From Candidatus Poribacteria bacterium (lineage in GTDB: Bacteria; Poribacteria; WGA-4E; WGA-3G): a DNA stretch of 64,000 nucleotides. Shown here one piece after another: positions 1 to 64,000 of this stretch (its first letter is position 1; each line of letters opens with the position of its first letter). Made by a program: the position numbers and the translations under genes. The DNA lies in contig JAAXHL010000088.1 in the NCBI GenBank assembly GCA_012270865.1, forward strand, positions 1 through 64,000, read 5' to 3'. The notes beneath the pieces are model-generated. The model had not been told where the DNA came from, ran no database searches, and was given only the letters and a program-made list of their open reading frames with translations.

Positions 1-54
1 CCCCCTTATCAGGGGGGAATAAGATGGGAATTGCTTCGATTTGATGTGTTTATT

Positions 55-162
55 GTAAAACCCAGAAATAAAAAGACACTTTAAAGAACAAAAAACTGTC
101 CCGTTGCAGGCGGGGTTTGTAACCCCGCCTTCTATAGATGTCTCGTTAATTGTAGGTTTTAC
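55..162. repeat. MITE-like inverted-repeat element with inner hairpin
   Basis: Outer inverted repeats GTAAAACC (55-62) and GGTTTTAC (155-162) enclose a strong inner hairpin, GGCGGGGTT (109-117) against AACCCCGCC (121-129) with a 3-nt loop. A very similar inner hairpin sits in the element at 24003-24081. The rest of the leading non-coding stretch (1-333) holds a second perfect inverted repeat, TGTTACAC/GTGTAACA at 213-220 and 224-231, with a further GTGTAACA half-site near 323. I see no gene in 1-333. It could be a decayed non-autonomous transposon or a transcribed hairpin. Confidence 0.45.
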
Positions 163-333
163 TATAAATAATTATGGGCTTGCTATAAGAGCGAGTCCGT
201 AAGTCCTTAAAATGTTACACCAAGTGTAACATTTGGTGTAGATTGATAATCGGTATAAACTCAGTCGTTGTAAGGGTTTAGAGGCGATTTGTTTTGGGTT
301 GTAAAAAAAATAATTTGGCGAAAAGTGTAACAT

Positions 334-2352
334 TTATAAGAACGGATTATTCGCGTCGTAATAGTATACCGGTTCCTCTACGGAGGTCTGGCTGTCCTTT
401 GTTAATCGGACAGGTGCGGAGAACTGCTCGATGATCTCTTTTTGCGAGAGCCATTCACAGGCTAATTCGAGTGCGAGTTCGCGTTTGCCGAAATGCATAT
501 AGATGTCGGTTATCGTGCGTTCATCGCCTGATTCTTCCAAAAAATCGAGGAGCGGCTTGAATAAGGTCTGTAGGTTTTTTTCGAGATATGTATCTATGCG
601 CTCAAGTGCATCGCGGAGCATCGCTTCGTCTTTCGGTTTGTCTATCAGGTCTGTGAAGACGGCATTAAAGAGAGAGGGGTTGTGTTCGAGTGCTTGATAG
701 ATGACCTTCCGTCTGGGTGTTTCACCGTGCATGAGGGTCTCAATGCGTGCCAATTCTCTGACGAGGTATGTAAGGTAGAGAAAGGTATAATTGAGGTCCT
801 GTTTGAGGTTTAACCACTTTTCTGCTTTTGCGATTATTGTCGTTGCCATAGCAGCGGCGTTGAAGAGTTGGGAGTGCATATCACGTTCCGCAACTTGTAG
901 ATAGGACGGGTCGCCGACGCTGAAGTTCGCATCTCCGTCTACAGAAAAGAGGCTATCTTTGGAAAAGAGGACGCGGCTTTCGGCGAGGATCGAATGCAGT
1001 GTACTGCCTTGTAGTGTCCTGTCGAGCATCTTCCTATAAGCACTGCGGGTATAGAGTTGAACCCGGATCGGGATGCCTTCTTCTATTAATTGGAACTGCT
1101 GCTGTTTGAATTTTGTTCCGTCTCGCAGAATTAGGGTTATCTGGGGGGCTGTCTTTTCCCAGACGTTGTTTTCAGCGAGGTTGCTGGTGAGGATCGCCGA
1201 GAGGATGTACCGATCCTGTTCGAGTGTATCTGTGATACTTTCGACCGCGTTTTGGATCTGCGCGTGTATTTCGCCTTTCAGACGCATTTGAGAGGAATCG
1301 CGAGCGGAGCTCGCTCCTACAGTGTCATCGTAAGAGTCGCGAGCGGAGCTCGCTCCTACAATGTCATCGTAAGAATCGCGAGCGGAGCTGTCTTCTACAA
1401 TGTCATCGTAATAGTAAGCGGGTTCTTCGACGGCAATCTGGCTTTTCGCGGTGAGTTTCATCGGCATTGCGACCTGCTTGATGACCCCTTTCCATGCCAA
1501 CCACTGGCAGACCAGACCCAACGATTCATCATCAGAATCTGAGAAGCCTTCACTGTTGTCCAATGCGTGCCCTAAGTCGGCGTTTAATGCGGTGAGGGTT
1601 CGCGGCACTTTCTGCTCGGCAAGATAGTCGAGAACGGGTTGAAAAATAGAGGCGTGTTCATCGAGGTAACCGTTAATCGCGTCGAGTGTATCCTGAAGGA
1701 CTGTCTCGTTCTTTTCGCAGTTAATGAAATCTGTATAGACGCGGTTAAAGAAATCGGGGTTATACCGGAGCGCGGGTTGGATGACTTCGCGTGCTGGGAT
1801 TTCGTTGTTCAGGAGTACCTCTATGCGTGCTAACCCCTGCACGGCGTTTAGGAGCGATAGGAAACAGGTGAGATAATCTTTATTGACGTAAAACTGTTTT
1901 TCTGCATAGATGAGGCTCGGCAAAGTCCCAGCGACGACGTTAAGAATCTGGAACTGTTTATCGCGTTCTCCGATGTTGTTGCGGTTCGCGTTTTTGTCGT
2001 ACCACTCTCGGATGGAGGTGTCCCGTGAAAATAGGAGTGTACTGTGCGAGAAATAGGAGTGCATGAAAGACCCTTGCTGTGCACGTTCTATGGATTGCTT
2101 AAAAGCGTTGCGTGGCGTTATATTGGCGTGGATATTTACGCCGTTTTCGACGAGTGAGAAGAAAGATTGCGTCGGACGGATCGCGTCTTTACCGATGATT
2201 TCGACATCGAGGTCCGATTTCTCCCATACCTGTGCGTAAGAGAAGCTGCCAGCGACAATCGCGGCGAGGATATAGGGGTCCTTCTCAATCTTCTCAACGA
2301 GTGCGTCCACGGCTTCGTGGTACTGCTGTTCGATAGCGTCTTGGGATCGCAT
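334..2352 (-). CDS. Tandemly duplicated nucleotidyltransferase-like protein
   Basis: A 672-residue soluble protein made of two homologous halves (about residues 1-310 and 356-672). The first half has a nucleotidyltransferase-fold signature, GS at residues 35-36 followed by D47-x-D49, as in minimal and aminoglycoside-type nucleotidyltransferases. The second half is collinear (NVWEK matches QVWEK) but its GS is TS and its DxD positions read PQI, so it is probably catalytically dead. The halves are joined by a three-copy 13-residue repeat. A consensus sigma70-type promoter lies upstream at 2478-2506. The substrate is unknown; tRNA, antibiotic or protein modification are all possible. The fold is inferred by motif only. 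Confidence 0.75.
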   Translation of the reverse strand: MRSQDAIEQQYHEAVDALVEKIEKDPYILAAIVAGSFSYAQVWEKSDLDVEIIGKDAIRPTQSFFSLVENGVNIHANITPRNAFKQSIERAQQGSFMHSYFSHSTLLFSRDTSIREWYDKNANRNNIGERDKQFQILNVVAGTLPSLIYAEKQFYVNKDYLTCFLSLLNAVQGLARIEVLLNNEIPAREVIQPALRYNPDFFNRVYTDFINCEKNETVLQDTLDAINGYLDEHASIFQPVLDYLAEQKVPRTLTALNADLGHALDNSEGFSDSDDESLGLVCQWLAWKGVIKQVAMPMKLTAKSQIAVEEPAYYYDDIVEDSSARDSYDDIVGASSARDSYDDTVGASSARDSSQMRLKGEIHAQIQNAVESITDTLEQDRYILSAILTSNLAENNVWEKTAPQITLILRDGTKFKQQQFQLIEEGIPIRVQLYTRSAYRKMLDRTLQGSTLHSILAESRVLFSKDSLFSVDGDANFSVGDPSYLQVAERDMHSQLFNAAAMATTIIAKAEKWLNLKQDLNYTFLYLTYLVRELARIETLMHGETPRRKVIYQALEHNPSLFNAVFTDLIDKPKDEAMLRDALERIDTYLEKNLQTLFKPLLDFLEESGDERTITDIYMHFGKRELALELACEWLSQKEIIEQFSAPVRLTKDSQTSVEEPVYYYDANNPFL
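1298..1414 (-). repeat. Three 39-bp in-frame tandem repeats containing a palindrome
   Basis: Three direct copies, starting at 1298, 1337 and 1376, each 39 bp and so 13 codons. On the coding strand they give YDDIVEDSSARDS, YDDIVGASSARDS and YDDTVGASSARDS in the linker between the two nucleotidyltransferase-like halves. Copies 1 and 2 carry the imperfect palindrome GAGCGGAGCTCGCTC; it has decayed in copy 3. The palindrome resembles a REP-type hairpin captured inside a coding region. Confidence 0.85.
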
Positions 2353-2469
2353 AGGGTGCTCCTATTTCAATATAGTTCGGAGTCGAATTTTGCTATAAAC
2401 AGATGGGAATTCACTGCCAATTATATACTGCAAGGCACATAAGTAGAAAAAGTCAACCTTGTTTTTAGT

Positions 2470-2506
2470 ATAGTATAATTATACTATGTTTTCGCGCGGG
2501 TGTCAA
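2470..2506 (-). promoter_or_regulatory. Consensus sigma70 promoter with an 18-bp palindrome over the -10
   Basis: On the minus strand, TTGACA (2506-2501), a 17-nt spacer and TATAAT (2483-2478) match the sigma70 consensus exactly and face the gene at 334-2352. The leader would be about 115 nt. The -10 lies inside a perfect 18-bp palindrome (2470-2487), which would suit an operator or dimeric repressor site. Confidence 0.75.
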
Positions 2507-2536
2507 GTCTTTTTTTAGTTGCTGATGCCCTATTTT

Positions 2537-2565
2537 TTGCAATAATTTTCCATTTATGCTAAAAT
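2537..2565 (+). promoter_or_regulatory. Putative sigma70 promoter for the discoidin-domain gene
   Basis: TTGCAA (2537-2542), a 17-nt spacer and TAAAAT (2560-2565) lie about 38 nt upstream of the start codon at 2603. The match is good but not perfect. Confidence 0.5.
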
Positions 2566-2602
2566 TGCCGCAAGTACAATCTCGAAAACGGGGGAACGTG
2601 CG

Positions 2603-3316
2603 ATGAGATGGGTAAATTATGGGTGGTTTGTGATGATAGCACTGTTAATCAGTCCGCCTGTTGTCTTCGCGATTCACGATGAAGATCAGGGACCTGAGAA
2701 GTTTGGACGCTACGAATTCAAAGAGCAGGACATCAAAGCTGCGACGGATGCTTGTGAAGCGGGTGGTAAGCCGGGACCCGAATTCGTACCGACCGTCCGG
2801 GACAATGAACCGAATTTGGCACTTTTAAAAGACGCGACAGCAGAAGCATCTTCGCAGATAGCAGGTTGGTGTCCGCGACGGCACTGTACTGAATATCTCA
2901 ATGACGGTTTCTATAACAACTGCCGAAGTTGGATTATCGGAGCAGTACCCGGTTGGGCACAGGTTGATATCGGCGATGTTGCGAATGTGAACCGTATCAT
3001 TTTTGGGAGTGATCATTCGCAAGGTTTTCTTGACAGGATGGCAGTGGATTTTGATATCCTCGTTGCAACGACGAAGGCGGATCCAGACTCCGGAGCGAAT
3101 ACGTGGGAGAAAGTCTACACGCACAAAGGGGATGCCGTCAGCGAGACGACTGAATTCACTTTTGATGATGTAGAGGCTCGATGGGTCCGTATCCATATCC
3201 GAACGAACGCCGGCACGCGGATTGACGAACTCGAGATTTATGGCGGAAGGGACCCGATGGCAGTTGAACCGAAAGAGAAACTGACGACAACGTGGGCAGA
3301 GATAAAGATAGAGTAA
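2603..3316 (+). CDS. Secreted F5/8 type C (discoidin)-like protein with TTW tail
   Basis: A 237-residue protein with a signal peptide (about residues 1-23, hydrophobic ALLISPPVVFA) and one discoidin-like beta-sandwich (about residues 70-218). Typical features are NLALLKDATAEASS at the start, the YLNDG turn, WAQVDIGDVANVNRIIF, and the closing RWVRIHIRT...IDELEIYG strand. This family usually binds carbohydrate or lipid surfaces. The last residues, VEPKEKLTTTWAEIK, match the C-termini of the next two genes and of the LamG protein at 15933. Two internal cysteine pairs may form disulfides. A GGGGA ribosome-binding site precedes the ATG. It is first in a probable operon with the next genes. Confidence 0.8.
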   Translation: MRWVNYGWFVMIALLISPPVVFAIHDEDQGPEKFGRYEFKEQDIKAATDACEAGGKPGPEFVPTVRDNEPNLALLKDATAEASSQIAGWCPRRHCTEYLNDGFYNNCRSWIIGAVPGWAQVDIGDVANVNRIIFGSDHSQGFLDRMAVDFDILVATTKADPDSGANTWEKVYTHKGDAVSETTEFTFDDVEARWVRIHIRTNAGTRIDELEIYGGRDPMAVEPKEKLTTTWAEIKIE

Positions 3317-3373
3317 TACTGTCTGTTGTAGGCGATGTTTTTAACCTCACCTGCAGAACACAAGGAGACTCAA

Positions 3374-4123
3374 ATGCAATTTACAGGTATAAAAGTCTAC
3401 ACGTGGCAAGTGATACTGATTGTTATACTGATGCTGTGTGTCGGCAACAGTTATGCTGAGATACTGTTTCAAGACGACTTTGAAAGCGGAAAAATTGATG
3501 AGGGAAGATGGGCACCGCAAGCGAGTTGGCTCGTTGAAAATAGTGATGACGAGCACGATGCCCTCGGCAAAAAAGTGCTTGACGTATGGGGCGGTGGTGT
3601 CGGTCTCAGTGCTGACGATTTTCCCGAAGAATTTGACTATTACGCCGATTTCAAAACCATGGAGGGTGGACTCACAGGGTTTGTTTTCCACGGTGCGGAT
3701 GGCAATAACATCTATATGCACCAGGTCTCAACGGCAGGTTCTGGACACACACCGCAGCATATTCGGTGGCACCGGCGAATCGGTGGTGGTTGGGCGGTGG
3801 AACCCGGGGCGTTTGAAGACAAAGAGAATCGGGAGCAGAATGTCTGGTATCGCGTCAAGTTTGAGATACGCAAGAACTATAAGTTTACGGCATATCTCGG
3901 CGATGTCGGTGCCGAAGACGCGGACCTCACACTTGTCAGTGAGTGGACAGACGGTCAGAAATCGTTTGAGAAAGGGAAAATCGGATTCCGAATGTCAGGC
4001 GGAAACAGGGCAGGTGAACACGCGCAGTACGATAACGTCGTTGTCGCTACACCCGGATTCGACATCTTCCCCGTTGAACCGAAAGATAAACTCGCGGTAA
4101 CGTGGGGAAAACTGAAAGAATAG
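3374..4123 (+). CDS. Secreted LamG/DUF1080-like jelly-roll protein, copy 1
   Basis: I placed the start at the ATG at 3374, because AAGGAG lies 7-10 nt upstream and it opens directly into a signal peptide ending near GNSYA. An in-frame ATG 13 codons earlier has no such support. The mature part begins with FQDDFESG, typical of concanavalin-like domains of the LamG or DUF1080 (3-keto-disaccharide hydrolase-like) type, and has the paired GFVFHGADGNNIYMHQV and KIGFRMSGG strands. It ends in the shared tail VEPKDKLAVTWGKLK. It is a tandem paralogue of the gene at 4261. The likely role is extracellular carbohydrate binding or processing; no catalytic residue could be assigned. Confidence 0.8.
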   Translation: MQFTGIKVYTWQVILIVILMLCVGNSYAEILFQDDFESGKIDEGRWAPQASWLVENSDDEHDALGKKVLDVWGGGVGLSADDFPEEFDYYADFKTMEGGLTGFVFHGADGNNIYMHQVSTAGSGHTPQHIRWHRRIGGGWAVEPGAFEDKENREQNVWYRVKFEIRKNYKFTAYLGDVGAEDADLTLVSEWTDGQKSFEKGKIGFRMSGGNRAGEHAQYDNVVVATPGFDIFPVEPKDKLAVTWGKLKE

Positions 4124-4260
4124 AGTACGAAACTAACTGTTTAATATTGGTCTTCGCGCGGCGCACGGCATCTTAACATGGACGTGCAAATAACGTCCTA
4201 CAGCGCTGCGCATATAAACGAGGCGAAAATGCCTCAAACTAAAAAAGGAGAAAAATAAAG

Positions 4261-4980
4261 ATGCGATACGCGCTATTTTTAATCTTGATTCTATGTGTAA
4301 GTACGGTTTCCGCCGATGTCCTGTTTGAGGACGATTTTGAGAGCGGAGACATTGACGATTCCAAATGGGCAGCGCAAGGTACGTGGTTGATTGAGGATAA
4401 TACTGAAGGTCACGACGTACTTGGCGAAAAGGTACTTGATGTATGGGGCGGTGGCGTTGGACTTAGCGTTGATGATTTCCCCGAAGATTTCGATTATTAC
4501 GCTGATTTCAGAGCTATGGATGGTGGGCTTACAGGCTTTGTCTTTCATGGGACAGATGGCAATAACATCTATATGCACCAGGTCTCAACGGCAGGTTCTG
4601 GACATACACCGCAACACATCCGGTGGCACCGAAGAGTCGGTGGCGGATGGGCAGCGGAACCGGGTGCTTTTGAAGATGGCGTAGACCGGGAACAGAATGT
4701 CTGGTACCGTATCAAGTTTGAGGTGCGGAAGCACGATTTCAAAGCATACATCGGACCCGTCGGTGGTGGCGTAGGTGATCTGACACTCGTCAGCGAATGG
4801 AACGATTCTCAGAGTGCTCACGCCGGAGGAAAAATCGGGTTCCGGATGTCGGGCGCGGATAGATCCGGCGAACACGCACAGTATGATAACATTATCGTCG
4901 TTTCACCTAACTTCGACCCAACACCTGTTGAACCGAAAGACAAGCTCACGACAACGTGGGGAAACCTCAAAATACAATGA
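4261..4980 (+). CDS. Secreted LamG/DUF1080-like jelly-roll protein, copy 2
   Basis: A 239-residue paralogue of the gene at 3374, with the same layout: signal peptide ending near STVSA, FEDDFESG opening, jelly-roll core, and the tail VEPKDKLTTTWGNLK. The start has AAAGGAG upstream. The DNA around 4558-4630 is almost identical to 3703-3775 while the rest has diverged, which suggests recent duplication or local gene conversion. Its last bases overlap the start of the next gene (ATGA), so the two are translationally coupled. The role is inferred as for copy 1. Confidence 0.8.
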   Translation: MRYALFLILILCVSTVSADVLFEDDFESGDIDDSKWAAQGTWLIEDNTEGHDVLGEKVLDVWGGGVGLSVDDFPEDFDYYADFRAMDGGLTGFVFHGTDGNNIYMHQVSTAGSGHTPQHIRWHRRVGGGWAAEPGAFEDGVDREQNVWYRIKFEVRKHDFKAYIGPVGGGVGDLTLVSEWNDSQSAHAGGKIGFRMSGADRSGEHAQYDNIIVVSPNFDPTPVEPKDKLTTTWGNLKIQ

Positions 4981-5987
4981 ACACTGAAAAATCGTTAGCG
5001 ATAGGCATCATCGGTGCAGGTCGTATGGGTGCGCATCATCACAACGCAGTTACCGGCTACGGTGGACGCGTCGTTGCGGTCCATGATGTGCGGCTTGACG
5101 CAGCACGCGAACTCGCAACGGATTCTGACACGACACTCGCGACGACCGAATTAGATGCGTTTTTTGGTGTAGAGATGGACGGGGTGGTGGTTACAACACC
5201 ACCCCCTGTTCGTTTTGAACCGATTCAGATGGCGTGCGACCGTAGTATTCCGATGTTGATTGAAAAGCCGCCTGCTTTGAATATGACTGAAGGCAGGAGA
5301 TGTCTTGCCTGCATTGAGGAGGCGGGTGTTATCGCCGCTGTCGGGTTCCAACTCCGTTATCATCCGCTCTATGAACGTCTGAAAACGTTAATCGCTACGG
5401 AGACGATACATCTTGTTCGGACAGTGTGTACGATTGATTATTATCTCACATTCAGGATGCCACCGTGGTTTCTGAAGTCTGAGATTAGTGGGGGTCCCTT
5501 ACCGGAACAGGCGGTGCATGTATTGGATTGCGCGCGGTTCGTTATGGGAAACCCGAAACCGGTGCAGGCGCATGCGCTGGCGGCGAAAAATATGGCGTTG
5601 GAACGAACGGAATTCGATGCGGAAAACGCTATCCAGATGACGTATCAATTAGATAACGGGGTTTTCGGGACGCATACGAACCACTGCGGGACAGAAAAAT
5701 TCTGTTTTGAAGTCGAGGTTCTCGGGCCGCATCTGCGATTACACGCGAATATGGCAGACAGTACTATTCACGGCTACCTTAACGGCGAAATCGTCAACGA
5801 ACCGGTCGTTGGCGAGAACAGTTTAGGGTTAGATAAGACCGGCGCGTGGCTGCACGCTATTGAAACGGGTGACCGAACGCTTATCCGATCGCCTTTTTCC
5901 GATGCAGTCGAGACGCTTGCGTTGATTGATGCCGCAGTCCAGAGTCGTGACACCGGCAGATTTGTTCGCGTGGAAGAATTGAATTAG
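4977..5987 (+). CDS. Gfo/Idh/MocA-family NAD(P)-dependent oxidoreductase
   Basis: A 336-residue protein. The N-terminus carries the Rossmann dinucleotide-binding motif GIIGAGRMGAHHHNA; the EKPPALNM loop is the family's conserved EKP motif near the active site, followed by the alpha/beta substrate domain. I chose the ATG at 4977 because it overlaps the TGA of the preceding secreted-protein gene (ATGA); an in-frame ATG lies 21 nt upstream inside that gene. Members oxidise or reduce sugars and cyclitols. Coupling to two jelly-roll proteins suggests a role in sugar use, but the substrate is not readable. The TAG stop lies inside the first copy of the direct repeat that follows. Confidence 0.88.
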   Translation: MNTEKSLAIGIIGAGRMGAHHHNAVTGYGGRVVAVHDVRLDAARELATDSDTTLATTELDAFFGVEMDGVVVTTPPPVRFEPIQMACDRSIPMLIEKPPALNMTEGRRCLACIEEAGVIAAVGFQLRYHPLYERLKTLIATETIHLVRTVCTIDYYLTFRMPPWFLKSEISGGPLPEQAVHVLDCARFVMGNPKPVQAHALAAKNMALERTEFDAENAIQMTYQLDNGVFGTHTNHCGTEKFCFEVEVLGPHLRLHANMADSTIHGYLNGEIVNEPVVGENSLGLDKTGAWLHAIETGDRTLIRSPFSDAVETLALIDAAVQSRDTGRFVRVEELN

Positions 5988-6175
5988 AAAAACGCGTAGC
6001 TTGGAACGAAGTGGAAAGCGGATATAGGGATAAGCACTTGAAACCGCAAATCCACTTCGCCGAACCGCAAGGATCTGTAGTGTAAGTTAGAAAAACGCGT
6101 AGCTTGGAACGAAGTGGAAAGCGGATATAGGGATAAGCACTTGAAACCCACATCCACTTCACCGAACCGCAAGGA
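5984..6175. repeat. Two direct ~90-bp repeats with internal hairpin
   Basis: Copy 1 is 5984-6073 and copy 2 is 6087-6175, nearly identical, both starting TTAGAAAAACGCG and ending AACCGCAAGGA. Each contains an inverted pair, GAAGTGGA and TCCACTTC, about 40 nt apart, able to form a stem. Copy 1 contributes the stop codon of the upstream oxidoreductase; copy 2 ends in AAGGA, which serves as the ribosome-binding site of the gene at 6187. The minus-strand open frames across this stretch are repeat translations and not genes. Confidence 0.85.
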
Positions 6176-6186
6176 AAATTAAAAAT

Positions 6187-6525
6187 ATGGTAGATTGGAT
6201 ATATTTTCGGAACAGCTGAAACTCGTGTAAGAAAGTGCAAGAGTTTCTTGACACACATAATGTACAAACAGAAAACCGCACGGACGCTCGAAAAGAACGG
6301 ATGGATGCCGAAGCGGTATGGGCTTTAATGGGTCGCGCGAAGCAGGTCGTTGTTGCGAAAGGGAAGCGCGTTGAAACTTTCGTGCCGTCTGAAGATACAC
6401 AAGAACCGATTTTGAAAGCGGTCCTTGGTCGTAGTGGTAGCCTGCGTGCACCGACAGTTCAGAGTGGGGATGCCTTTTTTGTCGGCTACAACGCCGCACT
6501 CTATGAGAATCCACCGTTTGTCTAA
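6187..6525 (+). CDS. Probable selenoprotein: ArsC/Spx-like thioredoxin-fold protein with UxxC
   Basis: The frame runs from ATG 6187 to TAA 6523-6525, 112 residues, with one internal UGA at 6217-6219. Read as selenocysteine, the N-terminus is MVDWIYFRNS-U-NSC-KKVQEFLD, exactly where ArsC/Spx-like proteins have a short beta strand, CxxC and the following helix. The UGA replaces the first redox cysteine (residue 11); Cys14 is the partner. There is no frameshift and the frame is otherwise open on both sides. AAGGA at 6171-6175 is the ribosome-binding site. A SECIS-like hairpin follows at 6235-6254. Known family members reduce arsenate or regulate through thiol redox state. The alternatives are a nonsense mutation, or translation only from GTG 6235, which would lose the whole redox motif. 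Confidence 0.72.
6235..6254 (+). promoter_or_regulatory. Candidate bacterial SECIS hairpin
   Basis: Stem GUG-CAAG (6235-6241) pairs with CUUG (6247-6250) and CAC (6252-6254), with one bulged A at 6251. The 5-nt apical loop AGUUU (6242-6246) has G at its second position. It begins 22 nt after the UGA, inside the spacing known for bacterial SECIS elements, which also prefer a G in the first two loop positions. A competing stem nearer the UGA (6218-6247) is possible. Not checked by a folding program. Confidence 0.6.
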
Positions 6526-6546
6526 ACCCTGCAAGGACGGAAACCG

Positions 6547-7314
6547 ATGGCAACCATTGAAAAAATCTTGATTACCGGTGCAAGCGGCTATTTGGCGCGA
6601 TTTATCATCGATCGGTTACACAGCACGTACCAGTTGACCCTCACCGACATCGTTGAACCGGAGCGGATACCTGAAAACATGACTTTTATCAAGGCGGATG
6701 TGACAAACGCCGCTGAAATCGAGGCAGCGTGTGCCGGTCAGGATGCCGTTGTGCATCTCGTTGCCTTGGTCCGAGGACGGTCCGATAAACCCGCCTCCTT
6801 ATTTGCGGATGTGATGGTGAAAGGGACATGGAACGTCGCGGAAGCTTGTGTCCAGCAAGGTGTTCAGAAACTGGTGAACATTTCAAGCATTTCAGCGTGT
6901 CCGCCTGCGCCGGGTGCAAAACTGCCGTACGAGGTGGGCGACGATTTTCAATTCGGTCCGGGGGACCTCTATTATTCGTTGGCAAAGTATCTCGGAGAGC
7001 GGATCGGTGCGGCGTATCATCAAGCACACGGCTTAGACGTAATTCATGTCCGTCCGGGTGTTATCGCTGGCGATGGACAGAATCCGGGTCCTAAGGCACC
7101 TGAGGTTGTAACGGATCCTTGGTTCGTTTATGTAGACCCGCGGGATGTTGCGCAGTGCGTGGCTTGTGCGATTGAGACAGAGACGGTGAAGTATGGTGCG
7201 TATAACGCTGTTGCCGGACGTGCGGATTCCCGTTTTTCGTGGCAACAGGCATCAGACGATTTGGGGTATTCACCGGAGCATAACTGGCCAGAGATTCCCG
7301 ATGACGAGACGTAG
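6547..7314 (+). CDS. NAD-dependent epimerase/dehydratase (extended SDR)
   Basis: A 255-residue extended short-chain dehydrogenase-like protein. ITGASGYLA near residues 9-17 is the GxxGxxG-type nucleotide-binding loop, DVTNAAEIEAAC binds the adenine region, the NISSIS strand carries the catalytic Ser region, and YYSLAK supplies the YxxxK catalytic pair. It is slightly short for a full epimerase, so the C-terminal substrate lobe is reduced. AAGGA precedes the ATG. It lies 21 nt after the selenoprotein candidate on the same strand, so they are probably co-transcribed. The substrate is likely a nucleotide sugar or steroid-like compound but is not determined. Confidence 0.85.
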   Translation: MATIEKILITGASGYLARFIIDRLHSTYQLTLTDIVEPERIPENMTFIKADVTNAAEIEAACAGQDAVVHLVALVRGRSDKPASLFADVMVKGTWNVAEACVQQGVQKLVNISSISACPPAPGAKLPYEVGDDFQFGPGDLYYSLAKYLGERIGAAYHQAHGLDVIHVRPGVIAGDGQNPGPKAPEVVTDPWFVYVDPRDVAQCVACAIETETVKYGAYNAVAGRADSRFSWQQASDDLGYSPEHNWPEIPDDET

Positions 7315-7322
7315 GGATACCT

Positions 7323-7699
7323 ATGACCCCTGAAAACGATAAACCTCAATCAGAGAGTGCTGAATTCCGTGAAGAAATCGCCGCGCTTGATGCTGAACTC
7401 ACTGAATCGGTCTTCCAAGGATGGTTCGCGGATATTTTTTGGAGATGGCGTGTGTTATCGGCGAGTGTGCCCGCGTTCTGAAGCCGAATGCGCGTCTCTT
7501 CATGGTAAACGACAATGTACGCTATGCGGGTGTGAGTGTCTCGGTGGATATAATTTTATCCGACATCGCGGAAGCGTTGGGCTTTGAGGTGGAAAAGATT
7601 CTCGTCGTATCGGCTAAAAAAGGAAATAGCAGCCAACAGATGGGGACGTACGGACGCGTGCCACTTCGGAAATGTGTGTATGTCTGGAGAAAAAGATAA
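7323..7699 (+). pseudogene. Internally deleted DNA methyltransferase remnant
   Basis: The first frame opens at ATG 7323 (MTPENDKPQSESAEFREEIA) and runs into a stop near 7481. A second frame, from about 7421 to 7699, reads ECARVLKPNARLFMVNDNVRYAGVS-like sequence and ends in RKCVYVWRK, resembling the C-terminal part of site-specific N4/N6 DNA methyltransferases. The expected middle, with its catalytic DPPY-type and SAM-binding motifs, is missing and the two parts are out of frame. I infer an internal deletion with frameshift. The assignment rests on the VLKP...ND strand pattern, so the family is moderately sure and the loss of function clear. Confidence 0.5.
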
Positions 7700-7820
7700 T
7701 GCCGTATCTCCGACATCTGTCTACCAATGCTGATGTAGTGCATACGCTTATTTAGACCACAATCTTGTCTTAGAGAGTGGCCGGAATTTCCGGTGGCAGT
7801 ACAAGTCCAAAAAAGACGAA

Positions 7821-7847
7821 AGCCACTGACTCAAATAACCAGTGGCT
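7821..7847. terminator. Bidirectional terminator-like hairpin
   Basis: AGCCACTG (7821-7828) pairs with CAGTGGCT (7840-7847). On the minus strand the hairpin is followed by a T-rich run (complement of AAAAAAGAC at 7809-7817), which suits termination of the toxin-antitoxin-like pair at 7858-8416. Confidence 0.6.
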
Positions 7848-7857
7848 TCTTTGTAAC

Positions 7858-8040
7858 TCATGGAACAAGAAATCCTACTATACTATTTAGGATTTTCTTT
7901 ATTCTTGTAAAGAAGTTAGTTTTACCTTTTTGATAAAGGTGTCCATATTTTTCCTCGGCAAGCTCTTGGACTTCTTCATAGAAACCTTTTTCTTTAAGGT
8001 GATCCCAGAAGTTACTACCTTCATGCTTGCTGGTTCTCAT
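7858..8040 (-). CDS. Short HigA-like antitoxin lacking its HTH domain
   Basis: A 60-residue protein starting 4 nt after the stop of the toxin-like gene. Its N-terminal part, HEGSNFWDHLKEKGFYEEV, closely resembles the GSNFxDxLKEEGxYEEV start of the HTH-type antitoxins that partner Gp49/HigB-like toxins. The usual helix-turn-helix is absent; the C-terminal half is lysine-rich and ends in the hydrophobic ILNSIVGFLVP. It may be a minimal antitoxin that keeps only the toxin-binding part, or a truncated one. The family call is from memory of the motif. Confidence 0.6.
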   Translation of the reverse strand: MRTSKHEGSNFWDHLKEKGFYEEVQELAEEKYGHLYQKGKTNFFTRIKKILNSIVGFLVP

Positions 8041-8044
8041 GGTT

Positions 8045-8416
8045 CTAATCCTCCAGGGTGTTTAAATACTCTTGCATTCTCCTAACGGCTAAATCTAAAT
8101 CGTGTTTCGGTATGCGGTGGGACTTTTTCATAAAAGCGTGGAGAAACACAATTTTTGAATTATGAACAGAAAATAAGATTCTGGCAATCATTTTATGCAT
8201 TAATCTAATCCGAATTTCCCACATATTTTCATATCCTGATATTTTACGAAGTAGGTTTGACCTTGGGATATTCGGAAAATGCTGAACAACAGAAGATATA
8301 GCAGCAAATACTAACTTTTGTTGATTTTCGGGTTGATCATCTATCCAAACCTTTACAGGTTCTTTGCCACTTTGTGTTGCGAAATAGACCGGATCGTAAT
8401 CAATTCTATTTCTCAT
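8045..8416 (-). CDS. HigB/Gp49-like (RelE superfamily) toxin
   Basis: A 123-residue basic protein with the pattern of phage-derived Gp49-like/HigB toxins: an N-terminal WIDDQPENQQKLVFAAI helix, LLRKISGYENMWEIRIRL in the core strands, then ARILFSVHNSKIVFLHAFMKKSHRIPKHDLDLAVRRM. Family members are ribosome-dependent or free mRNA interferases. The toxin-first order followed directly by a small partner is the HigBA arrangement. No conventional strong ribosome-binding site is visible. About 240 nt of AT-rich non-coding DNA lies upstream. Confidence 0.82.
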   Translation of the reverse strand: MRNRIDYDPVYFATQSGKEPVKVWIDDQPENQQKLVFAAISSVVQHFPNIPRSNLLRKISGYENMWEIRIRLMHKMIARILFSVHNSKIVFLHAFMKKSHRIPKHDLDLAVRRMQEYLNTLED

Positions 8417-8654
8417 ATAAAAGATACAACATCTTTCCTATAGGCATTCTAAGCGTTGCTGTTTTCAGGTTCTAATGCTTCTTGCCTAAAGACTTCTAAG
8501 ACCTTTTCTAAAAATCCGTGTTAACACATAAAACTTGCTTTAAACAATTATACCCTTTTTGGATATATTAATCAAGGGGAAAATGCACAAAAACTGAAGC
8601 GGCAACGCTAATTAGGTGAGTGTGCTTCTCAAATCAGGTATGTGAAATTTTTCA

Positions 8655-9212
8655 TCATGAAGTCAATTGCGCCCACGGATAAAGATGGCTCCAATCTCGA
8701 CTCAAAATAACCCGGATAGGTTGATACACGACTGTGTGCAATCTCAGAAAAACGGCATACACCAGTGCCCTGTGATTTCCATCTTCAAGGTAAAATCTGA
8801 TTTTCGGAGAATGTGCCGGTTTCTCATAGGCAGCCAGCGGTCTAATCAACAATTCGCCCAACAAGCGTAGGTCAAATCTTGCACTAATAATGAAGCACCC
8901 ATCAAACCACGGTTCATCTTCAGAGAGATGTTTAAAGACTGTGAGCGGACTCTGATAGGGATATATCTTCAGAATCCTATCCACGACTTCTTTCAGTGTG
9001 CGTGATTTTCCTTTAGGTGTTAGCCTATCTACTAACGTCTGATTATCTGCCCAAACATTGTCATTCGCTTCCATGAAAACGAGATCGTTAAAGTCCACCT
9101 CATTCAGCGTGAAGGTCTGATACACTGCAGCATCTATCTTCTGTCGGATTGCTTCATATTCAGAGATCGATGCGGATAACCGATTTGCGTCGTCTAACAG
9201 TAATTCTTTCAC
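8655..9212 (-). CDS. Hypothetical protein with ParB-like DGNHR motif
   Basis: A 185-residue soluble protein. Near its C-terminus FYLEDGNHRALVYAVF resembles the D-G-[NQ]-H-R core of ParB/Srx-like nuclease and CTPase folds, preceded by a strand-helix region (PLAAYEKP). There is no helix-turn-helix, so a classical ParB role is unlikely. It stands alone between non-coding stretches. Function unknown. Confidence 0.65.
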   Translation of the reverse strand: MKELLLDDANRLSASISEYEAIRQKIDAAVYQTFTLNEVDFNDLVFMEANDNVWADNQTLVDRLTPKGKSRTLKEVVDRILKIYPYQSPLTVFKHLSEDEPWFDGCFIISARFDLRLLGELLIRPLAAYEKPAHSPKIRFYLEDGNHRALVYAVFLRLHTVVYQPIRVILSRDWSHLYPWAQLTS

Positions 9213-9687
9213 ATTTGCCTCCGGTTGTGACGAAATAGTGAAGTGCCAACGTTTATCTATTTTTATGCCATTCTTGGTCGGTTTGTGCTATTGATTGATG
9301 CATTTTTTGGCGTTGCGTCAGGCAAAATATGCATATTCGGACACTAATTCTTTTTTTGTTGCACATATTTTGTATAGGTGTTAGAATATGTCTGACGTTA
9401 GGAAAATTCACGGTCTCGCGTGGGTTACGTCAGGGCAGCTTCCTAATTTTTTAGGTGCGCTGCAGGTACTACCAATACCCGCGACGCTTCAGCACTGCCA
9501 TAGTACAGGTATGACAGCACTGGTTTCTATTCTATCACAACATGCGCTTTGTGTGTGAGATTAATGGAGACCAGCACCCTATAGGGAAGGTTGCTAAATA
9601 CCTTTCTATTACCTTTCGATGCACCGCTCGGCGCACCCACCCCAATATAGTGTTCTCTATTGAGGAATACTACCGAAATAACAAGGA
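9213..9687. other. Non-coding stretch, nothing firm recognised
   Basis: No open frame here has convincing composition or a ribosome-binding site. A 57-codon frame from ATG 9389 and a 76-codon frame from 9542 were both considered and not accepted. The base composition is mixed and the stretch may contain decayed sequence. Confidence 0.5.
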
Positions 9688-9786
9688 ATGGGAGCGGATA
9701 TTGACATTCCCCTCGTTGGCAAATCCGTGGACAGGGAAGCATATACAGCAGAAGATCTTATTTCACGGGTAATGGAGGGAGTGTAA
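9688..9786 (+). CDS. Possible small ORF coupled to the next gene
   Basis: A 32-codon frame reading MGADIDIPLVGKSVDREAYT...LISRVMEGV that stops at 9784-9786, directly before ATG 9787. The amino-acid composition looks coding-like and GGAGGG near its end serves the next gene. Its own ribosome-binding site is poor (AAGGA touching the ATG). It could be the tail of a decayed gene or a short upstream cistron. Low certainty. Confidence 0.25.
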   Translation: MGADIDIPLVGKSVDREAYTAEDLISRVMEGV

Positions 9787-12519
9787 ATGCCGATTGGAAG
9801 TGAATCTGATAGAGACATCATCAGACCGAAACATCATAACATGACCTATATGTTTCAGACTAAACTCTTCGTTAATTTCAGAAACCTTCTTTTTAAGAGT
9901 CTGAGAATCAGCCGAACTTACAGCAGATCGCGAAGTTTACTGTGTCTGTTGCGACTTATGACAAATGGGATAAGGTTGAAGTTTTCTCGTTTTATACTGG
10001 TTGCGTTCCTTCTCTGTGGACTTAGCCAACTGGGTTTTGCTTTTGATTTTAGTTGGGAGATAGCTGAAACACTGGAAGGAACTGAGAGTGCTACCGTCGT
10101 TGAACCTGTGCAAGTCGTGATCCTTGATGAAGCGATCGCTGTGCCGTCCTATAGCGCGTCGCTTGCGTTGATGCGGAAGTATTCTGTGCATCTCGGTCCT
10201 GAATGGAGTGCGGGACATGCTTACCGTCTGCTCCAGACGTTTGAATCCATCCCGCAAAGAACAAACGACTCCTACGAAGAAACTCGCAAATTGCCTACCT
10301 CTGTGTGGCGGTTATCCAGCCGTCATATCCTAAACGACATTGAAATCGAGGACCGCGATGAGGAGCGGATCGTCACGGTTGCTGAGGAAGCGTTTGTGCA
10401 TGCCATACCGCTGCTCGCTGAGATTGACGGTGTACGTGGACGGTATTTCTCGAAACGTCTACATCGCGCGGTGGTTCGGTTTGTCACCGAGGACGGCACG
10501 GATAGATACGCCATAGATCGCATCCTTGAACAACGGTACGGTGTCAGCATCCGAATTCCTGACTATTCCGAACTCACAAAACACACCACCGGTGAGCACG
10601 CTGGTAGTTTCCAACAATTCAAACATGAAGAGATCCTCGCGATTGTCTCAATGCTGGAGGAGTTCCCCGCGGGTATGCTGACCACACCGGGGCTGAAGTA
10701 TCTGGTTCGGCGGTTAGACGGACTGCCGAATCCGGTACGTGCTGGCGCGCCTGCGGTTGCGTGGACAGGGGCAGGTTATATTGAGTTCATGGAATCCGCT
10801 TTTCAAGGGACGGACATCGCTTTTATCCATCGGCTGGTACTCCACGAGAAAGCGCACTTCCTTTGGGATTACCTATTTGACGCGCAGCTGAAAGCAGATT
10901 GGATAGAAGTCGGCGGTTGGTATGAGAATCCTGATGACAAAGATGGCTGGTCAACGACGAAACAGGTCGAATTTGTGTCGGCTTATGCGCACGGTGTGAA
11001 CCCAAATGAGGACATGGCAGAGAGTATCAGTTTCTATATTGTCAATCCTGATAGACTGCGGTCGCGGTCGCCAGCGAAGTATGAATTCATCCAGGACCGC
11101 GTGATGCATGGGACTCGGTACATCTCACAAATCCGTCAAGATTTGACGTTTGAGGTCTATAACCTCTGGCCCGATTATGTGTATCCGGGACGGATTATTG
11201 GGATTGATATACAGGTAACGGGCGCGCCTGAAGAAGATAAGCAGGTAACGATAACGCTTCAACTCCACGGTGAAAGTGATCTGGATACAGCTACACAAGG
11301 ATATACCCGGATTTTCAGTGAAAAAGGGACTTTTATAGACACCCATTTTTATCCGATAGATGACAACGGTCAGCGTGTCGGGGAAAGTCATGTTTTGCGG
11401 AGTAATCCTATCACGATTTCGCGATATGCAGCCGGAGGTTATTGGGCACCAGACACGATTCGGATTGGAGATGCAAATGAGAGTGAACGTTACAGTTCGC
11501 AAACCGATTTCGGATGGAAACTTTACATTGATAACCCGCTTGCCGATTACGAGGCACCGGTATATGTTCCCAACTCATTGCGGTTGTCATTATCAGAAGC
11601 CGAGACGCAGAGAGGCGAACGGTATCAGATTGTCACGGCGCGTTGGCAGGTAATTGAAGATAACGCCGTAAACAGGTGTACTATTAGCATGAATGACGAG
11701 CATTCTGAGACTTACTCTATCAGAGGCAGTAATAGTTACTCGCGCGAAGCGGGGAAAATAGTTGCTCAGAAAGGTGAGGTTGAAGCGAACATTATTGTCC
11801 CGGACTACAAGCAGAGCGGGATATATCAGGTTGTGTACATTCGTGTGCGTGATATTGCGGGAAACTCCAGCGGTGTGTACTTCACTGACCGGAATTTTCA
11901 CGTTGCTGGCGAAGATCCGATACGGGCTACTGAAGCACCTGCCACTATCGAAATTCAGACGCGGTTCCCAGATATTACACCACCAGAACTTGATCTAAAC
12001 CAGATTACCATCAAAGCGGAGCCGACGAACCCAGAGGCACCCAACGGTGAAACGCGGGTTGATATAACTTTCCGGGTAAAAGACAATATTAGCGGTTATA
12101 GTTCTTCTCGATTGCACTTGCGCGATCCGCAAGGCGTGCGGCACGGGTTTAGCCATTATGGACCCAACCACAATTTGGGTCCCGATCCGAACTTGTACTT
12201 CATAGGTGATCCGACCGTTTATCAGACCTACCAAAAAACAGTTCTATTGCCGATCGGCAGCCCGCCGGGGACGTGGGGGCTTTCTGATATGACACTCAAT
12301 GACATGGCTGCGAATCCACTGCGGGTTGACTTCACAGAGATTGTCCGTTTTGAGGTAACTGAGGATAGTCCGTATGATCTGAACGCTGACGGTGAGATCA
12401 ATATCTTGGATCTGGTATTGGTTGCACAGGCTCTTGGTGAAACCGATAGCGAGGCGGATGTCAATGGTGATGGTGTCGTGAACATATTAGATTTGGTGCA
12501 GGTCGCGAATCATATTTGA
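9787..12519 (+). CDS. Secreted HExxH metallopeptidase-like protein with C-terminal dockerin
   Basis: A 910-residue protein. A zinc-binding HEKAH motif lies at residues 353-357, followed by NEDMAES at about 407-413, whose Glu could be the third metal ligand as in gluzincin peptidases. The middle holds Ig/cadherin-like beta domains (about 450-850). The last 48 residues form a type I dockerin with two DxNxDGxxNILDLV calcium loops, implying docking to a cohesin partner. ATG 9787 has the best ribosome-binding site (GGAGGG, 7 nt), but the signal peptide (MTNGIRLKFSRFILVAFLLCG) begins at ATG 9958. So either there is a 57-residue N-terminal extension or 9958 is the true start. Confidence 0.75.
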   Translation: MPIGSESDRDIIRPKHHNMTYMFQTKLFVNFRNLLFKSLRISRTYSRSRSLLCLLRLMTNGIRLKFSRFILVAFLLCGLSQLGFAFDFSWEIAETLEGTESATVVEPVQVVILDEAIAVPSYSASLALMRKYSVHLGPEWSAGHAYRLLQTFESIPQRTNDSYEETRKLPTSVWRLSSRHILNDIEIEDRDEERIVTVAEEAFVHAIPLLAEIDGVRGRYFSKRLHRAVVRFVTEDGTDRYAIDRILEQRYGVSIRIPDYSELTKHTTGEHAGSFQQFKHEEILAIVSMLEEFPAGMLTTPGLKYLVRRLDGLPNPVRAGAPAVAWTGAGYIEFMESAFQGTDIAFIHRLVLHEKAHFLWDYLFDAQLKADWIEVGGWYENPDDKDGWSTTKQVEFVSAYAHGVNPNEDMAESISFYIVNPDRLRSRSPAKYEFIQDRVMHGTRYISQIRQDLTFEVYNLWPDYVYPGRIIGIDIQVTGAPEEDKQVTITLQLHGESDLDTATQGYTRIFSEKGTFIDTHFYPIDDNGQRVGESHVLRSNPITISRYAAGGYWAPDTIRIGDANESERYSSQTDFGWKLYIDNPLADYEAPVYVPNSLRLSLSEAETQRGERYQIVTARWQVIEDNAVNRCTISMNDEHSETYSIRGSNSYSREAGKIVAQKGEVEANIIVPDYKQSGIYQVVYIRVRDIAGNSSGVYFTDRNFHVAGEDPIRATEAPATIEIQTRFPDITPPELDLNQITIKAEPTNPEAPNGETRVDITFRVKDNISGYSSSRLHLRDPQGVRHGFSHYGPNHNLGPDPNLYFIGDPTVYQTYQKTVLLPIGSPPGTWGLSDMTLNDMAANPLRVDFTEIVRFEVTEDSPYDLNADGEINILDLVLVAQALGETDSEADVNGDGVVNILDLVQVANHI

Positions 12520-12527
12520 GGTGAAGT

Positions 12528-12592
12528 GCCAAGCTCCGCTTCCAGTTGTTCAGCGACGCGACTTATTTTGCTTGGCGGTTTTCTGTGTTTTT
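12528..12592 (+). terminator. Possible terminator between convergent genes
   Basis: GCCAAGC (12528-12534) can pair with GCTTGGC (12570-12576), followed by a T-rich run with seven Ts. The loop is long (35 nt), so this is weak. It overlaps the 3' end of the convergent gene. Confidence 0.3.
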
Positions 12593-14284
12593 TTGAGCAT
12601 CTACAATTCCATGCCCCTCTTTGATGCGGAGGATTTGGTTCGATTTTATGTTAGAAAATCGATCTATGTGTCCGCTCTGCCAGTGGATTTCGAGGGTGTC
12701 AATTTCTGTCCGCTTCCCAAGCCCGAAGTGAACGCGTAAGTCGCTTTGCGACAAGTAACTCGCTCCACTGCGTACCTCTCTGTAAAGAGATAAGTCACCT
12801 ATCTTTACGATTATCTTTGTTCCGATACCGGATGCGTTGCTCTGTGTACCGATCAGTTGGATCGTCAGCCAACGGTTGCTGTTGCCACCGTCGTTGCGGA
12901 GAAGCACTGCGGGTTGGTTAGAGTTATTGAGGAAAATATCAATATCGCCGTCGTTGTCGTAGTCGCCGAACGCTGCGCCACGGCTCACCATTTTGGGCAG
13001 CTGCGTCAAGCCGACTTCAGTGGACGCGTCGGTAAAGTGGTATGTGCTATCTTGGCGGCGTGTGTTATGAAACAGTAGATCGGATTGCGGATACGTGCTG
13101 TCCGAGAACAGCGCGATGTTCTCCTGAAGATGTCCATTGGCAACAAAGAGGTCGAGGAGACCGTCGTTGTCGTAATCGAGGAATTCGACTGCCCACTTAA
13201 AATAGGGGAGTGTCCCCGCGCCAATCCCTGTTGTAAACGAGGCATCAGTAAAAAAAGTGGCACTTTCGTTTCGATAGAGGATTACCGGTAGCGAAGAGGC
13301 GTTGCTGACGACGAGATCGAGATAGCCGTCGTTATCGTAATCGCCGAATGCGCTCCCCATCCCGCTTCCCGGAAACCCGTTCCCGTCGTAGCCTGTACCG
13401 GTGAGGTCAGCAGTTTCAGTAAAAGTGCCGTCTCCGTTGTTTTGGTAGAGGAGGTCTGCTTCCATATCGTTCGCAATATGGAGGTCTGGGTAGCCGTCGT
13501 TGTCATAATCGCCGACTGCTACCGCGAGACCGAGTGCGCTGTGTGAAGAAATTCCAGCGGCTTCGGTGACATCCGTGAAAGTGCCGTCTCCGTTGTTCCG
13601 ATAGAGGATATCGGGTTCACCCACAAAGTGGCTGCCAGCAATCTGATCCGTAGGACTACAATAGGTTCTGATACCACGAGTCTCCCACCATTGGTTCTCT
13701 GCAATGGAGAATTTCATATAGTTGACGATGTAGAGGTCAACATCGCCATCTACATCGTAATCGAGAAAAGCACAACTTGTTCCCCAGCGTTCGTCGCCGA
13801 TTCCTGCTTGTTGTGTCATATCTGTAAACGTGCCGTCTCCGTTGTTGTGATAGAGGGTGTTGCGTCCGTAGTTGGTTATGTAAATTTCAGGGTAGCCGTC
13901 GTTATTGATATCTGCGGCGGCGCATCCGACACCGTAGCCGGTATCGCCGACACCTGCTTTGTCCGTAACGTCGGTAAACGTGCCGTCTCCGTTATTTCGA
14001 TAGAGTGTGTTCCGTGGGAGTTGTGCTTGTGATGTTTTTTCAGTAGCGGGCGGTGGGATGGACGTAGCATTCACAACATAGAGGTCGAGATGTGTATCGG
14101 CATCAAAGTCGAAAAAGAGTGCTCCGGATCCGAGGGTTTCGATGAGAAATTTTTCGCCGGTTCTGCCATCAAAGTGTTGGAATGTGATACCTGCGGCGGC
14201 AGTTGCGTCAACGAATTTGACTTCTGCAGGAGCAGAAGTTGTGAAAATGAAGAAGAGGATAGGATAACAGAGGCATCTCATCAT
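12563..14284 (-). CDS. Secreted FG-GAP repeat / ASPIC-UnbV (CRTAC1-like) protein
   Basis: A 573-residue protein with a signal peptide (about residues 1-20). At least eight FG-GAP/VCBS beta-propeller blades are visible as repeated DYDNDGxxDLxVxN calcium-binding loops and YRNNGDGTFTDVTxxAG strands. The last ~70 residues (RWLTIQLIGTQSNASGIGTKI...VHFGLG) match the ASPIC/UnbV domain. Family members are extracellular adhesion or binding proteins. The first ATG overlaps the TGA of the upstream TPR gene (ATGA), so the two form an operon. The frequent pairing of this family with TPR proteins fits. Confidence 0.88.
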   Translation of the reverse strand: MMRCLCYPILFFIFTTSAPAEVKFVDATAAAGITFQHFDGRTGEKFLIETLGSGALFFDFDADTHLDLYVVNATSIPPPATEKTSQAQLPRNTLYRNNGDGTFTDVTDKAGVGDTGYGVGCAAADINNDGYPEIYITNYGRNTLYHNNGDGTFTDMTQQAGIGDERWGTSCAFLDYDVDGDVDLYIVNYMKFSIAENQWWETRGIRTYCSPTDQIAGSHFVGEPDILYRNNGDGTFTDVTEAAGISSHSALGLAVAVGDYDNDGYPDLHIANDMEADLLYQNNGDGTFTETADLTGTGYDGNGFPGSGMGSAFGDYDNDGYLDLVVSNASSLPVILYRNESATFFTDASFTTGIGAGTLPYFKWAVEFLDYDNDGLLDLFVANGHLQENIALFSDSTYPQSDLLFHNTRRQDSTYHFTDASTEVGLTQLPKMVSRGAAFGDYDNDGDIDIFLNNSNQPAVLLRNDGGNSNRWLTIQLIGTQSNASGIGTKIIVKIGDLSLYREVRSGASYLSQSDLRVHFGLGKRTEIDTLEIHWQSGHIDRFSNIKSNQILRIKEGHGIVDAQKNTENRQAK

Positions 14285-15428
14285 TCGTCGGCGTACGCTT
14301 TCTGTTTTTCGCGGGCGTGCTGTGCCTCATCTTTTAATCCGAGTGCGTCACAGATTTCGGAGAGCGTATCCCAATAATTCACATCTGTGGGTGCCAGACG
14401 GACAGCCGTTCGTGCGTGGGAGAGAGCTTTCTCCAAATTCGTCTTTAGTTGCGTATAGCAGACTGCGATATTATTATGTGCGATGGCGAGCTCTGTATCG
14501 GCAGCGAGTGCCTGCTGATACGCTGCAATAGCGGATTCAATTTTTCCTTGCTTATGGTAAGCATGTCCCAAGTTGTAATGTGCAGTCGCTAAGTCGGGTG
14601 CGAGAGATATGGCGTGTTTATAGTTCGCAACGGCATCTGAAAAACGGCGACGCGCGAGATAAACGATACCGAGATTGTTATAGCCTCTTGCGTCGTCGGG
14701 ATGCTTTTTGACCCACATTTCGGCTTTCTCAAGGAGCGGGTCGGTCTGACTGAGGGTTTTAAAAAATGCCATCGCCGATGCAGCTTTCTCTTTTTCGCCG
14801 CGTTTGATATAAATCTGAGCGAGTTGATAGTGTGCCTCGGTATTGTCCACTTGGATTTCAATCGCTTTCTCAATAGTGGTGATTGCGGTATCTAAGTGCC
14901 CCTGCTTTGTATAAGTTTTACCTAACCCTAAAACAGGAGTGGCATCTTTTGGGCTAAGGCGTATCGCTTCTTTGTAGGTGCGTGCTGCTTCTTCAAAATC
15001 TCCCTGTTTCAAGTGGACTTCACCGAGTCCGGTGTATGGGTCACTCCATTCAGGGTTTACGGTGATAGCGCGTTTAAACGCCTCGGCGGCTTGAGCGAGG
15101 TCACCCTGCTTGAGATGAATCAATCCGATATTATAATGCGGTTCAGCCACTATAGAGGACAAGGCGAGTGCTTTTCGATAAGCGCAAGTGCGGCCTCGTA
15201 TTGCTTGAGTTCGGAATAGGCGACACCGAGTTTGTTATAGATGATGGGGGAATTTGGATCAATTGCGATGGCTTTTTTGTAGGCGGCGATGGCTTTCTCG
15301 AATTCGCCGAGATCGTGGTAGGTGGTCGCACGCTGATAGTGCTTTTCAGTGATCGAAACGTCGGATAAAGCTGCGTTTCCAAAGATGCCGAAGAGAATAA
15401 TAATAGATAGGGCGAAATATTTTCGCAT
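14281..15428 (-). pseudogene. Secreted TPR-repeat protein split by a single-base frameshift
   Basis: The gene starts at ATG 15428 behind GGAGGGA, with a signal peptide (MRKYFALSIIILFGIFGNAA). It reads TPR repeats until about 15183, then leaves frame and stops within a dozen codons. The rest of the repeats continue in another frame to 14281. One extra base at 15181-15184 would turn ALALIEK into ALAAYRKALALSSIVAEPHYNIG and restore the exact 34-residue TPR period. About nine repeats are recognisable in all. It could be a real mutation, phase variation or a sequencing error. The downstream ORF alone begins at an internal ATG. Confidence 0.8.
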
Positions 15429-15542
15429 ACGCTTCCCTCCAATATAAGGACAGCGTTTGCACCGCGTTGTCGTATGTTGCGTTAGTGTCAGCGCGCATTT
15501 CAATTTTAAGCCGCAGGAGATGCGGTCTGGAACAGTACCGGT

Positions 15543-15815
15543 TTATTCTATAAAATTTTCGCGCTTGAGAATCAGCGTAAGCATCTCTTTGATTTCGGTA
15601 TATCGTGCTGCTAAAACATTGAGCTCTTGTCGAAGATCTTGATTCTCTTTCGTGAGTCTATCTACTTCTTTCGTGAGCGTATCTACTTCCGCTTGCAGTT
15701 TTCCATTTTCTCGTTCAAGGATAGCGATTCTTCGGAAGAGCCAAGCGAATCCAATGATTCCGATGCTTACGATGCCTATGTCAATGACGGTGATTCCGAA
15801 CCAATTGAAGTCCAT
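15543..15815 (-). CDS. Small membrane-anchored coiled-coil protein
   Basis: A 90-residue protein with one N-terminal transmembrane helix (about residues 7-28, VIDIGIVSIGIIGFAWLF), then a long heptad coiled coil (about 32-75, LERENGKLQAEVDTLTKEVDRL). No enzymatic motif. The layout resembles small septum- or envelope-associated proteins but is not diagnostic. It is transcribed in the direction of the TPR/ASPIC pair, 115 nt upstream of it. Confidence 0.7.
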   Translation of the reverse strand: MDFNWFGITVIDIGIVSIGIIGFAWLFRRIAILERENGKLQAEVDTLTKEVDRLTKENQDLRQELNVLAARYTEIKEMLTLILKRENFIE

Positions 15816-15932
15816 TTTTGGCTTCCTTATAACAGGGTATATGCGATGTGATGGTGTTTGTCCGGTTCAAATTGATAGGTTTTTTCGGGACGAGGGAACC
15901 TCGTCCCTACGTAGAACAGTCTGGACAAAGGG

Positions 15933-16706
15933 TCAGTCGCGGTCCGCTTTAATACTGCCCCAGGTTGTGGCGAGTTTCTCAGCGGGTTCTACTGGTAGAA
16001 AATCACCACTCATAATTTCATTAACTTCCGCTGGGGTGATGATTCTGTTGAAGATAAATACCTCGTCGATAATACCGGTGAAAAATTCGTCGCCGGGGTG
16101 GCGTGCGCCGACCATGATAGCGCCGTCAATCTCAACAACGGCTGGTGGTTTAGGGCCGCCGCCTGCTTTCTCGCCGTCGTTATAGATGACAACCTCTGAT
16201 TCGGTGTCGTGCGTCACCGCAAGGTGTACCCAGTCTTCAGGTTGAATATCATCACTAATGGCTTTTTGTGCCCAATTGGGGGCACTTGACCAGAAGTAGG
16301 TTTTATTGTCAACATTTCTGAAGATTGATGCCCACTTCAATTCGCCTGCTGTCACCATGTAATTCCATTCCCGAATTTGGGTATCACCGCGCTTGACCCA
16401 GAAAGCGATTGAGAACTGCTCTCTCAACTGTAAAGTGTCGTTGATAGGGACCTGTACATACTGTCCCTTCGTGCCGTCGAATTCTAACGCTTTGCCGAAC
16501 TGTCCATCTACCCATGTTGGGTCTTTGATAAGTTCGCCATCGTGGCCATGGACGGAACTATCTGCGGCACTATCACCATTTCCGTCATCAAAAGAGAGGT
16601 ACAAAACGAGGGATTTGTCGTCAAGTCCTGCATACAAAGCAGTTGTAAAGGTGAACAGGACACCTATTGCGATAAGCCCGCGTATAATTTGTTCAAATTT
16701 GAGCAT
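15933..16706 (-). CDS. Secreted LamG-domain protein with TTW tail
   Basis: I set the start at ATG 16706, preceded by AAGGAGGA and opening into a signal peptide ending near TTALYA. The open frame extends 28 codons further upstream into the radical SAM gene and is not needed. The 257-residue product has one concanavalin/LamG domain: SLVLYLSFDDG, FGKALEFDG, FSIAFWVKRG, WVHLAVTHD and the closing FTGIIDEVFIFNRIITPAEV. It ends LPVEPAEKLATTWGSIK, the tail also found on the three proteins at 2603-4980. Likely surface carbohydrate recognition. Confidence 0.85.
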   Translation of the reverse strand: MLKFEQIIRGLIAIGVLFTFTTALYAGLDDKSLVLYLSFDDGNGDSAADSSVHGHDGELIKDPTWVDGQFGKALEFDGTKGQYVQVPINDTLQLREQFSIAFWVKRGDTQIREWNYMVTAGELKWASIFRNVDNKTYFWSSAPNWAQKAISDDIQPEDWVHLAVTHDTESEVVIYNDGEKAGGGPKPPAVVEIDGAIMVGARHPGDEFFTGIIDEVFIFNRIITPAEVNEIMSGDFLPVEPAEKLATTWGSIKADRD

Positions 16707-16746
16707 AGTGCGTTCCTCCTTCTTAAGAGTTGTCAGCGGCTTCTTT

Positions 16747-18474
16747 TTAGCAGGCACCGCATTTCTTACAGACGGTCGTATCACATTCACTGGTCATAAA
16801 ACCTTTTTCGTGTTTGCTGAACTCAAGTTGTAAGAATTGAGGTTTAACGTTTAGGTCGAGATGGTCCCAAGGGTTGACTTCATGGAGTGGACGTTGGCGC
16901 GTTGCGTAAAAGTGTGGCGTTAATCCGTGTTGACGGAAGGCTTGGTTCCATGATGCGCCGTTTGCGAGTTCTAAGATAACTTTTCCGAGTCGTCGGTCGC
17001 CGCGTGCGAGGGCGGCTTCTTGATGGGCGAGCCTGGCACTGGCAGAGCCGACTTTTATACTGCCGAGTTGGTTAATTTCGCGTTTAAGGAAATCGAGTTT
17101 CCGAGAGATGGTTTTCGGAGGTTCCATCGCTACCCATTGGAAAGGTGTATGCGGTTTTGGTACCATCGGGGAGATCGTGAAACTGATACGTGCGATTCTC
17201 CCTGTCCGTTTTGCGTGTGGGAGTACGATCGTACGCATCTCTTTTGCCATATCAACGATGGCTTCGACATCCTCCGGTGTTTCGTGTGGCACACCGATAA
17301 GGAAATAGAGGCGCAGGTTGAGGATATCACGTTTCAACGCTTCTTCAAAGATGTAATAGAGTCGGTCCCGTGGGATTGCTTTGTTGACGACCTTCTGAAG
17401 TTCTTCAGTGGCGACTTCCGGTGCGATTGTAATCGTGCCTTGTTCGCTGTCTGCGAGTGCATCGAGTAAAGGGGCACGGACGGTTTCGGCGCGGAGTGAT
17501 GCGCAGGAGATACGGAATCCACGCGCGACGAGTCCGGATGCGATTTCATCAATTTGTGGGTGGTCCGAAATAGAGGCACCCACGAGTCCGATCCTGTCCG
17601 TAATTCCGCGTGCGCGCTCAGCGAGTGCGAGGGTACTTTCTACGGAACGGCGCCGGGGCCATCGACGTGCATAGTCGGCGACACAAAAACGGCATTGTCT
17701 ACCACAGCCGCGCACGATTTCGATGAGGTGCGCATTCGCGAATTCGGTATTCGGTGTGTGGATATGCGTGCAAGTTTCTACATCGTCGAGTTTTGGCACG
17801 GCACCGGCATGAATACGCGGGGATATCCCCGATTTTGGTGTAACTGCATCGATAGTGCCGTCATCGTGATAGGTAACGTCGTAAAAACTCGGCACATAGA
17901 GTCCCGGCACAGTCGCTAAGGTTTCGAGTAACTCGTGCTTTGCGGCGCGGGACTGTTTCCACTCGTTAAAGTGATCCATGAGTAGATGGATGGTATGTTC
18001 GGCTTCTCCGACAACGAAAACATCGACGAAATCGGCGATCGGTTCTGGGTTGTAGGAGATGTTAATACCGCCTGCGATGACGAGGGGGTCCCAGTCAGTA
18101 CGTTCTTCGGCGAGTGGTGGTATATTCGCGAGTTGTAAGGTGCGCGGAATATTCACATAATCGGATTCAAAGGAGACCGAAAACCCGATGATGTCAAAAT
18201 TGTTAAGTGCCGTCTGCGTTTCAAATGAGAAGATCGGTTTTTGCTGAGCGACGAGTTTCCGAATATAATCAGGTTCGGGAATAAAGACGCGCTCAGCAGC
18301 GGTATCCGCTCGATTGTTGAGAATCGAATGGATCACCTGAACGCCGAGGCTTGACATTCCGAGTTCGTAAGTGCTCGGATAGACGAGTGCGAACCTGTTA
18401 GGTTTTCTGAAATTATACTGCGCGCCGTGTTCCTGACTGCGCAGGTGTTGGTAGTGTTGACGTAAGTCGGACAT
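16747..18474 (-). CDS. Radical SAM protein with B12-binding-like N-terminus
   Basis: A 575-residue protein. An N-terminal Rossmann-like region (FALVYPSTYELGMSSLG) resembles the B12-binding-like domain of the uncharacterised radical SAM group often annotated as TIGR03960. The radical SAM 4Fe-4S motif CGRQCRFC has cysteines at about residues 257, 261 and 264. The C-terminus ends in a CKKCGAC cluster that may hold a second metal site. Partial TIM-barrel strands follow the main motif. The start is uncertain: ATG 18474 was chosen over GTG 18513; neither has a clear ribosome-binding site. Its product is not known; relatives are proposed tRNA or small-molecule modification enzymes. Confidence 0.85.
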   Translation of the reverse strand: MSDLRQHYQHLRSQEHGAQYNFRKPNRFALVYPSTYELGMSSLGVQVIHSILNNRADTAAERVFIPEPDYIRKLVAQQKPIFSFETQTALNNFDIIGFSVSFESDYVNIPRTLQLANIPPLAEERTDWDPLVIAGGINISYNPEPIADFVDVFVVGEAEHTIHLLMDHFNEWKQSRAAKHELLETLATVPGLYVPSFYDVTYHDDGTIDAVTPKSGISPRIHAGAVPKLDDVETCTHIHTPNTEFANAHLIEIVRGCGRQCRFCVADYARRWPRRRSVESTLALAERARGITDRIGLVGASISDHPQIDEIASGLVARGFRISCASLRAETVRAPLLDALADSEQGTITIAPEVATEELQKVVNKAIPRDRLYYIFEEALKRDILNLRLYFLIGVPHETPEDVEAIVDMAKEMRTIVLPHAKRTGRIARISFTISPMVPKPHTPFQWVAMEPPKTISRKLDFLKREINQLGSIKVGSASARLAHQEAALARGDRRLGKVILELANGASWNQAFRQHGLTPHFYATRQRPLHEVNPWDHLDLNVKPQFLQLEFSKHEKGFMTSECDTTVCKKCGAC

Positions 18475-18534
18475 TGTTTTAAATATTACCCAAGTGTGCC
18501 TTGAAAGATGCACCTACGAGATAGAAAAGAGTGT

Positions 18535-18555
18535 GGCGCGCTTCGTCAGCGCGCC
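18535..18555 (-). terminator. Terminator-like hairpin downstream of ftsZ
   Basis: Perfect 7-bp stem GGCGCGC (18535-18541) / GCGCGCC (18549-18555) with a 7-nt loop. On the minus strand it is followed by CACACTCTTTTC. It lies about 100 nt after the ftsZ stop and before the radical SAM gene, so it probably ends the division-cluster transcript. Confidence 0.6.
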
Positions 18556-18657
18556 GATAACAAAAATTGCGAAAGCGAACCGAACGGTTGTATTGAACAA
18601 ACTCAGAATCTCTTCTGATAAAAAGTTTACATGATAGGAGACAGATAGCGTTGATAC

Positions 18658-19983
18658 CTATTTGTCGTTCCTGCCTTTTTTTGAGTTGACGCGCAGGAAA
18701 GCCGGTATTTCCCAATCTGTGTCTCGCCGTCGTGTGCTTTGCTCTCGTTCTTTAGCGGGTCTCCGTCCTCTATTTTGGGGTTCATGTTCTTCGTCTTCAG
18801 CGGGTTCTGAATTGGTTTCTTGTGCGTTCGTAGGTGCGGTGGATCTTCGAGCGGGTGTTCTACCGCCTCCGGATCGGGATCTGCCGCCGCCTGCCATACG
18901 TTGTTCGGATAAAGTCGATGGTTGTCTTTGATAAACATCTGCGTCATCTTGTCGTGCGGCTCGGTTACTACTAACCCGTGAAGGATTACCGGATCCGATT
19001 GCATATCTGTTATCCGCAATGGTATCAAACCCGGTTGCGATGACGGTTACGAGAACTTCATCGTCGAGTTCCAATTCATCTTTGTAAACGAGACCAAAGA
19101 TAATTTGTGCATCCGGTGCGGTCTCTTTGATAACCTGCATCGCCTCGTCGAGTTCATACATCATAAAATCAGGGGGTGCTGTAATGTTGACGATCATCCC
19201 GACGGCACCTGCGATGTTGGTCTGTTCGAGGAGTGGCGAGCTGATGGCTTGTTCTGCTGCGATGTGTGCGCGGTTATCGCCAGTGGCGTGTCCCATTCCC
19301 ATCAAAGCACTGCCAGCATTCCGCATGATGGACTCAACGTCCGCGAAGTCAACGTTAATTTCGCCGGATTCCGTAACGATGTCAGAGATACTTTTGACAC
19401 CGTGAAGTAGAATCTGGTCTCCCATACGGAACGCTTCTCGTATGGGTAGTTTTCTGTCCATTGTATCAATAAGGCGTTGGTTGGGTACAACGATTACAGA
19501 ATCAGCGGCTTCACGGAGTTCCTGAAGTCCGGTTTCGGCGGATGATGCGCGGCGTTGTCCTTCAAAATCAAATGGACGCGTTACAACGCCGATGGTCAGT
19601 GCTCCGGATTCGCAGGCGAGTGAAGCGATGAGGGGTGCTGCCCCGGTTCCGGTTCCGCCGCCCATCCCTGCTGTAATGAAGACCATGTTTGCGTTTTCAA
19701 CGATCGCCTGAAGTTGTTCCCTATCTTCTTCGGCAGCTTTTCTTCCGATTTCGGGGTTGGCACCTGATCCCAACCCTTCGGTTGTATTATAGCCGATCTG
19801 GATTTGGGCTGCGCCGAGACAGGTCAATAGTGCTTGCTGATCGGTATTAACGGCATAAAATTCTATACCGGTGAGTCCGGCTTCAATCATACGTTTAACA
19901 GCATTTCCACCTGCTCCACCGACCCCGATGACTTTTATCTTTGCTCGTAAGTTTTCAAATTCTTCTTGTTCAAATTCTATCAT
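18658..19983 (-). CDS. ftsZ: Cell division GTPase FtsZ
   Basis: A 441-residue tubulin homologue that polymerises into the division ring. The T1 loop GVGGAGGN (about residues 20-27), tubulin signature GGGTGTG (108-114), T7 loop NVDFAD (210-215, catalytic Asp) and the conserved C-terminal peptide WEIPAFLR that binds FtsA are all intact, separated by a ~75-residue charged linker. A consensus promoter lies at 20104-20132. The annotated ATG lacks a close ribosome-binding site: AGGAGG sits about 40 nt upstream and could instead serve a 9-codon leader frame (MLCPSYGN) ending just before ftsZ. It is last in the cluster, 360 nt after ftsA. Confidence 0.98.
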
Positions 19984-20103
19984 GTTGAATTTCAGTTACC
20001 ATAAGACGGGCACAGCAACCTAATTCCTCCTATCATCAAAATATCCTCAATCTCCAGATCGAGGTTCCTTCATAACTTCTGTTGGTTCGCGTTTGTGAAT
20101 TAA

Positions 20104-20132
20104 ATTATACGTTATAAGCGATGTTAAGTCAA
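20104..20132 (-). promoter_or_regulatory. Sigma70-type promoter for ftsZ
   Basis: On the minus strand TTGACT (20132-20127), a 17-nt spacer and TATAAT (20109-20104). The predicted start is near 20097, giving a leader of about 115 nt. This gives ftsZ a transcription source independent of the upstream cluster. The remaining ftsA-ftsZ gap (20133-20343) shows no gene. Confidence 0.75.
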
Positions 20133-20343
20133 GTGTTCCTGCCGATGTCCTCTCGGAAGGACGTGAGTTGATAGATGGTTTACATTTGTAGCCTCCAGTG
20201 TTAGTTTGACCGTATCCGGCACAAATTAGCAGTTTGCGCTACAATTCACGCCTCTGTGATGCGAAGATAGGGTTCCAGCAACCCGCCCGAAATGCTTCAT
20301 CAAGCTGACGTTCGGAAGGAATATGAGGGTTAGGGCGATAGGT

Positions 20344-21570
20344 TTAATATCCGAACCATTCTTTGATACGTTGCAGGAAGTTCCCGATTCCTGTTTCACG
20401 GTGCCGAGCGTTGTGTTCCTGTTCTTGACGGCGCAAAGATTCACCGTAGAGTGCGAGTCCGATACTGGCGGCGTACATCGGATGGTTGACTCGATCGGTT
20501 AAGCCTTGCAGCCCACGCGGGTATCCGGTCTGTACGCGAAGTTGCAGCATTGCTTCAGCGAGTTCTTGAAGTCCATCCATAAGGGCGGTGCCGCCGGTAA
20601 GTATTAATCCACCCGGAAGTGGTATATCGCCTAATTCCTCACCGATAACTTCTAAGATTTCTGCCATACGGTATTCGATGATTTCTGCAAGCTCAATTCG
20701 GTCAATGAACCGTGGTGGGTTAGCATCACTTGTAACAGGGATGGCTCTATCATCATCAGGGTCGACCATTTCCCGCCAAGCGCACCCGCGATGAAGTTTG
20801 AGTTCCTCTGCTTCAGGGAGGGTAACTTTTAGGTACTGTGCGATGTCGTTGGTAACGTGCTGTCCACCGACTGGAATGACTGCTGTGTGTTGAATAGAAT
20901 CCTCTTTGTAAATGATGATTTCGGTTGTTCCGTCGCCGATGTCAACGAGAGCGATACCGACTTCACGTTCATCCTTTGAAACGACTGCCTGTGTTACAGC
21001 CAAGGGGGCAGCGACGAGTGCTTCAACGATAGGCACGCCAGCCTTTTCAATACTATTAAGCAGATTCTGAATAGCCGTTGTACCCCCTGTAATGATGTAG
21101 GCGTAAGCTTCGAGACGTGCGCCAGACATTCCGACGGGTTCCCGGATACGGTCTTGGGCATCAACGACGAAATTTTGTTGGATGACGTGTAGTATCTCTC
21201 TGTCAGCCGGGATGGAAATCGCTTTTGCGGCGATCATTGCGCGGTCAACATCTTCATAAGAGATTTCGGTATTTGCCACCGAAACGACACCGTGTGAAGT
21301 TTGCCCAATGATATGTGTGCCGGAAATACCGACGCAAACAGAGTCTATCTTTACACCTGCCATCAATTCTGCATTAGAAATCGCTTTACGTATCGCTTCG
21401 GCTGTCTGGTTGATGTCGACGACAACGCCTGCTCGCAGCCCTTCTGCGGGGGCGTGCCCGACACCGATGACACCTATTTTCTGACTACTTCCGTGTAGTG
21501 TATTTGCGACGATGACCGAAATTTTGCTTGAACCGATATCAAGTCCTGCAATAATGTTCTGTTTTGGCAT
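20344..21570 (-). CDS. ftsA: Cell division protein FtsA
   Basis: A 408-residue actin-fold ATPase that tethers FtsZ to the membrane. The phosphate-1 loop GLDIGSSKISVIVA (about residues 9-22), phosphate-2 VDIGDGTTEI and adenosine motif LTGGTALMDGL are present. The C-terminal NFLQRIKEWFGY forms the amphipathic membrane-targeting helix. AGAGGAGG stands 12 nt before the ATG. It follows ftsQ by 86 nt. Confidence 0.97.
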   Translation of the reverse strand: MPKQNIIAGLDIGSSKISVIVANTLHGSSQKIGVIGVGHAPAEGLRAGVVVDINQTAEAIRKAISNAELMAGVKIDSVCVGISGTHIIGQTSHGVVSVANTEISYEDVDRAMIAAKAISIPADREILHVIQQNFVVDAQDRIREPVGMSGARLEAYAYIITGGTTAIQNLLNSIEKAGVPIVEALVAAPLAVTQAVVSKDEREVGIALVDIGDGTTEIIIYKEDSIQHTAVIPVGGQHVTNDIAQYLKVTLPEAEELKLHRGCAWREMVDPDDDRAIPVTSDANPPRFIDRIELAEIIEYRMAEILEVIGEELGDIPLPGGLILTGGTALMDGLQELAEAMLQLRVQTGYPRGLQGLTDRVNHPMYAASIGLALYGESLRRQEQEHNARHRETGIGNFLQRIKEWFGY

Positions 21571-21656
21571 TTAAATGCTTCACCTCCTCTGCCATCAAAC
21601 TTCAAAAGCGATAGCCTCGAAATATTATGTTATAATATAGCGTAGTGCTATGGGTT

Positions 21657-22568
21657 CTACTCGCGTGGTGGCAACCCGCCTAAGTATACTGTATCTTCAT
21701 ATCTTGCGTCTAAGTACAAGTGTTCTGGCTCGGCTTCGACACTGGTAAGTTCGAGTCCGTAGGTATTTTTCTGTTTTAAAAACAGAGCGACCTGATGGAG
21801 TCCTGATTCGACTGCATCTCCGGCGAGCCAAATGGTCCCTTGAAAGTTGTTCAAACGGAGTTTAATCTTCCGTAGATCGCTTATGTCAATATTCTTGATC
21901 TGTCTTGCGAGACTCTGTTCGAGAAGCAAGGCTGTTTTCAAGATATTTAATCCGGTGGCGACTTCAGGTATCTTAACAGTCTCCCCGGCTTTCGGGGACG
22001 TGTCATTAATTACGCTGAGGACGACTCTATCTCGGAATTTTTCAGATACTGATGGCCTCGCTGCCTCCTTATCTATATGTTTTAACACATGTCCTTCGTT
22101 ATCTACCAAGAAAAATGAATAATTTTTCCCATCCGTAGAATCAATTCTCAGGAGAGCGAACGGGTCGCGCTCGGTAACTTCAATTGTCAACATCCGTTTC
22201 ATTACATGTTTGGTAACGTAGGCATCTTTTATATAACTCAGGTTTTCTTTAAGATAGGTCGCTGTCTGTTCTTCAGAATCTGTGACGATATTTTGTAATT
22301 TTTTGCCTAAGACATCGTAGATTTGTATATCAGTATAATGCATATTCCCAGAAAGTTCAAGCGAAACATATTCGGAACCGAAAAAACTGAGGACTATTTT
22401 AGTGATGAACACTAAAGTCAGTAGAACGGCGATGGTGAAAACGATGCGGCGGAACCGGTATATTCTGGCGTTCGGGTGCTTACCGAGTCGCAGTGGTGGC
22501 ATTGAAGTCTGCCAAGTATATTGTCCGCGTTTCTTTCGCAAGAATGAACCTCCTGCCGTGCGCTTCAT
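21657..22568 (-). CDS. ftsQ: Cell division protein FtsQ/DivIB
   Basis: A 303-residue bitopic protein: ~40 basic cytoplasmic residues, one transmembrane helix (about 43-65, IVFTIAVLLTLVFITKIVLSFF), then a periplasmic POTRA domain (YVSLELSGNMHYTDIQIYDVLG) and the beta region (YVTKHVMKRMLTIEVTERDPFALL). It bridges the early ring to FtsL/FtsB and the septal synthase. Sequence identity in this family is low, but position between murC and ftsA makes the call firm. Confidence 0.93.
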   Translation of the reverse strand: MKRTAGGSFLRKKRGQYTWQTSMPPLRLGKHPNARIYRFRRIVFTIAVLLTLVFITKIVLSFFGSEYVSLELSGNMHYTDIQIYDVLGKKLQNIVTDSEEQTATYLKENLSYIKDAYVTKHVMKRMLTIEVTERDPFALLRIDSTDGKNYSFFLVDNEGHVLKHIDKEAARPSVSEKFRDRVVLSVINDTSPKAGETVKIPEVATGLNILKTALLLEQSLARQIKNIDISDLRKIKLRLNNFQGTIWLAGDAVESGLHQVALFLKQKNTYGLELTSVEAEPEHLYLDARYEDTVYLGGLPPRE

Positions 22569-22610
22569 AATAGGCGGTTTCTGTCCTGATGGTTTAGAAG
22601 ATCGTTTCGT

Positions 22611-23978
22611 TTATTTCGATGCCTGAAGCCTTTTTAGGAATTCACGTCCGACTTTACTAATGTCACCGGCACCTAAAGTAATCACGAGGTCCTCAGGTTG
22701 TGTTACGTCCATAAGGATATTGGGAATTTCATCAGAGTCGGGTACATAGAGGACTTGTCGGTGTCCGTGTGCTTGTATTGATTCTACGAGTTTTTCGGCG
22801 GTAACGTTTTCGATCGGTGCCTCTCCTGCTCCATAAATTGATGTAACAATAAGGATGTCTGCCTGATAAAAGGATCGTGCGAATTCGTCTGCTAAATCTC
22901 TGACGCGTTGGTATCTATGTGGTTGGAAAACTGCGACGATGCGTCTTTTGTAGCCGTCCCGTGCGCCGCTGAGTGCTGCTTTAAGTTTCGCTGGGTTATG
23001 TGCATAATCGTCAACGATGACGATATCGTTTTCTCTACCGAGTATTTCAAATCGACGATGAACGCCTTGGAAGGATTCGAGGCTCTTTTGAATATGCTCA
23101 AATGGGACATCAAGTTCGAGTCCGACGGCGATGGCTGCTAAGGAGTTAGAGATGTTATGCCGTCCTGGCATTTTAAGATGTATTTCACCGTATAGGTGTC
23201 CGTTTCTTCGGACACGGTAGCGCGATGTTGGCCCTTCGACGGTAATCCCTTCGGCGATCAAATCTGCACGTGTATCAAGACCGTAGGTGATATAACGTTT
23301 TTTAATCCGTGGGATAAATTTTTGGATGTTCTCTGCGTCGAGACAGAGTACTGCTGTTCCGTAGAACGGTACTTTATTAATGAATTTGAGAAAAGTTTCT
23401 GCGATTTCGTCAACGTTGCTGTAATAATCGAGGTGATCTGCATCGACGGAGGTAACGACGGCGACAGTCGGATAGAACATCTCGATGGATCCGTATGCTT
23501 CGTCTGCTTCAATGACCATAACATCGCCTTCACCGGTTCTGGCGTGGCTGCCGTCTACGAGTTTGCCGCCGACGACGACTGTCGGGTCAAGGCTGTTAAG
23601 GACAGTCGCTGTCATAGCGGTCGTGGTCGTTTTGCCGTGTGTCCCACTGACGGCTACACTATAGCGCATGCGTGTAATCTCGTTGAGCATCTCCGCGCCT
23701 CTAACGATTTGGATGTTCATAGCCTTTGCGGCGATGAGTTCAGGGTTATCGTCTGGAATCGCTGGTGAGATGACGACGACATCGGCACCGTTTACGTTTG
23801 ATGCTGCGTGTTTATAGTGGACGGTTGCCCCGCGCTTACGTAGATGCTCTGTCGTGTATGACTCCCGAATATCTGAACCTGTTACATGAAATCCGAGATC
23901 GAGCAGAATTTCAGTGATCCCACTTAAACCTGCTCCGCCGATACCGATGATATGTATGTGTCGTGTTTTTCCAAACAT
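22611..23978 (-). CDS. murC: UDP-N-acetylmuramate-L-alanine ligase MurC
   Basis: A 455-residue cytoplasmic Mur ligase that adds L-Ala to UDP-MurNAc. N-terminal IIGIGGAGLSGI binds the UDP moiety; the P-loop VSGTHGKTTTTAM lies near residue 110; the ligand pair EADEAYGS and HNPAKLKAAL complete the ATPase and C-terminal domains. Upstream is the repeat element at 24003-24081, the only such insertion between murG and murC. Confidence 0.97.
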   Translation of the reverse strand: MFGKTRHIHIIGIGGAGLSGITEILLDLGFHVTGSDIRESYTTEHLRKRGATVHYKHAASNVNGADVVVISPAIPDDNPELIAAKAMNIQIVRGAEMLNEITRMRYSVAVSGTHGKTTTTAMTATVLNSLDPTVVVGGKLVDGSHARTGEGDVMVIEADEAYGSIEMFYPTVAVVTSVDADHLDYYSNVDEIAETFLKFINKVPFYGTAVLCLDAENIQKFIPRIKKRYITYGLDTRADLIAEGITVEGPTSRYRVRRNGHLYGEIHLKMPGRHNISNSLAAIAVGLELDVPFEHIQKSLESFQGVHRRFEILGRENDIVIVDDYAHNPAKLKAALSGARDGYKRRIVAVFQPHRYQRVRDLADEFARSFYQADILIVTSIYGAGEAPIENVTAEKLVESIQAHGHRQVLYVPDSDEIPNILMDVTQPEDLVITLGAGDISKVGREFLKRLQASK

Positions 23979-24002
23979 TTTTGCCCTTTAGTAAAGTTAG
24001 CA

Positions 24003-24081
24003 AGACTTACGCGTTTTTTCGTGATACGATGCAGGCGAGGTTTGAAACCCCGCCTGCCTGCAAGGGGCTGCGTAGGTCCTA
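24003..24081. repeat. Degenerate MITE-like element between murG and murC
   Basis: AGACTTACGCG at the left end and TGCGTAGGTCCT at the right end are imperfect inverted copies of the GGACTTACGCA ends seen at 48741-48889. Inside is a hairpin built from GGCGAGGTTT and AAACCCCGCC, of the type in the 55-162 element. AGTTAG occurs just outside both ends (23995-24000 and 24082-24087). The element sits within the murG-murC gap without breaking either gene. Confidence 0.55.
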
Positions 24082-24087
24082 AGTTAG

Positions 24088-25287
24088 TTAAGCGTGCGAA
24101 AGAATAGATTTAGCAATGTCATCGCTAGCGTGAGGTTTTCCGAGTGCGCGACTTGCGGTAACCATCCGTTCGTGCGTATTGACATCGAGTAGGATGCTGG
24201 TCAGTCTTTCAACGAGCGTTTCTACTGTAAATTTCCCTTGTTCTAACACGACGGCGGCACCTTCTTTAGCGATACTCTGTGCGTTTAGGACTTGGTCATT
24301 TCCGGTCTGTGAGGGTAAAGGTATAAAGATTGCGGGGATACCACAGGCGGTGACTTCAGCGACAGTCATTCCACCTGCCCGGCAGATCATAACGTCGGCG
24401 ATGCTGTAGATCTCTTCAACAGTGTCAAAGAAGGGGCGTACACAATGTAGAAATTGACTGTCTAATTTCGTGTGTTTTTCATATTCGCTCTGAACCGTTG
24501 CTATTTCAGCTGCCCCGGTTTGGTGAACGATTTGGATCTGTCCGAAAAATTTGAGGAGATGTGGCAGTGCGGCGACGACAGCCGCATTAATCGCGCTGGC
24601 ACCTTGACTGCCGCCCATCACAAAGACGGTTTTTAGGTCTGGTGATAGTCCGAATTTCTTATATGTTTCGTTACTTCTCGGAAATTCAGCGATGGCTGGA
24701 CGGATCGGGTTTCCGGTTACTTCAATGTGTTTTGTGTGTCGAAATGCCTTGTTTTCGCTTGCGGATGCCATGGCGAGATAGACTGCCTTTGCCCAGCGTG
24801 CTAAGACCCCGTTTGTTAAACCGACGGAAGCGTTCTGCTCTTGGATCACTATCGGGATTTTCCGAAGAAATGCGGCGAAAAGCACTGGACCGGAAACATA
24901 TCCACCCGTTCCGATAACGATGTCCGGTTTCAATTGCGTCATATACTGCAGAGATTGGGTGAGTCCGCGAAACGCCTTCCAGATGACAGGGAACCATTCC
25001 AGTGTTACGCGTCTCGGGAAACCGGCGACTGAAATGGGTAGGAAGCGGAAACCGTGCTTCGGGACCAGCGTCGATTCCAATTTACCGGCACCACCGATGA
25101 ATACAATGTCCACGGTGGTCTCCAAGCGTTGAAGTGCTTGCGCGATACCGATCGCCGGATAGATGTGTCCGCCTGTCCCGCCGCCTGCTATAACGACGTT
25201 TTTGGACGTTTCTATCTGTTGGCGTGCTTCCGGATCATGACGACCTATTTCTGATGTATTTGTATCGTGATGTTTAGAGGTAGTCAT
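24088..25287 (-). CDS. murG: Lipid II synthase glycosyltransferase MurG
   Basis: A 399-residue peripheral membrane glycosyltransferase (GT28) that adds GlcNAc to lipid I. The glycine-rich loop AGGGTGGHIYPAIG follows a ~30-residue extra N-terminal stretch; the second G-loop MGGSQGASAIN and the donor-binding CRAGGMTVAEVTACGIPAIFIPLP are intact. The ATG overlaps the ftsW stop (ATGA). Confidence 0.97.
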   Translation of the reverse strand: MTTSKHHDTNTSEIGRHDPEARQQIETSKNVVIAGGGTGGHIYPAIGIAQALQRLETTVDIVFIGGAGKLESTLVPKHGFRFLPISVAGFPRRVTLEWFPVIWKAFRGLTQSLQYMTQLKPDIVIGTGGYVSGPVLFAAFLRKIPIVIQEQNASVGLTNGVLARWAKAVYLAMASASENKAFRHTKHIEVTGNPIRPAIAEFPRSNETYKKFGLSPDLKTVFVMGGSQGASAINAAVVAALPHLLKFFGQIQIVHQTGAAEIATVQSEYEKHTKLDSQFLHCVRPFFDTVEEIYSIADVMICRAGGMTVAEVTACGIPAIFIPLPSQTGNDQVLNAQSIAKEGAAVVLEQGKFTVETLVERLTSILLDVNTHERMVTASRALGKPHASDDIAKSILSHA

Positions 25288-26564
25288 AGTTGATTTTGTT
25301 CGGTGTTCCGATTGATATACCTTGAAATATTAAGAAGTATACCGACACTGACTAAACTGAGAACGATTGACGAACCGCCGTAGCTGATAAAAGGTAACGT
25401 AATCCCTTTCGTCGGTAGCAGACCTATCACAACACCGATGTTGATAAAGGCTTGCAAACCGATGAGTGTTGTAATGCCGACAGCGAGCAGGGATCCGAAA
25501 AGGTTGCTCGTGTATCGGGAGATGTGGAGCCCGCGCCAGATAAATAGCATGAAAATGATTGTTACAGCTGCGGCACCGACGAATCCGAATTCTTCTCCTA
25601 ACACAGCGAAGATGAAATCGGTGTGTGGGTAGGGTAGCCGCGAGATTTTTTGGAGGCTACTATCGAGTCCCAGTCCGAGGAGTCCACCGCTTTCAAGCGC
25701 GTCAAGTGAGCGTGTTAGGTGATAATTAGTTGCATCTGGCGATTTCAACATTGCGAAATAGTCCACGAGACGTTTGAGTTTATATGGGTCCCGCATGATG
25801 AGTAAACTGAGGAGTCCGCCGCCGATGCCAGAGAGTGTTAGGACGTGCCAGATACGCATTCCGCCGATAAAGAGTACGATGCATGCGGTTACGGCTAATA
25901 AAAATGCTGACCCGAAATCTGGTTGGATGACCACGAGTCCAAAAGCGGCGGCAATAATGAGGATATTCGGCAGCACACCGTTAAAGAAGCTCTTAACGCG
26001 TTCGGGGTTACGGCTGATGAAAGTCGCGACGTGTACAACCAATGCTATCTTCGCAAGTTCAACGGGTTGAAAATGGATCGGTAAGTTCCCGATACGGATC
26101 CAGCGTTTAAATCTCCCACCTTCAGCACCTTGCACACTTGATCCCAAATTTGGCACGAAAACCAATAAAAGCATAATGAAAGAGAGTAGCAAAAGTAGGT
26201 TCGCATATCTTGCATAGAACCTATATGGCAGATGCGAAGTTAGGTACATACCGATGAAACCGAGTACACATGCGATGATATGTATTTGCAAATATCGGAA
26301 GCTGTATCCGTCATAATGTCTCGAAGAGAGGAGATGGCTTGAGCTGTATACCATCAGAATTCCGATAGCGACGAGGCAAAGCGTCACTGCCAATAGGACT
26401 TTATCCATTGGTCCCTGTTTTTCCTGAGAGAGCGTGTCGAATATGGGTGTCCGTTCTTTTTTCGGATCAAAATAATCGCGCGTGTTTGTCCGCCAGGGTC
26501 CAGGTTTTCTTTTTGTTTTGAGATTCTTCCTACCGTGGGAAGAGTCCTGATAACTTCGGAACAT
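25284..26564 (-). CDS. ftsW: Septal peptidoglycan glycosyltransferase FtsW
   Basis: A SEDS-family polytopic membrane protein with about ten transmembrane helices. Conserved signatures include MVYSSS in the first helix region, the PVELAKIA motif, and GLPTKGITLPFISYGGSS near the end. I prefer ATG 26564 (about 426 residues); an earlier in-frame ATG at 26648 lies inside murD and has no ribosome-binding site. Even so, it has a ~55-residue charged cytoplasmic tail before the first helix, longer than usual. It works with the transpeptidase FtsI encoded upstream. Confidence 0.95.
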   Translation of the reverse strand: MFRSYQDSSHGRKNLKTKRKPGPWRTNTRDYFDPKKERTPIFDTLSQEKQGPMDKVLLAVTLCLVAIGILMVYSSSHLLSSRHYDGYSFRYLQIHIIACVLGFIGMYLTSHLPYRFYARYANLLLLLSFIMLLLVFVPNLGSSVQGAEGGRFKRWIRIGNLPIHFQPVELAKIALVVHVATFISRNPERVKSFFNGVLPNILIIAAAFGLVVIQPDFGSAFLLAVTACIVLFIGGMRIWHVLTLSGIGGGLLSLLIMRDPYKLKRLVDYFAMLKSPDATNYHLTRSLDALESGGLLGLGLDSSLQKISRLPYPHTDFIFAVLGEEFGFVGAAAVTIIFMLFIWRGLHISRYTSNLFGSLLAVGITTLIGLQAFINIGVVIGLLPTKGITLPFISYGGSSIVLSLVSVGILLNISRYINRNTEQNQL

Positions 26565-26625
26565 CGTAGCATGTCCTTCTTTGTGTTGCTTGGATTCAAG
26601 AAGTTGGTTTGTTGCGTATTTTTTT

Positions 26626-28026
26626 TTACGGTGTCGGTTGAAGGGCATTCACCGCGGCTTTAAAGTCAGCACCGCGTGCCTTATAGTCCGTGTACATATC
26701 GAAACTTGCATTTGCTGGTGACAACAGGACGATGTCTCCGGGTGCCGCGTTTTTGTAGGCGAGTTGCACCGCCTCCGCCATTGTTTTTGCCTTTACGATG
26801 TCTGTGATATTGACGAGTGTCTTTTCAATCTGCTGGGTATATTCACCGAGCATTACCGCGGTCTTGACCCGCTCTCGAACAAGTTGACGTAGCGGTGTAT
26901 AGTCATTTCCCTTATCATAGCCGCCCATTATGAGAATAGTGTTTGCGTTTTCTATTGATTCGAGGGCAGCCTTAACTGCTGCGACATTTGTTGCCTTCGA
27001 GTCGTCTATGAATTCGACACCTGTCACCGTTTTCACGGGTTCAAAAGCGTGAGAGAGTGCAGGATGCGATCGGTCAAACGTCTGTAGTGCTTTCTGAATT
27101 TCGGACTCCGTCGCGCCGAAGATCAGTCCAACAGCAATTGCGGCGAGGACGTTCTGTACATTGTGTGCCCCCCGAAGCGGTATATCGGCGACATCACACA
27201 CCTTTTTTCGACTCCCGTTCCAGCGTGCGAACAGTTCTTTGCCATCTCGAAATACGCTTGAACACGTTGAGGCTTCGGACGCACGGCTGTCGGTAAAGTA
27301 GATGACTTTCGCTGCCGTTGATAGTGCGAAATCCTTGAGAGTTGGATCCGAGGCGTTGAGGATCATCCAGTCTGCGGGTGTCTGATTATCCGTAATTTTC
27401 AGTTTCGCTGCGCGATAGGCGGCCATCGTTTTGTGTCGGTCTAAGTGGTCGCGTGATAGGTTCAGGACGACACTGACTTTCGGTTGAAAAGTGACGGTAC
27501 TTTCTAATTGAAAGCTGCTCGCCTCGATGACAACGATGTCTTTATCTGTTATGTTTTGGACCTCCGCTGCCAGCGGGACACCGATGTTGCCTGTGACGGA
27601 CACGTTTCGGAACCTGCTGGTCGTTTTCAGAATTGCTGCTGTAAGGAGCGTCGTTGTCGATTTTCCTTTCGTGCCAGTAATTGCGACAATCGGTGCTGGG
27701 CACAAGTTTGCGGCGACTTCCAATTCTGCGAGGATCGGTAAGTGCCGTGCCCGCGCCTTGCAAAGAATCGGAATCTCAAGAGGGACACCAGGTGAGACGA
27801 CGATGAAGTCTGCATCAGTGATGCATTCGGGTGGATGTCCACCTAAAAATTTTCGGTACGGGCTGCGGGTTTCATCGTCTAACTCAGCGATTTCTTTCGA
27901 TAATGTATCAGCGGTGCGTGTGTCCGTAACTGTGACAGTGGCACCGGATGTCCGCAGTAATTTTGCAGCGGCGACTCCACTTCGATTTATCCCAAAAACT
28001 GTGACCTGTTTTCCTCGTAATTGCAC
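26626..28026 (-). CDS. murD: UDP-MurNAc-L-alanine:D-glutamate ligase MurD
   Basis: A 466-residue Mur ligase that adds D-Glu. N-terminal VTVFGINRSGVAAAKLL binds UDP; the P-loop ITGTKGKSTTTLL lies near residue 115; ASSFQLE and DDSKATNVAAVKAAL are MurD signatures. The frame closes at 26626. It follows mraY by 34 nt. Confidence 0.97.
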   Translation of the reverse strand: MQLRGKQVTVFGINRSGVAAAKLLRTSGATVTVTDTRTADTLSKEIAELDDETRSPYRKFLGGHPPECITDADFIVVSPGVPLEIPILCKARARHLPILAELEVAANLCPAPIVAITGTKGKSTTTLLTAAILKTTSRFRNVSVTGNIGVPLAAEVQNITDKDIVVIEASSFQLESTVTFQPKVSVVLNLSRDHLDRHKTMAAYRAAKLKITDNQTPADWMILNASDPTLKDFALSTAAKVIYFTDSRASEASTCSSVFRDGKELFARWNGSRKKVCDVADIPLRGAHNVQNVLAAIAVGLIFGATESEIQKALQTFDRSHPALSHAFEPVKTVTGVEFIDDSKATNVAAVKAALESIENANTILIMGGYDKGNDYTPLRQLVRERVKTAVMLGEYTQQIEKTLVNITDIVKAKTMAEAVQLAYKNAAPGDIVLLSPANASFDMYTDYKARGADFKAAVNALQPTP

Positions 28027-28060
28027 TCAAAATCCCTCAATGCGTGTTGCAAAATGATAC

Positions 28061-29164
28061 TTACCGGAGTTTCAATGTACTCAAAGCGATCAGCACCAAG
28101 ATAAGTCCGACAATCCAGAACCTGATAACGACTTTGGATTCCTTCCAGCCAGAGAGCAGGAAATGATAGTGGATCGGTGACATCTTGAATACGCGTTTCC
28201 CGAATGTGCGGTAGGACCAGACCTGAATAATAACCGACAGTGTCTCGACAACAAAGATAGCACCGACAATCAGGAGTAGAAATTCCTGTTTTATAAGGAC
28301 AGCGACGGTTCCGAGTGTTGCTCCGAGTGCTAAGGACCCGGTATCACCCATAAAGACCTGTGCCGGATGCCCGTTATACCATAAGAACCCTAAGCCTGCG
28401 CCGACCAGCGAAGCACAGAAAATAGTCGCAACTTCGCCGCTCACCGGTAGATGAAAGATATCCAGATACGCTGCGATCTCGTTATGGCTCGTCATATACC
28501 CGACGATGCCTAAGGTTCCGGCGACGAACAGCGTGCAACCGATCGCCAATCCATCCATTCCGTCTGTAAGATTGACGGCATTCGAGGCACCGACGATGAC
28601 CAGCGTTGCGAAAGGAATAAATAGGATGCCTAAATTGGGCTGGACATCTTTGAAAAACGGGAGCGTCAGAGATGTTCGTGTTGCCGGGTCCGCGCCTTGC
28701 ATCGGTCCCCATTGGTAGAGATACGCAGCGATCGCCAAGGCACCTATTGTTTGAAGTCCGATCTTATGCCAGCCGCGAAGTCCTAAAGATTGCTGTTTTA
28801 TGAGTTTACTGTAATCATCGAGAAAACCGAGTCCACCGAACCAGAGGATCGCCAGAATCATCAGGTAGATATAGTGTTGATCCAACCGTGACCAAAATAT
28901 AACCGATATCAGCACGGAGACGATGATGAGGACACCGCCCATCGTTGGGGTTCCGGCTTTGCTCTGGTGATCTTTGGGGCCCTCTTCACGTATATGCTCG
29001 CCGATCCGAAGCTGCTTGAGCCGCCTTATCATGAAGGGTCCCAAGACGAGTGCAATGATAAGCGAGGTTGCCGTTGCATAAATCGCACGGAAACTGATGT
29101 AGCGAAAGACGTTGAATGGCGAAAAGATATCGACGAGATTCTCGTACAGGAACTGGTAAAACAT
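28061..29164 (-). CDS. mraY: Phospho-MurNAc-pentapeptide transferase MraY
   Basis: A 367-residue polytopic membrane enzyme making lipid I on undecaprenyl phosphate. The signature KAGTPTMGG, the aspartate motif GFLDDYSK, NLTDGMDGL and the C-terminal MSPIHYHFLLSGW loop are present. About ten transmembrane helices. It lies 42 nt after ddl. Confidence 0.97.
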   Translation of the reverse strand: MFYQFLYENLVDIFSPFNVFRYISFRAIYATATSLIIALVLGPFMIRRLKQLRIGEHIREEGPKDHQSKAGTPTMGGVLIIVSVLISVIFWSRLDQHYIYLMILAILWFGGLGFLDDYSKLIKQQSLGLRGWHKIGLQTIGALAIAAYLYQWGPMQGADPATRTSLTLPFFKDVQPNLGILFIPFATLVIVGASNAVNLTDGMDGLAIGCTLFVAGTLGIVGYMTSHNEIAAYLDIFHLPVSGEVATIFCASLVGAGLGFLWYNGHPAQVFMGDTGSLALGATLGTVAVLIKQEFLLLIVGAIFVVETLSVIIQVWSYRTFGKRVFKMSPIHYHFLLSGWKESKVVIRFWIVGLILVLIALSTLKLR

Positions 29165-29206
29165 TTTAGCCTACAAGAAAAGCATCAGCGATTTTGCGAA
29201 TTTAAT

Positions 29207-30412
29207 TTACGCCGTCTCTCCGAGTTTGTTACCCTTCTTCAATTTGGAAAGGTTGGCATCTGCTTGGCTTAGGAGATTCGTCGTATAAGTATAAGTTAAT
29301 GTGTTTTTCTCTGCGTGTGCTGCAAACGCTAAGTCAATGAGTTCCGATACAAGTTGCGGGAATTCAATGCCTTGATGTGCCCAGAAATAGTAGCTATATG
29401 AACCCGGAATCGTATTAATTTCGTTGACGTAGACCTGTTCATCGGCATCTACGAGGAAGTCAATACGTGCGACCCCTGCGCAATCTAAAACCTGAAAGGC
29501 GTGGTTTGCAAGCTGTTGTATATGTAACGTTAATTCTTCTGAAATGGGTGCAGGAATTTTCCGATCGGCACCTGCCATCCCCGAAGACTCATCTTCTTGA
29601 TGGATGTATTTATCATCGAAACTGAGGAAATTCGCCTCTGTTATGGGTTGTTCACATACGGAAGCCGTCGGTGGTTCTGTTCCCATCACGGCACAATTGA
29701 TTTCAACGGGGTTCTCAACGGCTTGCTCAGCGAGCATCCTACGCGAGTAGTTTCCAGCGACTTCGATGGCACTGAGGAGTTCATCCCGATCTTTGACGTG
29801 TGCGACTCCGATACTGGAGCCACCCATCGCAGGTTTGACGAAGATCGGATAGGAGAGTGTTTTCTCGACATCTTCAACGATCTCATCAGGTGCGATTTTC
29901 CACTCTTGATGATCCCACCACACGTAGGGAAGCACGGGGAGTTGATTTTCGTTGAAAATCGCCTTCATCACGATTTTGTCCATGCCGACAGCGGAACCGA
30001 CCACGCCAGCACCAACATAAGGCAGATTCATGAGTTCTAAGAGACCTTGAAGGGTGCCGTCTTCGCCGTGCATGCCGTGTATTGCCGGGAAAGCAACATC
30101 TACCGGGAGGACAGTCCGTTTGCGTAGGTTCTGACCGAGCCAGTGTTTGGAATTGACAACAAATTTCGGTTCCGGATGGAATTCGATGGCAACTTCGTCG
30201 AAATCAGACGGATGTGGTAGAGACCCTTCAGTGAAGGTGGATAAATTGTGAAGTGCGTTCCCCGTCAACCATTCACCGTTCTTCGTAACGTAAATGGGGA
30301 TGACGTTATGGTTCTCTTGCAAAGCGAGGCAGACCTGATGGGCAGTTACGATTGAGACTTCGTGTTCGGGTGTGCGTCCGCCGAATATAAGGGCTACGTT
30401 GTATTTTGACAT
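29207..30412 (-). CDS. ddl: D-alanine-D-alanine ligase
   Basis: A 401-residue ATP-grasp enzyme. FGGRTPEHEVSIVTA is the N-terminal signature, HGMHGEDGTLQGLLEL the substrate loop, and FVKPAMGGSSIGVAHV the ATP-binding strand-loop; ARIDFLVD and VNEINTIPGS supply the metal-binding Asp, Glu and Asn. It is longer than E. coli DdlB (about 306 residues) because of an inserted segment (about 150-240) and a C-terminal tail, as in VanA/DdlA-type ligases. Confidence 0.96.
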   Translation of the reverse strand: MSKYNVALIFGGRTPEHEVSIVTAHQVCLALQENHNVIPIYVTKNGEWLTGNALHNLSTFTEGSLPHPSDFDEVAIEFHPEPKFVVNSKHWLGQNLRKRTVLPVDVAFPAIHGMHGEDGTLQGLLELMNLPYVGAGVVGSAVGMDKIVMKAIFNENQLPVLPYVWWDHQEWKIAPDEIVEDVEKTLSYPIFVKPAMGGSSIGVAHVKDRDELLSAIEVAGNYSRRMLAEQAVENPVEINCAVMGTEPPTASVCEQPITEANFLSFDDKYIHQEDESSGMAGADRKIPAPISEELTLHIQQLANHAFQVLDCAGVARIDFLVDADEQVYVNEINTIPGSYSYYFWAHQGIEFPQLVSELIDLAFAAHAEKNTLTYTYTTNLLSQADANLSKLKKGNKLGETA

Positions 30413-30418
30413 TTTTTA

Positions 30419-30560
30419 TTAGTTGTCAGTTGTCAGTTGTCAGTTATCGGTTAAGAGCCACTTTGTAACAATCCATTCCTCCCCGTTGGACGCTAAGCGG
30501 TAGCGAATTGTTGCCTCAAAGTCTCTTAACTGAAAACCGAGAACCGATAGCCGATTACTG
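30419..30560. repeat. Heptad-repeat inverted element between murF and ddl
   Basis: The left arm is tandem GTTGTCA-type heptads (30424-30446) leading into CGGTTAAGAG. The right arm, beginning CTCTTAACTGAAAACCGAG and ending CCGATTACTG, is an imperfect inverted copy. About 55 nt separate the arms. The right end supplies the TAA stop codon of murF (30555-30557), so the element touches the coding sequence. Confidence 0.65.
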
Positions 30561-32213
30561 TTCCTCGTTATAACTATCGGGAAGGTCGTTCTCAAAGAGG
30601 ACGACATCCCCCGCTTGTACTTGGGTCGCTAAGTGTTGTTTGACCTCTTCCAAGTTGAGAGCGACAATTGTCTGTTGACTCGGGTATCCAGCGGTCTTCA
30701 AACCGTCAAGGATCGGTTTGGTTTGTATGGGTCCGACTAAGATAATCAGATCGCAGACATCGGCTGCGAGTTCTCCGAGCCGTCTGTTTTCTTCGTATTC
30801 TTTTTCACCGAGTTCTATCATGCCGGGTGTTACGAGTACCTTTTTCCCGTTTCCGATTTCGTTGAGTGCTTCGAGTGCCGCCTTCGCGCCGACAGGGTTC
30901 GAGTTGAAACTGTCATCAATGATGGTTACGCCACCTGCACCGGTTGTCAGTTGGAGTCGATGCGGTACGGGTTCAACCTTCGCGATGGCTTCGCGAATCT
31001 CTTGAAGTTCCATTCCGCATTCGAGAGCGACTGTCATGGCTGCGAGGATATTGGAAACATTGTGTTTGCCTAAAAGTCGCGTCTGAATTTCGGTTTCGGT
31101 AATATCGGATGCCTCAGTATTCGGACAGACGGTGAAGGCGAGTCCGTTATCAGTGTATCGAACATTTGTGGCGATCAGGTCCGCGCTATCGGTTGCCGAA
31201 GGTACAGGGGATTCTTCGGTCGCGTAGCGTCTGACGGGACTCCCTGTCTGTTCTCGTTTATCGGCAAGTCCGGCACAAATTTCGTTGTCGCAATTGAAGA
31301 CGGCGAGTCCATCGGCTGGTAACGATTCAATGAGTTCATATTTTCCTTTTGCGATGTTTTCTATGTTTTTAAACCGTTCCAGATGTTGCGGTCCGACAGC
31401 CGTGAGAATACCGATTTGCGGGAATGCTAAGTTGCACAATTCTCGGATGTCGCCGCGTTTATAGGCACCCATTTCAACGATAAAGACCTCATGTTCAGCA
31501 GTCAGATCACCACGGATAACCTTACAGATTCCCATCGGTGTGTTGTAACTGTTCGGTGTCATTAAAGTGTTAAATTTCTGTGATAAGATTTCATGTAAAA
31601 TATACTTCGTACTCGTTTTGCCGTAGCTGCCTGTAATACCGATGACTCTCGGTTGTAGCGTCTTGATGCGTCTCCTTGCCGAAAAAAGGTATGCCTCGTT
31701 TATCGTCCGTTCCAAAGGATAGATGAGCAGGTTCGCAATCGTTAGATTAAGGACGGTTATCTCACTAAAAAGGAGGATAGCGACTCGCCACGGGTTTGTT
31801 TTTGCTGCCAGAACGAGTGCCGCTGCGGTGGCAGCGAGTAGGCAGATCGAAAGTCCGAATACGCGTTTTGCGCGTGCTGTGTAGACGAGCGGTTTTTTGG
31901 CTTTAATCTTTTTCCGTCGTGTACTGAGATAGATTTGGAACGCGCCCCATCCTACGCAGAGGACGGGGAAAAGCCATGTGTTGTGATACTGTGGATAGAA
32001 CGCTGTGAGAATAAGAAAACCGCCAATAACAAGGATCTCTTTGACTTCAAAGCAGTTCGTCGGATGTTGGCGTATCCATTTCAGGTATCTACCTGTTTTG
32101 TAACCGTCGAGTTGAAGGATATGAAGTCCGCTTGTGGTTCTGACGACCGCCCGTACCAAACAGGTCAACGTGGCGAAGTAGAAAAGTATTGGACTTATGT
32201 TCTCCAAGGTCAT
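30555..32213 (-). CDS. murF: MurF-type ligase with N-terminal multi-pass membrane domain
   Basis: A 552-residue protein. Residues ~190-552 form a Mur ligase: P-loop GITGSYGKTSTKY at 192-204, NSYNTPMGICKVIRGD, VEMGAYKRGDI, GPQHLERF, and the C-terminal DSFNSNPVGAKAAL. This matches MurF, which adds D-Ala-D-Ala to UDP-MurNAc-tripeptide. The usual soluble substrate-binding N-domain is replaced by ~170 residues with about five hydrophobic segments (near 7-25, 58-74, 78-96, 118-137 and 142-166), so the enzyme is probably membrane-anchored. Position between ddl and murE supports MurF. Its stop codon lies in a repeat element. Confidence 0.9.
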   Translation of the reverse strand: MTLENISPILFYFATLTCLVRAVVRTTSGLHILQLDGYKTGRYLKWIRQHPTNCFEVKEILVIGGFLILTAFYPQYHNTWLFPVLCVGWGAFQIYLSTRRKKIKAKKPLVYTARAKRVFGLSICLLAATAAALVLAAKTNPWRVAILLFSEITVLNLTIANLLIYPLERTINEAYLFSARRRIKTLQPRVIGITGSYGKTSTKYILHEILSQKFNTLMTPNSYNTPMGICKVIRGDLTAEHEVFIVEMGAYKRGDIRELCNLAFPQIGILTAVGPQHLERFKNIENIAKGKYELIESLPADGLAVFNCDNEICAGLADKREQTGSPVRRYATEESPVPSATDSADLIATNVRYTDNGLAFTVCPNTEASDITETEIQTRLLGKHNVSNILAAMTVALECGMELQEIREAIAKVEPVPHRLQLTTGAGGVTIIDDSFNSNPVGAKAALEALNEIGNGKKVLVTPGMIELGEKEYEENRRLGELAADVCDLIILVGPIQTKPILDGLKTAGYPSQQTIVALNLEEVKQHLATQVQAGDVVLFENDLPDSYNEEQ

Positions 32214-32253
32214 AGTTCTTTTCCTTGTATCGAGACTGTGTTTGTAATGTTTC

Positions 32254-33018
32254 TTATGCGTTTGCGATTTTTAAGAAACTGGCGACAATTCTGCAAAACT
32301 GCGGAAACTGGTCGAGGTAAGAGAAGTGTCCTGCCTCTTTCAGTACGACGAGTCCGGCATCGGGTATCTCGCGTTCCATGACTTTTCCGAACCATACAGG
32401 TGTATCCTTATCGTGTTCACCCCAGATAAGGAGCGTTGATGCGGAGATTCGAGGTAGCAGCGCACGGAGGTCTTGATTCACGACTTTAACAAGCGTTTCT
32501 CGCATTTCGCCGGCATCTTGATAATCTTTAGAACCGAGACGTGCCGAGAGTGCGTTCGCGAGTCGTTCGCCGGGTGTCCCGCACCGTCGTATCCATTTAC
32601 CTGCCTTTGCGAGTCCTACGCGTAGATAATATTTAGGTGGACGTTTCGGTTTAAGTCCGGCACTGTCAACGAGGATGAGTTTATCTACTTTCTCAGGGTG
32701 TTCCGCTGAAAGGATAATTGAGATTCTTCCGCCAAAGGAGTGCCCGATGAGATGTACCTTGGAAATGTCAAATTTCTCCAGAAACGCGGTGACGAGTTGT
32801 GCGTAGTCGGACGAGTCCCAAGGTGTCGGTGGTATTTGACTGTTCCCGAATCCGGGTAGGTCGAGTGCGTAGACTTTGTGGGATTGCGAAAGCCATTTGA
32901 AAACAGGTTTGAAACTGTCGGCTTCACCACCCCAGCCATGTAGTAAGATGACGACCTCACCCTCGCCAGCAACCTGATATGATATATTGAGGTTGTTAAT
33001 TTCTGTGGTTGGCATCAA
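32254..33018 (-). CDS. Alpha/beta hydrolase within the dcw cluster
   Basis: A 254-residue single-domain alpha/beta hydrolase. LLHGWGGEADSF forms the oxyanion loop, GHSFGGRIS the nucleophile elbow (Ser near residue 95), and EHDKDTPVWF plus GHFSYL carry the acid and catalytic His. No signal peptide. It lies between murE and murF with short gaps, so it is co-transcribed; the substrate is unknown. A cell-wall link is suggested only by context. The start may be the second Met (33015). Confidence 0.9.
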   Translation of the reverse strand: MMPTTEINNLNISYQVAGEGEVVILLHGWGGEADSFKPVFKWLSQSHKVYALDLPGFGNSQIPPTPWDSSDYAQLVTAFLEKFDISKVHLIGHSFGGRISIILSAEHPEKVDKLILVDSAGLKPKRPPKYYLRVGLAKAGKWIRRCGTPGERLANALSARLGSKDYQDAGEMRETLVKVVNQDLRALLPRISASTLLIWGEHDKDTPVWFGKVMEREIPDAGLVVLKEAGHFSYLDQFPQFCRIVASFLKIANA

Positions 33019-33042
33019 TAACTCTTTCGCGTTTGCGAACCG

Positions 33043-34521
33043 TTAGTGCGCTTCTAAAATGTCCGCGGCGACAACCCTATCGTCAAAAGGAAATTTTTTG
33101 CCGTGTATCTCTTGGTAATCCTCGTGTCCTTTACCTGCTATTACAACGACATCCCCCGATTTTGCTGTTGCGATGGCGTGGTGAATGGCGTCGCGTCTCC
33201 CTGAAATACACACATATTTTGCGTCATGTGGTAAATTTGACACAATTTGTGTAATAATTGCATCAGGGTCTTCAGTCCTCGGATTGTCAGAGGTAATCAC
33301 GGTGTAATCGGCGATTTGTGTGGAAATATTTCCCATTTTCGGACGTTTTCCGTTATCTCGGTCTCCACCACAGCCGAAAACGCAAATAAGTTCTCGTTTG
33401 GTGATATGTCTTGCGGCAGTCAATATGTTTTCCAATCCGTCGGGTGTATGTGCATAATCGACGATAACGGCGAAGTCTTGTCCGCGATCGACGAGTTCAA
33501 ATCTGCCGGGAACGACCGTATTGGCAAGTCCGTCCTGAATGGCTGACACGGAGCAATTGTAGCGAAGTCCGACAGCGATAGCGGCAAGTGCGTTATAGAT
33601 ATTATACGCTCCGAGCAGTCTTAGCTTGACAGGGAAATGTCCTGCCGGTGTAATTGCGGTGAATGCTGAGCGGTTATATGAGAACGCTATATCTTTGCCG
33701 GACAAATCCGCGTGACCGTCATCACCATACATCAAAACTTGTGCCTTTGTACAAGCTTCCGTAATACGTGCTGTTACAGGCGTGTCGGTGTTCACAATTG
33801 CGAACCCTTGATCCTTGAGTTGCTCGAATAACATCAGTTTCGCCTTGAAGTATTCTTCCATCGTCTGATGGTAGTCGAGATGGTCCTGCGTGAAATTTGT
33901 AAAGACGGCGGTATCAAAGGTGAGTCCTGCTAAGCGTTGTAGTGCTAACCCTTGGGATGAGGTTTCCATCGTGACGTATTCTACGCCTTCTGCGACGAAT
34001 TGTTTAAAAAGAGCGTGAAGTGCGAATGCGTCCGGGGTCGTGAGGGAAGTGGGGAGTATTTCTTCTTTTCCGCGTGCGTCTATGTATCGGTGTCCGACTG
34101 TGCCGATGAGTGCGACGCTTTTTCCAGATGCCTTGAGTATTGCGTAGACGAGATGCGCCGTTGACGTTTTGCCGTTGGTGCCTGTAATCCCGATGAGTTT
34201 GAGATGTTTTGCGGGGTTTCCGTACCAATTCGCCGCGATTAGGGAGAGTGCGCGCCTGCCATCAGGGACTTGTAAGTAGGTCGTAGAGGTATCTGGTATA
34301 TCCAACGCTGTCACAGGTTTTTCGCCGATGATACCGACGGCTCCCCTCTGAAGTGCGTCAGCGATGAAAGTGTGACTGTCTACATGGATGCCTTGATAAC
34401 AGACAAAAACGTTCCCCGGTTTGACTTCGCGATTGTCGCTGACAATACCTGTAATATCAATATCAAGGGGCCCTGTATTTGCAATAGGATTTAATCCATG
34501 GAGCAGGTCACGAAATTTCAC
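33043..34521 (-). CDS. murE: UDP-MurNAc-tripeptide synthetase MurE
   Basis: A 492-residue Mur ligase. The P-loop GITGTNGKTSTAHL lies near residue 110, with KAK-type lysine carbamylation region DYHQTMEEYFKAKL. The motif SDNPRTEDP matches the DNPR signature of meso-diaminopimelate-adding enzymes, so the wall is predicted to be DAP-type. The start is GTG, overlapping the ftsI stop (GTGA), with AGGAGAGGG just upstream. Confidence 0.96.
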   Translation of the reverse strand: MKFRDLLHGLNPIANTGPLDIDITGIVSDNREVKPGNVFVCYQGIHVDSHTFIADALQRGAVGIIGEKPVTALDIPDTSTTYLQVPDGRRALSLIAANWYGNPAKHLKLIGITGTNGKTSTAHLVYAILKASGKSVALIGTVGHRYIDARGKEEILPTSLTTPDAFALHALFKQFVAEGVEYVTMETSSQGLALQRLAGLTFDTAVFTNFTQDHLDYHQTMEEYFKAKLMLFEQLKDQGFAIVNTDTPVTARITEACTKAQVLMYGDDGHADLSGKDIAFSYNRSAFTAITPAGHFPVKLRLLGAYNIYNALAAIAVGLRYNCSVSAIQDGLANTVVPGRFELVDRGQDFAVIVDYAHTPDGLENILTAARHITKRELICVFGCGGDRDNGKRPKMGNISTQIADYTVITSDNPRTEDPDAIITQIVSNLPHDAKYVCISGRRDAIHHAIATAKSGDVVVIAGKGHEDYQEIHGKKFPFDDRVVAADILEAH

Positions 34522-36314
34522 AGTCCCTCTCCTTTCACTGCGAGGTTTTGCGCTGGAGCCTGTTTTGTTGCAACAGGTGTGGATTGAGGGGATTGCGGTT
34601 GTATGGGTCCGAAGAACTCTGTCTGTTTGAGGTATTGCATCGTCTGCGTAGCGATCTTCTGAAAAGTCGGTCCTACGATGCGTCCACTGAAGCGTTCACC
34701 GGTCGGTTCATCGAGCATAACGATGATAGAGACCATCGGATTATCGGCTGGTAGGAATCCCATGAAAGACATAATCTCTCTTCCCAAGTATCCTTTGCCA
34801 CCTTTTTCAGCTTTTTGTGCGGTTCCTGTTTTTCCTGCGACACGGTAGCCTTCGACACGTGCGCGGCGTCCACTGCCTTCCTCAACGACACCGACAAGGA
34901 TTTCCGTCATCTGTTTCGCAATGTGCGGTTTGATGACTTGCCGTACTTCAATCGGGTATGTTTCCTTAATCACCTGTCCGCTGCTGTCTCGGATTTCAGA
35001 GACGATATGCGGATGGAGAAGTTTTCCACCGTTGGCAATGGTGTTTAGTGCGTTTACCATCTGTAGGGGTGTTACCATAATGCCTTGCCCAAAAGGCACA
35101 GAACCGAGAGAATGAATATCCCATCGTTGGACGGCATATAGGCTGCCACTGTGTTCATAGGGGAGGTCTATACCGGTGGGTTTACCAAACCCGTATTGTT
35201 CGATATAATTGCCGAATGCTTGATGCCCTAACTGTCTCACGATTTTAATCATGCCGATATTGCTCGATTTTTGGATGACTTCACTAAGGGTCAAGGACCC
35301 TTTCGGTGACACATCGCTGATAATCCTACCGTTCGAGAGTCGATACCGTCCATTCTCGCAGAAGATCATTGACTCAGGGGTCATAATGCTTTCGTTGAGT
35401 ACAGCGGAAGCGGCGACGATTTTAAAGATGGATCCGGGTTCGTAGGCGAACCAGACCCCGACGTTCCGTTTTGCGTCTTCGCTGCTGTCGGTATATGTGT
35501 TCAGATCGTAGGTTGGATAGTTGGCGAGTGCGAGTATTTCGGCGGTTCGTGATGCCATGACGATGACGGTCCCGCGTCGCGCGTTCCACTCTTTACAAGC
35601 GGCTGCCAATTCTTTTTCAGCGACATCTTGTATGTATTCGTCAAGCGTCAAAACGACGCTATATCCATAATCATGAGTGAAGTCTCTATCTGTAAGTAGG
35701 TTTATCGGTTCGTTTCCTGCTGCGGCTGCGCGCTGCGCAGCTTGACGTTCCTTCGCACTTAAAAGGTAATTGTTGTACTGAAACTCAATTCCTTCACCCT
35801 TATCTTGGTCATTTATGTGTCCAATGACTTGGGCTGCGAGTGCGCCTTTAGGGTAAGTGCGTTTCTGTTCAACCTTGTGCCCTATGCCGCGGATGTCCTT
35901 CTGGATTGAACGGATTTCATCAAGTCGGTCATAATCAATATCTTTTTTCAGCCAGACGAACCGTTTATCCTTGCGGTCAAGTTTCTTGAACAATTCGGAC
36001 GCTGGAACATCTAAAACGGGTGCGAGTTTACGCGCGACATCCGACGGATGGTCACGCATATATTTGGGATCGGCATAAACGGATAGGCTGTGACGGCTCA
36101 ATGCTAAAATGTTTCCGTCTCGGTCTAAAATTTTACCTCGTTTTATCGTGGCAGTCTTTGGAGAGAGCCATGTGCGTCCTGCTGTCTCTTCATACATTAC
36201 ATCGTTAGAGACCTGTAGTTTGAACAACTTACCGACGAGCAGTAGGAACCCTACCTGCATCACGATAAGCACAAAAACGAGGCGGCGAATGGATAAATGC
36301 GGTTTGTTTTTCAT
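34518..36314 (-). CDS. ftsI: Septal transpeptidase FtsI (PBP3)
   Basis: A 598-residue class B penicillin-binding protein. I chose ATG 36314, with TAGGAA six bases upstream, over a TTG five codons earlier. One N-terminal transmembrane helix (LVFVLIVMQVGFLLLVGKLF) is followed by the PBP dimer domain and the transpeptidase domain, with SIFK (active-site Ser), SSN and KTGTAQ in order. It cross-links septal peptidoglycan with FtsW. The C-terminal ~30 residues are Gln/Pro-rich. Confidence 0.96.
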   Translation of the reverse strand: MKNKPHLSIRRLVFVLIVMQVGFLLLVGKLFKLQVSNDVMYEETAGRTWLSPKTATIKRGKILDRDGNILALSRHSLSVYADPKYMRDHPSDVARKLAPVLDVPASELFKKLDRKDKRFVWLKKDIDYDRLDEIRSIQKDIRGIGHKVEQKRTYPKGALAAQVIGHINDQDKGEGIEFQYNNYLLSAKERQAAQRAAAAGNEPINLLTDRDFTHDYGYSVVLTLDEYIQDVAEKELAAACKEWNARRGTVIVMASRTAEILALANYPTYDLNTYTDSSEDAKRNVGVWFAYEPGSIFKIVAASAVLNESIMTPESMIFCENGRYRLSNGRIISDVSPKGSLTLSEVIQKSSNIGMIKIVRQLGHQAFGNYIEQYGFGKPTGIDLPYEHSGSLYAVQRWDIHSLGSVPFGQGIMVTPLQMVNALNTIANGGKLLHPHIVSEIRDSSGQVIKETYPIEVRQVIKPHIAKQMTEILVGVVEEGSGRRARVEGYRVAGKTGTAQKAEKGGKGYLGREIMSFMGFLPADNPMVSIIVMLDEPTGERFSGRIVGPTFQKIATQTMQYLKQTEFFGPIQPQSPQSTPVATKQAPAQNLAVKGEGL

Positions 36315-36398
36315 GTTTTTTCCTATCAATATTATTATGAATGTTATGAGTCCTGATGCTTTCCAGACAAATTGGAAAGTGAACTGTAAAAAACAAAA

Positions 36399-36812
36399 CT
36401 ATTTGTCCCATATTACCTGTGAGGTTTCCGTTGGTTCGACCATCTTCAATTCAGAGACGATTTTCCGAATGCTCTGCACACTCGTTAACGTCGATTCTTC
36501 CAACTCAAGTTGGTGGATTTCATCCTGAATATAACTTTTCTGTCTTTCATAGACAGGTTGGCGTAGTAAAGCGACGTTTTTAGCGTAAGACGAAAACCAG
36601 ATACTACCGGCAAAAACACAAAAAGACAATCCGAAAACGACGTAGACCAACGGAAACCTCTTTTTCGGCTTAACTTCCTCCGTTTTTGTGATACGTGCTG
36701 AATGGAGATCTGACGTTTGCATGTTTTGGTTTCCTAACTGGTTTTCAGGAACGGAGTCGCTGCTTATCACTTTAACACTATTTTCTAAAGGATTTGGGTT
36801 GTTTGATGGCAA
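36399..36812 (-). CDS. ftsL: FtsL-like bitopic division protein
   Basis: A 137-residue protein: about 50 polar cytoplasmic residues, one transmembrane helix (about 54-73, PLVYVVFGLSFCVFAGSIWF), then a heptad-rich periplasmic segment. Primary sequence is not diagnostic, but topology, size and position between rsmH and ftsI fit FtsL, which links FtsQ/FtsB to FtsW-FtsI. Confidence 0.85.
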   Translation of the reverse strand: MPSNNPNPLENSVKVISSDSVPENQLGNQNMQTSDLHSARITKTEEVKPKKRFPLVYVVFGLSFCVFAGSIWFSSYAKNVALLRQPVYERQKSYIQDEIHQLELEESTLTSVQSIRKIVSELKMVEPTETSQVIWDK

Positions 36813-36877
36813 ACCCCTATGATTTCTAAACGTTGAAGATTATATTTAAGATACACTTTTTTGGTAGCACTGAAAGG

Positions 36878-37831
36878 CTACAATTTGCGAGTAACACGGA
36901 GTTTGGCACTTCGTGCTCTCGGATTTTGTTGCGTCTCGGTTTCGTCCGGTAACACTGGACGTTTTGTGAGAATCTCTACCGATGGACTGTGTTCACAAAT
37001 ACAGATAGGCGTTTTAGGTGGACAGATACACGTTCGCGCCCAGTTCTGAAATCGGTGTTTGACAATCCTATCCTCAAGTGAATGAAAACTGATAACACAC
37101 AAGCGTCCGTTGGGTTTCAGCAGTGTGGCTGCGACATCCAGACCGGCGATAAGGTTTTCGAGTTCGGCATTAACATAAATCCGCAGTGCCTGAAACACAC
37201 GGGTGGCTGGATGGATTCTGAATCTACCTTTCGGGACGGATTGCGTGACAATCTCTGCCAGTTGTGTTGTTGTGGTTATCGGTTCGTGTTGTCTCGCTGA
37301 AACGATCCGATGTGCGATCCGTTTCGCGAAACGTTCTTCGCCGTACCGTTTGAAAATATCAGCAAGGACAGCCGCGGTGCTATCGTTGACGACTTGCATA
37401 GCCGTCAGCGTTGTCTCTGGAGCTGCATCGTTCTCGTGTGCTGCGTTCATACGCATATCCAACGGAGCGGTGTGGTTAAAACTAAACCCTCGGTGTGGGG
37501 CATCTAACTGCAGAGACGACACGCCTAAGTCGAGTAGAATGCCGTCTACAGCGTGAATCGCCCGCTTTTCGAGTAGGACGTTCATCTCCGCGAAATTGCC
37601 GTTAATTAGAGAGAACCGCTCCCCGAAGACCTGTAATCTATCCTTCGCAACCGTGAGGGCATCGGTATCGAGATCAATTCCGAAGACCTGTCCATTGGGT
37701 GCGGAGGCTTTTAGTATAGCGTTGCTATGCCCGCCTAATCCGACAGTGCCATCTATGTAAATACCATCCGATTTCGGTTTAAGAAAGTTAATGACTTTAT
37801 CACATAAGACGGGGATATGGTTGATATCCAT
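36878..37831 (-). CDS. rsmH: 16S rRNA m4C1402 methyltransferase RsmH (MraW)
   Basis: A 317-residue SAM-dependent methyltransferase. HIPVLCDKVINFL at the start, the SAM loop DGTVGLGGHSNAIL, DGILLDLGVSSLQLD, and VISFHSLEDRIVKHRF near the end are RsmH signatures. It is the first gene of the dcw cluster here; the usual preceding mraZ is missing and an oxidoreductase gene lies 88 nt upstream. Confidence 0.97.
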   Translation of the reverse strand: MDINHIPVLCDKVINFLKPKSDGIYIDGTVGLGGHSNAILKASAPNGQVFGIDLDTDALTVAKDRLQVFGERFSLINGNFAEMNVLLEKRAIHAVDGILLDLGVSSLQLDAPHRGFSFNHTAPLDMRMNAAHENDAAPETTLTAMQVVNDSTAAVLADIFKRYGEERFAKRIAHRIVSARQHEPITTTTQLAEIVTQSVPKGRFRIHPATRVFQALRIYVNAELENLIAGLDVAATLLKPNGRLCVISFHSLEDRIVKHRFQNWARTCICPPKTPICICEHSPSVEILTKRPVLPDETETQQNPRARSAKLRVTRKL

Positions 37832-37919
37832 AACTTTTTTCTATAGGACCTGATACATTATTAAAGTATTTAATAGCAAGAATCATGCCAATCTATTTTT
37901 TCTGTTTTGGCGGTTAACA

Positions 37920-38885
37920 TTACGGGTCTATCCGGTTTTGATAGATAGCGGTTACGAGTTCCATTGTCTTAACGGCATCTTCAAAACAGGTTAAGGGCTG
38001 CTGGTCCTGTTGGATACAATCGACAAAATGCCGACTCTCTCCATAAAACCCGTAAGTTTTGTAAGTTTCGTTAGAACCGGCTGCCTCTTCGGTCGTGATT
38101 TCGGTTGTGCCTTCGGGGGTGTGAATTACGGCATGTCCGCCTGCATCGGGGTTGATATAGGCAGAAATCGCACGTGCGTGCATTTCAAAGATATGGATAC
38201 GTCCGCCGACTGCCCAATTCGTGCCAAGATACCCCGAAGCACCGCTCGTAAATTTGACGAGTGCGTTGAAGCTGTTCTCTCTTTCGGAATAGAAACTGTT
38301 GATGTCGCTTGCGACGGCTTTCACTTCACCGCCGCCAAGCCATCGAAGCGCGTCTACGGCATGAATCGCATCGCAGGTCAAAACATCTATCACGCCGTCG
38401 TAGTAGAGTGCATTCGGCGTGTTTTTATGGAAGGTTGACATGCACTGGATCATCGGACCGCGTGCCTCGACGATCGCTTTAACCTTCTGTAAGAGCGGAA
38501 TAAAACGCCGATTAAAGCCGACCATCGTTTTACAACCGTTCTTTTCCGCAGCGCGTGCCATCTCCTTCGTCTGATGGAGCGTAACGCCCGGCGGTTTCTC
38601 AATAAAGACATGGATTCCTTGTGATAGAGAGTGGATAACAAGCGGATAGAGGTGTTGTGGCGGCATCAAAACATAGACAGCGTCCGGTGATGTTTTTTCA
38701 AGCATCTCGCGATAGTCGCTGAACGTCTGATCAATCTCGAACTTTTCTGCTGTTGCCTGAAGTTTCGATGGTACAAGGTCGCACAATCCGACAAGGTTCA
38801 CATCTTCACAATCTCTGAGCGACGGGTAGTGGACACCGTTCGCCATGCCACCGGCTCCGATGAGTGCGATATTGACTTTTTTCAT
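37920..38885 (-). CDS. Gfo/Idh/MocA-family oxidoreductase
   Basis: A 321-residue protein with the Rossmann loop IALIGAGGMANGVHYPSL, the EKPPGVTL motif, and CDAIHAVDALRWLGGG, whose Asp and His are typical of the catalytic region. It is related to the enzyme at 4977 but clearly a different subgroup. It lies upstream of rsmH on the same strand, divergent from the hydantoinase B gene. The substrate is unknown. Confidence 0.88.
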   Translation of the reverse strand: MKKVNIALIGAGGMANGVHYPSLRDCEDVNLVGLCDLVPSKLQATAEKFEIDQTFSDYREMLEKTSPDAVYVLMPPQHLYPLVIHSLSQGIHVFIEKPPGVTLHQTKEMARAAEKNGCKTMVGFNRRFIPLLQKVKAIVEARGPMIQCMSTFHKNTPNALYYDGVIDVLTCDAIHAVDALRWLGGGEVKAVASDINSFYSERENSFNALVKFTSGASGYLGTNWAVGGRIHIFEMHARAISAYINPDAGGHAVIHTPEGTTEITTEEAAGSNETYKTYGFYGESRHFVDCIQQDQQPLTCFEDAVKTMELVTAIYQNRIDP

Positions 38886-38989
38886 TTCGGATCCTCTTCG
38901 TAAATGTTTTCTTGCATATTAACGGAGACGATGTTAAAATACAATCAGTTTTTTGCATTGAAACTGTCTATCTCTGCCTACACAACACT

Positions 38990-40555
38990 ATGAACACAGA
39001 CCCTATCAAATTAGAACTCTACAAAAACATCTTAACCTCAGTCGCCGAAGAGATGGGTGTGACGCTGCAACGGACGGCGTTTTCGCCGAACATCAAGGAA
39101 CGGCTCGACTTTTCGTGTGCTGTTTTTGATGGTACAGGTAAGATGGTCGCCCAAGCCGCACACATCCCAGTGCATCTCGGTTCTATGCCGCTCTCCGTTC
39201 TCGCAGCAATTGAACAGACCAAAATCGAACCGGGGGATATGATCGTCCTCAACGATCCGTATCGCGGCGGCACCCATCTACCCGACATTACACTGGTTGC
39301 CCCTGTTTTTTCGGATGATGTAGAGAACCGACCGGTCTTTTTTGTGGCGAACCGCGCACACCACGCAGATGTCGGTGGTATGACACCCGGCTCGATGCCG
39401 ATTGCGACAAGTGTGATTCAGGAAGGTATCCGTATTCCACCGGTTAAACTTGTCCGAGGTGGCGAATTGGATACCGATCTCTGGGAATTAATCCTTGCGA
39501 ATGTGCGGACACCGGAAGAACGCCGCGGCGATATGGAGGCACAACTCGCAGCGAACCGCGTCGGGGAGCGTAGACTGCAGGAGATCGTTGATAAATACGG
39601 TGTCCCAGAAATCACGGCGTATATGGAAGAACTCTGCGCGTACGCCAGTCGAATGGTGCGGGCGCGCCTCCGAGAAATCCCAGATGGTCGTTACGGATAT
39701 ACCGACGTGCTTGATAATGACGGTATCACTGATGATCCGATTGAAATACGGGTTGTGATTGAAATCGAAAATGATACGGCAGTTGTTGATTTTACGGGTA
39801 CAGCCCCACAGGTACGCGGTTCCGTCAACGCGATTTATGCGATCACGCTCTCTGCGGTTTTCTATACGTTCCGATGTATCGCTGGTGCGGATGTCCCTGC
39901 TAATGCCGGGTGTCTGGAACCGATTCAGGTCATTGCGCCAGAGGGAACCGTTGTGAATGCGAAGTTCCCCGCAGCAGTCGCGGGTGGAAACGTTGAAACA
40001 TCACAACGCATCGTTGATGTCCTGCTCGGTGCCTTGGCACAAGCGTGTCCGGATCAGATTCCTGCTGCGAGTTCCGGGACTATGAATAACCTCACAATAG
40101 GCGGTTACGATGCCTCACGTGGGAAAGACTTCACCTACTACGAAACTATTGCAGGCGGGATGGGCGCACGTCCGAACTGCGACGGTATTGATGCGGTTCA
40201 TACGCACATGACGAATACGATGAACACACCGATAGAAGCGATTGAGACGAACTATCCGATGCAGGTGACAGCATACACGATTCGGCGCTGGACAGGGGGT
40301 GCAGGGAAGTTCCGAGGCGGTGCCGGTGTTATCCGAGCATTGAAACTCTTGACGGATGCAGAAGTAACCATCCTTTCGGAACGCCGAAGTCGAGGTCCCT
40401 ACGGTTTGCAAGGCGGAGAACCGGGGGAACCGGGACGTAACGTGCTAATTTCTGATGGAGAGGAACATCCGTTAAGTGGTAAGGTCTCCGTTTCTGTGTG
40501 TGAAGGCGATGTTATTCGGATAGAGACACCCGGTGGCGGCGGATTTTCGTCTTAG
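38990..40555 (+). CDS. Hydantoinase B / oxoprolinase family protein
   Basis: A 521-residue protein matching HyuB: DPIKLELYKNILTSVAEEMG at the start, SPNIKERLDFSCAVFD, NDPYRGGTHLPDITLVAPVF, the NRAHHADVGG metal-site-like motif and GGGGFSS at the end. I chose ATG 38990 over 38912 because homologues begin near it. HyuB normally works with an ATP-dependent HyuA partner, which is absent here. Likely a cyclic amide (5-oxoproline or hydantoin) hydrolase subunit. Confidence 0.9.
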   Translation: MNTDPIKLELYKNILTSVAEEMGVTLQRTAFSPNIKERLDFSCAVFDGTGKMVAQAAHIPVHLGSMPLSVLAAIEQTKIEPGDMIVLNDPYRGGTHLPDITLVAPVFSDDVENRPVFFVANRAHHADVGGMTPGSMPIATSVIQEGIRIPPVKLVRGGELDTDLWELILANVRTPEERRGDMEAQLAANRVGERRLQEIVDKYGVPEITAYMEELCAYASRMVRARLREIPDGRYGYTDVLDNDGITDDPIEIRVVIEIENDTAVVDFTGTAPQVRGSVNAIYAITLSAVFYTFRCIAGADVPANAGCLEPIQVIAPEGTVVNAKFPAAVAGGNVETSQRIVDVLLGALAQACPDQIPAASSGTMNNLTIGGYDASRGKDFTYYETIAGGMGARPNCDGIDAVHTHMTNTMNTPIEAIETNYPMQVTAYTIRRWTGGAGKFRGGAGVIRALKLLTDAEVTILSERRSRGPYGLQGGEPGEPGRNVLISDGEEHPLSGKVSVSVCEGDVIRIETPGGGGFSS

Positions 40556-40578
40556 CAATTAATGTTATAACCATAGTA

Positions 40579-41961
40579 TCATGTCAGGGAGCTGCGAATA
40601 AACACGACTTGACCTGCAAAGAAAAACACAACGTTATAAAGCAAAAGGACCAACAGCAGATTAGAATGCCGTGATATGACATCTGGAAGGAAAAACTTCG
40701 GTGGGACAAAATTTGGCGGATCTGCCTTCAAAATACGTTGTAGGATTTCATAGTCTCCGGTTTCTTCAATGTAATTGTTAACGTGTTCAGCGTATTGGTG
40801 ACGGTATCGAATAACAGCGCGGCGGAAATCCCATTCACTGAGGATTCCGGTGTTCGCTACGTCCGTCGCTAAATAGACAAATGCCGCCGAGGGTGAGATT
40901 AGGGAGATGGACAGGTTCATCTCGGCTTGTGCTTCAACGGCGTTGATAAAATCTTGTCTGATTTCTGCTGCCTTTCCGACGCTTAGGTTCATCTGTCTCC
41001 GCTCTGCTTTCGCGCGGATTTCGTTTATAGTTTGTTTCTCCGTATCACTTAGGGCTGCTGGATCGCCGCCATGCTCCTGTATGAATGCCTCTATCTCCGC
41101 CCGGCTCTGTTGCCGAATGTCTCCCGATAGCCTTCGCATATTCTCGTGGACCTCATACACTGTGGGGGTTGGTCGCAAATAGGCGGCTAAAAATGGACTG
41201 AAGTTGGGAATCACTAAAACCGTGATAACCCATAATGCCATCAAAAGCGTTAGTGTCGTTTTCGGATGTTTTGTCAAACACGACCCAAAAAGTCCAAGCG
41301 CACAAAAAACGGATAGGTAAAGCAGAGCGAGTAAGAAAAGAAATAAGGTTGCTGCCCAGTCAGAGGGACGTAGGTGTATGTTAGGCATCAGGTATAAGAT
41401 TAGAATCACACTGATCAGTGCTGGTAGTAGAGAAGTTATTAGACTGAGATAACTCCCGACGAACTTTGTCGCCAAAAGCAGCGGACGTGAAATGGAATTT
41501 ATCAGCACCAATCGTAAGGTTCCGCGACGATGCTCCCCTGAAATAGCGTCATACGTAAATACGAATGCTAACAGACTCCCGACGATGTTAAAGAAAAAAA
41601 CGAAATCCAACTGTGAAAAAAGATAGCGATTTGGGTTGTTAACAAATTGTCGATTGTTTTCAAATTGAGGTCCCATCGCTGCTTCGCTATTGGCGTTTAA
41701 GGAGAGTTCTTCGTCCAACCCTGTTGCCAAAACCCGCAATGTCGGAAGGTCCCGGTTCATCCAGTACCAACTATACTTGTTGGTGTATAGATGGTCTTTG
41801 AGTTTGTATCCTGTATATAATTGACGACCCGCCCACGTCCCATCCATCGCTAACATTACCGTCGACCCGATGAGAAAAATCAGTGCAAGGATCATTGAAA
41901 CCGCAAAACGGACACTGAGGATATGATCATGTATCTCTTTTTTGGTTAATGTCCAGAACAT
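40579..41961 (-). CDS. ABC-2 type transporter permease with long periplasmic loop
   Basis: A 460-residue membrane protein. The N-terminal LTKKEIHDHILSVRFAVSMILALIFL helix and the cytoplasmic motif FTYDAISGEHRRGTLRLVLINSISRPLLLATKFVGSY are typical of ABC-2 permeases. About six transmembrane segments, with a long extracytoplasmic region between helices 1 and 2 and another between helices 5 and 6. It follows a paralogous permease by 19 nt. No ATP-binding subunit is present nearby. Compare the pair at 61213-64000. Confidence 0.88.
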   Translation of the reverse strand: MFWTLTKKEIHDHILSVRFAVSMILALIFLIGSTVMLAMDGTWAGRQLYTGYKLKDHLYTNKYSWYWMNRDLPTLRVLATGLDEELSLNANSEAAMGPQFENNRQFVNNPNRYLFSQLDFVFFFNIVGSLLAFVFTYDAISGEHRRGTLRLVLINSISRPLLLATKFVGSYLSLITSLLPALISVILILYLMPNIHLRPSDWAATLFLFLLALLYLSVFCALGLFGSCLTKHPKTTLTLLMALWVITVLVIPNFSPFLAAYLRPTPTVYEVHENMRRLSGDIRQQSRAEIEAFIQEHGGDPAALSDTEKQTINEIRAKAERRQMNLSVGKAAEIRQDFINAVEAQAEMNLSISLISPSAAFVYLATDVANTGILSEWDFRRAVIRYRHQYAEHVNNYIEETGDYEILQRILKADPPNFVPPKFFLPDVISRHSNLLLVLLLYNVVFFFAGQVVFIRSSLT

Positions 41962-41980
41962 GTTTTCCTCAATTCGGCTG

Positions 41981-43159
41981 TCATCTTACATCATACCGAT
42001 GAAACGCTAAATTTGCTCCCATGAACAACAGGAAGTTCCACAAAAGGAGCAGTTGCAAATCAATCCAAACCGCAGCGAAACTGCGTCGCAGTGGTTCGGG
42101 CTGATGAGCAAACATGGACTGTTGTCCCTCTTGTCTGACGCTCCGTTTAAGCCATGCGAAAAGTCGGCGGCGATAGTCTTGATAATCTGGTATTCCTGTT
42201 TGTGCGAGCGTCGTTGAACCATAAACGTAGGATGCCAAGGGTGAAAGACGAGCGAGATTTTTTCCTAACGCTATTTGACGGTCGATTTTGGCAATATAGG
42301 TATCGTCCATTGACCACAATATTTCTCGTTGTTCCTCGGTGATGTCGTGCTCGGTAACAACTTTTTCTTTCATTTGTCTGTGTTCGCCTTCAGAAGGAGC
42401 TGGCGCAATTGTTCTTGTCGTTAGCAGCGTGAGCCTCGGTATCCATAAGGTCCAAATCATCCAGATAAATAGACACAAGACAAGAGAAGTCGCTTCTCGA
42501 TGAACCACTGTGGAGACGAGTAGACCGAGCGTGAAGAATAGGGAAAGGTAGATTAAAGTAAAGCAGAGAATGCCACCGAGTCGAAGAAAATGCTCACTGG
42601 AAAGTGAAACGCCGGAGAAAGTGGACATATAGATGAACATGAGCAGCACTGCTGGAGAGAAACTCAGAAGCAGACTGATATAGCCGCCAATCCACTTCCC
42701 TAATAGGAATGTTGATCGTCGAAGGGAATTGCTCAGCACTAAGGAGAGGGTATGTGTCTCTTTTTCACCGCAGATGCTATCGTAAGAGAGAAAAATTGTA
42801 AGGACTGACAAGACTATACTGACAATATAGACAAAATCGGGGGTCTCAAAGAGTTCAAAGATGTGGCGTTCCTCACCGAAACGCATGAAAACCTGTCCGA
42901 TGACGTTATATCGAGGATGATAGTTTGGGATGACTGGGCGGACTTCGTTTGTCCCTTTCGCGATTAAGCTTAATGGTTGTGGTGGCATAGAGATGCCACG
43001 GGCTAAATTAGACTGTTTCTCTCGGTGTTGGTAATCGTGCGACATTAAAACGATAGAAATTACACATAAGACGATACACACAATGCTTGTTAGGATATAA
43101 CGACCACTCGTTAGATTATCAATCAGTTCGTGCTTGATTAAATTCCCAAGTTGATGCAT
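41981..43159 (-). CDS. ABC-2 type transporter permease
   Basis: A 392-residue membrane protein: an N-terminal helix after LGNLIKHELIDNLTSGRYILTSIV, the motif LSYDSICGEKETHTLSLVLSNSLRRSTFLLGKWIGGY, then four helices and a C-terminal helix. It starts 9 nt after the end of the sigma-TPR gene and precedes the second permease. Probably one half of a heteromeric exporter whose ATPase lies elsewhere. Confidence 0.88.
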   Translation of the reverse strand: MHQLGNLIKHELIDNLTSGRYILTSIVCIVLCVISIVLMSHDYQHREKQSNLARGISMPPQPLSLIAKGTNEVRPVIPNYHPRYNVIGQVFMRFGEERHIFELFETPDFVYIVSIVLSVLTIFLSYDSICGEKETHTLSLVLSNSLRRSTFLLGKWIGGYISLLLSFSPAVLLMFIYMSTFSGVSLSSEHFLRLGGILCFTLIYLSLFFTLGLLVSTVVHREATSLVLCLFIWMIWTLWIPRLTLLTTRTIAPAPSEGEHRQMKEKVVTEHDITEEQREILWSMDDTYIAKIDRQIALGKNLARLSPLASYVYGSTTLAQTGIPDYQDYRRRLFAWLKRSVRQEGQQSMFAHQPEPLRRSFAAVWIDLQLLLLWNFLLFMGANLAFHRYDVR

Positions 43160-43167
43160 ATTGTTTC

Positions 43168-44850
43168 CTACTTCTGTCCGAGAACCTTCAAAAACTCTGG
43201 GTCATCCTTTACATCCGAAAATACGGGGGACTCAAGGAAATACGGATAGTAACTATCCATATAATTATAGCCCCTAACCACATAAGCGTCCTGAGCGATC
43301 TTCAAATGGTGTAAAGTCTTCTCGCGATCCTTCTCAGATGCCCAGATGCTCACAGCAAGCTGAAAGTGACTATATTCGGTGTAATTTCCCAAATCAATAG
43401 CGACTTGTAGGGGACGTTTCGCCGCATTATACTTCTTAGACCATACCAGACAACAACCAAGGTTGTGAGCAACGCAATAAAGCTCGTAAAGATTTACAGG
43501 AAAACCTGCATCCAGTTTTTTCAACTCTTCTTCAATAAATGTGTTCGTTTCGGTATAGACTTGATCAAAACGGTCCCAATCTTCCTGTTTGCTATACAAC
43601 AGCAGTCGAATCTCTCTGACAGCCAACCACTATTTAAAATAAGATGCCCAACCGGGTTTACCATTGGCACGTTCTAATTTTTCTATTTCGAGAAGTGCCG
43701 CATCTAAGCGGTCATTTCTTTGTAATATCGCTGCTCCGGCTCGGAAAAAATCGCAACGACTGTTCTGACTCACTTCAGGGTTTTCTAAGCGTTGAGATGC
43801 TTCATTATAAAGTTGAATCCAGTCATCAATACGACCTTCCGCTTTCCAACATCCGGCGGCGTTCAGATTAGAAATAGTTCTTAACGCATATTTTTCTGAC
43901 TGTTTGCATGCCCACTGGTAAAGACGCGTCTGCTCTTCAATAGCTTCTCGGTTTCTCCCAACAAATGCCAGACTCTCCACTAACGACTTATGCGACCAAT
44001 AACGCTCCGTATCATCTGGCGCGTCGTTAATGTAGTTACGGAGTAGCGGTATCCGTTTTTCCATGCCGAGACTGCCCATACGTGGGTATATCTCATCAAC
44101 AGCAAGATGCACCAACTCAAGCGTGGTTTCACCCTTAAGGGCATCTTCAATCTTGTTGGATGCCTCCTTAAGAATATCCGCTCTTGATGCGGGATCAGAT
44201 TTTACTTTTTCCATGAAGGCATCGAAGTTGCGACGAATATCTTTCACTTTATCGGACATAATAAAATCTCCTTTGGAACCACCCCAAATCTCGCGAATTG
44301 TAGGTTCTTCCCTCTTCAAGCGTTTGCGGGCGCGGTGGAGCCGACTCTTGACGGTGTTCGGCGATACACCCAAAAACTTGCTAATGTCTTCGCATGTCAT
44401 ACTATCGAGATAATGGAGCGTTACAACGCTCCGCTCACCCTCCGGCAACTTTTGCAGGAGGTGTTCGATGACTTCGCGTTGCCGTTCACTCACGAATTCT
44501 CTTTGTTGTTCAGCCCAGTATCGTGTATAAGCCAATTCTTCTAATTCCATTGGCGACATTGCATCTAACGATTCCATGGGAATCCGTTTCTTTTCAAACC
44601 ATGCGAAACACTGACGCGCGGCAATCACATAAAGCCATCCAGCAAACGTATGTGGGTTTTTCAGCGTCGGCAGTTTTTCGTAAACTCTGAGGAATATATC
44701 TTGCGTGATTTCTTCAGCGATGTGGAAATCACCGATTTTCCGGTGTACGAACGCGTGGACCGGTTTTTGGTATTTCCGCACAAGTGTGCTGAACGCAGAC
44801 TCGTCACCCGCCAACGTCCGTTCAATCAATTGCACGTCATCATTTTTCAT
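43168..44850 (-). pseudogene. ECF sigma-TPR regulator interrupted by one in-frame amber codon
   Basis: From ATG 44850 (AGGAG upstream) the frame encodes an ECF sigma factor (region 2 about residues 10-75, region 4 about 120-180), then a helical TPR-like extension. TAG at 43632-43630 (codon 407) interrupts it, and the same frame continues for 153 residues to 43168. The intact paralogue at 59460 aligns straight through: YFRFWLAVR there, YFK-stop-WLAVR here. The tail even keeps DVKDDPEFLKVLGQK. An internal AAAGGAG plus ATG (44259) marks the sigma/TPR junction. It could be a nonsense mutant, a readthrough site or two separate products; the second part could start at TTG 43626. Confidence 0.85.
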
Positions 44851-44889
44851 GCAACATCTCCTAAAATATGTTGTCTCTCAAAATGTTAA

Positions 44890-44917
44890 GATAGGAATCG
44901 AGGACAGAAAGGTTGCA
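44890..44917 (-). promoter_or_regulatory. Candidate ECF-type promoter, sigma-TPR locus 1
   Basis: On the minus strand TGCAACCTTT (44917-44908), 13 nt, then CTATC (44894-44890). It is similar to segments upstream of two other ECF genes (53999-54024 and 59318-59344), suggesting a shared ECF promoter. It lies about 40 nt before the start codon. Confidence 0.35.
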
Positions 44918-44998
44918 TAAAATACAAGATTTAGGAAAGATTGTATCATTAAAGTGAGGAAATTTGAAATAGGAAGTAAGTTTAGTGTGAAAACAAAA

Positions 44999-45370
44999 AC
45001 TTGAGTTGAGAATAAGCCGGATTCTGTATGTGGTGATCATTCATCTGGGATGGATGTTGCCATCCACCTCAAGCGGTTACCTCGGGACGAAGCGGGCAAC
45101 CTCTATATGTCCCTGATTTACCTTGCTCCAGACGGGGTTTACCGAGCTCCGTAAGTCGCCTTACGGACTGGTGCGCTTTTACCGCACCGTTTCACCTGTA
45201 CAACGCCCAGCTCATTGTATAAAAGCAAGCGTTGTAGTCTGCTTTCTGTTGCACTTTCCATAGCGTCGCCGCTCCTGGGTGTTACCCAGCATCCTGCCCT
45301 GTGGAGTCCGGACTTTCCTCATCCCATCGGTCAATACCAATAGAGACGCGACCCCCTACTCAACTCAAGT
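44999..45370 (-). ncRNA. rnpB: RNase P RNA, bacterial type A-like
   Basis: The minus strand carries the conserved core GAGGAAAGTCCGGACTCC near the 5' end, the CACAGGGCAGGATGCTGG / GGAGCGGCGACG segment, AACAGAAAGCAGACTAC, GGTGAAACGGTGCGGTAAAAG, and ends CAGAATCCGGCTTATT. P1 is a perfect 12-bp helix: ACTTGAGTTGAG at the 5' end (45370-45359) with its complement at 45010-44999. A T-rich run follows P1, so the helix can also act in termination. Catalytic RNA of tRNA 5'-end maturation. Confidence 0.96.
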
Positions 45371-45377
45371 CTTTTCT

Positions 45378-45407
45378 ATTATATCCGAAGAGGCACTTTA
45401 AAGGCAA
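45378..45407 (-). promoter_or_regulatory. Sigma70-type promoter of rnpB
   Basis: On the minus strand TTGCCT (45407-45402), an 18-nt spacer and TATAAT (45383-45378). The -10 ends 7 nt before the first base of P1 (45370), which fits a transcription start at the mature 5' end. Confidence 0.75.
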
Positions 45408-45437
45408 CGAAATCGGAACGTCCCTTAAAATAAAAAG

Positions 45438-45483
45438 CCAGAGCCATTCAGAACTGTTTCGTTCTGCTTCTGAATGACTCTGG
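45438..45483 (-). terminator. Terminator of the ribonucleotide reductase gene
   Basis: A 16-bp stem with one mismatch: 45438-45453 with 45468-45483. On the minus strand it is followed by CTTTTTATTTTAAGG. It lies 12 nt after the nrdJ stop codon. Confidence 0.8.
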
Positions 45484-45494
45484 AATATACAGTC

Positions 45495-48400
45495 TTAGGA
45501 GCATCCGCTTGTTGCGCCGCAATTTGAGCAGCGATAGCAGACACCGCTTCTTAACATAAGGGCACCGCATTCAAGACACGGCGGGGCATCGGCATGCTGT
45601 AGCATCACCTGCTTCTCACGCGCCTCCCAAGAATCGGTGTCACCGTTGCTTCCGTGTGCGTACGGATCGAGTTCCTGAGGTTCCGCCATCTGTTCATCGA
45701 AACCCAGCATGTCGGGAGCATCTGAGGGTTCTTGAGAGAGAAATTGTATACCGAGCCATCGGAAAACGTAATCTATGATCGACTTCGCCATCGGTATATC
45801 GGAGTTCGATGTGAAGCCTGACGGTTCAAACTGGACATGGCTGAACTTATTCACAAGCGACTCTAACGGGACACCGTACTGCAAGGCAATAGAGGTGAGT
45901 ACCGCGATAGAGTCCATCAGTCCGGAGACGACTGTCCCTTCTTTGCTCATGCGGAGGAAAACTTCTCCAGGGCTACCGTCTTCATAGAAACCGACAGTGA
46001 TATACCCCTCATGCCCGCCGACGCTGAATTTGTGTGTAAGAGAATCGCGCGTGTCGGAGAGACGCTTCCTGATGGGACGTTCAACGAGGCCATCAATAGC
46101 AATAACCTCATCGGTTTCGCTCTGTGCGTCCTGTTGGCTTCGCGTTGAAAGCGGTTGGCTTCCTTTGCTACCATCGCGATAGACGGCGAGGCATTTGACA
46201 CCGCGTTGCCACGCTTCGACGTATAACGTCTTGATGTCATCTACAGTTGCGTTGTGTGGGATGTTAACGGTCTTGGAGATAGCACCAGAGATAAAGGGTT
46301 GCACAGCCGCCATCAATTTCAACGGTCCCATGTGATTTATATAACGGGTTCCGTGCTTACCACATTGGACAGCGCAATCGAAAACAGCGTAGTGTGTGGG
46401 TGAAAGATGCGGGGCACCTTCGATCGTGCCTGTACCGCAGATGAATTCCTCAGCCTTACTGATTTCATCTTCAGTGAACCCGATTGCCGATAGGATTTCA
46501 AAGTTCGGGTCTGCTGCGTCTTCCTTAGTAATGCCTAACCGTTCGAGGCATGCATCTCCGAGGAAACCGGGTGCGAAGGCGAGATTCAGGTCAAAAGCGG
46601 TCGGTAACATCTCCGCAACGTGATCAATATCTTCCTGTGTGAACCCTTTCCGTTTCAATGTATCTGGGTTGATATGCGGTGCGCCTTCAAAAGTCCCTGT
46701 TCCGACGAGGTACGCAATAATCGCTTCGGTCTGCTGGAGCGTGTAGTCTAAGTTGTTCAAGGCGGCTCGGACACTCTGGTTGACAATTTTCATGTACCCG
46801 CCACCTGCGAGTTTCTTGAACTTGACGAGTGCGAATTCCGGTTCGATCCCTGTGGTATCGCAATCCATAAGGAATGAGATGGTTCCGGTGGGTGCGATAA
46901 CGCTAATCTGTGAATTGCGGTAGCCGAACTGTTCACCTTTTTCAACACAGATGTCCCAATCTGCCTTTGCTGCTTCAAAGAGGTCAGATGGACATGCAGC
47001 TGGATCGATATTATAAGCAGATTCCCGGTGCATCCGCATAACGTCTAACATAGAATCTCGGTTATTTTTGTATCCGACGAACGCTCCGATGCTTTCGGCG
47101 ATTTCAGCACTCGTCCGATACCCGTGTCCACTCAAGATAGCAGTGATAGCACCCGCGTAAGCGCAAGCTTGTTCACTGTCGTAAGGGATCCCTAACCGCA
47201 TCAGAAGCGCGCCTAAGTTGGCATAACCGAGTCCAAGCGGACGGTATTCGTGAGAGCGTTGTGCAATATTTGCTGTCGGATATGAAGAAAGATCGACTAT
47301 GATTTCCATTGCGGTGGCAAACACACGGACAGTAGCCCGGAAACCCTCAATATCAAAGCTGCCGTCATCGTTCAAAAATTTGACGAGGTTGATACTTGCG
47401 AGATTGCAGGCGGAATCGTCTAAGAAGAGGTATTCGCTGCAGGGGTTGCTTGCGTTAATCCTGTCTGTGTTTTTACATGTATGCCACTTCTGAATTGTGC
47501 TGTCAAATTGGACACCCGGATCGGCGCATGCCCAAGCGGCGTGTGCGATTTTCTCCATAAGTGTTCGGGCATCATACTCATCGGCGACTTCACCGGTTAT
47601 CCGATAGGTGGTTTTCCAAGAATCGCCTTGTAGGTAAGCACTCATGAATTCATCGGTAATCCGCACGGAATTGTTACTGTTCTGTCCGCTGACAGTGCCG
47701 TATGCCTCCCCGTTAAAGTCGGAAGGGTATCCTGCGGCGATGAGTGCCTTTGCTTTATCTTCTTCCTTGAGTTTCCAGTCAATATAATCAGAGATCTCTG
47801 GGTGGTCCATGTCGAGGATAACCATTTTGGCTGCCCGTCTTGTGGTACCGCCGGACTTAATACTGCCTGCCCACCGATCAAAACCTTCAAGGAACGAGAG
47901 TACGCCAGAACTTTCGCCACCGCCAGAGAGCAGTTCGCCTTTGGCACGGACCTTACTAAAGTTAGAGCCTGTTCCGCTACCGTATTTAAAGAGCCGGACT
48001 TCGGATCTCTGGAGCTCTAACATAGAGTCCAGAGAATCGTCAACGCTTTGGATGAAACAGGCGGAATTTTGCGGGTGTTGATATGCATTGGCAGTGACCT
48101 TAACTTTTTCTGCGTCTCTGTCCCAATAGTAGTTTCCGCCGCCGCCTTCGATATTATATTCGTGCCACAATCCGCAGTTAAACCAGACAGGCGAGTTGAA
48201 TGCTCCACGTTGTGTGACGAGGATATGCGTTAACTCCATCTCAAATGCGTCTGCGTCTTCAGGGGTCGCGAAATAGCCTCCGAATTCTTCGCCGACTCTG
48301 CGGAGCGTGCGCGCGACACGGGTGACCAACTGGCGAGCACTGTCCTCTGCATCTGCGCCAGGTACCCCGGCTTTTCGGAAGTATTTGGATGCCGCAATAT

Positions 48401-48635
48401 CCGTCGCGAGTTGCGTCCAGTTCGATGGCACCTCGACCTGCTCCTGTTTAAAGATGACATCACCTTTTTCGTTATAGATAGCCGCATCACGGCGTTCCCA
48501 CTCCAACAAATCGTAGGGATGGACACCGGATGTCGTGAAATAAGGTGTGAAAGTAAGCCCCATACGATCACCTCCATTAGAATGTTTTGGTGAGGTTGTT
48601 CCGTCATCAACCTCTTTTGGATTTTCAACTGCCAT
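45495..48635 (-). CDS. nrdJ: Adenosylcobalamin-dependent (class II) ribonucleotide reductase
   Basis: A 1046-residue enzyme reducing ribonucleotides. The ten-stranded barrel motifs NSACFIQSVDDSLDSM, NSNNSVRI and NPCSEYLFLDDSACNLASINL (active-site cysteines) are present, as is the C-terminal TSCPD-like region (KFSVGGHEGYITVG). A zinc ribbon with CLECG and CYRCSNCG closes the protein. Length fits the long B12-dependent class, which works in air or without it. No intein is visible. It appears monocistronic with its own terminator; no recognisable cobalamin riboswitch was seen upstream. Confidence 0.96.
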   Translation of the reverse strand: MAVENPKEVDDGTTSPKHSNGGDRMGLTFTPYFTTSGVHPYDLLEWERRDAAIYNEKGDVIFKQEQVEVPSNWTQLATDIAASKYFRKAGVPGADAEDSARQLVTRVARTLRRVGEEFGGYFATPEDADAFEMELTHILVTQRGAFNSPVWFNCGLWHEYNIEGGGGNYYWDRDAEKVKVTANAYQHPQNSACFIQSVDDSLDSMLELQRSEVRLFKYGSGTGSNFSKVRAKGELLSGGGESSGVLSFLEGFDRWAGSIKSGGTTRRAAKMVILDMDHPEISDYIDWKLKEEDKAKALIAAGYPSDFNGEAYGTVSGQNSNNSVRITDEFMSAYLQGDSWKTTYRITGEVADEYDARTLMEKIAHAAWACADPGVQFDSTIQKWHTCKNTDRINASNPCSEYLFLDDSACNLASINLVKFLNDDGSFDIEGFRATVRVFATAMEIIVDLSSYPTANIAQRSHEYRPLGLGYANLGALLMRLGIPYDSEQACAYAGAITAILSGHGYRTSAEIAESIGAFVGYKNNRDSMLDVMRMHRESAYNIDPAACPSDLFEAAKADWDICVEKGEQFGYRNSQISVIAPTGTISFLMDCDTTGIEPEFALVKFKKLAGGGYMKIVNQSVRAALNNLDYTLQQTEAIIAYLVGTGTFEGAPHINPDTLKRKGFTQEDIDHVAEMLPTAFDLNLAFAPGFLGDACLERLGITKEDAADPNFEILSAIGFTEDEISKAEEFICGTGTIEGAPHLSPTHYAVFDCAVQCGKHGTRYINHMGPLKLMAAVQPFISGAISKTVNIPHNATVDDIKTLYVEAWQRGVKCLAVYRDGSKGSQPLSTRSQQDAQSETDEVIAIDGLVERPIRKRLSDTRDSLTHKFSVGGHEGYITVGFYEDGSPGEVFLRMSKEGTVVSGLMDSIAVLTSIALQYGVPLESLVNKFSHVQFEPSGFTSNSDIPMAKSIIDYVFRWLGIQFLSQEPSDAPDMLGFDEQMAEPQELDPYAHGSNGDTDSWEAREKQVMLQHADAPPCLECGALMLRSGVCYRCSNCGATSGCS

Positions 48636-48740
48636 ACTCGTCCCTTTCAGGCTCCGTGTCCACTAAAAAGCATCCCCGAAACCTTTTTTATCAAAAATGA
48701 TGTGTGCTCAACGCACGCTATATAGTATGAATGGATATTA

Positions 48741-48889
48741 GGACTTACGCAATTTTGACTGCATCCTATTTTGTTAGATGAGATTTCTCGGAAAACCGAG
48801 CGTTTTAGTGTCACAAACTAACAGTTTTGCGGCGTACTCGCCCAGATGCGAAGTGCATCATGCTACAAAAGAGCAGCATGCGTAAGTCC
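48741..48889. mobile_element. 149-bp MITE with 11-bp terminal inverted repeats
   Basis: The left end GGACTTACGCA and the right end TGCGTAAGTCC are perfect 11-bp inverted copies. TA dinucleotides flank both ends (48739-48740 and 48890-48891), as expected for TA-targeting IS630/mariner-type transposition. The interior encodes nothing and has local dyad symmetry (CTCGGAAAACCGAG near 48787). It sits in the gap between nrdJ and tyrS. Related, more decayed ends occur at 24003-24081. Confidence 0.8.
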
Positions 48890-48911
48890 TATGAATATTT
48901 TGTGATTCTCG

Positions 48912-50189
48912 TTAGTTTTCCTTTAGCACGATGCGATGATAACGCTTTTTGCCGGCACGAAGCAGCAGTGCCTCGTCTTCAAGCAGATCGGTTCCGACGA
49001 CCATATCTATCGCACGGTACTGTTTTTCGTTGATGTAAGCACCGCCTTGTTGGATGAGTCGTCGTGCCTCGCTACGTGAATTCGCTAACCCGACTTCATG
49101 GAACAGCGTCATGATTGGGATCCCACTATCAAGTCGATCGGCTGCGATATGTGTCATCGGCATTTCGGTGTTATTGAGATTGCCGCCGCCAAAGGCAGCA
49201 CGCGATGTTGCTTGTGCTTTGTCTGCTTCCGTTTTTCCGTGTGCGAGTTGTGTGACTTCGTAAGCGAGTACCTCTTTCGCCTCGCGAATCGCTTCATGCT
49301 CTAATTTGCCGAGCTGTCGGACCTCGGTCATCGGTAGGAACGTGAAATAGGCTAAGAACTTTGGAACATCACGGTCATCTACATTGATCCAGTACTGATA
49401 GAATTCATAAGGTGATGTCCGTTGTGCGTCAAGCCAAACTGCGCCGCCAGCGGTTTTTCCCATCTTTGCGCCGGTTGCTGTCGTGAGGAGCGGAAAAGTG
49501 ACGGCGTGAACCTGCTCGCCTTCAATCCGACGGATGAGACCGACACCGGCAAGGATGTTGCCCCACTGGTCGTCGCCCCCGAGTTGGAGACGGCACCCGT
49601 ATTCCTGAAACAGACGCAAATAGTCATACGCTTGAAGCAGTTGGTAATTAAATTCCAGAAATGAGAGACCGAGTTCACGTTCGAGACGTTGGCGGTAACC
49701 CTCTGCACGAATCATCTCATTCACTCGGAAGTGTTTACCTATGTCTCGTAAAAATTCGATGTAGTTCACCGAGAGCAGCCAATCTGCGTTGTTGAGAAAC
49801 CTACCTACTTCGGACACAGTTTGCGCGTCCGCACTTTCTGCTTTCTTGTTATCTAAGTGTAAGTAACGTTGGAGTTGTGCGAGGATCCTTTTAGCGTTCT
49901 CTGAAATCTGTTCTTCTGATAACATCGGGCGCATCTCGGTTTTGTCTGTTGGGTCGCCGATCATCGTTGTGCCGCCTCCGATGATTGCGATCGGTTTATG
50001 TCCTGCGCGTTGCAGGTGTGCCATCGCCATTATCGGTACTAAACTTCCGACGTGTAGGCTTGGTGCTGTTGGGTCAAATCCGACGTAGTAGGTAACTTGT
50101 TTTTCTGCTAACAGGCGTGCGACCTGTTCAGTATTTGTGACCTGTTTGATAAAGCCTCGTTCGTTCAGGGCTTCAAAAACGTTGTCCAT
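48912..50189 (-). CDS. tyrS: Tyrosyl-tRNA synthetase
   Basis: A 425-residue class I synthetase. YVGFDPTAPSLHVGSLVP carries the HIGH-type motif, and KMGKTAGGAVWLD is the KMSKS-type loop. The tyrosine-binding QAYDYLRLFQEYGCRLQLGGDDQWGN is complete. The C-terminal S4 domain begins near residue 345 (SEARRLIQQGGAYINEKQYR). No T-box leader was noticed in the upstream gap. Confidence 0.97.
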   Translation of the reverse strand: MDNVFEALNERGFIKQVTNTEQVARLLAEKQVTYYVGFDPTAPSLHVGSLVPIMAMAHLQRAGHKPIAIIGGGTTMIGDPTDKTEMRPMLSEEQISENAKRILAQLQRYLHLDNKKAESADAQTVSEVGRFLNNADWLLSVNYIEFLRDIGKHFRVNEMIRAEGYRQRLERELGLSFLEFNYQLLQAYDYLRLFQEYGCRLQLGGDDQWGNILAGVGLIRRIEGEQVHAVTFPLLTTATGAKMGKTAGGAVWLDAQRTSPYEFYQYWINVDDRDVPKFLAYFTFLPMTEVRQLGKLEHEAIREAKEVLAYEVTQLAHGKTEADKAQATSRAAFGGGNLNNTEMPMTHIAADRLDSGIPIMTLFHEVGLANSRSEARRLIQQGGAYINEKQYRAIDMVVGTDLLEDEALLLRAGKKRYHRIVLKEN

Positions 50190-50467
50190 TTTTTGTCCTG
50201 TTTTAGTTTAATTTTAGTTTATGAATTTATTACAAGGAATTCGATTGGTGCGGTTCGCATCTCAATTTGGATTTACGAACAGTTTCCACACCGAACACAC
50301 AAGAGGTACAATGGGGAATTTAATAGAAAATTTATGCTTGTAACCTAATACAAAAATTGGAGATAAGGATTTTTTACCGAAATATCCTTAGCCAATATTA
50401 TATAGGATTTTTGAAGTTCTGGCAAATTATTTTTTTCAGATTTTTGACATTTTTTAAACTTTTGAGA

Positions 50468-50551
50468 TTAACCTGAAGCGACTTCAATGCTGCTGAACAT
50501 GTTGACCTTGAGCCTATCGTGAATTCTCTGTTTGAGTTCTTTGCCTGCCAC
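50468..50551 (-). pseudogene. Truncated duplicate of the BolA-like N-terminus
   Basis: A short frame from GTG 50551 (AGAGG upstream) reads AGKELKQRIHDRLKVNMFSSIEVASG and stops at 50468. It matches the start of the neighbouring BolA-like protein (ACERLKQKIHDTL...VDVSDG) but ends after 27 residues. Either a broken tandem copy or a small peptide gene. The rest of the 50190-50588 region is AT-rich and shows nothing else. Confidence 0.5.
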
Positions 50552-50588
50552 GGTTATGCCTCTATTATTTTTTCGATGTTGTTGATTC

Positions 50589-50855
50589 CTAATAACAGAA
50601 TCTAACTTCTTCGGGCATCATGCCAATAGATAAAGTGACGTTTCCCCATTCCTCGGTTGAAAGATGATCAAATAGTTCCTGCCAAATGATGTCGCCTCTG
50701 CCTTTCATGGTGTATCCATTGAATTTTCTGCTGACGACGATAATGTGAACAAGATTGTCATCTCCATCAGAAACATCAACGTAGTCTTTTTTATCGTTGA
50801 AATATCCATTGCTGAGGGTGTCGTGGATTTTCTGTTTTAACCGTTCACATGCCAT
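50589..50855 (-). CDS. BolA-like small protein
   Basis: An 88-residue protein reading VDVSDGDDNLVHIIVVSRKFNGYTMKGRGDIIWQELFDHL...LSIGMMPEEV, which follows the BolA/IbaG pattern (beta strand, VVSxxFxG, R-x-[LI]-[VI] helix, then a strand ending in [TM]PEE). BolA proteins act with monothiol glutaredoxins in iron-sulfur handling or gene regulation. The start is unclear; ATG 50855 overlaps the end of the RraA-like gene, and the frame extends further upstream. The similarity is moderate. Confidence 0.6.
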   Translation of the reverse strand: MACERLKQKIHDTLSNGYFNDKKDYVDVSDGDDNLVHIIVVSRKFNGYTMKGRGDIIWQELFDHLSTEEWGNVTLSIGMMPEEVRFCY

Positions 50856-51588
50856 TTTCCTCATCATCCTCTGCATAAGAGTGTCCACTGAAGATTGCGC
50901 GGACCTGTTTGGCTGTCTTCGGACCTGAGAGCAATTTTCCGATGCGGTCGCCTTCTTCTTCAAGCAACGCTTTAACGTTCGTGAGTACGGCTTCTAATTT
51001 GTCGCCCGGAAATTTGCACGCGCCGTTTTCGTCCATGTGGATAATTTCACCCGGTGCGACATCCATACCTGCTATTGATACCGGTACGTTGACGGCTTGA
51101 ACCGCCATTGCGCCGTGCCCTGGCGTAATACCACTTAACAGGTACTGAAATTCCATCGGTCGGATCTCATCAATATCGCGTGAGGGACCATTTGAAATTG
51201 CACCGAGACAACCGATTGACTTCATCGCTGCTGTCATGTTCCCGCCAGCGAGACCCACTTTATTCGCGAGTTCGGGTGGAAACTTTTGCTCAAACGCCAA
51301 AATCGTCGGTCGTTTCGAGGCACCTAACGCGTCAATGACATCCATAAAGGAGAGTTCCGAATAATTAGGGTCTGGTACCCCGTAGACGCACGTCACCGCA
51401 TACCCAGCGACGGCTCCGAGTTCAGGGTACATACAACGGATTGTCGTGTCGGTATACCAATTCTCTGTCCACGGGTTGTAGAGTCCGAGGCATAGTGGAC
51501 TCGTCGGATAGGTCGCGACGACATTCGTAATCGAAGGCGTATCATAGTTGCGCAGTTCCGCCAACATTTCCTGCTCAGTTAGTGCCAT
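50845..51588 (-). CDS. RraA-like / HMG aldolase family protein
   Basis: A 247-residue protein of the RraA fold. DTPSITNVVA opens the domain, VGLAGGNMTAAMKSIGCLGAISNGPSRDIDEI carries the conserved GG and NGxxRD metal/substrate motif, and PGEIIHMDENGACKFP is the C-terminal signature. Members include 4-hydroxy-4-methyl-2-oxoglutarate aldolases and regulators of RNase E; an aldolase-like role fits the adjacent HpcH-type gene. The start codon is preceded by a 21-bp segment also found at 6165-6185. Confidence 0.88.
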   Translation of the reverse strand: MALTEQEMLAELRNYDTPSITNVVATYPTSPLCLGLYNPWTENWYTDTTIRCMYPELGAVAGYAVTCVYGVPDPNYSELSFMDVIDALGASKRPTILAFEQKFPPELANKVGLAGGNMTAAMKSIGCLGAISNGPSRDIDEIRPMEFQYLLSGITPGHGAMAVQAVNVPVSIAGMDVAPGEIIHMDENGACKFPGDKLEAVLTNVKALLEEEGDRIGKLLSGPKTAKQVRAIFSGHSYAEDDEENGM

Positions 51589-51609
51589 TTTTTAATTTTC
51601 CTTGCGGTT
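51589..51609 (-). promoter_or_regulatory. Shared 21-bp ribosome-binding-site segment
   Basis: Reading toward the start codon, AACCGCAAGGAAAATTAAAA plus one further A is identical to 6165-6185 upstream of the unrelated selenoprotein candidate. It contains AAGGA as the Shine-Dalgarno sequence. At 6165 it is the edge of a direct repeat; here more distant sequence (AACGAAGTGGAA near 51677-51688 on the minus strand) also resembles that repeat. Confidence 0.65.
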
Positions 51610-51720
51610 AAGTAGCGTAGGTTGAGACATTCACGTGCCTCTGGGTAGCGTTGAAGAAACACCGAAGCAAAAACCCTTCCACTTCGTTTCAGGTTTAGTA
51701 TCTTGGATCTCGATTAATAA

Positions 51721-51736
51721 GAGGTGTAAGCACCTC
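51721..51736 (-). terminator. Hairpin downstream of the HpcH-like gene
   Basis: GAGGTG (51721-51726) pairs with CACCTC (51731-51736) around TAAG. On the minus strand TTATTAATC follows. It lies in the gap before the RraA-like gene and is short, so it may attenuate transcription rather than end it. Confidence 0.4.
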
Positions 51737-51760
51737 GTGTGATGGATAACGAGATAGGTT

Positions 51761-52639
51761 TTAGACAGGCATCGTTCTACCGGCATAAGCGCGTCCGATG
51801 CGTGCGGCTTCTTCGCCGCCACCGGTGATGCGTACACCAGCGTCAATGCTTGCCTCAATTGTATCAGGGGACGTGCTTTCTAAAAATCGGATTCCAGCTG
51901 CTTGGCATGCTGCGAAGACGCGATCACGAGCGTCTTGCAATTCCTTTGGACGCGGGTTCGGTGGATTTTTGTAGCCGAATGACATGCTCATATCACCCGG
52001 TCCCCATTCTGCGAAAGCGATTCCGGGAACTTGCGCGGTGATTTCAACGTTTGCTAATGCCCGTTTATTTTCAAATTTGAGTCCGAGGAAGAGTTCACCG
52101 TTTGGGTTTAGGGGCCAGGGATCGGCGATGTCGAGGTATTCGTTAGCGGAGATACCCCAAATTGGTGCAGCGGAGCCTTGACCTGCTGAACCGCGCCGTC
52201 CGACATCTAACTGTGTACCGACACCGATTGTCTGGAACGGGTATCGGCAGGCTTCGACGAATGCTTTGACCGCTTCTGGGGATTCAGCGTGGCAAAGTAG
52301 GAGTCCGTGTACGCCGCGTGCGAGGAGTTGCCGCATCTGCCAACCGTTGGCGCGAATGACATCTGCGCTAATGCCGTCTACGGGTAATTCGACGATAACT
52401 GCTGGGGTTTTGTGTCCACTATTCGTTGGACCGCCATCAGCAAGACCGCGCATGAAACCGTCGAGTCCAGCGAGATCGAAACACCCGTGCTCCATGCCGA
52501 CGTTGATATAGTCCGCCCAGGTTTTTGCCATCGCGCGACCTGCGTCATAGTTCAGGTCCGCACCTGTGTGGCTCCCTGTATAAAAGACAGGTAGATCGTT
52601 TTCGAGTAGTTCAATCACCTTATTAACGCGTTTTGGCAT
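51761..52639 (-). CDS. HpcH/HpaI aldolase family protein
   Basis: A 292-residue (beta/alpha)8 class II aldolase-like protein. FAEWGPGDMSMSFG contains the conserved Glu/Asp region that binds the metal near the C-terminal strands, GVGTQLDVGRRGS resembles the central GP/GT loop, and VELPVDGISADVIRANGWQMRQLLARGVHGLLLCHAESPEAVKAFV shows the repeated barrel strands. ATG 52639 has AAGGAG upstream; an in-frame extension to 52666 is not needed. Probably cleaves or forms 2-oxo acid aldols; the RraA-like gene downstream on the same strand suggests one pathway. Confidence 0.85.
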   Translation of the reverse strand: MPKRVNKVIELLENDLPVFYTGSHTGADLNYDAGRAMAKTWADYINVGMEHGCFDLAGLDGFMRGLADGGPTNSGHKTPAVIVELPVDGISADVIRANGWQMRQLLARGVHGLLLCHAESPEAVKAFVEACRYPFQTIGVGTQLDVGRRGSAGQGSAAPIWGISANEYLDIADPWPLNPNGELFLGLKFENKRALANVEITAQVPGIAFAEWGPGDMSMSFGYKNPPNPRPKELQDARDRVFAACQAAGIRFLESTSPDTIEASIDAGVRITGGGEEAARIGRAYAGRTMPV

Positions 52640-52837
52640 TGCGGGATCTCCTTGAAAAAGGCACAAAGAAAAACGTGCTTAACTTAAAAGAAACGAAACA
52701 AAATTAAAACCGGTTTCAATAATTTTTTCATCCGATTTCAGTTCCACGATTTAAAAAATTGTATAAAATTCGTGACAATATGTCAACAAATTTTTTAAAA
52801 GCCTGTGTGCGCTGAGAATAGAGGGTTTTGAAATTCC

Positions 52838-52866
52838 TTGACACATCTATCGCTTCCATTTATGAT
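52838..52866 (+). promoter_or_regulatory. Sigma70-type promoter for the MDR gene
   Basis: TTGACA (52838-52843), a 17-nt spacer and TATGAT (52861-52866) lie about 47 nt upstream of the start codon at 52913. Confidence 0.75.
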
Positions 52867-52912
52867 AAAAAGGTGAATTACAAACCCAAATTTCTATAGA
52901 GGGCATTAGATT

Positions 52913-53863
52913 ATGAAAGCGATTGTCACCAAATTATTGCCAGACAAACGACGCGAAAAAACCGTTGTCACTGACTGGAAAGAACCTGCACCACCTGTCC
53001 GAAACGAGGTGCTCTGTGAAGCGGTTTTCACCGGATTGACCAACGGTACAGAGCGGAATCAGATTATCGGTGGAAACTATTCGGCGCCTGATGATCGACT
53101 TCCAGCAGGTGGCGGATACCAGAACGTCGGTAGAATCATTGAGACGGGACCCGACGTGACGCAGCTGCAGGTCAACGACCTCATCTACGCCAGCGTGGAC
53201 CATGTTGAACGGTTCACGATTCCGGAGAACGGACTACTGTTGAAATTGCCTGAAGACATTGATCCTTGTGATGCTGCGCTTTTCGGGATTTCCGGTGTCG
53301 CGATGCATTGCTGCCGTCGCGTTGATCCACGTATCGGCGAAAAGGTCCTTATCGTCGGACAGGGGTGTATCGGTATGTTCGCAGCACAGATCGCCTACGC
53401 TATGGGCGCGCGCGTTACGGTCTGTGATATTGAAGCATCGCGATTGGAACAGATCCGTCAACTCGGTGTTGCAGAGCAAGTTTTTAATACAAGTGGTGAG
53501 GGTTGGCAGACACAGATTCAAGACGGAACATTTGATGCTGTTATGGATTTCGCTGGTGTTCCTGAGATGGTTACACCGATGATACAGGCGTGTAAGGTTC
53601 GGGGGCGCGTGCTCTTAGTCGCTGGACGATTTGATGTCAACTATACTTTCAACGTCGGGCAGTTTAGAGAAATTAGCATTCTACAATGCAGCCATTTCAC
53701 GCGTGATGATTTGGAAAACCTATGCCGTTTTTTGCGTCAAGGTTCCGTTAAAATCGCCCCACTCATTCGCCACCGCGTCCATGTTGACGAATCACCGCAG
53801 ATATATAGATGGCTCCGCGATGAACCGATGCGCCTATTGGGAACCGTATTTGAATGGGGATAA
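52913..53863 (+). CDS. Medium-chain dehydrogenase/reductase
   Basis: A 316-residue MDR-superfamily protein. The GroES-like N-domain (EVLCEAVFTGLTNGTERNQIIGG...AGGGYQNVGRIIETG) lacks the usual catalytic-zinc cysteine and the structural four-cysteine lobe, so it is likely a zinc-independent or sugar-type member. The Rossmann loop VLIVGQGCIGMFAAQIA and DIEASRLEQI (acidic end of strand 2, suggesting NAD) follow. It resembles bacteriochlorophyllide or polyol dehydrogenase-like enzymes found next to sugar genes. Monocistronic behind its own promoter. Confidence 0.85.
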   Translation: MKAIVTKLLPDKRREKTVVTDWKEPAPPVRNEVLCEAVFTGLTNGTERNQIIGGNYSAPDDRLPAGGGYQNVGRIIETGPDVTQLQVNDLIYASVDHVERFTIPENGLLLKLPEDIDPCDAALFGISGVAMHCCRRVDPRIGEKVLIVGQGCIGMFAAQIAYAMGARVTVCDIEASRLEQIRQLGVAEQVFNTSGEGWQTQIQDGTFDAVMDFAGVPEMVTPMIQACKVRGRVLLVAGRFDVNYTFNVGQFREISILQCSHFTRDDLENLCRFLRQGSVKIAPLIRHRVHVDESPQIYRWLRDEPMRLLGTVFEWG

Positions 53864-53998
53864 GTGCTAATAGTGCCTGCCTATACAATAACAGGCGCAC
53901 CCATAAATTCTTAAGGTTTCCCGAACTTCTTAAGTCGAGTTCACGGTATCCAAATTATCCTGCCTAAACACTTTCAAAAAACCTTCAATTAAAAAAAG

Positions 53999-54024
53999 TG
54001 CAACTTTTTTGCAACTCGTTTGTA
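53999..54024 (+). promoter_or_regulatory. Candidate ECF-type promoter, sigma/anti-sigma locus
   Basis: TGCAACTTTT (53999-54008) followed 13 nt after CTTT by TGTA (54021-54024). It resembles the elements at 44890-44917 and 59318-59344. About 72 nt before the sigma factor start. Confidence 0.35.
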
Positions 54025-54096
54025 GTAACGATAACTTCACTTTTTAACAGCAAGTTTTGGAAACCTGCGAGCTGCGCCAAAAGGCTGAGTTGTAAT

Positions 54097-54642
54097 ATGA
54101 CGGAAGATAAATTCCTTGCGCTTTTCCACGAGCACAAGGCTCAGATTTATCAACATACCCTCTATCTACTCGGCAATCGGGAAGATGCGGAGGACATAAC
54201 ACAAGAGACGTTCATCAAGGCGTGGGAATACCGTGCTAAATTGCGTCCGAAAACCGCACGTTCATGGTTACTGAAATGTGCACAGAATCTCTGTTTCAAT
54301 CTGATGAAGCGACATAAATTTCAGGTGCATTTGGCGGACGGAGACGATACGGATCCCGAAACAGAACTCGAAACTTTAATGCACACACATTCTGGTCGCT
54401 CAAATCCGTCACCAGATGAAATTGTGGTTCAGCAGGAACTCAAGGATTCCGGGCATTATGCTATCAAGAAATTGCCGCCAGATATGCGTGTGGTGGTCGT
54501 TATGCGGGAATTGAACGGTATGAGTTTCAAAGAGATTTCAGAAGTCTTAGAACAACCTGAAGGGACCGTAAAATCAACAGCGTTCCGTGCCAGAAAGAGA
54601 TTGCGGGAGTTGCTGCGTCCGTATTGGAGAGATGAAAAATGA
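54097..54642 (+). CDS. ECF-family RNA polymerase sigma factor
   Basis: A 181-residue sigma factor with only regions 2 and 4. Region 2 is LFHEHKAQIYQHTLYLLGNREDAEDITQETFIKAWEYR; region 4 is KKLPPDMRVVVVMRELNGMSFKEISEVLEQPEGTVKSTAFRARKRLRELL. ATG 54097 was chosen over an upstream GTG at 53998, which adds 33 non-homologous residues. The stop overlaps the start of a zinc-finger anti-sigma gene (ATGA), so the two are coupled, typical of a membrane-sensed stress response. Confidence 0.94.
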   Translation: MTEDKFLALFHEHKAQIYQHTLYLLGNREDAEDITQETFIKAWEYRAKLRPKTARSWLLKCAQNLCFNLMKRHKFQVHLADGDDTDPETELETLMHTHSGRSNPSPDEIVVQQELKDSGHYAIKKLPPDMRVVVVMRELNGMSFKEISEVLEQPEGTVKSTAFRARKRLRELLRPYWRDEK

Positions 54643-55319
54643 ACCGATTTCCTTCTGATCGAGATTTAACGTGTACGAAAGTACAGGATACCTTAGAGGC
54701 GTATCTTGACGACGCATTAGATGCGGACACATCCGCGCGAGTTGCATCACATGTCGGCTCCTGTGCGACGTGTCAAGATGAGGTCCGCTTCGCGCAAGCC
54801 GTTAGCGGCGCATTACACGAACTTCCGAAACCGGAGCCGCCGTCTGAAATCTTTGACGCTGTCGCGGCTCACGTTCGCGCACATCCGAACAGGGAACCGA
54901 GTTGGCGACACTGGATACGCCAACGCTTCACGTTCACGGACGCTTTAACCTTGCCACTTGCGCGCGTAGGTGCGTTGGTGTGTCTCATTGGGATTATTGT
55001 GTTCGGTGTTTATCAGTATCAACAATATATGACAGTTAGACAAGCCTCACGCGACCTCTATTATGCGCTCGGTAAGTTGAATTATGCAGTGGAACGGACA
55101 GGCATCGTCGTTAACGAAAAACTGCCTGATGTGCGGATTAATGAAGTTTCAAGTCGTTCCTTTGTTCAGATAGAAAATGCTTCCCGTCGCGCCCTAAAAG
55201 AAAAAGAAAAAATTTCATCAGCAATTCATCAAAGTTTGGGTGCCATTAATCGGTTACCTGAGTATATTCCGGATATTAAACACTACGAACGTTCAGAGTA
55301 TAAAGGAGACACACCATGA
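54639..55319 (+). CDS. Membrane-anchored zinc-finger anti-sigma factor
   Basis: A 226-residue protein. The N-terminal ZAS motif is HVGSCATC preceded by a Cys near residue 12 (DLTCTKVQDTLEAYLDDALD), binding zinc and the sigma factor. One transmembrane helix (about 107-126, LARVGALVCLIGIIVFGVY) leads to a ~100-residue periplasmic helical domain that probably senses the signal. It overlaps both neighbours by four bases. Confidence 0.92.
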   Translation: MNRFPSDRDLTCTKVQDTLEAYLDDALDADTSARVASHVGSCATCQDEVRFAQAVSGALHELPKPEPPSEIFDAVAAHVRAHPNREPSWRHWIRQRFTFTDALTLPLARVGALVCLIGIIVFGVYQYQQYMTVRQASRDLYYALGKLNYAVERTGIVVNEKLPDVRINEVSSRSFVQIENASRRALKEKEKISSAIHQSLGAINRLPEYIPDIKHYERSEYKGDTP

Positions 55320-57847
55320 AAATGCAAAGACACTGGGGGTTGCTGTTCATAGCGCTACTTTTTCTTGCATGGTTAACGCCGATGCAGATGGTCATCGCTG
55401 AACAAGAGAAACCCGATAAGATGAAGCAGAAAGGGCTCATCCTCCTCGATTTCCCATCACCCCTTAAGGCAAAGGTTGAAGTTAACTTAAACACGAAACT
55501 TATTAATCTGGTTACCAAATCGGTGAGCAATCAACCAGAAGTCGCCGAACTGATTCAGATGTTGGACGGTATCTATGTCCGTACCTATGATAGAGTTATC
55601 TGGGATAAGAAGGCATATAACTATTTCCGAGATAAATTCAAGGAGGATAAGTGGGAAGTTCTCATCAAAATCCAGGAAAACCGTGAAGTGATAGAAATCA
55701 ACCTGCTTTTTGACGAAGACAAGGTTTACGGGATTTTTATTACTATAGTCCCTGAAACATCTCAAGAGGTCACCTTTGTCAACATTGTCGGTGAGATCGC
55801 GCCAGAACGGATTGAGGATTTGCTTGGAAGTTTGAGCAATTTCGGTGCGATGGATATTGATGTCGGTGGTGCCTTGAAGGCGCAGGGACAGCCGATCCGA
55901 GGGACGATTCAAAGGGAAATTCTCGCTGTAAAAGTCGAGAATCCACCAACTGTTGATGGGGTCCTTGAGGATACATGTTGGAAGGTCGCCCCTCAAGCGG
56001 ATGGCTTTACGCATGCTCGTAGCGAAAACCCGGTCGAGGATGACTCGGTCGTTAAACTGGTTTACACAGATGAAGCCATTTACGTCGCATGGCATCTCAA
56101 TGATTCCGAACCGGATAAAATCGTCGCACTACAGAAACATGACCACGCCAGATTCGGGATGACAGAGGATTGGGTCTCTTTTAGTATTGATCCGTTCCAT
56201 ACACACCGATTTTCCAACCGTACATACTTTATGGCGAACGCACTCGGCAAAAGATTTGTCCGCTCGCCGGTTCGCGATGCGAATAAAATTAAATGGATGG
56301 AGCAGTGGAATGTCGCCGCTAATATCGTTGAGGACGGTTGGGTGGTGGAGATGGAAATTCCGTGGCAAATGCTCGATTATCCTGATACAACGGAACCCAT
56401 TCGGATGGGCATTAACTTTAGCCGGGGACAAGCGCGTACGAATGAACGTTCTTGGTGGTCCAACGTAGGGGTCCAAGAGTTCTACGAAAACGATGGACAC
56501 TGGTTAAATGTGTTACCGCCGCCGAAGCCTTCTGGAATGCATGGATTGTTAGATGCTTTTGACACTGAAGGATACGGTGTTCCGCAAGTATTAGGTCGCA
56601 ATGATAGTCTCGGTTCCACAAATAGCGACCTCTTTCGATCCGTAATTAGCAGCGGATTAAATCGTGTTGATGGACTTCAATTCGGTGCTGGATTTGAATT
56701 GGGACGACAGTGGTATCTTGACCCTCTCTTTTTTGCTGGCTCCGGTTCAACGATCCGGCAGAATAAGAGCGGAGCTTCTACTTTCGTTGACATCAATGAA
56801 GATAACTCTGCCGGACAATACCGTACTGCGCCGAGTCCCTTTATATTTGGGGCGATGCGTTACGGGCTTGCAAGTCGGACGCTTAATTATCGAGCTGGTG
56901 GTGGTATGACATCAGGCGAAAACCTGAATTTAACCTACGCCTTGCAAATCCATCGTCTGACATCTGTCAGAGACCGAGACATCTTGCTAAGCAGCAGTGA
57001 ACGGTTCTTCAGAGCATTATGGGGCACCGATTTTCAGGACTATTATCTTAGGGAAGGCGCGGTGATGTCGCTGCAATGGCAACCGAGGAACGTCACACAC
57101 GCCCTCGGGCTGTCCTTACTTTGGGAAGAACATAAAAGTCTTGAAAATAATATGCACTTCCATTTGCGGAACTGGTCAGCAAATCCCGAACCCACCGGTC
57201 GAAGAAATGCAACGATACATGATGGAAGTATGCACAGTATCTCGTTAAAATACGATTTTGATAATCGAGGAAATACAGATCTAAATTACGACCTTGAGAA
57301 CCGAGGAAGGACAGGCGAATGGTATAATACATTTCTCGTGGAACATTCGAGTTCGGCAATCGGTTCCGATTTCGATTTTACACGTTTCTCGACGCATCTC
57401 CGTCACTATTATCCTATCGGCAAGGGTCGAATTGACGCGCGTTTGAAAGTCTCGGTTTCAACGGATCCGCTGCCTTTTCAACGGCAATTTGTCATCGGTG
57501 GTATCGGCACGTTGCGTGGGTACTCGCTCTATGAATTTGTGGGGGATCACGGTTTCCTCTTTAATTTAGAGTACCTCCACAGTTTAGGAAATGACATGTT
57601 TATCGTTCCTTTCGTAGACATAGGACAAGTCTGGGGAAAGCGGGAACACAACTCGTCTGCGTTATTGAGCGTTCCTTTCGCTGACGTAGAACAAACTTGG
57701 CACCGCATAGAAGACGCAAGGGATATTCAACCGAAGATTAACTTAGGCATCGGCTTCCAGGGTGGACCCTTCAGGTTGAACCTTGCAAGACCCATTGAGG
57801 AAGGACGCGGTTATCAAGTCGACTTTAAATGGTCGCGTATGTTTTGA
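55316..57847 (+). CDS. Outer-membrane protein: DUF4252-like, CBM9-like and BamA-type barrel
   Basis: An 843-residue exported protein with a signal peptide (about residues 1-28). Residues ~40-185 resemble DUF4252, a family often found beside ECF sigma/anti-sigma genes. Residues ~200-410 resemble a CBM9-type carbohydrate-binding domain (PPTVDGVLEDTCWKVAP, DSVVKLVYTDEAIYVAW, WVVEMEIPWQML). The rest is beta-barrel-like, ending in the Omp85/D15 signature FVIGGIGTLRGYSLYEFVGDHGFLFNLEY and a C-terminal strand VDFKWSRMF ending in Phe. Coupled by ATGA to the anti-sigma gene, it may be the surface sensor or the main target of the regulon. Confidence 0.85.
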   Translation: MKMQRHWGLLFIALLFLAWLTPMQMVIAEQEKPDKMKQKGLILLDFPSPLKAKVEVNLNTKLINLVTKSVSNQPEVAELIQMLDGIYVRTYDRVIWDKKAYNYFRDKFKEDKWEVLIKIQENREVIEINLLFDEDKVYGIFITIVPETSQEVTFVNIVGEIAPERIEDLLGSLSNFGAMDIDVGGALKAQGQPIRGTIQREILAVKVENPPTVDGVLEDTCWKVAPQADGFTHARSENPVEDDSVVKLVYTDEAIYVAWHLNDSEPDKIVALQKHDHARFGMTEDWVSFSIDPFHTHRFSNRTYFMANALGKRFVRSPVRDANKIKWMEQWNVAANIVEDGWVVEMEIPWQMLDYPDTTEPIRMGINFSRGQARTNERSWWSNVGVQEFYENDGHWLNVLPPPKPSGMHGLLDAFDTEGYGVPQVLGRNDSLGSTNSDLFRSVISSGLNRVDGLQFGAGFELGRQWYLDPLFFAGSGSTIRQNKSGASTFVDINEDNSAGQYRTAPSPFIFGAMRYGLASRTLNYRAGGGMTSGENLNLTYALQIHRLTSVRDRDILLSSSERFFRALWGTDFQDYYLREGAVMSLQWQPRNVTHALGLSLLWEEHKSLENNMHFHLRNWSANPEPTGRRNATIHDGSMHSISLKYDFDNRGNTDLNYDLENRGRTGEWYNTFLVEHSSSAIGSDFDFTRFSTHLRHYYPIGKGRIDARLKVSVSTDPLPFQRQFVIGGIGTLRGYSLYEFVGDHGFLFNLEYLHSLGNDMFIVPFVDIGQVWGKREHNSSALLSVPFADVEQTWHRIEDARDIQPKINLGIGFQGGPFRLNLARPIEEGRGYQVDFKWSRMF

Positions 57848-57910
57848 TTTTTTTAAACCGCCTCCCCTAAAATCTTGCTCTTTAGGTTAAAAATCAATTG
57901 GGAACTGTTT

Positions 57911-59110
57911 ATGCGATACGATTCATTACTACATCCGAACTTGACAGATGAAGAACTCATTAGGCTTGCCCAAGCCGGTGATGAGTCCGCATTTACGGAA
58001 CTCATGTCGCGTTATAATCCACTCGTATGGAAAGTGGTTATCGCAAATTCGAGACAACGTCGCGATGCCGAAGAAATTCTCATGGACATCTGGAGATCCG
58101 TCTGGGAAAACATCAACGGATTGCGGAGCGTTGAGCGTTTTGGTGGATGGTTGAAGCGTATTGCTTACAACGCGTGTAAACGATATTACACTTCTGTCCA
58201 GCATTCGATGAGCGAAATTCCACATACCGACTTGACAGATTACATCGATCAAGATGCTGTTGCCTGTTTTCGGGAAACGGAACTCTATGACGATGTCCGA
58301 GAAGCCGTGTATCATCTGCCGGATAAAGTGCGGCGTGTCGCGGTACTCTACTATCTGGAATTGTGGAATATCGGAGAGATTCACGCTGAACTCGGAATTG
58401 CGGTAGGGACGATCAAAACGAGACTGAAACAGACACGCGAACTCCTGCGCAAGGAATTCGGTGTCGAACCTGAAAGAGGGAGAACTATGTCAGCCAAACG
58501 AGAAGAATCGAAACACATTCAACCGAAAATCAAAGTTATTGGTGTCGGTGGCGCAGGTGGAAACGTTGTCAAACGGATGATTGAGGAAGGTTTGACAGAC
58601 GTTGAATTTTATGTCGTGAATACAGACCAGCAAGCACTCAACAAGCCCCTTAAAGCGACACCGGTACAGATCGGTGTTAGCACCACACAAGGACTCGGTT
58701 GTGGCGCGGACGCAGAGATCGGTAGAAAAGCAGCCGAAGAGGATCGCGAAAAACTCCACAGTATTGTTGCGGATGCCGATGCCGTTTTTATCGTAGCCGG
58801 TATGGGAGGTGGAACAGGAGCGGGTGCTTCGCCTCTGATTGCTGCCATCGCTCGTGAGCAAGGTGCTTTAGCCGTAGGTATTGTGGCACAGCCGTTCAAT
58901 TTTGAAGGTCAACGTCGCATTAAAAAAGCAGAACAGGCACTGCAGGAGCTTCGCGGAAGTGTTGATTCTGTTGTTGTGGTATCGAACCAACAGCTTCTTG
59001 ACGAAGCGGATCGGTCAATGAAGATACGCGAGGCGTTCCATCTCAGCGACGAGATGCTGCTCCAAGGGCTTGAGAGAAGCATCACGGAATTTCATTCCAG
59101 TACGCTGTAA
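57911..59110 (+). CDS. ECF sigma factor fused to the GTPase half of FtsZ
   Basis: A 399-residue chimera. Residues ~10-75 are sigma region 2 (LIRLAQAGDESAFTELMSRY...AEEILMDIWRSVWENI) and ~128-182 are region 4 (LPDKVRRVAVLYYLELWNIGEIHAELGIAVGTIKTRL). From residue ~206 it is Fts[21 protein letters not shown], then tubulin signature GGGTGAG (about 299-305), aligning closely with ftsZ at 18658. It stops after the equivalent of FtsZ residue ~203, before the T7 catalytic loop and the whole C-terminal subdomain. So it could bind GTP but probably not hydrolyse or polymerise normally. ATG 57911 was preferred over TTG 57875. An internal ATG at 58487 has GAGGGA five bases upstream. Confidence 0.92.
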   Translation: MRYDSLLHPNLTDEELIRLAQAGDESAFTELMSRYNPLVWKVVIANSRQRRDAEEILMDIWRSVWENINGLRSVERFGGWLKRIAYNACKRYYTSVQHSMSEIPHTDLTDYIDQDAVACFRETELYDDVREAVYHLPDKVRRVAVLYYLELWNIGEIHAELGIAVGTIKTRLKQTRELLRKEFGVEPERGRTMSAKREESKHIQPKIKVIGVGGAGGNVVKRMIEEGLTDVEFYVVNTDQQALNKPLKATPVQIGVSTTQGLGCGADAEIGRKAAEEDREKLHSIVADADAVFIVAGMGGGTGAGASPLIAAIAREQGALAVGIVAQPFNFEGQRRIKKAEQALQELRGSVDSVVVVSNQQLLDEADRSMKIREAFHLSDEMLLQGLERSITEFHSSTL

Positions 59111-59205
59111 AATTGAGGTTAGCAGTGTAACTTTGGATTTGTAAGTTGAATGTAAGTACGAATCTATCATTAGCAGAGGCATCTCAACCCTTTAGAGACG
59201 CTTTG

Positions 59206-59238
59206 ATGAGGACTAAGAATCAAACGCTTAGTCCTCAT
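59206..59238 (+). terminator. Hairpin after the sigma::FtsZ gene
   Basis: Perfect 12-bp stem, ATGAGGACTAAG (59206-59217) with CTTAGTCCTCAT (59227-59238), 9-nt loop, no strong T tract. It lies about 95 nt after the stop and probably ends the sigma/anti-sigma/OMP transcript. The rest of 59111-59459 is AT-rich leader without a gene. Confidence 0.6.
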
Positions 59239-59317
59239 TCAATTATCGTTTGCCGATAACCAACCCTGACGAAACAACCTCCAAAAAATTCAATTTTTTC
59301 ATCTTTTTTCTTTAAGA

Positions 59318-59344
59318 TGCAATCTTTTTACCCCAAATTTCGTC
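59318..59344 (+). promoter_or_regulatory. Candidate ECF-type promoter, sigma-TPR locus 2
   Basis: TGCAATCTTT (59318-59327), 13 nt, CGTC (59341-59344). CGTC is a common ECF -10 core. Similar elements precede the other two ECF operons in this window. The distance to the start codon is 115 nt. Confidence 0.4.
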
Positions 59345-59459
59345 TTTAATAATAGAGGGTGTAAGCTGCACTCTATTTATTGATGGCATAAAACGTGGCT
59401 TACGATTAAACTTTTTGGCGAATGCAACACGATCGAATCTGTTTATTAGGGGGAATTTC

Positions 59460-61175
59460 GTGGAAAGAGAAGACGATGTTCAACTGATTCACAAAATTTT
59501 GGCGGGTGACGAGGCTGCGTTTGGCACCTTGGTCGAGAAGTACCAAAAGAGTGTTCATGCGCTTGTATGGCGGAAGATTGGCGATTATCATTACGCTGAA
59601 GATATTATGCAAGATGCCTTCCTTCAAGCATACAAAAAACTCTCGACGCTTAAAAACCCCGATCAATTTGCAGGGTGGCTCTATGTCATTGCGAATCGGC
59701 TTTGCATTGATTGGGCGCGAAAGCAGAAGTCAGTCCGAAAGCAAAAGCCTGAGACGCAATCTTTGGCGGACACGCGTCCGGAAGACATTGAAGAATCCTC
59801 TTACACGCACCATATATCAGAACAGGGGGTGAAAGAGAGCACCGAGTATTGCCAAGAGCTTGTCCGGAGGCTTTTGGAAAAACTGCCAGAGAACGAGCGC
59901 ACCGTCGTAACACTTTTCTATCTCGACGAAATGTCAACGAAAGAGATTGGCAAATTCTTAGGCGTTTCGGCGAATACGATTGCGAGTCGGCTTCATCGGG
60001 CGCGAAAGCGTCTACAAGCAGATCAAGAACGCTTGGTTCAAGAAATTTTTGATGATGTACAGTTGTCAGAAAATATGAAGGAGGATATTGTGAAACAATT
60101 AGAAAGTATTCAGAGCAAATTTGATGCGTTCATGGCGCAGGCAAAATCCGACCCGACATCGGGGGCGGACATTCTTACAGAGGCACACGATCAACTTGAA
60201 GAGGCACTTAAGGGTGAAATCACGTCCGAGTTGGCGCGCCTCGCTCATGAGATATACAAGTATATGGGCAAACCCGGAATAGAAAAAAACGTTTCTCTGC
60301 ACCGTAGGTATCTGAATGTGGTTTCAGACAATAAGGAACGTTTCTGGTCGCATCGGCAGTTAAGTGTTAACCTCGCTATGCTTGGGCGGAATAGGGAAGC
60401 AATCGAGGAACAGGTTCGGCTTTATCACTGGGCATGTGAGCATAGATCAGATGCGGATGTGTTATATGTGCTTAGCAGTTGTTTAGAGCACGCTGGATGT
60501 TGGAAGGCGGAAGGGCGTGTTGATGACTGGATTCAACTTTATAATGATGCCTCTCAACGTTTAGAGAACCCTGAATTGAGTCGCTACGACCGTTGTAATT
60601 TCCTACAGATCGGATCAGAAATCTTGCGTTCTTACGGCAGGTCAGATGAGACACTTCTTGGTATGGAAAAGTTGGAACGTTTTAACGACGAACCCGATTG
60701 GGAGCATTATTTTAGGTTCTGGTTGGCTGTCCGAACGAATTGGCTCCTTGTGTATAGTAGCCGTGAAGATTCGGATCGTTTCGATCAAGCATTGGCGGAA
60801 GTCCAGACGTTTATTGAGGGAGAGATGGAAAAACGGGATGCCGGTCATTCTGTGAACCTCGGTAACCTTCATTGGGCTGCGCACGACATCGGTTGTTGCT
60901 TGGTGTGGTTACAGAAGTATAACGAGGCGAAACGTCTCCTGCAAGTCGCTATTGATGTGGATAGTGTCAACGATTATGGTCACTTCATGCTTGCTGTGAG
61001 TATCTGGGCATCTGAACGTAACCGCGAGAAGACTTTACATCATTTAAAATTTGCGCATGAGATTGTCCTTGCTGCATGGAATCGGGGTAAGTATTACCAG
61101 ACGTTCCTTGGGACACCTGAATTTGCGGATGTAAAGGATGATCCAGAGTTTCTGAAGGCTCTGGGGCAGAAGTAA
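59460..61175 (+). CDS. ECF sigma factor with long TPR-like C-terminal extension
   Basis: A 571-residue regulator starting at GTG 59460, with AGGGGGA upstream; a TTG at 59415 was rejected. Sigma region 2 (about residues 12-70, AEDIMQDAFLQAYKKL) and region 4 (about 135-190, LPENERTVVTLFYLDEMSTKEIGKFLGVSANTIASRLHRARKRL) are followed by ~360 residues of helical TPR-like repeats. At the junction AAGGAGG and GTG 60090 (codon 211) form a plausible internal start. The intact counterpart of the amber-interrupted gene at 43168-44850. Downstream are two ABC-2 permeases in the same order as at that locus. Confidence 0.92.
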   Translation: MEREDDVQLIHKILAGDEAAFGTLVEKYQKSVHALVWRKIGDYHYAEDIMQDAFLQAYKKLSTLKNPDQFAGWLYVIANRLCIDWARKQKSVRKQKPETQSLADTRPEDIEESSYTHHISEQGVKESTEYCQELVRRLLEKLPENERTVVTLFYLDEMSTKEIGKFLGVSANTIASRLHRARKRLQADQERLVQEIFDDVQLSENMKEDIVKQLESIQSKFDAFMAQAKSDPTSGADILTEAHDQLEEALKGEITSELARLAHEIYKYMGKPGIEKNVSLHRRYLNVVSDNKERFWSHRQLSVNLAMLGRNREAIEEQVRLYHWACEHRSDADVLYVLSSCLEHAGCWKAEGRVDDWIQLYNDASQRLENPELSRYDRCNFLQIGSEILRSYGRSDETLLGMEKLERFNDEPDWEHYFRFWLAVRTNWLLVYSSREDSDRFDQALAEVQTFIEGEMEKRDAGHSVNLGNLHWAAHDIGCCLVWLQKYNEAKRLLQVAIDVDSVNDYGHFMLAVSIWASERNREKTLHHLKFAHEIVLAAWNRGKYYQTFLGTPEFADVKDDPEFLKALGQK

Positions 61176-61212
61176 GATAATGCTGTATCCAGTTTGATTT
61201 TAAGGGTAAATC

Positions 61213-62736
61213 ATGTTAACAGTACTTATTCGCCGAGAACTCCTTGACAACCTGATGACGTTCCGCTTCGCTGCAGCGGTCTTAATTATGTTGTTGCTCG
61301 TCGTTGCCAATACCTTTGTGCTTATCAAGGATTATGAACGACGGTTAGAAGCTTACAACACAGCTCTCAAGACCGAGGATCGGCGATCGCAGGGAAGGAA
61401 AACCTATTCGGCCGGAAGATTGAACGTTGCCCGTCCACCAAATCCGTTGAGTATTTTCAATGTCGGGTTGGATAAACGGCTGGGCAACGAGATTTGGATA
61501 TCTCACGGTTTTGTACCGACGCTGTGGGATACTGGAACGTATAAATTGACGAACCCACTTCTCAACCTCTTCACTTCGATTGATATTGTTTTTATTTTTG
61601 AGGTCGTTCTGAGTCTAATGGCACTTATTTTCGCCTACGATGCGATTGCGGGGGAACGTGAGCGCGGTACATTGCGTCTGGTGCTAACGCATCCGGTGGG
61701 TCGCGGGCATATTCTGCTTGCGAAATACATCAGTGCGATGACCTGCTTGCTTGTTCCGTTGCTAATAAGTCTGCTTCTCGCGGTAATTTTGCTGACAACA
61801 TCCACAGTTATTTCTCTGCGTATTGGTGATTTTATCCGGATCGGTGGGATTATCTTGAGTTCAATTGTCTATCTGTCAGTATTCTATCTCATCGGCATGC
61901 TAATTTCAGCCGTAACGCGCAGAACCGGTACTGCGCTGATGCTCGCGATGTTTGTCTGGGGGTTTTGGGTGTTGGTGTATCCAAACGCTGTTCTTGCCGC
62001 GATTGCGCCGCCTCAGACTTCTCAACCGCGTATGGTATCCGCTTACGAGGAAATTAAACAGATATGGGAGACATTCGACAAAGAGCGAAAGCAGTTCCTT
62101 GCGAATGATGCCTTTCCAGGAGAAGATCCGGATTTTGGTATGGTAGACACAGATTCGAATTGGATATGGGGATCAGGTTACGAATACTTTTATAAAGATT
62201 CATCAACACTTAGGTATGATTACCACGCTGGTTCACACATTGGCAAACTGAGTGAAGCCTCCAAACCTCAGGTCCCGCACGCGCAGGATTATTACCGCTT
62301 CCTCGGACCGCAGATCGTCAACGCTGCAGAACGCGCGTGGCTTGTCCGAAAACAGGCACTCGAAACTATCTTCGTTCAACCAGCGATTGTTGATCGCCTC
62401 CTTTTAAGAGGCTCGCCAGTCGGGATGTACGATGCTGCAACGCAGGCGTGGGCAGGGACAGACTTACAGGGACTCAGAGATTTTTTTGAAGCGGCACGAA
62501 GACACCGACGGAGCTTGATTGACTATTACTATGATAAGAACGCTTTCGGGTCTCAGCAATGGTTTTCTGCCGACAATGGCGCGGTAGATTGGAATAGTTT
62601 GCCTCAGTTTTCTTTTCACAGAAGCGATGTCCGAATAAATGCAGCACGTGCCTTTCCAGATATCTGTCTACTCTTGATAATCAACCTCGTCCTATTCATC
62701 GGGATATTTCTGGTTTTCCAAAAAAGTGAAGTGTAG
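61213..62736 (+). CDS. ABC-2 type transporter permease
   Basis: A 507-residue membrane protein. N-terminal LIRRELLDNLMTFRFAAAVLIMLLLVVANTFVLI helix; cytoplasmic motif FAYDAIAGERERGTLRLVLTHPVGRGHILLAKYISAM; about six transmembrane segments and a large periplasmic insert (about residues 260-470) before the last helix. Paralogous to the permeases at 40579-43159. It follows the sigma-TPR gene by 37 nt. Confidence 0.9.
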   Translation: MLTVLIRRELLDNLMTFRFAAAVLIMLLLVVANTFVLIKDYERRLEAYNTALKTEDRRSQGRKTYSAGRLNVARPPNPLSIFNVGLDKRLGNEIWISHGFVPTLWDTGTYKLTNPLLNLFTSIDIVFIFEVVLSLMALIFAYDAIAGERERGTLRLVLTHPVGRGHILLAKYISAMTCLLVPLLISLLLAVILLTTSTVISLRIGDFIRIGGIILSSIVYLSVFYLIGMLISAVTRRTGTALMLAMFVWGFWVLVYPNAVLAAIAPPQTSQPRMVSAYEEIKQIWETFDKERKQFLANDAFPGEDPDFGMVDTDSNWIWGSGYEYFYKDSSTLRYDYHAGSHIGKLSEASKPQVPHAQDYYRFLGPQIVNAAERAWLVRKQALETIFVQPAIVDRLLLRGSPVGMYDAATQAWAGTDLQGLRDFFEAARRHRRSLIDYYYDKNAFGSQQWFSADNGAVDWNSLPQFSFHRSDVRINAARAFPDICLLLIINLVLFIGIFLVFQKSEV

Positions 62737-62738
62737 GA

Positions 62739-64000
62739 ATGATTTGGCATATTGCGAAACGAGAAATTTACGACAATCTGAATAGCCTCCGATTTGCGCT
62801 GACAACGGTATTGCTTCTCGGCTTGATGCTGATCAATGCGATTGTGCATCTCCAGGAGCATCCTGTGCGGATGCAGAAATATCACGATGCCGCGACAGAA
62901 TCGTTGAATCGCTTAAAATCTCGAACAAGCTTGTATCTGATTGCGCAAGCAGGTCCCGGATACCTTTACAAAAAACCGTCATCTCTCCATTTCTGCGCGG
63001 ATGGCGGTGAGGACTTTTTGGCTGACAATGTCTACGGCGGATTTTACGCTTGGGCCACCGATGGCTTAGCAGGCTTCTGGCAGTTAGATTATATGCCTGC
63101 GACTCTCAATCGACAAAATATTCGTCCGGACACTATCAAAATAGATTGGACGTTTGTGATCGGGTACGTCTTGAGTCTCATCGCGATTCTGTTCACCTTT
63201 GATTCGATTTCTGGCGAACGCGAGCATGGGACACTCCGTTTGACGCTGGCAAACCCTGTCCCGCGTCATATCGTGTTGATTGGGAAATTTTTAGGCGCGT
63301 TGGTCAGTATCAGTGTCCCGTTTGTGATAGGGATTTTGATGAACCTGTTGGTAATTTCTACGGCCAGCGATGTGCAACTTGGTACTGATGCGTGGAGCCG
63401 CTTAGGCATTATCCTTTTCATTGCGATGCTGTACCTGTGCCTGTTTCTTGCGTTAGGTTTGTTGGTGTCGTCGCGTGTACGGCAAAGTGCCGCAAGTCTT
63501 GTGATCCTTCTATTGATGTGGGTCACTTTCGTGGTTTTCATGCCGAGTACACTTGCCTCTATTGCAAGCGGATTTTCACCAGCAATGACTTATGATGAAT
63601 TCAACGAACGCGCGATGCAACTTGTAAGTGAACTTAGAGGTGAATACGAGGCTCGTTTGCAAGACATGCATAAGGATCCAGCGGAGAAAATGGAGTTCGC
63701 GGGTGAATATGTTATCAAAGATGTGACGGGGCGGGAACGTTTGATCCACGAATACTTAACGCAACAGCACGCCCAAATTCAACTGGCGCGTTCTGTCACC
63801 CGCGTCTCACCGGTCGTGCTTGTTCAGCATCTTCTTGAGGTTTTTGCTGGCACTGGGTTTGAACGGCATCAACAATTTGTGGAGAACGTGCAGCGTTACG
63901 CCCGTGAATACCGAGAATTTGTCTCGGATATGGATAGAGCTGATCCCGATAGTCCACATGTCATTGGGGTTTATGAGGGTATGTCGAAAAAAAACATCAG
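62739..64000 (+). CDS. ABC-2 type transporter permease, cut by the window end
   Basis: An open frame from ATG 62739, two bases after the previous stop, runs without a stop to the edge of the window (420 codons). It reads MIWHIAKREIYDNLNSLRFALTTVLLLGLML, then FTFDSISGEREHGTLRLTLANPVPRHIVLIGKFLGALVSI, followed by four transmembrane segments and a long hydrophilic loop that is unfinished. Clearly the second permease of the module. A missing ATPase subunit could lie beyond the edge. Confidence 0.88.
   Translation, partial: MIWHIAKREIYDNLNSLRFALTTVLLLGLMLINAIVHLQEHPVRMQKYHDAATESLNRLKSRTSLYLIAQAGPGYLYKKPSSLHFCADGGEDFLADNVYGGFYAWATDGLAGFWQLDYMPATLNRQNIRPDTIKIDWTFVIGYVLSLIAILFTFDSISGEREHGTLRLTLANPVPRHIVLIGKFLGALVSISVPFVIGILMNLLVISTASDVQLGTDAWSRLGIILFIAMLYLCLFLALGLLVSSRVRQSAASLVILLLMWVTFVVFMPSTLASIASGFSPAMTYDEFNERAMQLVSELRGEYEARLQDMHKDPAEKMEFAGEYVIKDVTGRERLIHEYLTQQHAQIQLARSVTRVSPVVLVQHLLEVFAGTGFERHQQFVENVQRYAREYREFVSDMDRADPDSPHVIGVYEGMSKKNI

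Follow-up and report, generated by a model that had tools for sequence, protein, structure and literature searches.

A sigma factor joined to the N-terminal half of FtsZ is conserved in sponge-associated Poribacteria

Sponge-associated Poribacteria possess a gene in which an ECF-type sigma factor is joined to the N-terminal GTPase half of FtsZ, and this fusion is real, not a local accident. In the 64-kb stretch of DNA analyzed here (the window), the gene occupies positions 57911 to 59110 of the forward strand, where an unbroken frame of 399 codons runs from ATG to TAA. Sigma regions 2 (aa 31 to 95, 58001 to 58195; PF04542, Sigma70_r2) and 4 (aa 128 to 178, 58292 to 58444; PF08281, Sigma70_r4_2) both score above the Pfam cut-off and are arranged as in ECF sigma factors, and the score of the protein with TIGR02937 (sigma70-ECF) is 63.7 bits against a cut-off of 42.9. 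As Pfam and the alignment of orthologues agree, an extra conserved domain sits C-terminal of sigma region 4. It is reached through a flexible linker (aa 186 to 202, 58466 to 58516; pLDDT below 50 in the AlphaFold2 model) and consists of an FtsZ GTPase domain (aa 206 to 365, 58526 to 59005; PF00091, Tubulin/FtsZ, 152 bits) followed by helix H7 (aa 372 to 398, 59024 to 59104; from the AlphaFold2 model and the alignment), which is the last FtsZ element retained. We call a full sigma-FtsZ fusion of this form the S type.

The original prediction had described an uninterrupted frame of sigma regions 2 and 4 with the GTPase half of FtsZ, lacking the T7 loop and the C-terminal subdomain, and both statements hold. 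The protein ends after H7 and before the T7 loop, with the same end point across the aligned S-type orthologues, and a Pfam search finds no FtsZ_C domain in it, while the full-length ftsZ of the same genome (18658 to 19983, reverse strand) has both FtsZ domains (PF00091 and PF12327). With 238.4 bits, the fusion falls below the cut-off of the FtsZ equivalog TIGR00065 (295.2 bits). It had also been called highly similar to the FtsZ of the window; homology is clear, but at 62 to 65% identity over the part common to both, the wording was slightly strong. An AlphaFold2 model built on an alignment of 90 rows (mean pLDDT 81) consists of helical sigma domains, the unstructured linker, and a confident FtsZ N-terminal domain with a full-length H7, and a Foldseek search returned FtsZ structures, consistent with an FtsZ-like fold. 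The placement of the domains relative to each other is uncertain (pTM 0.51), and a sigma-FtsZ contact is not predicted by the model.

The S-type fusion is present in 36 of 38 Poribacteria genomes of the same genus, full length, at 71 to 91% identity and free of internal stops; carriers include the single-contig chromosomes G033, G035, G036, and G037, and the two genomes that lack it (G002 and G030) are drafts, 81% and 89% complete. In a second genus, 8 of the 18 genomes carry it. Across the family, 44 of 59 genomes have the S type and 55 of 59 have some sigma-FtsZ form, which contradicts the concern, raised with the original prediction, that the fusion might be absent from every relative. Both halves are under purifying selection, with a pairwise dN/dS (495 pairs) of about 0.15: 0.146 in the sigma part and 0.167 in the FtsZ part. 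An assembly chimera, a frameshift, or a chance frame is ruled out by the intact orthologues, some of them in single-contig chromosomes, and a local accident by the conservation, the dN/dS values, and the FtsZ tree. No sigma-FtsZ fusion was found in 26 Poribacteria genomes from other families of the phylum; the orthologue scan detects close relatives only, and its E-values leave room for distant fusions outside Poribacteria. In phage records searched with the fusion, matches were FtsZ-like only and never spanned both halves, which speaks against a phage origin.

In a tree of FtsZ N-terminal domains, the fused domains form one group (97/89) beside the family's own FtsZ, within which the S type is a single clade (100/97). 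The fused FtsZ domains thus go back to an old, retained duplicate of that FtsZ. Poribacterial FtsZ has 88 positions with a conservation of at least 90%, and the S type keeps the same consensus at 76 of them, including the nucleotide (GTP-binding) loops, in line with the original suggestion that the domain could bind GTP. In the T4 loop, the second Thr is replaced by Ala in most S-type proteins, giving GGGTGAG, which fits the classical tubulin signature. The T7 loop of FtsZ acts on the nucleotide of the neighboring subunit. As anticipated, the fusion, having neither this loop nor the C-terminal domain, should be incapable of forming a normal filament alone, and, by established FtsZ structure, a half with the nucleotide face only could bind only the C-terminal face of another subunit. 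We infer from these features that the FtsZ half would bind GTP and that its docking surface would be the C-terminal face of FtsZ, which forms the plus end of the filament and is where FtsZ regulators usually act (PMC11938149).

Searches with the fusion revealed paralogous sigma factors fused to FtsZ-DnaE, DnaE, DnaN (the sliding clamp), or WD40 propellers. Sigma-FtsZ paralogues that have the C-terminal domain are 554 to 630 aa long, and sigma-FtsZ-DnaE paralogues reach ~1350 to 1758 aa, with PHP, polymerase, and finger domains. In one triple fusion of 1353 aa (locus L034, 3810 to 7871, G000:C60), the DnaE part, which ends after the finger domain, shares 77% identity with the DnaE encoded by the separate gene that the genome retains; the 1758-aa frame of L163 (G025:C103) has ~340 extra terminal residues. 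L-type fusions retain the T7 loop and the C-terminal domain, and their dN/dS is 0.05 to 0.19 in all domains and 0.35 in the linker before DnaE. Sigma-DnaE and sigma-WD40 genes are exemplified by L116 and L035, respectively. In sigma-DnaN proteins (L215, 304 to 2046; L221, 91 to 1836; L222), the sigma regions and all three clamp domains lie within one frame; L045 (577 to 2286) and L053 (reverse strand) are further loci among the sigma-DnaN genes, which comprise two sigma lineages. At least 29 genomes of the family carry DnaN joined to a sigma factor of the second lineage, which is distant (~29% identity), and in 14 of those the gene lies within 10 kb of a sigma-FtsZ gene on the same strand. Genus g2 has a DnaN-FtsZ fusion that lacks a sigma factor (L159, 3929 to 6010, reverse strand; L155).

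Just upstream of the fusion gene, at 57850 to 57884 (forward strand), lies a promoter-like element, TTTTTAAACC-N18-CTCTTTA, an exact match to a pattern conserved upstream of sigma-fusion genes; it occurs once in the window, with zero expected from window shuffles. Ahead of S-type genes, conservation is confined to TTTTTTAAACC-N18-CTCTTTA, after which comes a short leader, and the same element precedes L, M, DnaE, WD40, and first-lineage DnaN fusions. With up to two mismatches, the genome studied has six sites: the S and L fusions match exactly, two sigma-WD40 genes have one mismatch, and one of the two remaining sites adjoins a MacB-like permease, on its upstream side. Exact sites number 17 in 13 genomes (this one and 12 others), all upstream of sigma fusions, and none was found in G081, a genome outside the family. 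Autoregulated promoters are common among ECF sigma factors, and a single element common to the sigma-fusion genes suggests that they too are autoregulated. Stand-alone, more diverged sigma factors are preceded by a diverged element (TGAACC ... CTCTATG), a difference that would follow if every sigma factor recognized a promoter of its own. MacB-like permease genes and other ECF sigma genes repeatedly have a site with one or two mismatches upstream; such sites are few and little above a reversed-pattern control, and a wider regulon including both kinds of gene is possible. MacB-like permease genes with a near match upstream, as possible targets, are found at L206, L209, L210, L213, L218, L220, and L223.

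The predicted operon-like run was confirmed as far as the named neighbors go: an ECF sigma gene (53998 to 54642) and a zinc-finger anti-sigma gene (54639 to 55319) are followed by a gene for an outer-membrane protein with DUF4252, CBM9, and Omp85 parts (55316 to 57847), all on the forward strand. However, only some of the relatives share this gene order, and the fusion is preceded by a conserved promoter-like element of its own. Since the upstream genes vary while the 60 bp ahead of the fusion are conserved among relatives, an operon in which they and the fusion form a unit is a weakened reading. An ECF/TPR sigma gene lies at 59415 to 61175. In genome G025, two sigma-FtsZ genes stand in tandem (L036, 7015 to 8305 and 11117 to 12452).

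The best available reading of these sequences would be a coupling of the sigma factor to the state of FtsZ, or a capping of FtsZ filaments. In the explanation that we tentatively favor, with slightly less than even confidence, the protein would be an ECF-type sigma factor that is autoregulated and is controlled through its C-terminal domain, a diverged FtsZ GTPase half that docks on the plus-end face of FtsZ. The FtsZ half would bind GTP and, having the “top” nucleotide face and lacking the “bottom” face, could attach to FtsZ subunits or filaments only where their C-terminal face is exposed. The sigma factor would then be tied to FtsZ polymers while FtsZ is assembly competent, and its availability would change otherwise; docking could either restrain or activate it. 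It would drive its own promoter and those of the sister fusions, while a free FtsZ half, translated from an internal start, would compete with the fused protein for docking on FtsZ and set a threshold. Together with the DnaE and DnaN fusions, such proteins could form a set reporting division and replication status to transcription. Counting against this explanation are the uncertain placement of the domains relative to each other, the scarcity of near-match sites outside the fusions, the WD40 sister fusions, for which no connection with division is apparent, and the possibility that the true effector is the free FtsZ half.

That free half is suggested by the sigma/FtsZ junction. A ribosome-binding-like site, AGAGGGAGA (58475 to 58483, forward strand), conserved in orthologues, precedes a nested in-frame ATG at 58487, from which a putative free FtsZ half of 207 aa (58487 to 59110) could be translated. 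All 36 aligned S-type orthologues have an ATG 8 to 13 codons ahead of the FtsZ domain together with a purine-rich ribosome-binding-like site, whose purines are constant while the surrounding residues vary (RGRT, REGI, RGGT). The mean duplex energy of the nested site is −8.6 kcal/mol, compared with −1.5 kcal/mol for other internal Met codons; synonymous resampling gave a mean of −6.1 kcal/mol, with 14% of the resampled sites equally good, so part of this signal follows from the encoded residues. Comparable junction sites occur in the other fusions, across all partner types, with GTG as the start in two cases; the count of 91 of 91 is permissive, as any ATG, GTG, or TTG within a 31-codon stretch was accepted. 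At sigma-DnaN junctions, AAGGAGG precedes the start of DnaN itself, or the sequence still resembles the leader of a stand-alone dnaN. With such a site and an in-frame start at or near the junction, a free partner protein, here the FtsZ half, is probably made besides the fused one.

A first alternative, which we regard as unlikely but worth weighing, would take this free half as the effector: it would cap or poison FtsZ filaments and slow division when the switch is on, with the sigma factor serving as a feedback switch and the fused protein being secondary. Besides the junction start with its ribosome-binding-like site, found in all partner types, it is favored by the nature of the retained half, which, without the T7 loop or the C-terminal domain, is the one expected to cap. 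However, the L-type fusions keep both of these parts, and the linker is open in all 36 S-type orthologues, although 59% of neutrally evolved linkers would acquire a stop (a guide only, as the sequences are related). A linker frame that is never broken suggests that the fused product itself is selected and, with the nested site kept as well, both products look likely.

It is improbable that the FtsZ half is merely a GTP sensor or a self-association domain that never contacts FtsZ. Such a role would agree with the retention of the nucleotide loops and the loss of the polymer-forming C-terminal part, but it leaves unexplained why DnaE and DnaN were taken as partners in parallel. Less probable still would be a guard or decoy function, in which copies of FtsZ, DnaE, and DnaN act as bait for phage or toxin proteins and an attack frees the sigma factor to start a response. 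The partners are essential machines, several different baits are carried by related sigma factors, and FtsZ and the sliding clamp are known phage targets, all of which would suit bait; yet no defense genes were recognized around the locus, and the short list of predicted targets comprises MacB-type permeases and other sigma factors. A neutral accident, in which the stop codon between two genes was lost without functional consequence, is scarcely credible, for although the junction retains the apparent start of a second gene and the sigma-DnaN linker is still like a dnaN leader, it is already contradicted by the occurrence in two genera, a dN/dS of ~0.15 on both halves, and the unbroken linker.

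Regulation of ECF sigma factors through C-terminal extensions is established, with at least 26 ECF groups having extensions, including WD40 in ECF57 (PMC8999054). The Poribacterial proteins share their plan, a sigma2-sigma4 core followed by an extra conserved domain, and differ in that the extension is half of FtsZ (FtsZ-DnaE, DnaE, or DnaN in the sisters), in the nested junction start, and in the single promoter-like element common to differently fused paralogues. FtsZ, tubulin, and GTPase are unmentioned in that review of ECF extensions (PMC8999054), and a literature search, with most subscription papers outside its reach, found no description of FtsZ, DnaE, or DnaN as a sigma extension, in line with the original prediction, which knew of no described sigma-FtsZ fusion. 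Compared with FtsZ (TIGR00065), the fusion has the GTPase domain, the nucleotide loops, helix H7, and the fold, but lacks the T7 loop, the C-terminal domain, and the tail, scores below the equivalog level, and is joined to a sigma factor. The plus-end cappers and sequesterers MciZ, SulA, MinC, and MipZ use the same C-terminal face of FtsZ as that predicted for the fusion (PMC11938149); they are unrelated to it in sequence, whereas its binder would be the nucleotide face of FtsZ itself, carrying a sigma factor.

Transcription is usually connected to division and replication via separate regulators. With FtsZ, a DNA polymerase, or the clamp physically part of a sigma factor, the connection would be direct and could be tested with purified proteins, and through the fusion gene expression may be coupled to both processes. 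In a broader form of the favored reading, which is possible although we hold it with some doubt, one Poribacterial family would have a cell cycle sigma system: sigma factors joined to an FtsZ half, FtsZ-DnaE, DnaE, or DnaN, wired in the studied lineage by one autoregulatory promoter, with a second, distant lineage that separately joined DnaN, often beside sigma-FtsZ, with nested starts yielding free partners, and with transcription tied to the state of the Z-ring and replisome. If true, this would be a new kind of regulatory system in which evolution re-used parts of essential machines as sensor domains, and it would offer a way into the cell cycle of a phylum without cultured members. Phage T4 late transcription, in which the gp55 sigma factor is coupled to the sliding clamp gp45 (PMC7892883), would then have a cellular counterpart. 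The direct parallel is with the sister sigma-DnaN fusions, as in both a sigma factor is coupled to a replication part; the T4 coupling, unlike the fusions, is noncovalent, viral, and without FtsZ. In many of these genomes, two stand-alone dnaN genes lie side by side (e.g., G001:C14 and G000:C82).
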